A model generated the notes under the pieces. The model did no database searches. It saw only the letters and a program-made list of their open reading frames with translations, and was not told the origin of the DNA. Below, piece by piece: positions 1-41,319 of a DNA stretch of 41,319 bases. The translations under genes were made by a program, and so were the position numbers. Origin of the DNA: Opitutia bacterium (GTDB lineage: Bacteria; Verrucomicrobiota; Verrucomicrobiia; Opitutales; T3Sed10-336); the NCBI GenBank assembly GCA_003566375.1, contig PXDN01000113.1:1-41319 (forward strand), read 5' to 3'. The stretch's first letter is position 1; each line of letters opens with the position of its first letter.

Positions 1-2557
1 AACCTTCCGGCAGCGCGACGTTGGCGCCAACGCTCTCCTGGATATCCGCGACCACGCTTCCCATGTCGCGCCCGGCCACGTTTGCCTGAACGACGATTTT
101 GCGCTGGGCGTTTTCCCGTCCGATCTGATTCGGACCGGCGTCGTGGGAGACTTCCGCGAAAACCGACAACGGCAGCATCTGCCCGGACGACGTGCTCACC
201 AGGGCCTCGCGAATCGTGTGGATACTTTCGCGCTCGGACTCCTGGTAGCGCACGACGATGTCGAACGTTTGTTGCCCGTCGAGGATCAGGCCGGCCTTTT
301 CACCGTTGAACGCGACGTCAATCATTTCGCCGAGTTGTCCGGCGGTGAGCCCGTGCAGCGCCATCGCCCGCCGGTCGTAGCGGATCGAGACCTGGGGAGC
401 GTTCACCATCGGCTCGACGGCAAGATCGACGACTCCGGCCACCTGGTTCATTTGCCGCTCAACATCTTCGGCCAGGCGGCGCAACTCCGGAAGTTGGGGT
501 CCGAAAAGTTTCACCGCGATGCTGGCTCTCGTCCCGGAAAGCATATGGTCGATGCGGTGGCTGATCGGCTGCCCGACCGTGAATTGGGCGCCGCTCAAAC
601 CCGCCAGCGTCCGGCGGGCCCGCTCCATGATCTCCTCGCGATCCGCCGCTCCGATGTCGAGAGTGACCTCGATCTCGCCGGAGTTGACCGGTTGCGCGTG
701 TTCGTCGAGCTCGCCGCGTCCGGTTCGCCGCTGGGTGGCCAGCACTCCCGGCAGCGCCAGCAGCCGCTCCTCCGCCAATTGTCCCATCCGATCGGACACA
801 TCCAGTGACGTGCCGGGGGGCGTGAGGTAGCTGACGGAAAGGGCGCCTTCGTTGAATTCCGGCAGGAAGGAACGTCCGAGAAATGGGGCGAGCACGAGGG
901 CGCTGGCGAGCAACACAACGGAGGCCGCGATCGCCAGCCACGGCGCGCGGAGTGCGATGCCGAGGGTTTTTCCATAAAGCGGTTTCAGCCATCCGGCCAG
1001 CCATCCTTCACGCTCCCGGTCGATTCCGCGGGAGTTCGGCAGGAGAAAGGAAGCGAGCACGGGCGTCACTGTGAGAGCGATGCCAAGACTCGCGAAGATC
1101 GAGACGATGTAAGCGATGCCCATCGGGCGCAAAAGGCGCCCCTCGACCCCGCTCAGAAAGAAGAGCGGAATGAAGACAATCGTGATGATGAGCGTGGCGC
1201 TGACAATCGGCCGGCGGATCTCTTTGGAGGCCTCATAGACCACGCTGAGGACTTCCCGACGATCGTTTTCCGGACGGGAACGGTTTTCGCGCAATCTTCG
1301 AAAAACGTTCTCCACGTCGATGATCGCGTCGTCCACCAACGCGCCGATGGCGATGGCGATGCCGCCGAGGGTCATGGTGTTCAGGGTCACATCCATCCAC
1401 TGGAAAACGAGGAATGTGAAGGCGAGGGAAAGCGGAATGGCGAGAACCGATATCAGAGTCAGACGAACGTTCCCGAGGAATAGCAGAAGGACGATGACCA
1501 CCAGGATCGCGCCGTCGCGCAGGGCGTTCAGCACGTTTCGAATGGCGACCTGGATAAAGTCCGCCTGCCGGAACGCGTCCTGTTGAAGAAGGACGCCGTC
1601 GGGAAGCGTCCCGGCGATCTCGTCCAAAACCGTGTCGATGTCGCGGGTGAGTTTAAGCGTATTGGCGCCGGGCTGTTTGGTGATGGAGAGCACGACGGCG
1701 GGCCGGGCGTTTCCCGAGGCCTTGCCAAAGCTGACGGCGGGCCCGATCTCCACCGTCGCGACATCGCCGAGCAGGATCGGGGAACCATCCTGTTCCGCCA
1801 CGACCGATTCGGCGAGGTGGTCCACGGTGTGGGCCCGCCCGAGACCGCGAATCTGGTATTCCTTCCCCTGGACACGCAGGATGCCCCCGCTGGCGTTCGC
1901 GCTCGCCTGCCGGGCGCTTTGCAGGACTTGGTTCAGGGACAGCCCATGGGCGGAAAGGAGAGCCGGATCGACCTGGACCTGATATTCCTTCAAATCTCCG
2001 CCGAGCACCACCACCTGGGCGACGCCGGGGATGGCGAGCAGCCTTCGGCGCAAGGTCCAGTCCGCGAGGGTGCGGAGGTCCATCGGCGAAACGGCGGCCC
2101 CGGTTTCGCCCGTTTCAGCGTAGAGACCGATGAGCATGATTTCGCCCATGATCGAGGCCATGGGTGCCATGACCGGCGCGGGAACGTCCGGCGGCAGCGC
2201 CCCCGCGACCGCCTGCAGTTTCTCGGAAACAATCTGGCGGGCGACATACGGATCCGCGTCCCAGGCGAACTCGACATGGACGATGCTGATGCCGGGCGCG
2301 GAAAATGATCGCACGCGCCGCACGCCGGTGGCGCCGTTCACCGCCGATTCCAGGGGAAAGGTGATGAGCGCCTCGACCTCCTCCGGCGCCATCCCGTGAG
2401 CTTCGGTCATCACGGTGACGGTCGGGGAATTGAGGTCCGGGAAAACGTCCACCGGCAACCGCAGGGTCGTGTATAGGCCGCTCAACAATAACGCCAGGCC
2501 GCCGACGAGAATCAGCGCCCGGTTGCGAAGGGAAAATGCAATGATCGCATCAAGCAT
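1..2557 (-). CDS. Heavy-metal efflux RND pump, CzcA/CusA family (3' end outside window)
   Basis: This is the inner-membrane, proton-driven pump of a tripartite efflux system. It should export divalent or monovalent heavy metals through the adaptor and TolC-type channel encoded just upstream. The visible 852 residues of a usual 1,030-1,060 begin MLDAIIAFSLRNRALI, with the first membrane helix near residues 10-30. A DVFPDLNSPTV-type segment follows, then the periplasmic porter domain and the TM2-TM6 block. The TM4 motif reads AIGALVDDAIIDVENVF, with two adjacent acids at Asp409 and Asp410. CzcA has DFG...DGA and CusA has AIGAMVDAA here, so metal specificity cannot be read from this motif. The ATG is 13 nt past the adaptor stop and has a strong ribosome site. 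The C-terminal part of the second half lies off the left edge. The family call is secure; the substrate is unknown. Confidence 0.95.
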   Translation of the reverse strand, partial: MLDAIIAFSLRNRALILVGGLALLLSGLYTTLRLPVDVFPDLNSPTVTVMTEAHGMAPEEVEALITFPLESAVNGATGVRRVRSFSAPGISIVHVEFAWDADPYVARQIVSEKLQAVAGALPPDVPAPVMAPMASIMGEIMLIGLYAETGETGAAVSPMDLRTLADWTLRRRLLAIPGVAQVVVLGGDLKEYQVQVDPALLSAHGLSLNQVLQSARQASANASGGILRVQGKEYQIRGLGRAHTVDHLAESVVAEQDGSPILLGDVATVEIGPAVSFGKASGNARPAVVLSITKQPGANTLKLTRDIDTVLDEIAGTLPDGVLLQQDAFRQADFIQVAIRNVLNALRDGAILVVIVLLLFLGNVRLTLISVLAIPLSLAFTFLVFQWMDVTLNTMTLGGIAIAIGALVDDAIIDVENVFRRLRENRSRPENDRREVLSVVYEASKEIRRPIVSATLIITIVFIPLFFLSGVEGRLLRPMGIAYIVSIFASLGIALTVTPVLASFLLPNSRGIDREREGWLAGWLKPLYGKTLGIALRAPWLAIAASVVLLASALVLAPFLGRSFLPEFNEGALSVSYLTPPGTSLDVSDRMGQLAEERLLALPGVLATQRRTGRGELDEHAQPVNSGEIEVTLDIGAADREEIMERARRTLAGLSGAQFTVGQPISHRIDHMLSGTRASIAVKLFGPQLPELRRLAEDVERQMNQVAGVVDLAVEPMVNAPQVSIRYDRRAMALHGLTAGQLGEMIDVAFNGEKAGLILDGQQTFDIVVRYQESERESIHTIREALVSTSSGQMLPLSVFAEVSHDAGPNQIGRENAQRKIVVQANVAGRDMGSVVADIQESVGANVALPEG

Positions 2558-2566
2558 AAGATAAAT

Positions 2567-2572
2567 CTCCTC
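2567..2572 (-). promoter_or_regulatory. Strong ribosome binding site GAGGAG for the RND pump
   Basis: On the minus strand GAGGAG lies 9 nt before the pump ATG and overlaps the TGA stop of the adaptor gene. This arrangement suggests translational coupling. It also fixes the pump start, because most other genes in the window lack so clear a Shine-Dalgarno site. Confidence 0.7.
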
Positions 2573-4235
2573 AGTGCGCGTGGCCGTGACCCATTTCCGT
2601 TGTGGTAAGCGACGCCAGACGGATAAAGGCGCCGCCGCGGGTCACCACCCGTTCCCCTTCCTCGATGCCGGACAAGACCACCGTGAAAACGCCATCGCCG
2701 GCGCCGAGACGGACGGTGCGACTTACAAAGCTCTCCCCCGCGGTTTGAACGAAAACGATAGGCAAGCCATCCTCCTCGTGAATGGCGGAAACCGGGATCG
2801 CCACCCTCTCTTCGCCTTCGTCGCCGACGAGCAGGTGAGCCGTTCCCCTCGATCCGGCCAGGAACCGGCGGTCGGGATTATCAACGAGGAACCGCGCGAC
2901 AGTCAGGTTGTTCTCCTGGCTGACCAGCGGCGCCGGCGGTCGACTCCGGCCGCCGAGTTCCGAGAGGCGGTGGCGCTGCTTGTCCCCCGCAAGCTGAAAG
3001 GTGACGTCGGCAATCGCCTGGCCCGCTCCCAACCGCGCAGAAAGCACCCGCGCCTCCAGGATGAGACGTTCAGGATTGACGACCAACGCCAGGGGATCGC
3101 CGGCGGCCACCCGTTGCCCTGAAACAACGAACACATCGCTGACAATGCCGTCGATCGGCGCCCGCGCTTTCGCCCGCAACGCTCCGGGGTCGTCCGCGAT
3201 CTCCTCCCAACCAAGGCGCTCGACCGCGGACCGAAGAGTCTCAAAGCGCACCCGCGCCTCCTCCACCCGCCGATCCGCCACCGCTTCCTCCTCCCGGAGC
3301 CGCTGCACGCGCCCGAGTTCGGACCTCGCGAGCATGTAGTCCTGCCTCAATTGGGAAAGACCGGCCTGCCATTCGGAGTCGGGAGAAATCACAAACAACG
3401 CCTGCCCCTCGGCCGCATGAGTTCCGGCCTCCAGCCCGTCTTCCGGGGACGCAAGACGAACGATTCCCGAGGCGGGCGCCGGCAGGATCGCCTGGCCGCT
3501 GGTGGGATACTTGAACGCGATGGCCGCCGGTATCGCCTGCCGCACGCGGCGTAACGCCGCGGGCTCGTTGGCAAAATCGACCTGCCACTGCTGCTCCTTA
3601 AGGAATGTGATGGTCGTGGGATCCTCCTCATCGGCTTCGGGATGAGGGATCGCGGCCGGGGAAACGTGGACGGTGACATCGTCAAGGATGTGGAGGTCGT
3701 TGAGCTGAGGTCCACGGACTTCGATCTCCATGCGGGCCGGTCCGGAGAAGGGAACTTCGAGAACCGGCAGGAAAATTCCGGGGCGCGCCGGCCTCTCCCC
3801 GCGGACGGAATACGTCTCTCCGCCGGTCGAGATTATCCGCACGTCCAGCGATCCGGCGGTGACCGGCGTGAAGTCGGCGGTGCGCGTGAGATGAATGACC
3901 AGCCTGACGGGCGTTCCGGCCACCAGTGGCTCATGCTCCATGAAAAGCTCGGAACTCCCGGTGTATTGCGTGATCGCGATTTCGTGGGCATGGTCGTGGT
4001 CGGCGGCGGTCCCGGGCAGCCGCGCGGTTTCATGAGGATGCGGACCAGGATGAACGTGACCGCCAACTTCGTGGGAATGTCCATGCCCGTGCCCGTGTTC
4101 GTGGGTCGCGTGCTCGTGGCTGTGGCCGTCGTCGTGGTGCGTGTGAGGACGGCAGCCGAAAACGGCAACTCCGGCGACAAGGAGTAAGATCGGTTTTAGG
4201 CGGGCTGCTAAAAGGAAAAATTGGATACGTTTCAT
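2571..4235 (-). CDS. Efflux RND periplasmic adaptor lipoprotein with His-rich N-terminus (CzcB/CusB-like)
   Basis: This membrane-fusion protein links the RND pump to the outer-membrane channel. The 554-residue product starts MKRIQFFLLAARLKPILLLV and has a lipobox ending VFGC at about residue 28, so it is probably a lipid-anchored periplasmic protein. Just after the Cys comes a dense His tract (about residues 31-85, with repeats such as HGHGHGHSHE). A beta-domain that is not part of the adaptor core follows to about residue 200. The barrel-sandwich/lipoyl half, a coiled coil (about 285-345, rich in LRQDY...RLREEEAVADRR) and the beta-barrel domains come next. The protein ends MGHGHAH. The His tract is consistent with metal capture in the periplasm, seen in several Zn/Co/Ni/Cu adaptors. 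It sits 13 nt before the pump gene and 23 nt after the TolC-type gene. Confidence 0.93.
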   Translation of the reverse strand: MKRIQFFLLAARLKPILLLVAGVAVFGCRPHTHHDDGHSHEHATHEHGHGHGHSHEVGGHVHPGPHPHETARLPGTAADHDHAHEIAITQYTGSSELFMEHEPLVAGTPVRLVIHLTRTADFTPVTAGSLDVRIISTGGETYSVRGERPARPGIFLPVLEVPFSGPARMEIEVRGPQLNDLHILDDVTVHVSPAAIPHPEADEEDPTTITFLKEQQWQVDFANEPAALRRVRQAIPAAIAFKYPTSGQAILPAPASGIVRLASPEDGLEAGTHAAEGQALFVISPDSEWQAGLSQLRQDYMLARSELGRVQRLREEEAVADRRVEEARVRFETLRSAVERLGWEEIADDPGALRAKARAPIDGIVSDVFVVSGQRVAAGDPLALVVNPERLILEARVLSARLGAGQAIADVTFQLAGDKQRHRLSELGGRSRPPAPLVSQENNLTVARFLVDNPDRRFLAGSRGTAHLLVGDEGEERVAIPVSAIHEEDGLPIVFVQTAGESFVSRTVRLGAGDGVFTVVLSGIEEGERVVTRGGAFIRLASLTTTEMGHGHAH

Positions 4236-4258
4236 ACGTTGTGAACGGAAAAGAGTGG

Positions 4259-5533
4259 TTAGCGTTCGAGGGCGGACGCGGTGACGTGGAGGAGATCGAG
4301 CGATGCCCGATGCAGGGATTTCCGCATCTGAATGCGATTGTGCCAGGATTCCAAATACGTCTCGACGGCATCCAGGTATTCAAGAAGAGACGTCTCTCCC
4401 GCCTCAAAGGCGGCTCCGGTCGTCCGGAGAAAGGTTTCCGCGTCGCCGTCCGTTTCGGCGGCCTCCAGGCTGTTCCAATGCTCCTGGATCTGAACCCAGC
4501 GGAGGTAGGCGCCGCGGGCCTCCGCCGCCACCATTCTCCGCGCCCGCGCGTGGGCGATCTCCGCCCTCGTCAGGTCTGCCTTCGCGACCCGGGCCGCGCC
4601 CTGGTTGCGATCAAACAGCGGCACTTCGACCGTTATTCCGACGAGATAACCGTCGCGCCCGGCGTTGTCTTCCTTGCGCGCCGCCAGGATCGAGGCGGAC
4701 GGACCTCCCTCGCGGCGGGCGAGTTGCTCTTCGGCCCGAAGCCAATCGACCGCCAGGCTCGAAGCTTTCAGGTCCGGGCGACGGGAGAGTGCGAACTCTT
4801 CCACGGCGGCCGCGCCGGCGAACACCGGCGGCGTGGGAAGCTCCGCCACCGGAATCACCTCCTCAAGATCGAGCAACGAGGCCAGACGAAAACGGATCTC
4901 CTGCAGGCGAACCTCGATCCCGGCCTCTTCAAAACGATGCCGCGCGACCGCGAGATTCACCCGCCGGAGCAGGGAGGCGGGGGCGTCTCCTTCCCGGGTG
5001 GCGGCCCGCGCGACCCGCTGTGCTCTTTCCAACGCGTCATGAGCGGAGGCGTGCCGGAACTGTTCCTCCTCCGCGGCGCCATGATCCATAAACAGTCCGG
5101 CGATCTCCCGGCTGACATGACGCCGATGATCCTCCAGTTGCCACTCGGCGATTTTGGCGCGACTCCCGGCAGCCTCGCGGCGGGCGCCCCGCTTCCATAG
5201 AAAGTCGATAGGCATGCTCAGGCCCAGCGTCGTTTCCCGGAAGTTTGCGCCCGCACCTCGGAGAGCCTCACGCTCGGCCACGATGGAGGGGTTGGGAATG
5301 GCCGCGGCGGCGCGGCGGCGCCCGTCGGCCTCTCGCCTTGCGGCATCGCTGAACGCATCGATCTGTTCGACGGCGAAAGCGCGCTCAATTGCCTCTTCGA
5401 GGTTAATCGAGCGCTCCCCGGACAACGGAGACCAGAACGCGGCGAGGAGACAACCGGCGGTCAGGATCGCCGAATGTGACGGCCAGGCTCGCGGTCCGGC
5501 CCGGCGGAAGGATTCTTTTCTTAAAATAGACAT
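4259..5533 (-). CDS. TolC-family outer membrane channel (CzcC-like)
   Basis: This is the outer-membrane exit duct of the efflux system. The 424-residue product from the chosen ATG (MSILRKESFRRAG...) has a basic n-region and a hydrophobic stretch (AILTAGCLLAAFW) fitting a signal peptide. The mature part contains two copies of the TolC-type helical hairpin (INLEEAIERAFA... and RPDLKASSLAVDWLRAEEQL...), including the RRPDL motif typical of the family. Long amphipathic helices run to the C-terminus (SLLEYLDAVETYLESWHNR). An in-frame ATG 99 nt further upstream (5632) would add a 33-residue leader with no signal-peptide logic, so the shorter start is preferred. It lies between the His-rich small protein and the adaptor gene, all on one strand. 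Confidence 0.9.
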   Translation of the reverse strand: MSILRKESFRRAGPRAWPSHSAILTAGCLLAAFWSPLSGERSINLEEAIERAFAVEQIDAFSDAARREADGRRRAAAAIPNPSIVAEREALRGAGANFRETTLGLSMPIDFLWKRGARREAAGSRAKIAEWQLEDHRRHVSREIAGLFMDHGAAEEEQFRHASAHDALERAQRVARAATREGDAPASLLRRVNLAVARHRFEEAGIEVRLQEIRFRLASLLDLEEVIPVAELPTPPVFAGAAAVEEFALSRRPDLKASSLAVDWLRAEEQLARREGGPSASILAARKEDNAGRDGYLVGITVEVPLFDRNQGAARVAKADLTRAEIAHARARRMVAAEARGAYLRWVQIQEHWNSLEAAETDGDAETFLRTTGAAFEAGETSLLEYLDAVETYLESWHNRIQMRKSLHRASLDLLHVTASALER

Positions 5534-5650
5534 CGTGAAGCATGGTTTCGTGTGGAGCGGGAGTCCCCTGGGAACAGGAAACGGAAGAACAGCCTCGCTG
5601 GCGGACAGGAGTCGCGCCGGAAGGCGTTTCAACCAAAGCGAAACAATGCT

Positions 5651-6094
5651 TCAGATAAGGAGGCGAATGGTTCTCGCGAAATGAACTTGAGGGGCGTTCA
5701 GCGCAGGCGGGGCGCGCGGGAAAGTATCGATCAATACGCTCTCGAACCGCGGAATTCCGAGGAATTCTGCCACGGGAGCCGGGGAAAGGGGGAGAGGAAC
5801 CGACATCCGCCCGGCGGCGACGCGACAGTTGCCCGGCGCGAATTCCTCCTCCACCTGGAGGATTTCGTGAGTGCAGGGCTCATGCTGTTCCGGGTCGCCA
5901 TGCCGATGGCCGTCCGCCCCCCGTTCCGGATGATGGTGACCGGGGCCGGGATGATCCGCGTGTTCGGCCTCTCCATCGCAGTGAAAGCCGAAGAAAAGGT
6001 GAACCGTGCCGGACCCATGCTTGCACAGCTCCAATGCGCCCGCACCCGTCACGGCGACGAGGAGGGTCAAAAGGATGGCGCAAGCGGACTTCAT
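5651..6094 (-). CDS. Small secreted His/Cys-rich protein, putative periplasmic metal binder
   Basis: I do not recognise a named family. The 147-residue product has a clear signal peptide (MKSACAILLTLLVAVTGAGA). The mature protein has a Cys near its start (LCKHGSG), a second Cys in HLFFGFHCDG, a His-rich loop (about residues 45-70, with PGHHHPER and GHRHGD) and a third Cys in EQHEPCTHE. The remaining C-terminal third is Pro-rich and featureless. Position as first gene of the efflux cluster and the mix of His and Cys suggest a periplasmic metal chaperone or sensor, which is inference. An AGGAAG sequence lies about 12 nt before the ATG. The gap to the TolC-type gene is 117 nt, so a promoter in between is possible. 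Confidence 0.8.
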   Translation of the reverse strand: MKSACAILLTLLVAVTGAGALELCKHGSGTVHLFFGFHCDGEAEHADHPGPGHHHPERGADGHRHGDPEQHEPCTHEILQVEEEFAPGNCRVAAGRMSVPLPLSPAPVAEFLGIPRFESVLIDTFPRAPPALNAPQVHFARTIRLLI

Positions 6095-6381
6095 TTCGGG
6101 AGCTTCCTAGATGTCCACCACCCGGTAGTCAAGCACCCCGGGCGGTAGAGCGGAAACGAACGCGAATGGGTTTGGGCTTCGCGTGTCAGCTCCCGGATCT
6201 TTTCGAACCACATTGGACACTTGGGTCGATCGACTTTCTTCCAAACCGATTCGATGACTCTGCATCGGATTTCTCTTCACGAAATAGCCTCATGGATCAT
6301 CATTATTTTTTCTGCCAACGTGGAGGGGAGTCATGAGTGTGGAGCGCAGCGGAACGCTCATTGACTCACCCGGCTTGCGTG

Positions 6382-6972
6382 TCACGGATCCGGCATGGTG
6401 TCACGCTGCTCCTCGGAAATCAAATCCGCTACTTCATTCACATCCATCTCCTTCGGGTCTTGCTTGATCTCAAAGTAGCGGCCCTTCCCCCGGAGATACA
6501 TTTCCACAATTCGAGTAGGATCGTCAGGATGCCACTGAGTCCCAGCCGGGGGATCAGGAAAATCAATTATTTCGTGGACTTCGATTTTCGGAGCGCCAAA
6601 TCCACGTGCTCTCGTGCGGAACAGATTCATTCCAGTGATGGGGATGGTCGCGACGACATAAAAATCTTCTGCAACACCCAGCACTTGGTACTGATCATAA
6701 CCAAACAGACCATGCGGCTCGGTGGTGACAAACGCGCATCTTACGTGGGGATGCAGTAACTCCTGAAGCAGGGCGGCATCTGGAACCTCTTCTTGGATCT
6801 GCCTTTCGATGTTCGACTGGACGTGCCGCACCTGCCATAGCTTCAACCTGGTCAACGGGTCGTCCGGCGGCCCCCCGGCAAACAGCATTATGTATCCGAA
6901 CGCAACCAGGGAGGCCAGGAGCCCTCCCGAGATGATTCCCAGTAAAAAACTGCCGTAATTTCTTCCAGTCAT
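6382..6972 (-). CDS. Hypothetical single-pass membrane protein
   Basis: No family is recognised. From the ATG giving MTGRNYGSFLLG the product is 196 residues. One transmembrane segment spans about residues 8-32 (FLLGIISGGLLASLVAFGYIM). A soluble domain of mixed alpha/beta composition follows, including HPHVRCAFVTTEP, a Gly-rich turn near RARGFGAPKIE and an acidic C-terminus (MDVNEVADLISEEQ). An ATG 45 nt upstream (7017) is also open but adds a polar stretch before the membrane helix. Base composition is visibly less GC-rich than the flanking operons. The nearest genes on both sides are over 150 nt away, so it may be transcribed alone. Confidence 0.7.
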   Translation of the reverse strand: MTGRNYGSFLLGIISGGLLASLVAFGYIMLFAGGPPDDPLTRLKLWQVRHVQSNIERQIQEEVPDAALLQELLHPHVRCAFVTTEPHGLFGYDQYQVLGVAEDFYVVATIPITGMNLFRTRARGFGAPKIEVHEIIDFPDPPAGTQWHPDDPTRIVEMYLRGKGRYFEIKQDPKEMDVNEVADLISEEQRDTMPDP

Positions 6973-7140
6973 TTTTCGCGAACGTTGAGCACACTCGAAG
7001 AATGGCCGCCAGCCCATTCTGTTGAGTGCTGCGTATTGTGAGGACCATGGTCCTGATCGACATCGTTTCTCAGTCGGCTGGAACCTTTATTGGTAGTCGC
7101 TTATTCCTGATAATCGTTGGTTAGCAACGATTCCGTCCGG

Positions 7141-7347
7141 TCATTCCGCGACTGATTCATCTTTGATTTCATGTAATATCAAGAGGTAAAAACATATTTC
7201 AAACAATCCTCCGAGCAGCAGGAGGATAAAAATTTCTGTTCGAAATCCAAAAATGTAAAGCAGAAAGGCAGCCACAATCAGAGCCACCAATATGCCTACT
7301 TTCCATTTCCTGTTTATCTTCATCTTTCCTATTTTATTCTCTTCCAT
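7141..7347 (-). CDS. Small two-helix membrane protein, hypothetical
   Basis: A short product of 68 residues from the ATG giving MEENKIGKM. Basic residues (KINRKWK) precede a hydrophobic helix (VGILVALIVAAFLLYIFGF). A short loop (RTE) and a second hydrophobic helix (IFILLLLGGLFEICFYLLIL) follow, with an acidic tail (KDESVAE). An internal ATG (7323) or an upstream TTG (7365) could also be used. The codons are AT-rich compared with neighbours, which supports recent acquisition or relaxed selection together with the gene at 6382-6972. No function can be assigned. Confidence 0.6.
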   Translation of the reverse strand: MEENKIGKMKINRKWKVGILVALIVAAFLLYIFGFRTEIFILLLLGGLFEICFYLLILHEIKDESVAE

Positions 7348-7379
7348 CTTAGGGTCTTGAGTCAAGCGGGCGTGAGGTT

Positions 7380-7618
7380 CTTTTCATTTCTGGCCAACGT
7401 CGATAGGGCTGGCATGTGGAGAGGCGGCAGCGCCTCTCGAAATTGCCGATTTGTTGGCTCTTTCTTTTTGCGGTGTCGTCACCGCTTCGTTGCTGGCCGT
7501 TTTCGCTCTTGCCAACGGGTTCTTTTTTGGCGCGGCCATCGCCGGGGTGCTGGCCTATTTGAATTACCAAGGATCAACTTCTTTCGGCGGCACAGCCAAG
7601 CCGGGTTCGAACCCATAG
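7380..7618 (+). pseudogene. Possible remnant of a small hydrophobic membrane protein
   Basis: A frame open from just after a TGA near 7369 to the TAG at 7616-7618 encodes a hydrophobic stretch (LLALSFCGVVTASLLAVF, then GFFFGAAIAGVLAYLNY) and a small-residue tail ending in SNP. It has no ATG and no convincing ribosome site, and it overlaps the end of the convergent DUF4434 gene by 45 nt. It resembles the C-terminal half of a two-helix protein whose start has been lost. Real use of a GTG or TTG start cannot be excluded. Confidence 0.25.
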
Positions 7619-8575
7619 GCGATAATCCCTGGCGAATTCCAAGGAACGGGCGTGCCCCGCATACACGTTGTTCACCGAGGAATTCACCATGCCGAGGTAT
7701 TGGTAGCAGAGCAGTTTTTCGGCGTGTGGGGAGACGGCCTCAATCTGGGCCCGTACTCGTTCAAACGGCGCCGGAACAAGGCGGCTCCCGTAAACCGGGC
7801 CTTCGAAAGAAAAGATTTCCACATCGGCCCACAGCGGCTTCCCGGCTTGGTCGTGGCACTCCCGCAGACGGCGGAAGATGGCGTCGAGTTCGGAGGGCGT
7901 GGTCTTTTGCACACCGACTTCATCCTGATAGGCCATGTGGTCCGCCTCCAGTCGGCGCAATTGCTCAACATAATGTTGGTCGGCCTTTACCGTGCGGGTT
8001 CCGTAGGGGGCGATCAGGATTTTCCGGGAAGCATCCGGTTTTTTGCAATGAGCCGCGAGTTCGTTGACGTAGCGGATGTAGTCTTCCGGGAAATACCCTT
8101 GAATGGGAGCTTCCACCGGCAAATACCAACCGGCAAAGGAACGATGGTGGCCGTAGCGGGCGTGGAGTTCGAGAGGGACCTCACGCCGGAGAATTTGCTC
8201 GCGGTCGTCGGCTTCCGTTTTTCCGGTCTGTTCGGAGAAAAAGCCGACCCCGGGGTAAACCGTCATTCCGTGACGGTCCGCCTCTTGAAAAACCGCCCCC
8301 AGGGGATCCCGGCAGGCGTGGTCCCATTGGGCCGGTACCCATTTCGATGGGTAGAAGGATTTCCCCCGCAGCATCACCGATTCCACCACCAGGGTGTCGA
8401 TGCCGAAGGCGGCCATTTCCGCGACCTTGGTCCGCCAGTCTTCGCAGGTGAATCGGCGGGTGGTCTCGTTCCAGTAACCGCCCTCCAGGGGATTCGGATG
8501 ATGGAAGTCTATCCAGCTTCCCGAAAGCGGAGTGCATACCGGTTGGGACGGGGTGGAGTGGTGGTGGGCGGTCAT
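7574..8575 (-). CDS. DUF4434 protein, putative secreted-polysaccharide-locus glycoside hydrolase-like
   Basis: The 333-residue product resembles DUF4434 proteins, TIM-barrel-like proteins that occur in polysaccharide-utilisation loci and have no proven reaction known to me. Family-like blocks are the GSWIDFHHPN start, FGIDTLVVESVM, a Glu-bearing GWYLPVEAP strand, DHMAYQDEVGVQ, ADVEIFSFEG and the terminal LCYQYLGMVN. The acids in these strand ends are candidate catalytic or sugar-binding residues. No signal peptide is visible from the ATG giving MTAHHHSTPS. An ATG 105 nt upstream (8680) would run through a terminator hairpin and into the neighbouring gene, so it is rejected. It follows two discoidin-like secreted proteins on the same strand. 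Confidence 0.8.
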   Translation of the reverse strand: MTAHHHSTPSQPVCTPLSGSWIDFHHPNPLEGGYWNETTRRFTCEDWRTKVAEMAAFGIDTLVVESVMLRGKSFYPSKWVPAQWDHACRDPLGAVFQEADRHGMTVYPGVGFFSEQTGKTEADDREQILRREVPLELHARYGHHRSFAGWYLPVEAPIQGYFPEDYIRYVNELAAHCKKPDASRKILIAPYGTRTVKADQHYVEQLRRLEADHMAYQDEVGVQKTTPSELDAIFRRLRECHDQAGKPLWADVEIFSFEGPVYGSRLVPAPFERVRAQIEAVSPHAEKLLCYQYLGMVNSSVNNVYAGHARSLEFARDYRLWVRTRLGCAAERS

Positions 8576-8583
8576 TCGTTGGC

Positions 8584-8622
8584 AAAACCGGCGTGAAAGG
8601 ACAGCATGCCCTTTCACGCCGG
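8584..8622 (-). terminator. Intrinsic terminator after the PEP-CTERM gene
   Basis: A perfect 13-bp inverted repeat (CCGGCGTGAAAGG at 8588-8600 and its complement at 8610-8622) with a 9-nt loop is followed on the minus strand by TTTT. It lies 33 nt past the stop of the PEP-CTERM gene and ends about 10 nt before the DUF4434 start codon. Confidence 0.75.
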
Positions 8623-8655
8623 AAGGAACGAACCGAATGTTTGACGTTGGGTGGC

Positions 8656-9342
8656 TTAGCCGTTTTTGCGTCGCCGCCAAATCAACAAGCCCCCCGCCGC
8701 CAAACCAAAGACCAGTCCGATGACACCGGGCTCCGGGATCACGGTGCCAGTGAATTGGACTTCATCCAGCATGTGCCAGGCGGAACGGTTTTCACCCCAT
8801 TCGGTGCCCGGACCCTGCCGGAAATCGAGACGCACGAAGGAGGCGGTGTGGCCGGTCAAGTCGATTTCCAGCAATCGCGAGAAAACCGCGAAACCTTCGG
8901 GATGATTCGAACCGTCAAATCCGGTGTAAGCCTGGGCCGGGCCGAAGTTCACGCCGTCCGGACTAAAAGAAACCCAAACTTCTTCGGGAGCTCTCACTCC
9001 GGCTCCCGGCCAAAGGGCATAGCTGATCTCCACCGAAGTCAGATCGTACACATCGCCCAGCGAGAAATCGATGGTGGGATGCGGCGTGCCGGGATCGGCC
9101 GGATTTTGAATCCAGCCGACCACGAAATCCGCGAACCCCGTGCTGGTGGAGGACGGGGGCACCCGGACTCCGTCGGTAAGCTTGGTCAGGTCGTTGTCCG
9201 GATAGCTGGTGCTGGGGGCTTTGTCGAAGGTGTAGGCGACCCCGTTGATCACGGCGGCGCCGGCCGGAACTCCGGTCAGCGCGAGAGCGAGCAGGGCGGC
9301 GGTAAACCCCCCGGCGAATCGTTTGAGGATGGATGTTTGCAT
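8656..9342 (-). CDS. Secreted discoidin-like protein with PEP-CTERM sorting signal
   Basis: The 228-residue product has a signal peptide (MQTSILKRFAGGFTAALLALALTGVPAGAA). A beta-rich F5/8 type C (discoidin)-like domain of about 165 residues follows, containing DLTKLTDGV, GWIQNPADPG, GVRAPEEVWVSFSPDG and VRLDFRQGPG. The C-terminus is a textbook PEP-CTERM tail: PEPG, a hydrophobic helix (VIGLVFGLAAGGLLIW) and RRRK. This implies export, then processing and anchoring or release by an exosortase not seen in this window. The domain is a close paralogue of the next gene upstream. Sugar binding is the usual role of this fold and is inferred. A TTG 21 nt further upstream (9363) is an alternative start. 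Confidence 0.88.
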   Translation of the reverse strand: MQTSILKRFAGGFTAALLALALTGVPAGAAVINGVAYTFDKAPSTSYPDNDLTKLTDGVRVPPSSTSTGFADFVVGWIQNPADPGTPHPTIDFSLGDVYDLTSVEISYALWPGAGVRAPEEVWVSFSPDGVNFGPAQAYTGFDGSNHPEGFAVFSRLLEIDLTGHTASFVRLDFRQGPGTEWGENRSAWHMLDEVQFTGTVIPEPGVIGLVFGLAAGGLLIWRRRKNG

Positions 9343-9415
9343 GGTGTTGTTGGTTGGTTTCAATGATGTTGAGTTTAATGATTGCGGATCGAAAGGTTGT
9401 TGGCCGCGAGATGCT

Positions 9416-10243
9416 TCATGGGGTGGTCATCACCCGGAAGAAGCCGCGTCCCTCGGTTTTAATCGACCGGAAAAGGCGGTAATCCCCGCCGTTCCCCAGA
9501 ATCGGATCTCCCCAGTTTTCCCATTCGGCTAAATCCGGAGAGGTTTGGATTTGGTAAACGCGGCCCATCTCGGTCGGAAATTCCAATTCGACCGCCTGGT
9601 GCAGGGAAGCCGCGGTAGGGTTGTCCAGATTGTCAATGGCGGTTCCGGTGAACGAAACCTCGTCCAACCAATGCCAGGAAGAGCGGTTGGGTCCCCATGT
9701 TTCTCCCGGCCCTTGCCGGAAATCGAGTTTCACCTGGCGGGCCGGTTTGCTGTTGAGATCGATGTCGAGGGAGCGGGTGTACATGGTGAACCCGGCATCA
9801 TGATTGCTCCCGTCGAATCCGGTGTGGATTTCTTCCAACAAAAACTCCACCCCGTCGAAACTGACCGAGACCCGGACTTCATGCGGCGCGCGCACCCCGG
9901 CATCGGGCCACAGGACGTAGTTGATTCGCACCGAGTCCAAGTAATGGCCTTCGCCCAAATCAAAAACGATGGCGGGCAGGGGCTTTTCCGGATCGGCCGG
10001 GTTTTGCAGCCACCCAACCTCGGCGCCCAGAGGAGAAGGCTGGCCGGAACTCCAATAGGAATCCGGCACGGTGACGCCGTCAGTCAGTTTGGTGAGATCG
10101 GGATCATCACGGTTAACATTCGGCGCGGTGAGATAGTGGTAGGAGACCACTTCCACCGGAGAAGATGCATGAGCCGGGGCGGCGGCCAGGGCCATGACGA
10201 GAAGCGAAACGGAGGAGAGACGGATCAGGGATCTGAGTTTCAT
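9416..10243 (-). CDS. Secreted discoidin-like paralogue with a C-terminal FFRV-type domain
   Basis: The 275-residue product starts MKLRSLIRLSSVSLLVMALAAAPAHA, a clear signal peptide. Its discoidin-like domain (about residues 30-205) matches the neighbouring PEP-CTERM protein nearly block for block (DLTKLTDGV, GWLQNPADPE, GVRAPHEVRVSVSFDG, HTGFDGSNH, LDFRQGPG, LDEVSFTG). In place of a PEP-CTERM tail it carries a beta-domain ending YQIQTSPDLAEWENWG...GRGFFRV, a C-terminal module I associate with secreted Verrucomicrobia proteins. A start 30 nt upstream (10273) would place ten polar residues before the signal peptide and is less likely. The two paralogues probably bind related glycans at the cell surface. 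Confidence 0.85.
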   Translation of the reverse strand: MKLRSLIRLSSVSLLVMALAAAPAHASSPVEVVSYHYLTAPNVNRDDPDLTKLTDGVTVPDSYWSSGQPSPLGAEVGWLQNPADPEKPLPAIVFDLGEGHYLDSVRINYVLWPDAGVRAPHEVRVSVSFDGVEFLLEEIHTGFDGSNHDAGFTMYTRSLDIDLNSKPARQVKLDFRQGPGETWGPNRSSWHWLDEVSFTGTAIDNLDNPTAASLHQAVELEFPTEMGRVYQIQTSPDLAEWENWGDPILGNGGDYRLFRSIKTEGRGFFRVMTTP

Positions 10244-10468
10244 AAAGAGGTCTGATGAAATGTCTTTTTCCATGCCGGCCCTCCATGGGCAGGCTTACGG
10301 GTGGCATCATAACAAAGCATGATGGGTTAAACAAATACCCAAACGACGGTTGTTTTTAACAAAAACGGCTTTCCCCTTGCGGCCATCCGGCTCCGCGCGG
10401 AAGGAAATAAGCCGCGGGACAAATCCGACGACCGGGTTTGTGGTCCGTTTGCTCAGTAACGTCATCGT
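10244..10468. promoter_or_regulatory. Divergent promoter region between discoidin-like gene and heparinase-family gene
   Basis: This 225-nt interval separates two divergent genes and should hold both promoters. It contains a 6-bp inverted repeat (CATCAT at 10305-10310 with ATGATG at 10319-10324) and a TTGTT-ttt-AACAA dyad near 10349-10361. No standard -35/-10 pair stands out, and I cannot name a regulator. Confidence 0.4.
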
Positions 10469-12679
10469 ATGAAAACCGCGCTGCCCGCCATCACTGCCAT
10501 TTGCGGCTTTGCCGCAGTCGCCATCGCTTCACCCGATTCCAGATGGGAGGAGTTTTCCCTGGATCCTTTGCATTGGATTTATCCGGAAAATACCGCTTTG
10601 GCCAACCCACCGTTTTTGCATTGGCATCCCCATCAAGGGGCCGTTCGTTATATCCTGCGCTTGCGGGGGAGTGGGACTGAAAACGAATGGGAGAGCCCAT
10701 GGAATTTTTACCTCCCGTCTGAGATTCTGCCCCCGGGTGACTATCGCGTCGAGGTGCGGGCCTTGGATGGACAAGGGGGAAAACTGGGCATTTCCCGCCA
10801 TTCTTTCACCGTGCCAGACGGGGCGGTGGCTTTTCCGGTATCGCTAAACCGGTTCGCCCTTGAACCGGGAACCGCCTTTGTGATCGATTCCGCCCAACTG
10901 GAAAAATTGCGGTCCGGCGCGGGCGGGCGGGCCGTTTACCGCGACCGGTTGCTGGAACTGGCCGGACGCGGCATTCCCGATGATCTGCTCCGTGCGAAGG
11001 AGCCTCCGCTATATCCGGACGGAGTCTGGAACCACGGTTTGTGGGAAGCCAAAAACAGCTTGGCCTATCGCATGGAGGACGGCATCACCCAACAGGCGCT
11101 GGCCTTTCGATTGACTGGTGAAAAAAGCCATTTGAACGCGGCGGTGGCGCTGATGCGGCAGGTCGCCTCCTGGCCGGCCACCGGGTCAACCGGAGTATGG
11201 GAAAGCGATCACGCCGCCCAGTCCCTTTTGCGGGCCTTGTCGGTGGGACACAATCTGCTGGAGGATCAATTGTCAGCCGCGGATGGGGCAAAAATCCGGG
11301 AAGCCATTTTGGGACGCGGGCGGGACATGCACGCCTTTTTGAATCCCTTTGTCGGTAAGCGCACCTCGGCCGGGATGATGAACGATCCCGACAATAATCA
11401 CCCCTGGTTCTGTGCCTCGGCCCTGGCCCAAGCCGGTCTGGCCCTTGCCGGACGGGAACCGGAGGCGGAAAGCTGGATCGCCTTCTCCTCGCAACTGTTT
11501 GCCGGAGTATTTCTGCCCCGCGGAGACCGGCATGGGGGCTGGCACGAGGGGATCGATTACTGGTCCTACACCCTCTTTTTTGTCTGCCAGTTCGCCGATG
11601 CGATGCGAACCGGAGCGGGTGTCGATTTTTACCGGCATCCCTGGCTGCGCAACACCGGCGGGTTCAAAGTCCTCACCCATCCGCCCGCCGGGGCGCACGT
11701 CCCGTTCGGCAACTGCCGTCACGCTCCTCCCGGCACTTTTGACAAACTGGTCATGAAGCGGTTTGCCTCGGTTTACCGTGACCCGGTTCTCTGGCGCTAC
11801 GTGGACGCGCTTTCGGTGGATATTACCCACGGACGGGAACTGGTTTTCGCTTGCCTGTGGGCCGGGCGCGACGGATACGATCCGGCCACCGCCACGACAC
11901 TTCCCCGGTATCAACATTATGAGGACATGGGCTGGGTGGTGGCCAACCGGGACCCTTTCGACGCCGGGAATCAGGTGGTTTTTGCCTTCCGCAGCGGACC
12001 CTTCGGGGGGCGGGCCTTTGGTCACGGTCATGCCGATCAAAACCATTTCATTTGGACCGCCGGTGGCGAAAAACTGATCTGGGACACCGGTTACTATGAT
12101 GGGTATTTAACTCCGCACAACCGTGAGTTCGCGGTAACCAGCGCCGCCCACAACACCCTGCTGGTGGACGGATCAGGGCAGAGTGTGCATACCGCGGGGG
12201 CCGACGGGCGCATACTTTCCCACGAACTCGAGGGGGATATCCTTCGGATAAGGGGAGATGCCTCCAACCCGGTTATTTATGGCGGACGGCTGGAACGGTT
12301 CATCCGCGCCATTAAGTTTGAGGATTGGCGGCGCTTGCGGATTGAAGATGACATCGTCGCCACCGCGCCAGCCCGGATTTCGTGGTTGTTGCAAAGCAAT
12401 TATCCCATCGATTTCGATCCCGACTCCGGCGGAATTGTGATTGAGGGAGACCGTCACTCTGTGCGGGGAACGTTCCGAACGGGCGGCGTGGCGGTCATTG
12501 GTGAGTTGCGGCACGGCTTTCCGGTCCCGCCTGACCGGACCCGGAGCAGGGGGCTCGAATGGCCCGACCAGTATCACTTGGAAATTCGAACGGTGGAGCC
12601 GGTTTCGACTTGGAGACCCGTGGTCGAATTCGAACTGAGCGGTCCGGTTGTGGACGCGATAGAGGCCGACAATCCTTGA
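10469..12679 (+). CDS. Secreted heparinase II/III-family polysaccharide lyase or related enzyme
   Basis: The 736-residue product has a signal peptide (MKTALPAITAICGFAAVAIA). A beta-sandwich stretch of about 100 residues (LHWHPHQGAVRYILRL, as in DUF4962-type modules) follows. Next is an alpha/alpha-toroid region (about 130-400) with NDPDNNHPWF and EGIDYWSYTLFF (Tyr364 and Tyr367). The C-terminal beta-sandwich carries the heparinase II/III signature, FGHGHADQNHF (His519, His521 and His526), then WDTGYYDGY and AHNTLLVDGSGQ. These His and Tyr residues match the metal and catalytic positions of family members that cleave uronic-acid polymers such as heparan sulfate or alginate. The true substrate cannot be told. 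It is divergent from the discoidin-like genes and likely acts in the same polysaccharide locus. Confidence 0.9.
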   Translation: MKTALPAITAICGFAAVAIASPDSRWEEFSLDPLHWIYPENTALANPPFLHWHPHQGAVRYILRLRGSGTENEWESPWNFYLPSEILPPGDYRVEVRALDGQGGKLGISRHSFTVPDGAVAFPVSLNRFALEPGTAFVIDSAQLEKLRSGAGGRAVYRDRLLELAGRGIPDDLLRAKEPPLYPDGVWNHGLWEAKNSLAYRMEDGITQQALAFRLTGEKSHLNAAVALMRQVASWPATGSTGVWESDHAAQSLLRALSVGHNLLEDQLSAADGAKIREAILGRGRDMHAFLNPFVGKRTSAGMMNDPDNNHPWFCASALAQAGLALAGREPEAESWIAFSSQLFAGVFLPRGDRHGGWHEGIDYWSYTLFFVCQFADAMRTGAGVDFYRHPWLRNTGGFKVLTHPPAGAHVPFGNCRHAPPGTFDKLVMKRFASVYRDPVLWRYVDALSVDITHGRELVFACLWAGRDGYDPATATTLPRYQHYEDMGWVVANRDPFDAGNQVVFAFRSGPFGGRAFGHGHADQNHFIWTAGGEKLIWDTGYYDGYLTPHNREFAVTSAAHNTLLVDGSGQSVHTAGADGRILSHELEGDILRIRGDASNPVIYGGRLERFIRAIKFEDWRRLRIEDDIVATAPARISWLLQSNYPIDFDPDSGGIVIEGDRHSVRGTFRTGGVAVIGELRHGFPVPPDRTRSRGLEWPDQYHLEIRTVEPVSTWRPVVEFELSGPVVDAIEADNP

Positions 12680-12819
12680 AAAACAAGACCAGGTTGATCA
12701 CTGCCCGAAAGTTGAGTCACGCCCCGGCATGCCCGGCCGATCCGTTCAAGCGTTTTAAGGTGGAGCCTCCCGCCTGACTGGCGTGGCCCTCCGCGTCGTC
12801 CGCTTCCGCGGGAGCGGAT

Positions 12820-13674
12820 TTACCCCAGGGTGGCGTAATCGATGGTGGTGAGGCGTTGCTGTTTCACCCCGAGGCGGGGAATGCAGGCGATGAGCGCCTT
12901 GGTGTAGGGGTGTTGCGGGTTGCGCAGGACCGATTGCGTTTCGCCGGCCTCGACGATTTTGCCCCGGAACATCACCACCACTTTTTCAGCGAAGCCGTTC
13001 ACGATGCCGAAATTGTGGGTGATCATCAGAACCGACATGCCGAGTTTGGTTTTGAGTTCCTTCAACAGGTCCATGATCTGGGCCTGGATGGTGACGTCGA
13101 GGGCGGTGGTCGGCTCGTCGGCGACGAGAAGCTTCGGATGGCAGGCGAGGGCCATGGCGATCATCACGCGCTGTTGCATGCCGCCGCTCAACTGGTGGGG
13201 ATAATCCTTGTGACGCTTGTCCGGGTCACGGATTTTCACCAGATCGAGGGCGCGGATGACTTCGGCGGTCACGTCGTTTACTTCCGGACGGTGGAGTTTG
13301 ACCGCCTCGGCGATTTGGTTGCCGACGGTGAAGACCGGATTGAGGGAAGTGGAGGGTTCCTGAAAGATGTAGGCGATCTCCTTGCCGCGGAAGCGGCGCA
13401 GCTCCCGCTGGCGGAGCTGGAGCAGGTCGAGCCCCTCGAAGAAAATGTTGCCGCCCACCCGGCAAACCGGCGGGGGCGGGAGCAGTTGGGTCATGGCGAG
13501 GGCGGTCACGCTTTTGCCGCTGCCGCTTTCACCGACCACCGCGAGGGTTTCCCCTTTTTCGATCGCGAAGGAGATGTTGTCCACCGCTTTCATGGCGCCG
13601 TCGCGCCCGTGAAAGGTGATTTCCAAATTGCGGACGTCGAGCAACGGTTGGGAGGATGCGGGTTCCGGTTTCAT
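12820..13674 (-). CDS. Peptide-type ABC importer ATPase (OppD/DppD-like)
   Basis: This is a cytoplasmic ATPase energising import of oligopeptides, nickel or related solutes. The 284-residue product has the Walker A motif GESGSGKS (about residues 48-55), a Q-loop IFQEPSTSLNP, the signature LSGGMQQR, Walker B LLVADEPTTALDVT and the switch His in MITHNFG. OppD proteins are usually 310-335 residues. This one stops soon after HPYTKALIACIPRLG, so the C-terminal peptide-transporter extension with its Cys cluster is short or missing. The ATG overlaps the stop of the upstream permease by 4 nt (ATGA), which indicates coupling. No OppF-type partner lies in the window, so the ATPase may work as a homodimer or with a distant subunit. 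Confidence 0.93.
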   Translation of the reverse strand: MKPEPASSQPLLDVRNLEITFHGRDGAMKAVDNISFAIEKGETLAVVGESGSGKSVTALAMTQLLPPPPVCRVGGNIFFEGLDLLQLRQRELRRFRGKEIAYIFQEPSTSLNPVFTVGNQIAEAVKLHRPEVNDVTAEVIRALDLVKIRDPDKRHKDYPHQLSGGMQQRVMIAMALACHPKLLVADEPTTALDVTIQAQIMDLLKELKTKLGMSVLMITHNFGIVNGFAEKVVVMFRGKIVEAGETQSVLRNPQHPYTKALIACIPRLGVKQQRLTTIDYATLG

Positions 13675-14717
13675 CGGCTTTGCACTTTCATTTTGGGATC
13701 GACGATGTCGCGCAACACGTCCCCAAGAACGTTGTAGGCGATGACGGTGACGAAGATGGCGGCACCGGGAATGAGCAGCCACCAGAGGTTCATCATGAAA
13801 ACTTTTGAATCCTGGGCCTGGGAGAGCATGAGCCCCCAGGAGGCGGAGGGTTCCTGAATGCCGAGCCCGAGAAAGCTCAGGGCGGCCTCGCCGAGGATGT
13901 AGGCGGGGATGCTAAGGGTGGCGGCCACGATCAGGTAGCTGAAGGTGTTGGGGAGGATGTGGCGGGTGAGGATCTTCCACGTCGATTGGCCAAGCACCTC
14001 CGCCGCGAGCACAAACTGGCGCTGGCGCAGCGAGAGGGACATGCCGCGGATGATGCGGGCGGTGGCGGCCCAGCCGATGAAGGCGAGGATGATCACGATA
14101 AGCAGATACATCTGATCCGATGGAACATGGGCGGCGAAGGCCGAGCGGAGGGCCAGCAGCAGGTAGAGCCCGGGAATGGCCATGAGCAGCTCAACCAGCC
14201 GCATGGCGGCGTTGTCCACCCAGCCGCCGAAATAGCCGGCCAGGGAGCCGATCAAAAAGCCGAAGGTCATGGTGATGGTGATGCCGATGAGGCCGATGCT
14301 GAGGGAAATTTGCGCTCCGTAAAGCAGACGGGAAAAGACGTCCCGCCCGGTGGAGTCGCTGCCGAGCAGGTAAATCCTCTCGGGGGCCTCCACCAGGAAG
14401 AGGTGCCGGTCCCACGGAATGAGACCGAGAATTTTGTATTCAAATCCCCTGGCGAAAAAACGGATCGGCGCGGCCCCGCCGGGAATCGGTTCATAAACGG
14501 TTGGATCGACCTGTTCGTAAACTTTCACTTGCAGCCGGCCGTCCTGCCACGTCAGCCCGGTGGGCGGGTGGTAGGTTTTTTGCAATTGCTGGGTTTGGGT
14601 CTGATAGGGGGCGATGAAGGGGGCGAAGATGGCCACCAGGTAGAGCACCCCTAGGGTGATCATCGCGGCGAGGCCGAGCGGGCGGCGGGCTGCTTGGATG
14701 AAAAGGTTTTCCTTCAT
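13671..14717 (-). CDS. Peptide-type ABC importer permease (OppC/DppC-like)
   Basis: The 348-residue inner-membrane permease starts MKENLFIQAARRPLGLAAM, with the first helix at about residues 14-35. Between this helix and the conserved segment LLGSDSTGRDVFSRLLYGAQ lies a periplasmic stretch of roughly 85 residues (TYHPPTGLTW...FLVEAPERIYL). That is longer than in typical OppC. The permease core contains the EAA-type loop (VLAAEVLGQSTWKILTRHILPN) that contacts the ATPase. It lies 25 nt downstream of the OppB-like gene and overlaps the ATPase gene. Confidence 0.92.
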   Translation of the reverse strand: MKENLFIQAARRPLGLAAMITLGVLYLVAIFAPFIAPYQTQTQQLQKTYHPPTGLTWQDGRLQVKVYEQVDPTVYEPIPGGAAPIRFFARGFEYKILGLIPWDRHLFLVEAPERIYLLGSDSTGRDVFSRLLYGAQISLSIGLIGITITMTFGFLIGSLAGYFGGWVDNAAMRLVELLMAIPGLYLLLALRSAFAAHVPSDQMYLLIVIILAFIGWAATARIIRGMSLSLRQRQFVLAAEVLGQSTWKILTRHILPNTFSYLIVAATLSIPAYILGEAALSFLGLGIQEPSASWGLMLSQAQDSKVFMMNLWWLLIPGAAIFVTVIAYNVLGDVLRDIVDPKMKVQSR

Positions 14718-14742
14718 GACGGTCGGGAATTCGGGCGGTTCA

Positions 14743-15759
14743 TCAATGGAGGCGGATGCGCGGGTCGGCCTTGGCGAGAAGGATATCGGCGAGCAGGTTG
14801 CCGATGATCAGCATCACGCTGCTCATGACAACGGCCCCCATGACGACAAACTGGTCCTGGCGCAAGAAGGCCTGGAAAACCAGTTGGCCGAGGCCCGGGT
14901 AGTTCATGACGTTTTCCACCAGCAGGGCGCCGCTCAACAAACCCGAAAAGGCGAAACCAAGCATGCTGATCAGCGGGTTGATGGCGTTGCGGAAAACGTG
15001 GCGGAACATCACCCAGCCCTCCGGAACCCCTTTGGCGCGCGCGGCGGTCACGAATTCCGCCCGCAGGTAGTCGAGGAAATGCGAGCGCATGATGCGCATC
15101 AGGCTGGCGATCCCGCCCACGCCCAACACGAATGCCGGCAGAATCAAGTGATAGGCGATGTCGGCCGCGCGGGCCGGAAAGGACATGAATTCATGATCCA
15201 GGGAAGTGAACCCTCCCACGGGAAACCATCCGGTTTGGGCGGCGAAAAAAACGGCGATGAGGGCAAGGAAAAACTCGGGAATGGAGAGGGCCGCGTAGGC
15301 GAGGATGGAGGTGAGGCGGTCGAAAATGGAATCTTTGTAGATGGCGGCCAACACCCCGAGAGGAATGGCCACGCACCAGGCGAAGGCCAGAGCGGACAGG
15401 GAAAGGAGGACGGTGGCGGGAATCCGTTGGGCGAGCAGCTCCGTCACCTCCACCCGGTAGGTCCAGGAATAGCCGAAGTTGACCTGAAATCCGATCCGTT
15501 GCCACCAGCGTTCGGCCTCCCCGTCGTAGTGCAGCGGAAAGATGTTGCCGAGCCAGAGGAGGTATTGGGCGATCGGCCCGCGGTCGAGGCCGAACTCTTG
15601 TTCGAGGCGCTCGATGTAGCGTTCGTCCACGTCGGGCTGGGCCCGGATCGGGGTCAGGAAATCGTCGGGGGTGAGACTCATCAGCACAAACACCATGAAG
15701 GTGATCCCGAGAAGCATCGGAACAAGGGCGATGAATCGTTTGAGAATGTAGGTTTTCAT
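14743..15759 (-). CDS. Peptide-type ABC importer permease (OppB/DppB-like)
   Basis: The 338-residue inner-membrane permease starts MKTYILKRFIALVPMLLGIT, the usual N-terminus of this family. The conserved core includes LTPDDFLTPIR, the cytoplasmic loop TAARAKGVPEGWVMFRHVFRN and the C-terminal GALLVENVMNYPGLGQL with FVVMGAVVMSSVMLI. Between the SBP-docking helix and the core there is an extra stretch (LHYDGEAERWWQRIGFQ) compared with standard OppB. It starts 7 nt after the stop of the substrate-binding protein gene. Longer in-frame starts run into that gene and are rejected. Both permeases of this system carry periplasmic insertions, which may mark a distinct subfamily. Confidence 0.92.
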   Translation of the reverse strand: MKTYILKRFIALVPMLLGITFMVFVLMSLTPDDFLTPIRAQPDVDERYIERLEQEFGLDRGPIAQYLLWLGNIFPLHYDGEAERWWQRIGFQVNFGYSWTYRVEVTELLAQRIPATVLLSLSALAFAWCVAIPLGVLAAIYKDSIFDRLTSILAYAALSIPEFFLALIAVFFAAQTGWFPVGGFTSLDHEFMSFPARAADIAYHLILPAFVLGVGGIASLMRIMRSHFLDYLRAEFVTAARAKGVPEGWVMFRHVFRNAINPLISMLGFAFSGLLSGALLVENVMNYPGLGQLVFQAFLRQDQFVVMGAVVMSSVMLIIGNLLADILLAKADPRIRLH

Positions 15760-15766
15760 CGGAGGT

Positions 15767-17551
15767 TCAGGGCGCCCAAATTTCGTCGATATTCCAGACG
15801 ACCGATCCCATGGTCGGAATTTCCACGTTGTTCCAGCGGTTTTTGAGTCCGGCGTAGGCGTTGGGGGTAACAAGATAAATGAAGGGCACCTGCTCGCTCA
15901 TGATTTGCTGGACCTCGGCCCAGGCGGCGAAACGCTCTTCGAAATCGAGGGTTTTCAATTGCCGCAGCATCAACTCGTCGATGCGGGCCTCCCACTCGGT
16001 GGCGGGTTGTTCCTGGCTCGGGTGCCACTGGTGGAGGCGCCCCCGGCTGTGGTAGATCGACATGCCTCCGGAGGGATCGATGCCGCCGGTGAAACCGAGC
16101 ATGCCGGCTTCGTAATCGAAAGAGGATTGGATTTTGGTGACCACGGTGCCGAAGTCGAGAAACTGGACTTGGACGTTGATGCCGAGTTCCTGCATGTTTT
16201 CCCGGAAGACCATCGACATGGCGGTGCGGATCGGGTTTTCGTGGTTGGTGATCAGGCTGAACGTCACCCGGTTTCCCTCCTTGTCATGCAATCGCCCGCG
16301 CGCGTCCCAATCGAAACCGGCTTCCCGCAGGAGTTCCCGGGAACGGGCGAGATCAAGTGGATACTGTTTCACGTCGGGATTGAACCAGCGGGTGTTGGCC
16401 GGACTTTCCGGCCCCCAGAGAGGCGTGCCCCGGTTGAACAGCACCCCCTCGATGATGCCGTCGCGGTCGATGCCGTGGGAAATGGCCTGGCGGAAACGCT
16501 GATCGGTGAACCAAGCCAGTTTGTGGGGTTCCACGTAAGGCTTGCCGTTCGCGTCACTGCCCGGGTGTTGGTTGAACCAGATGAAACTGGTCCCGGTCGA
16601 GGGGCCGCGGTCATGGATGGTGAAATCGTGGCGTTCGGCGGTGCGCTCGACCCAAATAATATTGTCGGGAGTGATTGCCTCCACGTCGGTCTCCCCATTG
16701 GCGAAGCGGGCCATGGCGGAGTTCTGGTCGCTCACGAATGTCATGACCAGAAAATCGGTGTAGGGAAGGCGCTGCCCGGCTTCGTCGGCCCGCCAGTAAT
16801 GGGGATTGGCTTCGAAAACCGCCCGCTCGCCAACCCGGAACGACCGCAGCCGGTAGGGGCCGGTGCCGATGATCTCCCGCGGGGTTCGCTGGGCGGTGCC
16901 GATGCTCCACTGGCGCAGCAGGGAGCCGTCTTCAAAGGCGTCGATGAGTTTGTGGCGCGGCAGGATTTCCCGGCTCATGTAGAGCAGGAACGGGGCGAAA
17001 ACCTCCGGGGTGGTGATCCGCACGGTGTGCTCGTCGATCTTTTCCACTTCGAACGGTTCGCCGTCCACCGACAAATCGTAGGCGCCGCGGTTGGGGTACC
17101 GTTCATCGTAGATTGCTTGGAAAGTGAACACCACGTCCCCGGCGGTGAAGGGATGGCCGTCGCTCCAAAGCACGCCCCGGCGAAGGTGAAAGATGAAGGT
17201 TTTTTGATCTTCGGAAATCTCCCACGAGCGGGCGAGCCCCGGCACGACCTCTTCCCGCACCGGGTCGTAGCGGGTCAAGCCGTCCATCAACAGGGCGATG
17301 GCCTCGCTGGAGGGCGCGTCCTCGGCCACCAGTTTGTTGAAGGTGTTGGGCGCTCCCGGCGAACTTTGCACGAAAACACTGCCCGGCTTGCCCGGCGCGG
17401 AGACCGAACGGTCCGCGTCCTCCGGGATGGGATGGACCTCCCGCTCCAAAGTGATCTTGCCACCGCAACCGGTCAACACGACCGCCGCGGCCATCACGAT
17501 TCCCATCAAACTGTCACGTTTTGAAAAATTCACCGGGTAAAGGAAGGCCAT
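15767..17551 (-). CDS. ABC importer solute-binding lipoprotein, family 5 (OppA/DppA-like)
   Basis: The 594-residue product begins MAFLYPVNFSKRDSLMGIV with a lipobox ending VVLTGC near residue 29, so it is a lipid-anchored periplasmic receptor. The mature domain has the family-5 layout: FNKLVAEDAPSSEAI, the LVAGLA-like VVPGLARSWEISEDQKTFIFHLR block, FTAGDVVFTFQAIYD, and a C-terminal half with FRQAISHGIDRDGI and RELLREAGFDW. Ligands of this family include peptides, nickel and oligosaccharides, so the substrate is open. Upstream on the same strand, 76 nt away, is the solenoid/beta-lactamase fusion gene. Another in-frame start 30 nt upstream (17581) adds ten residues. Confidence 0.92.
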   Translation of the reverse strand: MAFLYPVNFSKRDSLMGIVMAAAVVLTGCGGKITLEREVHPIPEDADRSVSAPGKPGSVFVQSSPGAPNTFNKLVAEDAPSSEAIALLMDGLTRYDPVREEVVPGLARSWEISEDQKTFIFHLRRGVLWSDGHPFTAGDVVFTFQAIYDERYPNRGAYDLSVDGEPFEVEKIDEHTVRITTPEVFAPFLLYMSREILPRHKLIDAFEDGSLLRQWSIGTAQRTPREIIGTGPYRLRSFRVGERAVFEANPHYWRADEAGQRLPYTDFLVMTFVSDQNSAMARFANGETDVEAITPDNIIWVERTAERHDFTIHDRGPSTGTSFIWFNQHPGSDANGKPYVEPHKLAWFTDQRFRQAISHGIDRDGIIEGVLFNRGTPLWGPESPANTRWFNPDVKQYPLDLARSRELLREAGFDWDARGRLHDKEGNRVTFSLITNHENPIRTAMSMVFRENMQELGINVQVQFLDFGTVVTKIQSSFDYEAGMLGFTGGIDPSGGMSIYHSRGRLHQWHPSQEQPATEWEARIDELMLRQLKTLDFEERFAAWAEVQQIMSEQVPFIYLVTPNAYAGLKNRWNNVEIPTMGSVVWNIDEIWAP

Positions 17552-17627
17552 GTTGCTAAAGTCGCAACTCCGCTCTGGCAACAGGGAAGTTGCATGCCCC
17601 GGTTTCCCGTTGCCGGACCCGGGTCAT

Positions 17628-20600
17628 TCACGGCTCCATGCCCTGGACCAGAATGTTGGCCAATTGGTAAAACTGGGATCGGCTCACCGAGCGGCTTGTT
17701 CCGGAAAAATTGGTTTTGTGGGCCAGCACCAAATCCCGCTTGGGCACAATCATGATGTATTGGCCGCGCAAACCGTGGGCGGCGAAGGAGCCGTGAAACG
17801 GATCCTCTTCGTCCACCTCCCGCACCCACCACAGATAGCTGTAGGCCCGGTTGCCGGACGCGCCAGGGGTCCATGGAAAGAGGCTCTCCTCCATCCAGCT
17901 TTCGGGAATCAGGCGCTCGCCCTTCCAGACTCCGTCGCGCAGCATCAAAAGTCCGATCCGGGCCATGTCGCGGGTCGAGAGGGTGAAGTGATATGCGCGG
18001 TGAAGGGAGATCGAGGTGTTGCCGCCCCAGCTTTGGGCGGCCATGGAAAAATCCTGCATTTGCAGGGGGATGGCCAGATCGTCGCGAATTGCCTCGTAGG
18101 GTGTCTTGCCTGTCTTGGTTGTAAAAACGGTGCCGAGAGCGTTGAAATCCCAGTTGTTGTAAAGGTAGTGCTGCCCGGGCGCCCGCGAACCCCGCGGCGG
18201 CGCGTTATCGGAGTTGTCACCGGTGTTGGAGGGAGGGTGATAAACACCCGAGCGCGCGCGCAGCAGGTCGTGGACGGTCGCCCGTTTTTCGATTTCCAAC
18301 AATGCCTGCCGGTCGGTGATGCCGATTTCCCCGATGGTTTCGGTCAGATCGACCACCCCGGCTTCCACGTATTTGCCGAACATCATCGACAAAATGCTCT
18401 TGCGGACCGAGGCGACGTAACTGAGGTCGCGGGTGTCTCCGTATTCGAATAAAATCCGCCCGCCTTTGACCGCCACGAACCCGGTGGTGTCCAAATTGTT
18501 TAAATACGCCAGGGCTTCGTTGATCACCGATTGGGGAACCCCGGCCTCGGCCGGGTTGGGGATGGTTTCCCATTGCGCGCCGGGATAAACGGTGTCGCGG
18601 GGGAATTCGGTGGCCGAAACCCGGTGGAACGCGGCGTTTTCCCCGCCGGCGGGCAGGGTGACCGCAACCCGTTCGTAGCCTCCGGGCACGCCGTCCGCCG
18701 GGAGCACCGGTTCCGGCTCCGGGGTGTCCACCTCGGTCCACGAAAGGAGATCGGCGGTACTTTCGATAAAATAATCCCCGCCGCCTCCGGCGGGCCGGTT
18801 CCACGTCAACGTAAGCCCGTTCTCTCCGATGGCGGGAGAGGCGTTGGCCGGTCTGGATTCCCGCGGATGGCCGCCGAATAAATAATCGCGCAGGTTGGGA
18901 GAGCCGTTGCCGTTCCAATCGGCGAGGGGCGCGGCGTCCGGGCCGGTCAATGCGTGAGCCCGCGCCCAGCTGCCGTAGGTTTGCGCCGGCACCCGCCCGG
19001 TGTGGCGCAGCACTCCGTCTTCCAATTCCCATCCGGCTGGGAAGCGGGCGTCGGCAAACACGGGGGAGGAGACGGGCCACCCTGGCATGGTGAAGAGGGT
19101 AAAGGTCTCGTCCGCGGTCGGCTCGTAGCCGTTGGTGAAACGGACGCGCAACCGGGCGTTGGCGAAACTCACCTGGGTGGTGTGGGCGATGCGGGAGACA
19201 TCGTCGGGCCCGGCGATGTCCAGGTGGATGGTGGTCCCGCTGACAAAGGTGGAATTATTGAGGTAAACCAAACCGGGGTTGTCGTTGCCCGGCCGAAGCT
19301 CGCCGTTCAACTCAACAAATTGGAGGGTTCCGCTGCCGGTCACGCGTCCGATCACGCGCAGGGGCCGCGCGGAATTGGTTCCCCGCAGCAGGGCGGTGGC
19401 CGAGTCTCCCAGATCGACCGGATTGAAGATGGTGCCCGGTCCCTGAATCACGGAGCCGTGGCCGAGGCGCAGGGGCGTTTCGTAGTCACCGGAGAGGCGG
19501 GAAGCGTCGGCGGTCATCACCAGCGAGCCCCCTGCCGGGAGGTCTCCGATTCCGGTCAGAATTCCCGATGACTGAAGGGTGCCGCCCGTCCAAACCCATT
19601 CAACTCCCGGCGCGGCGCGCAGGTCCCCGTTGGTGACGAGGTGGCCTTCCGTCAGTTCCAGGCGGCTGCCGTTGAAAAATTCGATCCCGCCCACCGCGGT
19701 CAAGCGCGCGCCTCCGTCGATGCGGATGACCCCGCCCGACCGGGCGTTGATTTTTCCGGCAACCTGCATGGTCGCCTGGTCGTCGAGGGAAAGGGTCCCC
19801 CGCGCTCGGGAAGCCGGGGGAACCGGACCGATGCTGGCATCCCCCGAAGCTTCCAGGCGCGAGCCCTCCCCGTGGATTTCCAGCAACCCTTCGCCTCCCG
19901 GGGCGGCGCCGACCGTGAGTGCGCTGACTTGGCGCACCCGCGCGCCGGACTCCACCCGGAGATGACCAACGCCCATTTGGCCTACTCGCAAGTTGCCGGC
20001 ATTCTCCCACTTGGCATCCTCCCACAACAGAACGCTGCCTTCCGAGCCCGCTTCCATGCCGATCCACGTGTCGCCGCCGCGGCTGTCCAAAGTCGCGTTT
20101 TCCCCATCCGCGGAGATGGATCCGAAAGCGCCCGCCGCATTGCCAAGCAAGGTGAAGGCGGAGGAAAAGACGGCTTGGTCGCCGACCGTCACCGCGCCGG
20201 TTCCGGCGTCGCCCACAATCACCACGGCTTCAGATGGGGCCTTGAGAAGGCCGTTTCCGGAGAGGGTGATGGTGCCGCCGGCGTCCGCCGCGCCGTGACC
20301 GAGCGACAGGCGGGGAAAGTTTTCCACCACGCCGCCCTGCTCAATCCGCAAGTGGCCGCTCTGGCCGGGCCCGCTGCCGATCAACAGGCGGACATCGGCC
20401 ACGCTCCAGGTGGACTGGGATTCAACGCGGGTTTCGTTCAGAAGGAAGGAGTTCGCTTCGTTTTCATAAGGGGCTTCGGTGGTCAGGGTAAAGCGGTCGA
20501 TGTCGAGAAAGTTGCCGCCCAGGCCCACGAAATCACCGGCCGCCTGCAGGCGCACCGAGGTTGCCAACCGGCCCGTGCCGGTGGCACCGCTGAACAAGAG

Positions 20601-21182
20601 ATTCCAATCGCCAAAAACCCCCTCCCGGTAATGAATGGAGTATTTCCTCAGGTCACGGTTGAAGGAGAGCGCGATGGTGACCGTCTGGTTTTGCACCATC
20701 GGAAACAGGGGAGTCGGAGCGGCCAGGGTGGCGCCGGATCCTGAGGCGACCGGTTGCAGGGAGACCATGCCCGAGGGGGAGCGGGAGAAAATGACCTCGG
20801 CGGTGATTTCGGTCGGTTGTTGTGCCGCCGGTCCGTTCATGAACGCGATGTTGAGCCGGGGATTGGGGCCTTGGAATTCGCTGAGGTTCCAACCCGCGAT
20901 GGTGATGGAGGCGTGAAGCCCACCCTCGCCATCATGCCCGGTGTCGAGCCTCGACAGAACGCTGCCGACCTCCTGGCGAATGCGGAAAACACCGCTTCCG
21001 GTGGTGGTGGAATTGCCCAGCGCCTGAGTCCACGTGTTGGCGGGTTGGACTGCATTGGCGGCCTGATGCAGCGGTGTTCCGGAAGGGTCGTTGAACAACC
21101 ATTTGTGCAAAGCCGCTCCATGGATCGGGCCCGCGGCGGCAAGCGGGAAAAACAGGAAAGTGAAAAGGAATCTGCTGTGCAT
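17628..21182 (-). CDS. Secreted beta-solenoid protein fused to a serine beta-lactamase-family domain
   Basis: The 1,184-residue product has a signal peptide (MHSRFLFTFLFFPLAAAGP). Residues of about 20-260 form a beta-sandwich-like region. About 260-540 is a repetitive solenoid of the PEP-CTERM/autotransporter passenger type (GSVLLWEDAKWENAGNLRVG, GVGHLRVESGARV, GEGLLEIHGEGS). A passenger-end motif (RPGNDNPGLVYLNNS...TIHLDIAG) and a verrucomicrobial linker (DWNGNGSPNLRDYLFGG) follow. The last 300 residues are a class-C beta-lactamase/esterase fold with Ser925-x-x-Lys928 (SVRK), Tyr1008-x-Asn1010 (YNN) and His1136-Gly (HGLRG) in the KTG position. These three motifs are intact, so serine-hydrolase activity (esterase, D-aminopeptidase or carboxypeptidase) is plausible. 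No autotransporter barrel or PEP-CTERM tail is present. A TTG at 21203 is an alternative start. Confidence 0.88.
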   Translation of the reverse strand: MHSRFLFTFLFFPLAAAGPIHGAALHKWLFNDPSGTPLHQAANAVQPANTWTQALGNSTTTGSGVFRIRQEVGSVLSRLDTGHDGEGGLHASITIAGWNLSEFQGPNPRLNIAFMNGPAAQQPTEITAEVIFSRSPSGMVSLQPVASGSGATLAAPTPLFPMVQNQTVTIALSFNRDLRKYSIHYREGVFGDWNLLFSGATGTGRLATSVRLQAAGDFVGLGGNFLDIDRFTLTTEAPYENEANSFLLNETRVESQSTWSVADVRLLIGSGPGQSGHLRIEQGGVVENFPRLSLGHGAADAGGTITLSGNGLLKAPSEAVVIVGDAGTGAVTVGDQAVFSSAFTLLGNAAGAFGSISADGENATLDSRGGDTWIGMEAGSEGSVLLWEDAKWENAGNLRVGQMGVGHLRVESGARVRQVSALTVGAAPGGEGLLEIHGEGSRLEASGDASIGPVPPASRARGTLSLDDQATMQVAGKINARSGGVIRIDGGARLTAVGGIEFFNGSRLELTEGHLVTNGDLRAAPGVEWVWTGGTLQSSGILTGIGDLPAGGSLVMTADASRLSGDYETPLRLGHGSVIQGPGTIFNPVDLGDSATALLRGTNSARPLRVIGRVTGSGTLQFVELNGELRPGNDNPGLVYLNNSTFVSGTTIHLDIAGPDDVSRIAHTTQVSFANARLRVRFTNGYEPTADETFTLFTMPGWPVSSPVFADARFPAGWELEDGVLRHTGRVPAQTYGSWARAHALTGPDAAPLADWNGNGSPNLRDYLFGGHPRESRPANASPAIGENGLTLTWNRPAGGGGDYFIESTADLLSWTEVDTPEPEPVLPADGVPGGYERVAVTLPAGGENAAFHRVSATEFPRDTVYPGAQWETIPNPAEAGVPQSVINEALAYLNNLDTTGFVAVKGGRILFEYGDTRDLSYVASVRKSILSMMFGKYVEAGVVDLTETIGEIGITDRQALLEIEKRATVHDLLRARSGVYHPPSNTGDNSDNAPPRGSRAPGQHYLYNNWDFNALGTVFTTKTGKTPYEAIRDDLAIPLQMQDFSMAAQSWGGNTSISLHRAYHFTLSTRDMARIGLLMLRDGVWKGERLIPESWMEESLFPWTPGASGNRAYSYLWWVREVDEEDPFHGSFAAHGLRGQYIMIVPKRDLVLAHKTNFSGTSRSVSRSQFYQLANILVQGMEP

Positions 21183-21299
21183 GGAAAGATAAAGGCGGCG
21201 CAAAAGGAAATCCTGATGGTTTGTAAAATTGGTCCACGCCTAAATTGGGAACCAATGACGGCGTTACATTTGACGGGATTGGTTCGTGATTCAACTAAC

Positions 21300-21340
21300 A
21301 AAAAAAGCCCGCCCGGCTTCACGGGGGAAGCCGGGCGGGC
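21300..21340 (-). terminator. Strong intrinsic terminator after the 963-residue secreted protein gene
   Basis: A perfect 14-bp GC-rich inverted repeat (21307-21320 with 21327-21340, 6-nt loop) is followed on the minus strand by seven T residues (21306-21300). It lies 39 nt past the stop codon at 21380. It separates the large secreted protein gene from the downstream fusion gene, which must therefore have its own promoter in about 21183-21299. Confidence 0.9.
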
Positions 21341-21379
21341 GAAGGGGTGTCCGAACGGATCGGTGAACGTGGCCCGGTT

Positions 21380-24271
21380 TCAGTTCAGGCCGACGGAGAG
21401 CAGGATGAAGCGGCGGTCCGCCCCGGAGGCCGGCACACTGTCGCGGTAAACGCGGGTGGTGGTGCCATCGCCGTTGGGCGTGCTGGAGACTTCCACCGCG
21501 TCGGCGGTCCACTGGCCGTCCACCGAGCCGGCGACGAGCACTTCAATGGTGAGATCGTCAGCCGAGTCATCGGTGGTGAAGGTCAGGGTCAGGTAGTCCA
21601 CCCCGTCCACGTCTTGGATATCCCGCGTCGGCAGTCCCTCCAAGGTGGTGGAATTCGGGTCGATGCGCAGGGCGTAGTGGATTAGGTTGGGCACGCCGTT
21701 GCCGCTGAAGTCGGCTCCCGGTCCGATGATGGATTCATCGGTTATTCCGGGAAAATTGGCAGCCGCCCAGGCATCGTAGCCGGTTTCAGGAGCGTCCGTG
21801 GCCACCAGGTTGACCCCGGGATAGACATGGACCAAATCGATGTCGGCGTCCCACGGGTTGGTGCTGAAGGTGAGCAAGGTGTAGCTGGTGGCCGGGCCGA
21901 AGAGGTCCCCGTCCGGCCGTCCGTCCAGCGAATCGGAATCAGCCAGTTGGCCGTTGATCCAGATGTCGGTTCCACCGGGGATCAAGGTTTTGCCGGAGCC
22001 GTTCGGAGCGGTGTAGGCGAGCGGTTCGGCCGAGTTGTTCAACACCGCTTCGAACCGGTTCACCTGATGGTAGGCCCAGGTGCCTTCCGTGGTGCGGAAG
22101 AAGCCTTCATCCTGCCCGGAGGAATCGAATTCCAAACGGGAGAGAACGTTGCCCTCCGCGTCGAAGAACCGGGAGGTGAGCCGCCCGCCCCCGATGCGGT
22201 CGTTGTGGATCATGTCGATCCGCAGGGTGACGATTTCCTCCTCGAAGGCGTTGTGATGATTGAGGTTCCATCCGCGGGCCTTGTTGGTGCGCAGTACCTT
22301 GTTCTCCGGACCCTTGCCGAAATTGTTTTCGGTGTCGCTGGCGATCAGCAAGGGAGGACGTTCTTCGCCGGACGCGTCGTATTGGGAATGGAAGGTGATG
22401 CTGGTCAGGTTGCCGTGCACGAAGTGACCGGCGTGATTGCGGATGATGGTGGTCAACACGTCCTCTTTCACCTCGGGCGCCACTTCGAAATCGGCCCGCA
22501 GGTAACGGGGGAATTGCCGTTCCGTCGGTTCGCCGATGTGGGCCCCCTTGACCACTTGGACGTTGTCAATGTCGAAACTGCGAAGCGGGTCGTTGCTATC
22601 GATTTGAAAGTAGATGTTATCCATCAAATTTCCATCCGCACCGGATTGGCGGGCGTATTGGAACTCTGGTAACGCGTGCGTCCAGACGCCGGTGTTGTAG
22701 TTGTAAACCCAGACCGTGGCATGCTCGCCGGCGAGTTCATAGGTTTCGCCGTCGGGGCCCTCGTAGCTGAGGTTGGGACCCCACACGCTCTGATTGTTGG
22801 TGATCATGGCGAAATGCAACGGGATGTTGTTTGCACCGTAGGACGGGTTGACGGGACCTTCAAACCCATTGGGGGTTGGCCAAGTTGGGCCGGGACTGGA
22901 GTGGTCCAGGGCGTTGTCCGTGCGAATGGTGTTATTGGACTTGCGCAACGAAAGCAGGGAAGCGCGCTGACCCTCCGCGCGGGGAGAAAGGTTCACCCAG
23001 CGGTTGGCGTCGTTGCGGGGAAGCAATTGCGGATCCCGGCCGGGTATCAGGTTGTAGCGCCCGATGTAATCGAATTTGATGGTGTTGACATCGTTGCCTT
23101 CAAAATTGCCGCGCAGGTTATAGCCGCGCGCGCCTTCGAAGCGGAGAAACCGGTTGTCGGTTCCCATCCCAAATAAGTTTTGGGTGTCTTCCATCACGGT
23201 GACGGTGCCTTCGGTGGGTTCCGCGCTGGTGCCGGCCACCGCCCACGGACCGCCGACGGCTGCCGTGGCGGGAGCGTCGCCCGGTTGCTCAAAGCTGAAA
23301 TCGGCAAAGAAAACGGTGTCGCCATCCTCGGCCGGCGGCGGCGGGGGCGGGGGCGGGTCGAGTTCGCCGGGATCGGCCGTCACGGCCACGCCAAAGTGAC
23401 CGGCGGGGGCGGGCACAATTAAGGCGTAGCCTTCGTTGTCGAGTTGGTAGGCGCTGATCCCGACGCCGCGCTGGGCGATCAGCAGGTGGGTGCGGCTCGG
23501 GCTCAGTTTCAGCCCGAGCGGGCCGACCAGGTCATCCCGCAACAGCAGGTTTTCATTGGTCTGCAGGTTGTAGGAGTAGAGATTGCTGGGACTGCCCCCG
23601 GCCCAGACCGTATAATAAACGATGTCGGTGTCGGGGTTGTGGGCGAGCCCGTAGGTGGCGGTGCCGCCCGCAACGAAAACGGAGCTTGGGAAGGGTTCCA
23701 CATCCCGGTCTTGGATGTAGATGTTGTTGTCCATGGTGTTGTTCCACAGCAGTTGATCAGGGTCTTTCAGGGTCACGCCGCTATAGTTTTGGCCGGGCCA
23801 GCCGCTGACGACGCCAAACAGGTTCTTCAGGTTGCTCCCGTCCAAATCCGCGGAAAAGATGCCGTTGGTGTGGCAGGCGATGTAGAGTTTGCCACCCGCC
23901 GCATCCACTGTGATGTTGTGAACGGACAACAGCCCCGCTTCCGCTTCGGGATCGGTGTCGGCGGCGGTGATGATGGCGGTGGCGTTTTGGCCGTCCCGGT
24001 CGGCGCGCCAGACGCTGCCGTTGTTGTGGCCGGAGAAATAGATGTGGTCTTCGGTGACGGCGATATCGACGATAAACGTCCCAAGCTCGGTGGTTTCGAA
24101 AATCGTCACCGCGTTTTCGCCGTCGATGTCGGAAGCCCGGATGACTGCCGTGTTGGGATCGGTGGAGTATTCGGTCCAGTAGAGATCATGGGCCGCGAGA
24201 GAAGTGGAAAGGCCTATGGAGGCCGCCGCCGCGCCCAAGCCGCGCAGCAAGCGTGAAGTGAGTCTGTTCAT
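21380..24271 (-). CDS. Large secreted protein: beta-propeller-like N-terminus and duplicated beta-sandwich domains
   Basis: The 963-residue product begins MNRLTSRLLRGLGAAAASIG and has a signal peptide ending near LSTSLAAHD. Residues of about 25-310 look like a YWTD/SMP-30-type beta-propeller (LYWTEYSTDPNTAVIRASDI, YFSGHNNGSVWRADRDG, LYIACHTNGIFSADLDG). A Pro run (PPPPPPPP) then acts as linker. Two related beta-sandwich segments follow: one contains NLFGMGTDNRFLRFEGARGY and the other NNFGKGPENKVLRTNKARGW. Each ends with a strand naming an ordered interval (SFDIDNVQVVKG; ADIDLVHVYPG). The last 120 residues are the common verrucomicrobial tail (GNGVPNLIHYALRIDPNS). No catalytic motif is seen. 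An extra 31 N-terminal residues from an upstream ATG (24364) overlap the pseudopilin terminator and are unlikely. Confidence 0.82.
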   Translation of the reverse strand: MNRLTSRLLRGLGAAAASIGLSTSLAAHDLYWTEYSTDPNTAVIRASDIDGENAVTIFETTELGTFIVDIAVTEDHIYFSGHNNGSVWRADRDGQNATAIITAADTDPEAEAGLLSVHNITVDAAGGKLYIACHTNGIFSADLDGSNLKNLFGVVSGWPGQNYSGVTLKDPDQLLWNNTMDNNIYIQDRDVEPFPSSVFVAGGTATYGLAHNPDTDIVYYTVWAGGSPSNLYSYNLQTNENLLLRDDLVGPLGLKLSPSRTHLLIAQRGVGISAYQLDNEGYALIVPAPAGHFGVAVTADPGELDPPPPPPPPAEDGDTVFFADFSFEQPGDAPATAAVGGPWAVAGTSAEPTEGTVTVMEDTQNLFGMGTDNRFLRFEGARGYNLRGNFEGNDVNTIKFDYIGRYNLIPGRDPQLLPRNDANRWVNLSPRAEGQRASLLSLRKSNNTIRTDNALDHSSPGPTWPTPNGFEGPVNPSYGANNIPLHFAMITNNQSVWGPNLSYEGPDGETYELAGEHATVWVYNYNTGVWTHALPEFQYARQSGADGNLMDNIYFQIDSNDPLRSFDIDNVQVVKGAHIGEPTERQFPRYLRADFEVAPEVKEDVLTTIIRNHAGHFVHGNLTSITFHSQYDASGEERPPLLIASDTENNFGKGPENKVLRTNKARGWNLNHHNAFEEEIVTLRIDMIHNDRIGGGRLTSRFFDAEGNVLSRLEFDSSGQDEGFFRTTEGTWAYHQVNRFEAVLNNSAEPLAYTAPNGSGKTLIPGGTDIWINGQLADSDSLDGRPDGDLFGPATSYTLLTFSTNPWDADIDLVHVYPGVNLVATDAPETGYDAWAAANFPGITDESIIGPGADFSGNGVPNLIHYALRIDPNSTTLEGLPTRDIQDVDGVDYLTLTFTTDDSADDLTIEVLVAGSVDGQWTADAVEVSSTPNGDGTTTRVYRDSVPASGADRRFILLSVGLN

Positions 24272-24344
24272 GGTTGTTTTAGTGGAGTTGATCAGGAATC
24301 CGGAAGCAAACGGGCTCCCGAAAAGTGGAGAAAGGAATGAAGCG

Positions 24345-24380
24345 AAAAAAAAAAGGAACGGCATTTAAACCGTTCCTTTT
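24345..24380 (-). terminator. Strong intrinsic terminator after the pseudopilin gene
   Basis: An 11-bp inverted repeat (24351-24361 with 24370-24380, 8-nt loop) is followed on the minus strand by a run of ten T residues in all, four of them inside the stem. It begins 10 nt past the pseudopilin stop codon and ends about 75 nt before the next start codon on the same strand. The large secreted protein gene therefore needs its own promoter or readthrough. Confidence 0.9.
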
Positions 24381-24390
24381 AGTGGGAAAA

Positions 24391-25170
24391 TTAATAACCG
24401 CCGGTCCAGAAGACGTCATCGTTGGGGATGCGCAGTAACTCCTCGGCTGAATAGCGTTGGACACTGCCGTCGAAAAAGCCGACATTGGCTCCGCCGCCAT
24501 GGGGAACCAAAGCGTAGCGCTGGGATCCAATCTCACGGCTGTAAACCGCGCTCCAGTCGGAAGTTTCCATAATGGCCATGGTGCGGGAGGGCGCGTCCAA
24601 ATCGCCCACCGCCACATATCGCCCCGAATTACGGGAGACCCCAAAAGCGGCCGTGGCCACGGTGGCATTCAAGCCGTAGGAATAGTAAGTGCCCAAGCGG
24701 GTGGCGTGTCCGGGCAAACCTTTCCCTTCCAAGTCCGCCCATTGAGGGGAGGCGGGTAAGGTTGGCATGCTGCCGGGGCAGTGATAAATGGTCGGTTCCT
24801 CGGAATTCGACCGCCAATTAATCCCCTGGGCCCACTTTAGGCTCGGATTTTCAAAGCCGACATAAGGAGCGATGTAGCCGTGCCAAGTGTTCTGTCCTTG
24901 GGGAAGGGTGATACCGGCACCTCCTTGGTGAAAGGCGGCATTTTGCGGGGCGGGGAACCGGTCTTCATTTTCATGGGCGTACATGTGCAGCCCGTTCAAC
25001 AACTGGCGCATGTTGGAGGCGCAGGTCGCTCCGCGCGCGCTTTCCCGCACCGAGCCGACGACGGGAATCAGAATGGCGGCCAGGATGCCAATGATGGCGA
25101 TGACCGTGAGAAGCTCAATCAAGGTGAAACCGGATCGGGCAGGGTGCTGGTGGGATCGGAGGTGGTTCAT
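24391..25170 (-). CDS. Type II secretion pseudopilin-like protein with H-X9-DG C-terminal block
   Basis: The 259-residue product has a prepilin leader (HQHPARSG) cleaved before [19 protein letters not shown], the class III signal with Glu5 of the mature protein. The soluble part is of the DUF1559/G-like kind that Verrucomicrobia and Planctomycetes carry in many copies, and it ends [22 protein letters not shown]. Cys residues at CASNM and YHCPGS may pair. Such proteins are usually unlinked to the secretion machinery and often sit beside a secreted partner, here the 963-residue protein gene immediately downstream. The exact role is unknown. Confidence 0.9.
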
Positions 25171-25183
25171 AACTATTAATGAT

Positions 25184-25200
25184 TTACACTTGAGTGTGGT
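25184..25200 (-). promoter_or_regulatory. Possible operator upstream of the pseudopilin gene
   Basis: A short dyad ACACT-TG-AGTGT at 25186-25197 sits in an AT-rich stretch 15-27 nt before the pseudopilin ATG. It could bind a dimeric repressor. The arms are only 5 bp and no second copy was seen, so this is tentative. Confidence 0.25.
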
Positions 25201-25350
25201 TAAAATGTTTTTGGGAATTTAGCTTCCTGAATAAGGAAATCTGCTCCAACTCAGGTCATCTGTCAATATTTTTGCACCATCCGTTTACATTGGAGGTGGT
25301 TCATCGGGCGGCCTTGCCATGTCCGCCAAACTCTGCTTCAACAGTCAGCC

Positions 25351-25554
25351 ATGGCAGGACAAGGTTCCACCGGCAACGTGATCGCCGCGCTGGCGAGTTT
25401 TTTCATTCCCGGCCTCGGGCAATTGGTTCAGGGCCGGTTGCTGATGGCCGCCCTGCACTTTGTGCTGGCCGCCTTGCTGTGGCTGGTGTGGCTCGGTTGG
25501 ATCATTCACCTCTGGTCGATCCTCGACGCGGCCTTGTTTAAAGGGAGGGCCTGA
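25351..25554 (+). CDS. Small membrane protein with a TM2-like FIPGLGQL motif
   Basis: The 67-residue product MAGQGSTGNVIAALASFFIPGLG... has two hydrophobic segments (IAALASFFIPGLGQLV and MAALHFVLAALLWLVWLGWIIHLW) separated by QGR. It ends with WSILDAALFKGRA. The motif IPGLGQL followed by a short polar turn is typical of TM2-type and related small membrane proteins. Function is unknown. It is convergent with the Fe-S carrier gene, with 24 nt between stop codons, and no terminator hairpin is evident there. Confidence 0.75.
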   Translation: MAGQGSTGNVIAALASFFIPGLGQLVQGRLLMAALHFVLAALLWLVWLGWIIHLWSILDAALFKGRA

Positions 25555-25578
25555 ACCCGGGCCCGCCGCAATGCCTGA

Positions 25579-25959
25579 TCACAGACTGAAGCTTTCGCCG
25601 CAGGAACAGCTCGCCTTGGCGTTGGGGTTGGAAAACTTGAAACCTCCGGCGACCAGTTTGTCGGAGTAATCAAGAACGGTTCCCTTCAAATAGAGGGCGC
25701 TTTTGCTGTCCACGAGCACGGCAACGTCTTGCGAGCGGACGAGGATATCCCCTTTTTTGTGCGTCTCCGTGAATTTCATTTTGTAGGAAAGCCCGTTGCA
25801 GCCGCCCCCGGAGATGCCGACCCTCAGGTGGGCTCCGCCCTCGCCACGGGCGTTGAGCGCCGCGATCTTGCGGGCGGCGGCCGGAGTCAACTGAATCAAT
25901 CTCTCGTCGGCTTCGCGCGGCGGATCAATGGTGGCGGCGATGGTGTTGCAGTCCTGCAT
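25579..25959 (-). CDS. A-type iron-sulfur carrier (IscA/SufA/ErpA/HesB family)
   Basis: The 126-residue cytoplasmic protein carries assembled or nascent Fe-S clusters to target enzymes. It shows the fold core LTPAAARKIAAL, LRVGISGGGCNGLSYKM and the C-terminal NPNAKASCSCGESFSL. The three conserved cysteines are Cys54, Cys118 and Cys120. An N-terminal extension of about 20 residues (MQDCNTIAATIDPPREADER) precedes the core. It lies on the same strand as, and downstream of, the suf operon, but the DUF151 and tRNA-dihydrouridine synthase genes stand between. It is likely the cluster carrier for that Suf system. The gap to the dus gene is 57 nt. Confidence 0.93.
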   Translation of the reverse strand: MQDCNTIAATIDPPREADERLIQLTPAAARKIAALNARGEGGAHLRVGISGGGCNGLSYKMKFTETHKKGDILVRSQDVAVLVDSKSALYLKGTVLDYSDKLVAGGFKFSNPNAKASCSCGESFSL

Positions 25960-26016
25960 GGTTACCGCAGTATCACCGCAAAGCCGCTATGGCGCAACCG
26001 TCATTCAAGGGGTTTT

Positions 26017-27114
26017 TTACAAGCGGCAGCCGTCCCCGGTGGAAATCGGCGCTTCGCAATTCGGGCGGGCCACCACTCCGTCGAAAGGTTCATCCGGATA
26101 CGGTTGATCCGGAGCGGCAAGCAGATGACGGTCGCAGACCGTGAACAGCTCGGCCTCGCTTTGGGCGCGTCGCGTTTCGTGCAGAAACCGGCCTTCCGGA
26201 TCGACGCTTTGGCCGACGAAGTTGAGAAATTTTTTCATGCGGTTCACATGCGCTTTCTCCGGGATGCCCTCCGTGCGGGTGGCCTCGTAAAGATCCTGCA
26301 CGTAGCCGCGGACATCGGCCAGGGTCGGGCGATGGACCGGCAACCCTTGCCCCGCTTCGCGAATTTGACGAAAAATCCACGGATTGCGGATGGCGGAGCG
26401 CCCGATCATCAGCCCGGCGCACCCGGTCTCCCGCCACACGGCCAGGGCTTTGGCGGCGGAGGTGAGATTGCCGTTGGCCTGCACGGGGCAGTGGACGGTG
26501 GCGGCGGCCTGGGCGATGCGGTTATAATGAACATCGCCCCGGTAGCCTTCCCGAACGGTGCGTCCGTGCACGCTCAGCAAGTCGATTCCGTGTTTGTTGA
26601 TCAAAGCGAGCACGGCGGCGAAATTGTCCGCGTCCTCAAATCCGATGCGCATTTTCACCGTGAAAAGCCCCGGCACGGCGTCCCGCAGGGTGCCGAGAAT
26701 CCGGTCCACTTTGGCCACGTCGCGCAAAAGGCCGCCGCCAACGTTTTTTTTGTAAACCTTGGGGGCCGGGCACCCCATGTTGAGGTCGATGCCGGCTACC
26801 GGGTGGCGCTGGAGGTCTCCCGCCGCGCGGCGCAAGTCGGCCAAATTTTCGCCGATGAGTTGGGCGAAAACCGGCCGCCCGGTGTCGTTGCGGGTTACGG
26901 ACTCCAGGATCGAACCCTCCAGGCGGGAGTGGGCGTGGACGCGGAAAAATTCGGTAAAGAAATAATCGGGCGCGCCCCGTCGGGCGATCACCCGCATGAA
27001 GGGCAGGTTGGTCACGTCCTGCATCGGCGCGAGGGAGGTGAACGGCAAGCCCGGCAACAGCGCCGGGGGCAAACCCCGGACCGCGCCGGCGGCGGCGGCT
27101 TGTTGTGGGGTCAT
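26017..27114 (-). CDS. dus: tRNA-dihydrouridine synthase
   Basis: This flavoenzyme reduces uridines in the tRNA D-loop using NADPH. The 365-residue product has the FMN-barrel start FTSLAPMQDVTNLPFM, the active-site Cys115 in NMGCPAPKV, KMRIGFEDADN, LSVHGRTVREGY and QANGNLTSAAKAL, and the phosphate-binding GLMIGRSAIRNPWIF. The C-terminal helical tRNA-binding domain is present (KAHVNRMKKFLNFV). Length is slightly above the usual 320-350 because of N- and C-terminal extensions. Position specificity (DusA, B or C) cannot be assigned with confidence. The ATG overlaps the stop of the upstream DUF151 gene by 4 nt, indicating coupled translation. Confidence 0.93.
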   Translation of the reverse strand: MTPQQAAAAGAVRGLPPALLPGLPFTSLAPMQDVTNLPFMRVIARRGAPDYFFTEFFRVHAHSRLEGSILESVTRNDTGRPVFAQLIGENLADLRRAAGDLQRHPVAGIDLNMGCPAPKVYKKNVGGGLLRDVAKVDRILGTLRDAVPGLFTVKMRIGFEDADNFAAVLALINKHGIDLLSVHGRTVREGYRGDVHYNRIAQAAATVHCPVQANGNLTSAAKALAVWRETGCAGLMIGRSAIRNPWIFRQIREAGQGLPVHRPTLADVRGYVQDLYEATRTEGIPEKAHVNRMKKFLNFVGQSVDPEGRFLHETRRAQSEAELFTVCDRHLLAAPDQPYPDEPFDGVVARPNCEAPISTGDGCRL

Positions 27115-27569
27115 TCGTCTTCGGAATCTTCCCGTTGTTTGAGAATGCGCTCCAGGACCTCGGTCATGTCCTCCACTTCATCAAGCACCCCGCGGGAAGC
27201 CAGGATGGGCACTTTGTGTTGCAGGGCCAGCACGATGCAATCGCTTGGGCGGGCGTCCACCTCGACCAGTTTTTTACCCAGCTCGTTCTTCATCCCCAGT
27301 TGCAGGCGCGCGAAGAAGGTGCTCTCCTTCACGTCGCTGATAACCACCCGTTTCACCTCGATGCCAAAGCCGAGAAAGATGCTGCCCATGAGGTCGTGGG
27401 TGAGGGGGCGTTCCCTTTTGACCGAGTTGATCGTCATGGAGATCGCCTGCCCGATGCCTTGGTCCACATAGATGACAAAGGTCTTTTCCCCGTTGCCGAG
27501 AAAGATGGCGCAGCCCGTCGGCGTGGGCATCACGCCTTTGACCGTCACTTCCAGAACCTCGTTGCTCAT
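27111..27569 (-). CDS. Bifunctional nuclease-family (DUF151) protein
   Basis: The 152-residue product from MSNEVLEVTVKGVMPTP matches the BFN/DUF151 domain: GCAIFLGNGEKTFVIYVDQGIGQAI, RPLTHDLMGSIFLGFGIEVKRVVI, FFARLQLG and RPSDCIVLALQHKVPILAS. Family members include plant bifunctional nucleases and many bacterial proteins of unclear role. The C-terminal tail is strongly acidic (KQREDSEDE). It overlaps the dus start by 4 nt, so the two are one transcription unit. It lies 82 nt after the sufD stop. An ATG 12 nt upstream (27581) is an alternative start. Confidence 0.9.
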   Translation of the reverse strand: MSNEVLEVTVKGVMPTPTGCAIFLGNGEKTFVIYVDQGIGQAISMTINSVKRERPLTHDLMGSIFLGFGIEVKRVVISDVKESTFFARLQLGMKNELGKKLVEVDARPSDCIVLALQHKVPILASRGVLDEVEDMTEVLERILKQREDSEDE

Positions 27570-27651
27570 GCTTTCAACCAATCCAAAAACCGGTCACACC
27601 GCAAGCGCGGGCTGACCCCCGAATCCTTACCCTGGCGGGCCTTTCCCGCGC

Positions 27652-28992
27652 TCAGGAGCGGCCGAATTTTCCGCGAATGTGGGCGCGGAGTTCCTCCGCC
27701 AGATTTTCCCGGCCGAATTTTTCCAGCACTTCGTCCAAAAATCCGAATACCAGCAATTCGTGGGCGACTTCGCGGGGAATGCCGCGGGCGGCCAGGTAGA
27801 AGATCTGCTCGGGCTCGATTTGGCCGGTGGTGGCGCCGTGGCTGCACTTCACATCGTTGGCCAAAATCTCCAGGCCGGGCAGGGAGTTCGCTTCCGCCGC
27901 CGGATTCAGGAGAAGGTTGCGGTTGGTCTGGTAGGCATCGGTGCGCTGCGCCTCGTGCGCGACCCGGATCAGCCCCGAAAAAAGCGTGCGGGCTTCGTCT
28001 AGGAGAGCGTTTTTGTAAAGCAAATCCGAGGTCGTGTTGGGCGCGAGGTGGGTTTGCAGGGTTCGTTGATCGAATTCCTGATTACCGTTGGCCACGGTCA
28101 GCGAGAGCATCTCATTGCGGCACCCTTCGCCCATCGCCTGGCTGTGGTTTTCCGACCGGGCCAGTTTGCCCCCGAGGTTCAGATTGAGCGAGGTCACGGT
28201 GGAGTCGCGCATCGCCTGGGTCGAGTTCAACTGGAAGGCGAGGGAGCGCCGGCTCCATTTTTGCACGCCCAAATAGGCGAGATTGGCGCCCTCTCCCGCG
28301 TAGAGGTCGTTGACCCCGGTGATGAAGTTGCGGGTTTGGCCTTCGGTGCTGTAATGGCAGTCGATCAAGGTGACCTTGCTGGCCGGATCGGCGATGACCA
28401 GGGAGTGGGGAAATACGGCGGTTTGGTCCGACGCGGTCCAGTGAAAGGCGACCAGCGGTTTTTCGATTTCCACCCCCTTGGGCACGTACAGAAAACCGCC
28501 CGCCGAACAGAGCGCGGTGTGCAGGGCCGAGAATTTGCCGGAGCCCAGCTCGATCGGCTGGGCCATGAAATGGCGGCGCAGCAGATCAGGGTGTTCGGCG
28601 ACCGCTTGTTCGAGTGGCATCCAAATGACCCCGCGGGCGGCCAGTTCTTCGCCGACCGGATCATGGGCGGCCAGGCGGTCGTTTACAAAGACCAGGCGCC
28701 CGGCGTGGTCCGCGAAATCGGTCGATTGTTCGAGGGCCTCCGCCTCCGCCGCCGGATCGGGTTCCGGCAGGGAGAAGCCGTCGAGGGTGATGGCGTTGAC
28801 ATTGGCAAAACGCCACTCCTCGTTTTTGCGGTTTGGCATGGGCAGGTCCAGGAAACGTTTCCACGCCTCCTTTTTCCGCTCCAGCCACCAGGCGGGAAGG
28901 TTTTCCCGCCCCGACAAATGGCGGTCAAAAAGCTCCGGGTCGGCGAGGGTGGTCTGCGCGGTATTGGTTGGTTCCACGATGGTTGAATTCAA
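27652..28992 (-). CDS. sufD: Fe-S cluster assembly scaffold subunit SufD
   Basis: SufD pairs with SufB and the SufC ATPase to build Fe-S clusters. The 446-residue product has the SufBD beta-helix core (YVPKGVEIEKPLVAFHW, SLVIADPASKVTLIDCHYS, LNLNLGGKLARSENHSQ) and the C-terminal helical part (LANDVKCSHGATTGQIEPEQIFYLAARGI). The conserved KCSHGATTG block marks SufD rather than SufB. The N-terminal domain includes LPAWWLERKKEAWKRFLDLPMP. No early ATG exists. The start is a TTG at 28992, or possibly a GTG at 28977. It is the last gene of the fur-sufC-sufB-sufD operon, 51 nt after sufB. Confidence 0.94.
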   Translation of the reverse strand: MNSTIVEPTNTAQTTLADPELFDRHLSGRENLPAWWLERKKEAWKRFLDLPMPNRKNEEWRFANVNAITLDGFSLPEPDPAAEAEALEQSTDFADHAGRLVFVNDRLAAHDPVGEELAARGVIWMPLEQAVAEHPDLLRRHFMAQPIELGSGKFSALHTALCSAGGFLYVPKGVEIEKPLVAFHWTASDQTAVFPHSLVIADPASKVTLIDCHYSTEGQTRNFITGVNDLYAGEGANLAYLGVQKWSRRSLAFQLNSTQAMRDSTVTSLNLNLGGKLARSENHSQAMGEGCRNEMLSLTVANGNQEFDQRTLQTHLAPNTTSDLLYKNALLDEARTLFSGLIRVAHEAQRTDAYQTNRNLLLNPAAEANSLPGLEILANDVKCSHGATTGQIEPEQIFYLAARGIPREVAHELLVFGFLDEVLEKFGRENLAEELRAHIRGKFGRS

Positions 28993-29043
28993 GAGTGCAA
29001 AACGGTTAAATGTTATAAAATCGGGCGCGAAAGTCCGCGGCTG

Positions 29044-30447
29044 TCAGCCGACCGAACCTTCCATTTCCAAGTCGATCAGGCGTTTCAACTCCACGCTGTA
29101 TTCCATTGGGAAATACCGCGTCAGGTCGTTGACAAATCCGTTCACGCTCAGGCTCATGGCCTGGCCTTCAGTCATGCCGCGCTGTTGCATGTAAAAAATC
29201 TGCTCGGCACTGACCTTGGAGACACTCGCCTCGTGTTGCACCGAGTTGCCGTCGCCGCGCACGCTGATGGCCGGGTAGGTGTCGGTGCGGGAATTGGTGT
29301 TGATCAACAGGGCGTCGCACTCGGTGTTGTTTTTGCAACCCTTGAGGTGCTTCGGAATATTGACCAAACCGCGGTAGGTGGAGCGGCCTTTGCCGACACT
29401 GATGCTCTTGGCAATGATGTTGCTGGTGGTCTCGTCGGCCGCGTGCACCATTTTGGCTCCGGTGTCCTGATGCTGTCCGTCGTTGGCGAGAGCGATGCTC
29501 AAGACTTCGCCTCGGGCCTTGCGGCCTTTCAGAATGACGCCCGGATACTTCATGGTCAGGCGCGACCCGATGTTGCAGTCGATCCATTTGACCTCCGCCT
29601 CCTCATGGGCGATGGCCCTCTTGGTCACGAGGTTGAAGACGTTGGAGGACCAGTTTTGCACGGTGATGTATTGAATCTTGGCCCCTTTCAGAGCGACCAG
29701 CTCCACCACCGCGCTGTGCAGGGTCGCGGTGTCGAATTTCGGCGCCGTGCAACCTTCCATGTAGGTGACCTCGGACCCTTCGTCGGCAATGATGAGGGTG
29801 CGCTCGAACTGGCCGAAGTTTTGCGCGTTGATGCGAAAATAAGCCTGCAACGGATGGCTCACTTTCACGCCCGGCGGCACGTAGATGAAGCTGCCGCCGC
29901 TGAAACAGGCGCTGTTGAGCGCGGAGAATTTATTGTCGTTGGTCGGGATGACTTTGCCGAACCACTTGCGGAAAATTTCCGGGTGCTCTTTCAGGCCCTC
30001 GGTGCTGCCGACGAAGATCACCCCCTGCTTCGCCACCGTATCCTTGATGTTGGAGTAGGCGGCCTCGCTGTCGAACTGGGCTTCCACCCCGGCGAGAAAT
30101 TTGCGCTCGTTTTCCGGGATGCCAAGCCGTTCGAAGGTTTGTTTCACGTCGTCGGGCACCTCGTCCCAAGTGCGGCTGGCTTTACGGTCGCCGGCGAGGT
30201 AATACCGGATGGCGTCGAAGTTGATCGCCTTCAGGTCCTCGGTCGCCCAATGCGTCGGGAGCGGCTTATCTTGGAAGACGCGCAGGCCGTTTTTGCGGAA
30301 ATCGCGAATCCAGTCCGGTTCCTCTTTAACGTTGCTGATGTAGTCGAGGGTTTTCTCGGTCAGTCCAAGACCGGCGTCGTAGCGGTGTTTTTCCGGATAG
30401 AGGAAATTGCCGGAATCTTTTTCGATATCGATGGCGGTGGTGTCCAT
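29044..30447 (-). CDS. sufB: Fe-S cluster assembly scaffold subunit SufB
   Basis: The 467-residue product from [13 protein letters not shown] is the main scaffold of the SufBCD complex. Diagnostic blocks are [97 protein letters not shown] and the C-terminal [20 protein letters not shown]. The conserved Cys in MEGCTAP and the Cys near NTECDALL are candidate cluster-assembly residues. The chosen ATG gives a normal length. The longer open frame reaches back into sufC without similarity. It sits 43 nt after sufC. Confidence 0.95.
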
Positions 30448-30490
30448 GGCGTTTTGTTGGCTAATGATTGACGTGTTTGGTGAGCGGCCC

Positions 30491-31246
30491 TCAAGCGGGG
30501 GCCAATTCGGTTTTGACCCAGTCGTACCCTTTCTCCTCCAGCTTGAGGGCGAGATCCTTATCCCCGCTTTGCACGATGCGCCCGTCCCACATGACGTGGA
30601 CCTTGTCGGGCACAATGTAGTTGAGGAGACGCTGGTAGTGAGTGATGACAAGAATTCCGAGACCTTCGCCGCGGAGGGCGTTCACTCCTTCGGAGACCAC
30701 CTTGAGGGCGTCGATGTCGAGACCGCTGTCGGTTTCGTCGAGGACGGCGAATTTCGGTTCGAGCATGGCCATCTGCAAGATCTCATTGCGCTTCTTCTCC
30801 CCGCCGGAAAACCCTTCGTTAACGGACCGGGAGGTGAATTTGCGGTCGATTTTCAGCATGTCCATTTTTTCGTAGAGACGGCGGTAAAACGCGGTTGCTT
30901 CCATTTCCTCCCCTTCGGCGAGGCGGGCCTGGAGGGCGGCGCGGATGAAATTGGCGATACTGACACCCGGGATCTCGCTCGGGTATTGAAAAGCCATGAA
31001 CAAACCGGCGCGGGCGCGTTCGTCCGGCTCCATTTCCAGAATCGACTCGCCGTCGAGCAGGATCTCGCCGGAGGTGATTTCGTAATCCGGATGGCCGGCC
31101 AGCGCTTTGGCCAAGGTGCTTTTACCGGTGCCGTTCGGCCCCATGATGGCGTGGACCTCTCCCTTGGGCAAGGTGAGTTCGAAATCCTTCAGGATTTCGT
31201 TCCCGGCCACGGAGACATTCAGGTTTTTGATTTCCAACTGGTTCAT
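30491..31246 (-). CDS. sufC: Fe-S cluster assembly ATPase SufC
   Basis: The 251-residue cytoplasmic ABC-type ATPase drives conformational change in SufB-SufD. It has Walker [10 protein letters not shown] (residues 36-44), a Q-loop [12 protein letters not shown], a family-typical signature [11 protein letters not shown], Walker [13 protein letters not shown] and the switch His in ITHYQRLL. The LDETDSGLD form of the D-loop region is characteristic of SufC. The chosen start gives [11 protein letters not shown]. Longer frames overlap the upstream regulator gene. It lies 20 nt after that regulator and 43 nt before sufB, so all are probably co-transcribed. Confidence 0.96.
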
Positions 31247-31266
31247 AATAAAAAAATGGTTGTGAC

Positions 31267-31722
31267 TTATTGAAAAGGAGAGGATTTCGATGCCTTGTCC
31301 CGGCAAGCCGGGCAAGTGCCCCGAAAAGTCAGGTCGCAGGCATCCACCGCAAACCCGGTGGCGGGTGGCGGAGCGAGCTTGGCCAGCATTTCACGCGGCA
31401 AATCGACGTCGTGCACCCGCCCGCACGCGGCGCAATGAAAATGGGCGTGTTCGGAGAGATTGGCGCAAAAACGGGTTGACTCCCGGTCCCGATTGACCTG
31501 ACGAATCAAACCGCAGCCCACCATCGCTTCGAGACAATTGTAAACCGTGCCGAGCGAAATGTTCGGCAGATCATCCTTAACCCGGCGGAAAACCTCCTCC
31601 GCGGTTGGGTGGTCGCGGTGTTTCATGAGGACATTGTAGACCGTCCGGCGCTGGCGCGTCATGCGCAAGCCATTGCCGGCAAGTGCCTTGTCCAAATTAC
31701 TTCTGTCCACAAAACGGTTCAT
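31267..31722 (-). CDS. Fur/PerR-family metalloregulator at the head of the suf operon
   Basis: The 151-residue product has the Fur winged helix ([34 protein letters not shown]) and the dimerisation domain with structural zinc sites CAAC (Cys97, Cys100) and CPAC (Cys137, Cys140). At the regulatory metal site it carries His92 and His94 in EHAH. Asp105 sits where peroxide-sensing PerR has Asp104 and Fur has Glu. The position of PerR Asp85 is Cys86 (RFCANL) here. That substitution is unusual and may alter metal choice. Location 20 nt before sufC suggests autoregulation and control of Fe-S assembly by peroxide or iron, as for the SUF genes of many aerobes. A matching operator lies upstream. PerR is favoured over Fur from sequence alone. 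Confidence 0.9.
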
Positions 31723-31767
31723 TGATTCGATCTACTTACGAAACAATGCCCTATTTGGGAATGAGAT

Positions 31768-31782
31768 CAAGAATCATTCTAA
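31768..31782 (-). promoter_or_regulatory. Putative Per/Fur box upstream of the suf regulator
   Basis: On the minus strand TTAGAAT-G-ATTCTTG is a 7-1-7 arrangement with exact AGAAT/ATTCT inner arms. It matches 10 of 14 positions of the PerR consensus TTATAAT-N-ATTATAA, which I give from memory. It lies 46 nt before the regulator ATG, a usual place for autoregulation of the whole suf operon. Confidence 0.5.
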
Positions 31783-31864
31783 AAAAACAACAAGGACCAC
31801 CAACGAACCTTATCTAGAAATAAATTAATAAACAATTGGTAAAGAACATCTAAGTATAGCTGCT

Positions 31865-31900
31865 CGACAATACTTTTAGCAGCTGCTAAATTTATTGTCG
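31865..31900. repeat. 36-bp near-perfect palindrome with no spacer
   Basis: The two 18-nt arms read CGACAATACTTTTAGCAG and its complement with only two mismatches, centred between 31882 and 31883. The inner 16 bp TTTAGCAGCTGCTAAA and the outer 8 bp CGACAATA/TATTGTCG are exact. It lies 142 nt upstream of the regulator ATG and 194 nt upstream of the lipoprotein ATG. It could be a large operator, a cruciform-forming site or part of a mobile repeat. Confidence 0.75.
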
Positions 31901-32094
31901 CCAACCCGGGTGGTTTCCGCGGGGAAGTGGCTTCGACACGGCTGAGCTCGCCGCAGGCCAGCTGCTTTGCCATCAAAACAAGCGGCGGGATGCCGCCTCC
32001 CCATTGAATTTTCCCGCACGTTGAATCCAATGGCGGTTTGCCTGGTGATGCTTGGGGTTGCCAGGCTTCCTCAATTTGTTCACGGTCCGGGCTC

Positions 32095-32676
32095 ATGAGC
32101 TTTCCCCGAATTTGTTTTCCAATCATCGCCGCCTTCCTAACTGCCGGGCTGTTTACCGGTTGCGCCACCCTGCCGTCGAAGCAATCCGAGGAGGATTTTC
32201 TCAAGCAGTATGAACCCTACCTGGGGCACGCCTATGCCGGCCGCAGTGTGCTGGTGGATTTGGGAGAAAATCACCCCTTGGACGGAGCTTCCCTGTTGAT
32301 GATGCCGGAAGCGGGCGGTCCGGGGGAGGTGCGCATCCGGTTTTTTGTCAACGATGACCGGTCCCGCACTTGGATTTTGCGCCAAACCGGACGGGGGCTC
32401 CATCTCAGCCATGATCACCGCCGGGAGGATGGCAGTGAGTATCCGCAAAACTTCTACGGAGGATACGCCGATGGGCGGGGGGACGCCCGCAAGCAATTTT
32501 TTCCGGCGGACGAGCGAACCATCCGCGACCGCCCCATCCGGGAAATCAATCTCTGGTCGAAGGAATTTGATTTGGAAAACGGCCGCTACCTTTACCGGCT
32601 CAGGCTGCGGGGAGAGTTGCGTTACGAAGCGGAGTTTGACCTGACCAATCCCCTTCCTTTGCCGGAAAGGGAATGA
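32095..32676 (+). CDS. Hypothetical lipoprotein
   Basis: The 193-residue product MSFPRICFPIIAAFLTAGLF... has a lipobox ending LFTGC near residue 20, so it is probably anchored to a membrane. The mature part is beta-rich and basic/aromatic (YLGHAYAGRSVLVDLGENHP, FFVNDDRSRTWILRQTGRGL, LHLSHDHRREDGSEYPQNFY, LYRLRLRGELRYEAEFDL). No family is recognised with certainty. The spacing of the blocks suggests a single beta-barrel or lipocalin-like domain, which is inference. Its stop overlaps the start of the next gene by 4 nt (ATGA), so the two form an operon. An upstream ATG (32038) adds 19 residues before the signal. Confidence 0.8.
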   Translation: MSFPRICFPIIAAFLTAGLFTGCATLPSKQSEEDFLKQYEPYLGHAYAGRSVLVDLGENHPLDGASLLMMPEAGGPGEVRIRFFVNDDRSRTWILRQTGRGLHLSHDHRREDGSEYPQNFYGGYADGRGDARKQFFPADERTIRDRPIREINLWSKEFDLENGRYLYRLRLRGELRYEAEFDLTNPLPLPERE

Positions 32677-33191
32677 ACTCCAAAATGGATCACTCCGAAA
32701 TGCGGTTTTCGTGTCTGAATTGCGGCAACCGGTTGGCCCGCAAAGCCGGGGAGCGCGGGTTTTTGTACCGTTGCGACGCCTGCCACGGTTATGCCGCGTC
32801 GATTCCGTTGTTGCGCCGGGTCTTGCCTGAAGCGCTGGTGAACCGTCTCTGGGTGGATTCCGCGGGTGTTGATTCGAGCGGCGGGCGCGCTTGCCCCCTC
32901 TGTTCCCGGGCCATGGCCGCTCCCGTTAGCCATCACGGGGATGTGTTGGATTTGTGCCGCCGATGCCGGATTGTCTGGTTCGACCCCGGTGATTTTCCGG
33001 GAGACGTGGCCGCGTTGGAGGCGCCTTTTCAAGATGGCCACCTCTCGCCACGCGCCCGGCAAGCGCTGGCATTGGCCCAAACCGAACTTCTCCGGGAACG
33101 GGCGGAGGCGGAGGAGCGGCGGGACCGTTTCCGCGACGGTCTCCTGGGGGGAGCGTCCCGGAGCGCCTTCCGCTCGTTTTTCCGTTTCTGA
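32673..33191 (+). CDS. TFIIB-type zinc-ribbon protein
   Basis: The 172-residue product holds two zinc-ribbon knuckle pairs. One is FSCLNCGNRLARK with YRCDACHGYA in the first 50 residues. The other is RACPLCSRAM with LDLCRRCRIVWFDPGDF at about 70-115. The second matches the zf-TFIIB pattern in which CxxC pairs flank a short strand and are followed by WFDPGE/D. The C-terminus is a charged helix (LALAQTELLRERAEAEERRD) ending in aromatic residues. Similar proteins are widespread and of unknown role. Translation is coupled to the upstream lipoprotein by a 4-nt overlap, so the pair may act at the membrane. Confidence 0.8.
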   Translation: MNSKMDHSEMRFSCLNCGNRLARKAGERGFLYRCDACHGYAASIPLLRRVLPEALVNRLWVDSAGVDSSGGRACPLCSRAMAAPVSHHGDVLDLCRRCRIVWFDPGDFPGDVAALEAPFQDGHLSPRARQALALAQTELLRERAEAEERRDRFRDGLLGGASRSAFRSFFRF

Positions 33192-33242
33192 AAGCGGATG
33201 CCACCCGCCAATCACGGGAAACGAGGGACCTCCAGCCATTTG

Positions 33243-33491
33243 TCACACGGAAGAGAAAGGAAAGGCAAAGAGCGCAAAGCACGCGAAGGCAGAGTGGCAG
33301 CGAAGAGTAACCAGACGAAGCTTTGGAAGCGTGGGGATTCTCAGCAGCGCGACCTCGACCAACTCCGCCAATCCGATGGTGTGGCGGTACCCGGCGGCAT
33401 CCAGCAGCCACTGGCGGCAGGCTGTATGATCCGGCACCTGCTTGCGGAGGGCATGGATGAGCGTGTTCGCGTCCGGGAGGAAGAGAGCCAT
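33243..33491 (-). pseudogene. Truncated PIN-domain toxin (VapC-like) remnant
   Basis: The first 58 residues read as a VapC-type PIN domain: MALFLPDANTLIHALR with Asp7, PDHTACRQWLLDAAG, TIGLAELVEVALLRI with a conserved Glu, and PTLPKL. An intact PIN toxin is about 125-145 residues and needs further acidic residues in its second half. Here the frame runs into an unrelated tail (RLVTLRCHSAFACFALF) and stops at residue 82. That tail is encoded by a repeat-like sequence. The protein is therefore expected to be inactive as an RNase. The start overlaps the upstream partner frame by one nucleotide (TGATG), the usual toxin-antitoxin linkage. Confidence 0.65.
33253..33294. repeat. Purine-rich repeat-like sequence at the toxin truncation
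   Basis: On the plus strand this is a string of short purine-rich units (such as AAGGCAAAGAGCGCAAAGC), unlike coding DNA here. It resembles the AAGAACGCAGAG-type dispersed intergenic repeats I know from several bacterial genomes. It coincides with the point where the PIN gene loses homology. Only one copy is in the window, so its repeat nature is inferred. Confidence 0.4.
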
Positions 33492-33658
33492 CAGGTTCGG
33501 GCGGGCTTTCCAACGCCGAGTTTAGCCAGATCGTGGCTCTCCTGCTCTTCGTCGGCAATGCGCTGAATCTCCTCCACGGTGAGGGAACTGCCGGGTTTTC
33601 CTTCCCAGACCCTGAAGGTGTGAGGTGCGGGGGATGAATAGGCCCCTTTTTCCCTCAC
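33491..33658 (-). CDS. Small protein upstream of the PIN remnant, probable antitoxin or antitoxin remnant
   Basis: From a GTG at 33658 the frame encodes 55 residues (VREKGAYSSPAPHTFRVWEG...), with a helical, acidic stretch VEEIQRIADEEQESHDLAKL. I do not recognise the family, and no ribbon-helix-helix or AbrB pattern is visible. It is called an antitoxin partner only because it overlaps the PIN gene by one nucleotide. The frame stays open further upstream, to an ATG at 34114, but that part overlaps the conserved gene on the other strand and looks non-coding. With the toxin truncated, this gene may also be decaying. Confidence 0.35.
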   Translation of the reverse strand: MREKGAYSSPAPHTFRVWEGKPGSSLTVEEIQRIADEEQESHDLAKLGVGKPART

Positions 33659-33803
33659 CGTGACATTTTCGGGAGGCGTCAAGTCGCGGGAAAAGCTGGC
33701 AATACCGATTCTTATCGTTACGATGACAAGGATGATGCCTCGGCCCAATGCTGCCGATGCGATTGAACATGAATTGAATCCGACAGAGCCCACTTTATTT
33801 TCC

Positions 33804-34067
33804 ATGATTGCCGTTACCAAAATCAGCGACCACGAGTATGAAGTAAACGTCTCCGCAGCGACGCCGACCACGCATCGGGTGACTTTGCGGGAGGACGATT
33901 TCCGGCGGTTGGGACGGGAAGGGGAGTCAGCGGAGGAATTGATCATGCGGTCCTTCGCCTTTCTGCTCGAACGGGAGCCCAACACCTCCATCCTCAGTTC
34001 GTTCGATCTTCCGTTGATCGGGCGGTATTTTCCCGAGTATGAAACGACCATTCGCCGGGACGAATGA
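33804..34067 (+). CDS. Small conserved hypothetical protein
   Basis: The 87-residue product MIAVTKISDHEYEVNVSAAT... is rich in short charged stretches. It contains a TTHRVTLREDDFRRLG block, SAEELIMRSFAFLLEREPNT and a C-terminal SSFDLPLIGRYFPEYETTI. I recall small uncharacterised proteins with the same FLLEREPNTSIL and FDLPxIGRYFPEYE ending in unrelated bacteria, but know no function. It has no signal peptide, membrane segment or metal motif. The chosen ATG starts the conserved part. Upstream starts (33660 and others) add a low-complexity leader. Confidence 0.7.
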   Translation: MIAVTKISDHEYEVNVSAATPTTHRVTLREDDFRRLGREGESAEELIMRSFAFLLEREPNTSILSSFDLPLIGRYFPEYETTIRRDE

Positions 34068-34191
34068 TGGTCGGTCACATCAATTGCCGCCTGAGGACGG
34101 CGAAGGGTTTCCACCCGGCCTCCGCTGCCGGTTGAACCTTCGTTTTGTGTTCCGGACGGGGGACCGGGGATTCACCCGCCGCGCGGGGTGG

Positions 34192-34677
34192 TCAGGAGCG
34201 AATCCGGGATTCGGGGTCTTCTTCCTCGGGCGGATTTTTCTTGGGGGACCGGCTCTGGGCAACCGGTAGAATGCCGACCACCATCACATCGACCGGCCCG
34301 ATGTTGTCCATGCCGAGGTTTTTACGGATAATGCCGCCGATCTGTTCCTGCAAATAACCGGAAACACCCACCAAGCGGGCGTCGGAGCGAATGCGGAGCC
34401 GGATTTGAATCTGCAATTGTTTCCCTTTGAAACGAATGATCGCGCGGGCGCGGCCGACTTCGGGCATCTCTTCGCAATAGCGTTGAATCAGGTCGCGAAG
34501 GGCGTCTCCGGAAACCCACACCGTCCCCTGTTCACCGGAAAACGCTTCGAAATCCTTCGGCTTGCGCCGGAGTTTGAACAACAGCAAAACCAACAACACC
34601 AGAACCGCCCCGGCGGCCGCGCCGATCAAAAAATCGGACTGACGGACAAGAGAGGTGAATTGATCAATGGTGTCCAT
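34192..34677 (-). CDS. AmaP-like membrane protein of the Asp23 system
   Basis: The 161-residue product has a single membrane helix near the N-terminus (FLIGAAAGAVLVLLVLLLF, about residues 16-34). A cytoplasmic domain follows: GTVWVSGDALRDLIQRYCEE, VGRARAIIRFKGKQLQIQIR and LVGVSGYLQEQIGGIIRKNLGMDNIGPVDVMV. The tail is charged (PPEEEDPESRIRS). This layout matches AmaP, which anchors Asp23 at the membrane in staphylococci and other Firmicutes. It is the next gene after the Asp23-family gene, 24 nt away, and the last of the accB operon. The role in this organism is inferred. Confidence 0.82.
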   Translation of the reverse strand: MDTIDQFTSLVRQSDFLIGAAAGAVLVLLVLLLFKLRRKPKDFEAFSGEQGTVWVSGDALRDLIQRYCEEMPEVGRARAIIRFKGKQLQIQIRLRIRSDARLVGVSGYLQEQIGGIIRKNLGMDNIGPVDVMVVGILPVAQSRSPKKNPPEEEDPESRIRS

Positions 34678-34701
34678 GGGTTTGGGCGGCTGGCAGCTGG
34701 T

Positions 34702-35169
34702 TTATTTTTCGACGGAAGCGTCCCATTCGCCGGGATTGGGATCGGAATGGGGATTGGGCGCGGGAGGGGGCCGTTCTTCCCTCATGCGGATGCCGTCCAC
34801 GATCACGTCCACCTTGACGGCCTCCTGGCCGGTCATGGCGCTGATCCGGTTGCGGACGGTGACTTGCACATCTTCGGCGGTTTTGGGTATGTCGCACCCG
34901 TAGGCGAGGATCAGGCGAATCTCAATCTGGTAATGGGTCTCGCCCTCCTTTTGGATGACTTTGACCCCGCGGTCCGATTCTTTTTTTGAAAAGATGTCCC
35001 CGATGCCCCCGAGCTGGTCCACCAAACCGGTGGCAATACCGCAGACGCCGTCCACTTCGAGCGCCGCCAGGCGCACGATGCTTCTAATCACGGAATGGTT
35101 GATGCGGATGTAGCCAAGGGAGTTTTGGTCGTCGATGGCACCGCCGTCCAGTGTTTCGGGTGTTTGCAT
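34702..35169 (-). CDS. Asp23/Gls24-family (YqhY-like) protein
   Basis: The 155-residue product from MQTPETLDGGAIDDQN shows the Asp23 domain: GYIRINHSVIRSIVRLAALEVDGVCGIA, a Gly/Lys loop, GVKVIQKEGETHYQIEIRLILAYGCDIP, VQVTVRNRISAMTGQEAVKVDVIVDGI. A Pro/Asp-rich tail of about 25 residues follows. It starts 5 nt after accC ends and precedes the AmaP-like gene. Asp23 proteins are peripheral membrane proteins tied to envelope stress. In Bacillus subtilis the Asp23-family gene yqhY lies next to accB-accC and its loss selects mutations in acetyl-CoA carboxylase genes, so a link to fatty-acid synthesis is plausible here. Alternative start at 35202 overlaps accC. Confidence 0.88.
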   Translation of the reverse strand: MQTPETLDGGAIDDQNSLGYIRINHSVIRSIVRLAALEVDGVCGIATGLVDQLGGIGDIFSKKESDRGVKVIQKEGETHYQIEIRLILAYGCDIPKTAEDVQVTVRNRISAMTGQEAVKVDVIVDGIRMREERPPPAPNPHSDPNPGEWDASVEK

Positions 35170-35174
35170 TTCGG

Positions 35175-36557
35175 TCACTCCTCTTCCTGGTTTTTCGTCC
35201 AAAGTTCGCTGGGCGCCCGTTTGATGAATTCCTCAACAAAGCCCGTGGTGGCGTTACCCTGCCGGAAGACGGGGTCCTGCAGGACTGCTTTCAAAAAAGG
35301 AATGGTGGTTTCCACGCCACGCACCAAGTACTCGCTGAGGGCGCGGTACATCCGGTCCATCGCTATGGTGCGGGTGTTGCCGTAAGTGATCAATTTCCCG
35401 ATCATGCTGTCGTAATATTGGGGAATACGGTAACCGCCGAAGGCATGGGAGTCAATGCGCACTCCGTGGCCGCCCGGCGCGTGGTACAAATGGATGGTGC
35501 CGGGACAGGGGGCGAAGTTGCGGGCCGGGTCCTCGGCGTTGATTCGGCATTCGATGGCGTGTTTGCCGAAGGTCACGTCGCGCTGGTCGTAAGCGAGTTT
35601 TTCACCGGATGCGATCAGGATTTGCTGCTTGATCAAGTCGATGCCGGTGACCTCCTCGGTGACCGGATGCTCGACTTGGATGCGGGTGTTCATTTCGATG
35701 AAATAATAGTTTCCCTTGTCATCGACGAGAAACTCAATGGTGCCGGCGTTTTCATACCCGACCGCCTTGGCCGCCTTGATGGCCGCGCGGCCCATGTGTT
35801 TGCGCATGGAGGAGGTGAGAAACGGGGAGGGGGATTCCTCGATCAATTTCTGGTTCCGGCGCTGCACGGAGCAATCGCGCTCCCCGAGATGGATGGTTTT
35901 GCCAAAACTGTCGGCTAAAATCTGAAACTCGATGTGCCGGGGATTTTGGATGAATTTCTCCACATAAACCGTGCCGTTGCCGAACGCCCGCTCGGCTTCG
36001 TTGGAGGCCACCCCCAGTTCCTTGGCGAAACTGACGTCGTTGTGGGCGATGCGCATGCCGCGACCGCCCCCGCCGGCCACCGCCTTGATGATGACCGGAT
36101 AACCTATTTTCTGGGCGAGCTTGAGAGCCTCGTTTTCGTTGGTGACGGGGCCGTCGCTCCCCGGTATGATCGGCACGCCGGCTTTGCGCACGGTTTCGCG
36201 CGCCAGCGACTTGTCGCCCATGCGGCGGATGGCGGACGATTTCGGGCCGATGAATTTGATATTGCACGATTCGCATTGCTCGGCGAAATCGGCGTTCTCC
36301 GAGAGAAACCCGTATCCGGGGTGGATCGCGTCCACATCGGCGATTTCGGCCGCGCTGATGATCCGGTCCGCCTTCAGGTAGCTTTGGGCGGAGGGAGCGG
36401 GGCCTATGCAGATCGCCTCGTCGGCGAGTTGCACCGGGAGGGATTCAACGTCGGCCTCGGAATAAACCGCCAGGGATTGGATGCCGAGTTCGCGGCAAGC
36501 CCGGACGATGCGGAGAGCAATCTCCCCGCGGTTGGCAATTAAGACCTTTTTGATCAT
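35175..36557 (-). CDS. accC: Biotin carboxylase subunit of acetyl-CoA carboxylase
   Basis: AccC is the ATP-dependent enzyme that carboxylates biotin on AccB, the first step of malonyl-CoA formation for fatty-acid synthesis. The 460-residue product has the N-terminal domain ([34 protein letters not shown]), the ATP-grasp glycine loop [12 protein letters not shown], the catalytic-site region [26 protein letters not shown], and the C-terminal [16 protein letters not shown]. Length is near the usual 445-455. The gene starts 10 nt after accB and is followed 5 nt on by the Asp23-family gene. Confidence 0.97.
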
Positions 36558-36567
36558 GGGATGGGCT

Positions 36568-37050
36568 TCAGCCTTTTTTCACTTTGAAAAGCGGTTGGCC
36601 GTATTCCACCGGCTGGCCGTTTTCCAACAAGATTTCCACGATGGTGCCTGCCACTTCGGACTGAATTTCATTCATGACCTTCATGGCTTCGATGATGCAA
36701 ACCGGGGATTTTTCCGTTACCTTATGGCCCACCTCGACAAAAGGAGGCATCTCCGGGGCGGGCGTGCGGTAAAACGTGCCCACCATCGGTGATTTGATGA
36801 AAGTGACGTTTTCCTCCACCTTGGTGGTCTCGGCGGGAGCCGGAGCTGAAGGAGGCGCCGGTTGCGGCCCGTTGCCGGCCGCGGTCGCGGTCTCCGGGTG
36901 GACGGCGGTCCCCTGCGGCAATTGTGTGATAATCTGGCCGCCGGGTCCGCGGCAGATGCGAAGCTTCAATCCTTCCTGCTCGACTTCAAGCTCGGTCAGG
37001 TCGGAGCGCTTCATGAGATCAATGATCTGTTTGATTTCTTTTAAGTCCAA
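36568..37050 (-). CDS. accB: Biotin carboxyl carrier protein of acetyl-CoA carboxylase
   Basis: AccB carries the biotin prosthetic group between the carboxylase and transferase centres. The 160-residue product has the N-terminal [20 protein letters not shown] helix region, a Pro/Ala-rich linker (about 60-85) and the biotinyl domain with EAMKVMNEI, where Lys124 takes the biotin. It ends [10 protein letters not shown]. The predicted start is TTG, with GGGGGAA (37056-37062) 5 nt upstream as ribosome site. The only nearby ATG is inside the conserved helix. It heads accB-accC-Asp23-AmaP. Confidence 0.95.
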
Positions 37051-37427
37051 GGGAATTCCCCCGCTGTTAAAATGTTGAAAAGAATCGAGGCGCGCCTCCG
37101 AAGAGAAGCGCCTGTTTATCCTGTTGTTTGAGAACGAATCCCCGTGGCGGCGGCTTTCCCGCAGCGCGGTTTGCGAAGCGGCGCCGGTTTGCCAACGAGG
37201 TTCATGATTGTGGAGTTAACGGAACCGCGTCGCCCGTGGCAACCTTTGAATTTTTCATAAATTGCTTTCCTGGAGGCTCGCGAAACCACCCCACCACGCA
37301 TCCGGAAAATTCCCCAGGGAAGTAAGGTTCATTCCTCAGCAAGAACAAGTTGGCAGAATCGACCGACCGTGTGAGACTATTTATTCCCGTTCATCACCGG
37401 CAATCATCCGGAGAAACCGCGAACGCT
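37051..37427. other. Gene-free interval between divergent accB and the hybrid kinase
   Basis: This 377-nt stretch should carry promoters for both genes. I see a possible minus-strand -10 like GATAAAC near 37116-37122 and a short AGGCGC/GCGCCT inverted repeat near 37088-37112, neither strong. Short open frames here have no ribosome site or protein-like composition. Nothing else stands out. Confidence 0.4.
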
Positions 37428-39002
37428 ATGATCACACACCAATCCAGTCCCATGTTGGCGGGCTCCGCCGGTCCTTTTCAGGCCGGTGCCTGGGCCGCGT
37501 TTTGGGATTCATCCAGGGACGGATTGCGGTTGACGGATGGACGCGGGCGGATCGTGGCGGTCAATCCGGCGTTTTGCCGGATGGCGGGTCGCGCGAGCCG
37601 CCGTTGGATCGGCAAGCCTTGCCGCGCGTCTTGGAAAGAAAGCCGCGCCGATCCGGTTCTCGCCACCGACGGAAGTTTTGACCAAGACCGTTTCCGCAAA
37701 CCGGTTAAACTTCGATTGCATTGGGCCGAAGGCCGGGTGGCTGACTGCGAGGTCTCGGCCCATCCCTTCGTGGATAAAGAGACCGGTGCCCGCGTGCTCA
37801 CCGTAATTCGGGACAACGCGGGCGAATCCGGCGGCGGTTGCGGTGAGCAACTCCGGCGGCAGCGCGCGGAATTGGTGTCGGCCTTGGCGGGGGGGGTGGG
37901 CCATGATCTCAATAACGCCATTGCGCCGGTGTTGATGGCCGCTTCGATGTTGCAATTCGACATTGGGCGGGAGGACCGCGAAAAGGCCGTGAAAAAAATT
38001 GAGGATGGCGCCCGCCGTTGCGCGGACAAGATTGCCCGGCTGAGCCGGTTTGCCCGCAGCTTGGACGGAGAACGCCCGGTTACCGACCTGCGGGAGGTTG
38101 TGCAAACCGCCGCCGACCGGGTCCGCGGACTGGCATTCGGAGCCATCGAGGTGGTGGTGGACTATCCTTCCGAGCCGACTCAGGCCGCCGTGTGCCCGGC
38201 GCAACTTGCCGACGCGTTGTTCAACCTTGGGGAAAACGCCGTCCGCGCCATGCCCGGCGGCGGCCGGGTGCGGTTTACATTAGCCGGGGAGCAGGTTACC
38301 GAAGAGGATGCCTCCCGATTCCCGAAAGCCCGCGCGGGCCGGTTTTGGTGCGTGCGCATCTCGGATAACGGGGTGGGCATGCCGCCCGAAAAACTGGCGT
38401 CTTTGTTTGACCCGTTTTTCACCAACTGGCAGCCGGAGAAGGGTTGCGGGCTCGGGTTTCCCATCGCGCGGGGCATCGTCAAAAACCACGTCGGGTTCAT
38501 CACCGCGGAGAGCCGGGAAAACCACGGCTCCGAATTCCGGGTTTATTTGCCTCAAGTGGATTCACCTTCCACCGAAATTCCGGCATCCCTTGACGGCGAA
38601 ATCGCCAAGGATTTTTCCCGCGGGAGAGGAGATGGCGACATTCTGGTGGTCGATGACGAAATGCCGATATTGGACGTTATATCCAGCATCCTTTCCCAAG
38701 CCGGGTATGTTCCGGTTTGTTTCCAAAACTCCCGCGAAGCTTTGGATTATTATCGGGAACAATCCAACCAGGTTGCTTTGGTTTTGAGCGATATCATGAT
38801 GCCGGGCATGGGAGGAGTGGATCTCCTGCGGGAGATGCGCCACCTTGATTCCGAACCTGTTTTGGTGGCTTTCAGCGGTCGACTGGATCCCCGCATCCGT
38901 GGCGAACTGCATGAAAACGGGATCCAACATTTCATGCAAAAACCGTTCAACTCGGCCAAACTGCTGGAGACCATCCGTGCGGCCATGACCGCGGCCGGTT
39001 GA
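37428..39002 (+). CDS. PAS-histidine kinase with C-terminal receiver domain
   Basis: The 524-residue soluble protein has no membrane helix. A PAS-like domain (about 20-125, DGLRLTDGRGRIVAVNPAFC) is followed by the dimerisation helix with the phospho-acceptor His159 in GGVGHDLNNAIAPVLM. The ATPase domain has NLGENAVRAM, ISDNGVGMP and a degenerate G2-type segment (NWQPEKGCGLGFPIARGIVK, where most kinases have TTK...GTGLGL). The C-terminal receiver has VVDDE, the phospho-acceptor Asp455 in LSDIMMPG and the Lys in KPF. No DNA-binding output is present. Its genes of action are not apparent: accB is divergent, and the ABC exporter downstream follows a hairpin and a long gap. An upstream TTG (37350) is a possible start. 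Confidence 0.9.
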   Translation: MITHQSSPMLAGSAGPFQAGAWAAFWDSSRDGLRLTDGRGRIVAVNPAFCRMAGRASRRWIGKPCRASWKESRADPVLATDGSFDQDRFRKPVKLRLHWAEGRVADCEVSAHPFVDKETGARVLTVIRDNAGESGGGCGEQLRRQRAELVSALAGGVGHDLNNAIAPVLMAASMLQFDIGREDREKAVKKIEDGARRCADKIARLSRFARSLDGERPVTDLREVVQTAADRVRGLAFGAIEVVVDYPSEPTQAAVCPAQLADALFNLGENAVRAMPGGGRVRFTLAGEQVTEEDASRFPKARAGRFWCVRISDNGVGMPPEKLASLFDPFFTNWQPEKGCGLGFPIARGIVKNHVGFITAESRENHGSEFRVYLPQVDSPSTEIPASLDGEIAKDFSRGRGDGDILVVDDEMPILDVISSILSQAGYVPVCFQNSREALDYYREQSNQVALVLSDIMMPGMGGVDLLREMRHLDSEPVLVAFSGRLDPRIRGELHENGIQHFMQKPFNSAKLLETIRAAMTAAG

Positions 39003-39343
39003 TTTCTTCAGAACGTTCCGATCATGCCGGCTGGTGCGGGCGGCCAGCATGCCGCCCGTTTCCATAGCCGCTCCACCGACCCCAATCCTGTCCCGCCACA
39101 AATGGCAAAAGGCGGCGGCAAGTTGCCTAACGGCAAGGCGCTTCGCGCAACAGCGTTATCCCGCCGAACTCAGTTCGCCCGGGATGTCGGTTATTTCAAT
39201 CCCGTTACTATTGATCGTTCTTTTTTTTCGGAAACCCGCTTCCGGGATTGACCATGGGCCGTTGTGCTTCAAAAAACCGGGAACAACAGACGGTTTTTCT
39301 TGTTGTTGGAAAATTGTTATTTCAAGAAAAGAACCGAACGGTT
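39003..39343. other. Gene-free interval between hybrid kinase and ABC exporter
   Basis: This 341-nt stretch begins with the kinase terminator. It then runs through GC-rich DNA with no supported frame to about 39210, followed by a T-rich part with a run of eight T near 39220 and A/T-rich DNA before the exporter start. An AACCG-aa-CGGTT dyad lies immediately before the exporter ATG. A promoter for the exporter should lie here, but no clear -35/-10 pair was found. Confidence 0.4.
39037..39060 (+). terminator. Probable terminator after the hybrid kinase
   Basis: A perfect 8-bp GC stem (CGGGCGGC at 39037-39044 and its complement at 39051-39058, 6-nt loop) lies 34 nt past the kinase stop and is followed by TTTCC. 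The T tract is short, so termination may be weak or aided by Rho. Confidence 0.45.
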
Positions 39344-40327
39344 ATGATCAAATCACAAAACCTCGTTAAAGAATACGGCTCGTTTCGCGCGGTGGACAAG
39401 GTGAGCTTCGAACTCCGGAAAGGGGACATTCTCGGTTTTTTGGGACCCAACGGAGCCGGCAAATCCACCACCATGAAAATGATTACCGGCTTTCTGCCCC
39501 CGACCTCCGGCACGGCCAGCGTGGGCGGCCACGACATTCAAAGCCATCCCATCGAGGCCAAACGGTTGCTCGGTTACCTGCCCGAAAGCGGCCCGCTTTA
39601 CCAGGAGATGACGGTCTTGGAGTTTTTGAAATTCGCCGGCGAAATCCGCGGCATGGATACCGGGGCCCGCGACAAAGCCCTGACCCGCGTGATGGAGATT
39701 TGCCATTTGGAAAATGTCCGCCACCAAACCATCGAAACGTTGAGCAAGGGGTTCCGCCAACGGGTTGGCATGGCCCAGGCCGTCCTGCATGATCCTTCTT
39801 ATCTGGTAATGGACGAGCCGACCGACGGCTTGGATCCCAACCAGAAACAGGAAGTGCGCAAGTTGATCGCCTCCATGGCGTCGGACAAGGCCATCATTCT
39901 TTCCACCCACATCCTCGAAGAAGTCGAGGCGATGTGCAACCGGGTCATCATCATCGCCCGCGGCCGGGTGCTGGTCGATGAAACGCCCGCCGATTTGTTA
40001 AAACGGCATCCGCGCCACAACGCCGTCCGCCTGGTCTTGCAATCGGGCGGCCCGGACGCGGTCCGGGAAACCCTCGACCGCATTCCGCAGGTCGGCAAAG
40101 TCGAGGCGCTCGGCAACGGGTGGCTGATTCATCCCAAGCACGGCGAGGTGATCAAGCCGCGTGTATGGGAGGCCGCCCGCGCCGGAAATTGGCCGGTCGA
40201 AAGTTTGGAGAACGCCCCCCTGCGGCTGGAAGAGGTCTTTCGCGAGCTGACCCTCGCGCCGGATGCCAAACCGGAAAAAACCAAACCGTCCCAAAAGAAA
40301 TCCCGTGAAAAGGTGGAGGCGGCCTGA
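39344..40327 (+). CDS. ABC exporter ATPase, GldA/NosF-like
   Basis: The 327-residue cytoplasmic ATPase starts MIKSQNLVKEYGSF. It has Walker A GPNGAGKST (about residues 34-42), a Q-loop LPESGPLYQEMTVLEFL, the signature TLSKGFRQRVGMAQAV, Walker B YLVMDEPTDGLD and the switch His in STHILEE. The C-terminal extension (DAVRETLDRIPQVGKVEALG) and a Lys-rich tail (KPEKTKPSQKKSREK) follow. It is the first of three genes with a GldF-like permease and a GldG-like membrane protein. This trio is present in many bacteria that do not glide, so the cargo is unknown. Upstream frames reaching 39248 have no support. Confidence 0.92.
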   Translation: MIKSQNLVKEYGSFRAVDKVSFELRKGDILGFLGPNGAGKSTTMKMITGFLPPTSGTASVGGHDIQSHPIEAKRLLGYLPESGPLYQEMTVLEFLKFAGEIRGMDTGARDKALTRVMEICHLENVRHQTIETLSKGFRQRVGMAQAVLHDPSYLVMDEPTDGLDPNQKQEVRKLIASMASDKAIILSTHILEEVEAMCNRVIIIARGRVLVDETPADLLKRHPRHNAVRLVLQSGGPDAVRETLDRIPQVGKVEALGNGWLIHPKHGEVIKPRVWEAARAGNWPVESLENAPLRLEEVFRELTLAPDAKPEKTKPSQKKSREKVEAA

Positions 40328-40386
40328 ACCGGTTTGGGACCGGTTGTCGGGCGCGTCCAGTGTATTCAACAATTGCTGATTCAGTC

Positions 40387-41112
40387 ATGAAATCCGTTAT
40401 ATCCATCTTCAAGCGCGAGTTCCTCGGCTACTTCCGTTCCCCCGTGGCCTACGTGTTTCTCGCCGTCTTTCTGATCGCCTCGGCGGGGCTGCCTTGGTTC
40501 GTGGGAGGATTTTTCGAATCGAACGAGGCCGGGCTGGACCGGTTCTTCATTTTTCTCCCATGGGTGTTTCTGTTTTTGATTCCCGCCGTGGGCATGCGGC
40601 TCTGGTCGGAGGAAAAACGTTCCGGCACCTGGGAGTTGCTGTTCACGATGCCGGTTTCGGTAACCCAGGCCGTGGTGGCGAAATTTTTGGCGGGTTGGGC
40701 GTTTGTTTCGCTCGCCATCGTTTTGACCCTGCCCATGCCGATTACCATCGCCTACCTAGGGGAACCGGACTGGGGGCCGGTTATCAGCGGCTACTTTGGC
40801 GCCATTCTAATGGCCGGCGCCTACCTCGGCGTCTGTTCGCTGGCCTCGTCCATGACGAAAAACCAAGTCATCAGTTTCGTCATCAGCGTGGTTTTTTGCC
40901 TGCTTCTGGTCCTTTTGGGATGGAGCGTTTTCAACGAGTTGATGCTCTCCCTGAACCTGCCGGTGGCCTTGGTGGACGCGCTGGCCAATTTCAGCTTCGT
41001 CACTCACTTTGAATCGATGGTCAAGGGGCTGATCCGGGTGAAGGACCTCTTCTTTTTCTTCTCCCTCACCGCGTTTTGCCTCTGCTTGAATATCCTTGTC
41101 CTGGAACGCTGA
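40387..41112 (+). CDS. ABC-2 type permease, GldF-like
   Basis: The 241-residue product has six hydrophobic helices. The first part reads MKSVISIFKREFLGYFRSPVAYVFLAVFL, the conserved start in which KREF...YF.SP.AY identifies the GldF/NosY-like family. Other blocks are FIFLPWVFLFLIPAVGMRLWSEEKRSGTWELLFTMPV and YLGVCSLASSMTKNQVISF. The C-terminus ends LCLNILVLER. It forms the transmembrane channel for the ATPase encoded 59 nt upstream. The next gene starts 18 nt after its stop. Confidence 0.92.
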   Translation: MKSVISIFKREFLGYFRSPVAYVFLAVFLIASAGLPWFVGGFFESNEAGLDRFFIFLPWVFLFLIPAVGMRLWSEEKRSGTWELLFTMPVSVTQAVVAKFLAGWAFVSLAIVLTLPMPITIAYLGEPDWGPVISGYFGAILMAGAYLGVCSLASSMTKNQVISFVISVVFCLLLVLLGWSVFNELMLSLNLPVALVDALANFSFVTHFESMVKGLIRVKDLFFFFSLTAFCLCLNILVLER

Positions 41113-41130
41113 ACCAACTCGTCGCACGCC

Positions 41131-41319
41131 ATGAAAAAAATCAACAAATGGATGGCATTCGGGCTGCTTTTGGCGGCTCTGGTACTTTTCAACATCATCG
41201 GCGCCCTCACGCCGGGCCAGGTGGACATGACGGCCAACCGCCTCTACACCCTGTCGGAGGGCAGTAAAAACCTGCTGGCGAAAATTGATGAGCCGGTCAC
41301 GCTGCGGTTTTATTTCAGC
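41131..41319 (+). CDS. GldG-like ABC auxiliary membrane protein (3' end outside window)
   Basis: Only the first 63 residues are visible. A short basic start (MKKINKW) precedes one hydrophobic helix (MAFGLLLAALVLFNIIGAL). Then come the family-typical VDMTANRLYTLSEGSKNLLAKIDEPVTLRFYFS residues, shared with the extracytoplasmic domain of GldG/DUF7088 proteins. The LYTLSEGSK signature followed by an EPVTLRFYFS strand gives good support for the family. It completes the usual ATPase-permease-GldG order. Confidence 0.88.
   Translation, partial: MKKINKWMAFGLLLAALVLFNIIGALTPGQVDMTANRLYTLSEGSKNLLAKIDEPVTLRFYFS

Follow-up and report, generated by a model that had tools for sequence, protein, structure and literature searches.

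A beta-solenoid protein fused to a serine hydrolase domain of the beta-lactamase fold in an Opitutia bacterium

A single gene of an Opitutia bacterium joins an intact serine hydrolase domain to a beta-solenoid in one unbroken frame, with PF00144 and TIGR04393 both matched above their cut-offs and with confident models of the two parts. It lies in a stretch of 41,319 nucleotides, referred to here as the window. We consider it probable that the product is an exported two-part protein, in which a solenoid scaffold and a working C-terminal serine hydrolase are combined as joined modules. Both parts are known, the one as a common enzyme family and the other as a solenoid type; what is new is their combination, which is conserved and uncommon. 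This reading draws on an intact frame, invariant catalytic residues, a conserved junction and complete modules on either side of it, together with the predicted fold.

An initial sequence-only reading had reported an open reading frame at 17628-21182 without saying on which strand it lies. The frame is real and intact on the minus strand, where its 1184 codons contain no internal stop, and the plus-strand reading of the same interval has many stops. An in-frame TTG at 21203 is an alternative start that would add seven residues. GC3 ranges from 0.70 to 0.85 and stays even through the junction between solenoid and hydrolase. Coordinates of the gene, its parts and the flanking features are given in Table 1.

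Table 1. Positions in the window of the fusion gene, its modules and motifs, and two flanking features.
Feature	Coordinates	Strand	Basis or remarks
Whole gene	17628..21182	minus	ATG at 21182, stop 17630-17628, 1184 aa
Signal-peptide-like N-terminus, ~residues 1-24 (MHSRFLFTFLFFPLAAAGPIHGAA)	21111..21182	minus	Judged by eye from sequence
N-terminal beta-strand module, ~residues 25-240	20463..21110	minus	Paralogue alignments; low-confidence model
Beta-solenoid with T5SS/PEP-CTERM-associated repeats, ~residues 241-625	19308..20462	minus	Model pLDDT mostly 80-98, and TIGR04393
Beta region and C-terminal module (module from ~726), residues 626-860	18603..19307	minus	Paralogues; low-confidence model
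Beta-lactamase-fold serine hydrolase domain, residues 862-1184	17631..18599	minus	PF00144, alignment, structure prediction
Ser925-Val-Arg-Lys928 nucleophile motif	18399..18410	minus	S and K invariant in 69 sequences
Tyr1008-Asn-Asn1010 motif	18153..18161	minus	Y and N invariant in 69 sequences
Third motif HGLRGQ (1136-1141)	17760..17777	minus	G1137 and G1140 invariant, H1136 variable (69 sequences)
Strong intrinsic-terminator-like hairpin	21307..21340	minus	Between upstream gene and fusion gene
Neighbour, outside the fusion: family 5 extracellular solute-binding lipoprotein	15767..17550	minus	Start 17550 or 17506

The N-terminus makes export of the fusion protein across the inner membrane likely. 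The beta-strand module behind it also occurs as a separate PEP-CTERM-like protein in another genome of the family (G003), and in the source genome an S51 peptidase (cyanophycinase-type; L012, G000:C350) is fused to the same module, aligning with query residues 14-233. Over the whole protein TIGR04393 scores 59.5 bits (cut-off 23); the match to the solenoid is best at residues 372-417, with a second stretch in addition. In the full-length model the solenoid is confident between about residues 241 and 620, and the N-terminal beta module and linker are of low confidence; a Foldseek search with this model gave only hydrolases among the 50 matches listed, and the solenoid can therefore not be named by its fold. 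The module that starts at about residue 726 is the usual end of other exported proteins of the source genome and is internal here, which argues that it needs no free C-terminus, at least in the fusion protein. The C-terminus of the fusion (...FYQLANILVQGMEP) has no PEP motif, membrane helix or basic tail, and the protein does not qualify for PEP-CTERM sorting by these features. Nor does it qualify as a type V autotransporter, as no barrel was recognised (there is no autotransporter Pfam match, and the C-terminus is the hydrolase), and we recognised no lipobox or anchoring signal in the protein sequence. Two further genes lie upstream, one (window 21380-24364) encoding a protein of 994 aa with LDL-receptor class B-like repeats and seemingly the same kind of C-terminal module, and one (window 24391-25170) encoding a DUF1559 pre-pilin-like protein close to the H-X9-DG cut-off. 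Elsewhere in the window, 8656-9363 and 9416-10273 encode adjacent similar proteins, the first with a PEP-CTERM-like tail and the second with a longer C-terminal module instead.

The hydrolase domain matches PF00144 of Pfam over residues 916-1162 (E 1.2e-18; 67.8 bits, cut-off 27), and when modelled alone with 69 aligned sequences it reaches a pLDDT of 95.7. Its closest PDB matches in Foldseek are Lsa45 (8dc1; E 7e-16), PIB-1 (8rlj) and 6-aminohexanoate-dimer hydrolase. The predicted fold carries the Ser-Lys-Tyr-Asn site, and the outcome that would have spoken against an enzyme, a fold without the serine site, did not occur. With the ATG at 21182 taken as residue 1, Ser925, Lys928, Tyr1008 and Asn1010 stand where the initial reading, which had listed them as kept, had placed them, and all are invariant in the 69 sequences. 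It had also listed His1136-Gly; the pair is present and G1137 is invariant, but the relatives have H at position 1136 in only 3 of 69 and R in 23 of 69, so that His1136 is no active-site signature. The K-T-G third motif of true class C (AmpC) beta-lactamases is absent, and HGLRGQ, of the family pattern xGxxGQ, stands instead.

The fused domain has diverged from its relatives. At three positions (944, 1021 and 1115) it differs from a residue shared by at least 90% of the other sequences, with T at residue 1021 where all 68 relatives have E, and its branch in the tree is about four times as long as usual (1.02 changes per column against a median of 0.25). The long branch and T1021 suggest that the substrate, and even the activity, of the domain may have changed; judged from the alignment, it is most likely still an enzyme, possibly with shifted specificity. 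The same two observations would suit an alternative in which the domain is a non-catalytic or acyltransferase relic that caps the solenoid in a structural or binding role, and the fold does include acyltransferases: macrolactin acyltransferase (6kjr) is a structural match, and the equivalog NF045925 (3-succinylated cholic acid synthase) gives a weak match (48.9 bits, cut-off 800), a score that does not assign the domain to it. However, the domain has lost none of the four catalytic residues and departs from few of the strongly conserved columns, which is unexpected for one in decay, and we regard a relic as quite unlikely.

Another alternative is that two genes have been joined by an assembly error or a frameshift, and the initial reading had pointed to about residues 800-880 as the place where such a join might be found. 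We found none there. The existence of both halves separately elsewhere in the source genome is compatible with an assembly join, but the frame has no internal stop, there is no break in composition, and an independently assembled genus has the same junction. This second genus of the same family (G004, contig C520) encodes the same passenger, linker and junction and the first ~60 hydrolase residues, with 37% identity to the fusion over 907 residues (12-918); its enzyme fragment is 58% identical to the domain in the window, and its identity to the other aligned members of the family is at most 52%. Its contig ends inside the enzyme part, just ahead of the catalytic serine, and the following gene is beyond the contig edge. 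Barring the same error in both assemblies, the G004 copy already refutes an artificial join, which we consider extremely improbable. A hydrolase on another contig of that genome (C298) was considered as the missing half of the C520 fusion and rejected, as the two fragments differ where they overlap and the tree places the C298 hydrolase with the C8 paralogue.

The ends of the two modules also indicate how the joined protein came about. Solenoid paralogues from the source genome and from G003 align with the fusion up to residue 857 and end eight residues beyond, and a stand-alone paralogue of the enzyme in the source genome (G000:C306) carries a signal peptide of its own, behind which stands the VFPxxxWExxxxPEAAG start that it shares with the fused domain. 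These ends and this start indicate that both partners were complete when they were joined end to end, a solenoid protein in front and a mature enzyme behind. The enzyme would have come from a hydrolase secreted on its own, without the signal peptide of that protein, and the joining would date to or before the common ancestor of the two genera.

We propose that a Sec signal would take the protein across the inner membrane. The N-terminal three quarters would then be a stiff scaffold, a beta-solenoid flanked by beta modules, and the C-terminal quarter a complete serine hydrolase, in which fold and invariance suggest that Ser925 is the acyl-enzyme nucleophile and that Lys928 and Tyr1008 act as general base/acid. 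Most likely the scaffold confines the enzyme to the periplasm, cell envelope or extracellular matrix. There it may act on a small and probably peptide-like compound by cleaving an ester or amide bond.

The downstream gene encodes a peptide-type binding protein, from which the initial reading had suggested hydrolysis and uptake of the product: the exported enzyme would cut a peptide-like polymer or conjugate, and the neighbouring binding protein would pass the product to an Opp-type importer. The two genes are on the same strand, and the gap between them (17551-17627, 77 nt) has no terminator-like site, both of which favour this proposal; the reported distance of 76 nt is 76-77 nt if the binding-protein gene starts at the ATG at 17550, but a start at 17506 is also possible. 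Against it, the opp cluster (SBP-permease-permease-ATPase in the window) is conserved apart from the enzyme: the binding protein is present in 46 of 188 genomes of the class and in six of the eight of the family, yet none of the 12 loci of relatives read in the class has an enzyme relative beside the cluster, and the arrangement does not qualify as an enzyme-importer operon. In three genomes of the same family (G003, G005 and G007) the upstream neighbour of opp is a divergent zinc-type ABC locus. The cluster in the window also lacks the second ATPase gene, oppF (window 12670-12830), which follows the first in relatives whose sequence reaches that far; an intact ortholog, with 77% identity to that of G005, is on another contig of the source genome (L207, G000:C287, 1511-2326). 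The opp operon is split in this genome, and the cluster looks rearranged on both sides. Since opp loci are conserved without the enzyme and oppF has moved to C287, the adjacency of fusion and importer is best read as a rearrangement. The G004 copy, ending within the enzyme, offers no neighbour for comparison.

The idea of a link to uptake fares better with unfused relatives in Proteobacteria. Peptide-type ABC transporter genes adjoin the enzyme gene in nine of the 11 annotated plasmid regions that were read (L195-L199, L201 and L204-L206), the genera concerned being Agrobacterium, Rhizobium, Ponticoccus, Roseomonas, Nitratireductor, Ketogulonicigenium, Sodalis and Pseudoroseomonas. The gene order is SBP-permease-permease-ATPase-ATPase, likewise at L094, L112, L137 and L139, and further frequent neighbours are M20 / M81 peptidase, MmgE/PrpD or LysR genes. 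The nine regions argue for a recurrent link between the enzyme family and peptide-type importers; neighbour statistics for the family across all phyla give no dominant partner. The case for including the window fusion in this link is weak: the proteobacterial enzymes whose N-terminus was read mostly lack a signal-like start and are apparently cytoplasmic, with one Roseomonas copy as a possible exception, and identity between their SBPs and the binding protein in the window is only 23-28%. Taking both sides together, we think it unlikely that fusion and importer work as a pair. More doubtful still is the specific form in which a serine amidase held by the solenoid works on a peptide-like polymer outside the inner membrane and so supplies the neighbouring Opp importer. 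For such an amidase, isopeptide or beta-aspartyl material is a possible substrate class, because enzyme paralogues adjoin S51 (cyanophycinase-type) and isoaspartyl-peptidase/asparaginase genes and because the N-terminal module is itself found fused to S51.

Our preferred reading, a solenoid scaffold exported together with a working hydrolase, would mount a member of a widespread and poorly characterised serine hydrolase family on a large exported beta-solenoid, with its modules in the reverse order to those of an autotransporter. The repeated position of proteobacterial members beside peptide-type ABC importers provides a testable route to the substrate of the family and is the most useful lead. 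If a solenoid-held amidase did work with Opp, the pair would be an exported version of the proteobacterial enzyme-importer partnership, in which import would come before cytoplasmic cleavage.

The combination is uncommon, as the initial reading had supposed. The architecture is seen among the sampled genomes only in the source bacterium and one close relative (G004); no other solenoid/hydrolase fusion was found among the 373 order-level and 388 phylum-level genomes sampled. As these sets are samples, more copies may exist elsewhere. We found no published account of such a fusion in the open-access papers searched. Long frames in four high-GC genomes (L098, L130, L116 and L104) were considered as N-terminal fusions and rejected as mostly non-coding read-through, because the enzyme's own signal peptide sits inside the frame; the frame of L098 runs on from an upstream one of prolyl-oligopeptidase type, but a signal peptide lies in between, and it was left uncounted. 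The hydrolase subfamily itself is widespread (Gemmatimonadota, Acidobacteriota, Bacteroidota, Pseudomonadota and others). In G004 (L033, C298, 2488-5692) a family hydrolase, an S51 peptidase and a second beta-lactamase-type hydrolase are encoded on one strand by genes that overlap or nearly do so, and two hydrolases of these types form one fused protein in G539 and G569. In the source genome (L035, G000:C8, 323-2546), divergent genes encode a stand-alone secreted paralogue and an Asparaginase_2 protein of the isoaspartyl-peptidase type.

Several known systems resemble the fusion in part. The stand-alone class C beta-lactamase-related serine hydrolases of the same PF00144 subfamily (SxRKS, YNNWDFN, xGxxGQ) have the same invariant residues and match the fused domain from WE..P..AG to its C-terminal end at up to ~50% identity, but they are mostly of 350-420 aa and without a solenoid, and the fused copy forms a long branch among them. 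Lsa45 (8dc1), PIB-1 (8rlj) and NylB (2zm7 and others) are the closest solved folds (E ~1e-14 to 7e-16) and have the Ser-Lys site, but are only 16-20% identical to the fused domain, and the matched chains, of 342-388 aa, have no long solenoid. Other multi-domain forms carry the enzyme with an extra domain as the fusion does, namely with Fib_succ_major in Sinomicrobium (L126), with an unassigned stretch at the N-terminus in L134 and, in G539, as two beta-lactamase-type domains in tandem, but none has a solenoid passenger. Conversely, proteins with T5SS/PEP-CTERM-associated repeats (TIGR04393), of which the source genome has several paralogues, share the above-cut-off repeats and the confident solenoid; those examined end shortly after the C-terminal module, without an enzyme, whereas the fusion has this module internally. 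Esterase autotransporters such as EstPS1/EstA (PMC5471204) combine an esterase-type enzyme with a type V secretion architecture, the autotransporter domain of EstPS1 being C-terminal at residues 357-640 (PMC5471204); in the fusion no barrel was found, and it is the enzyme that occupies the C-terminus.
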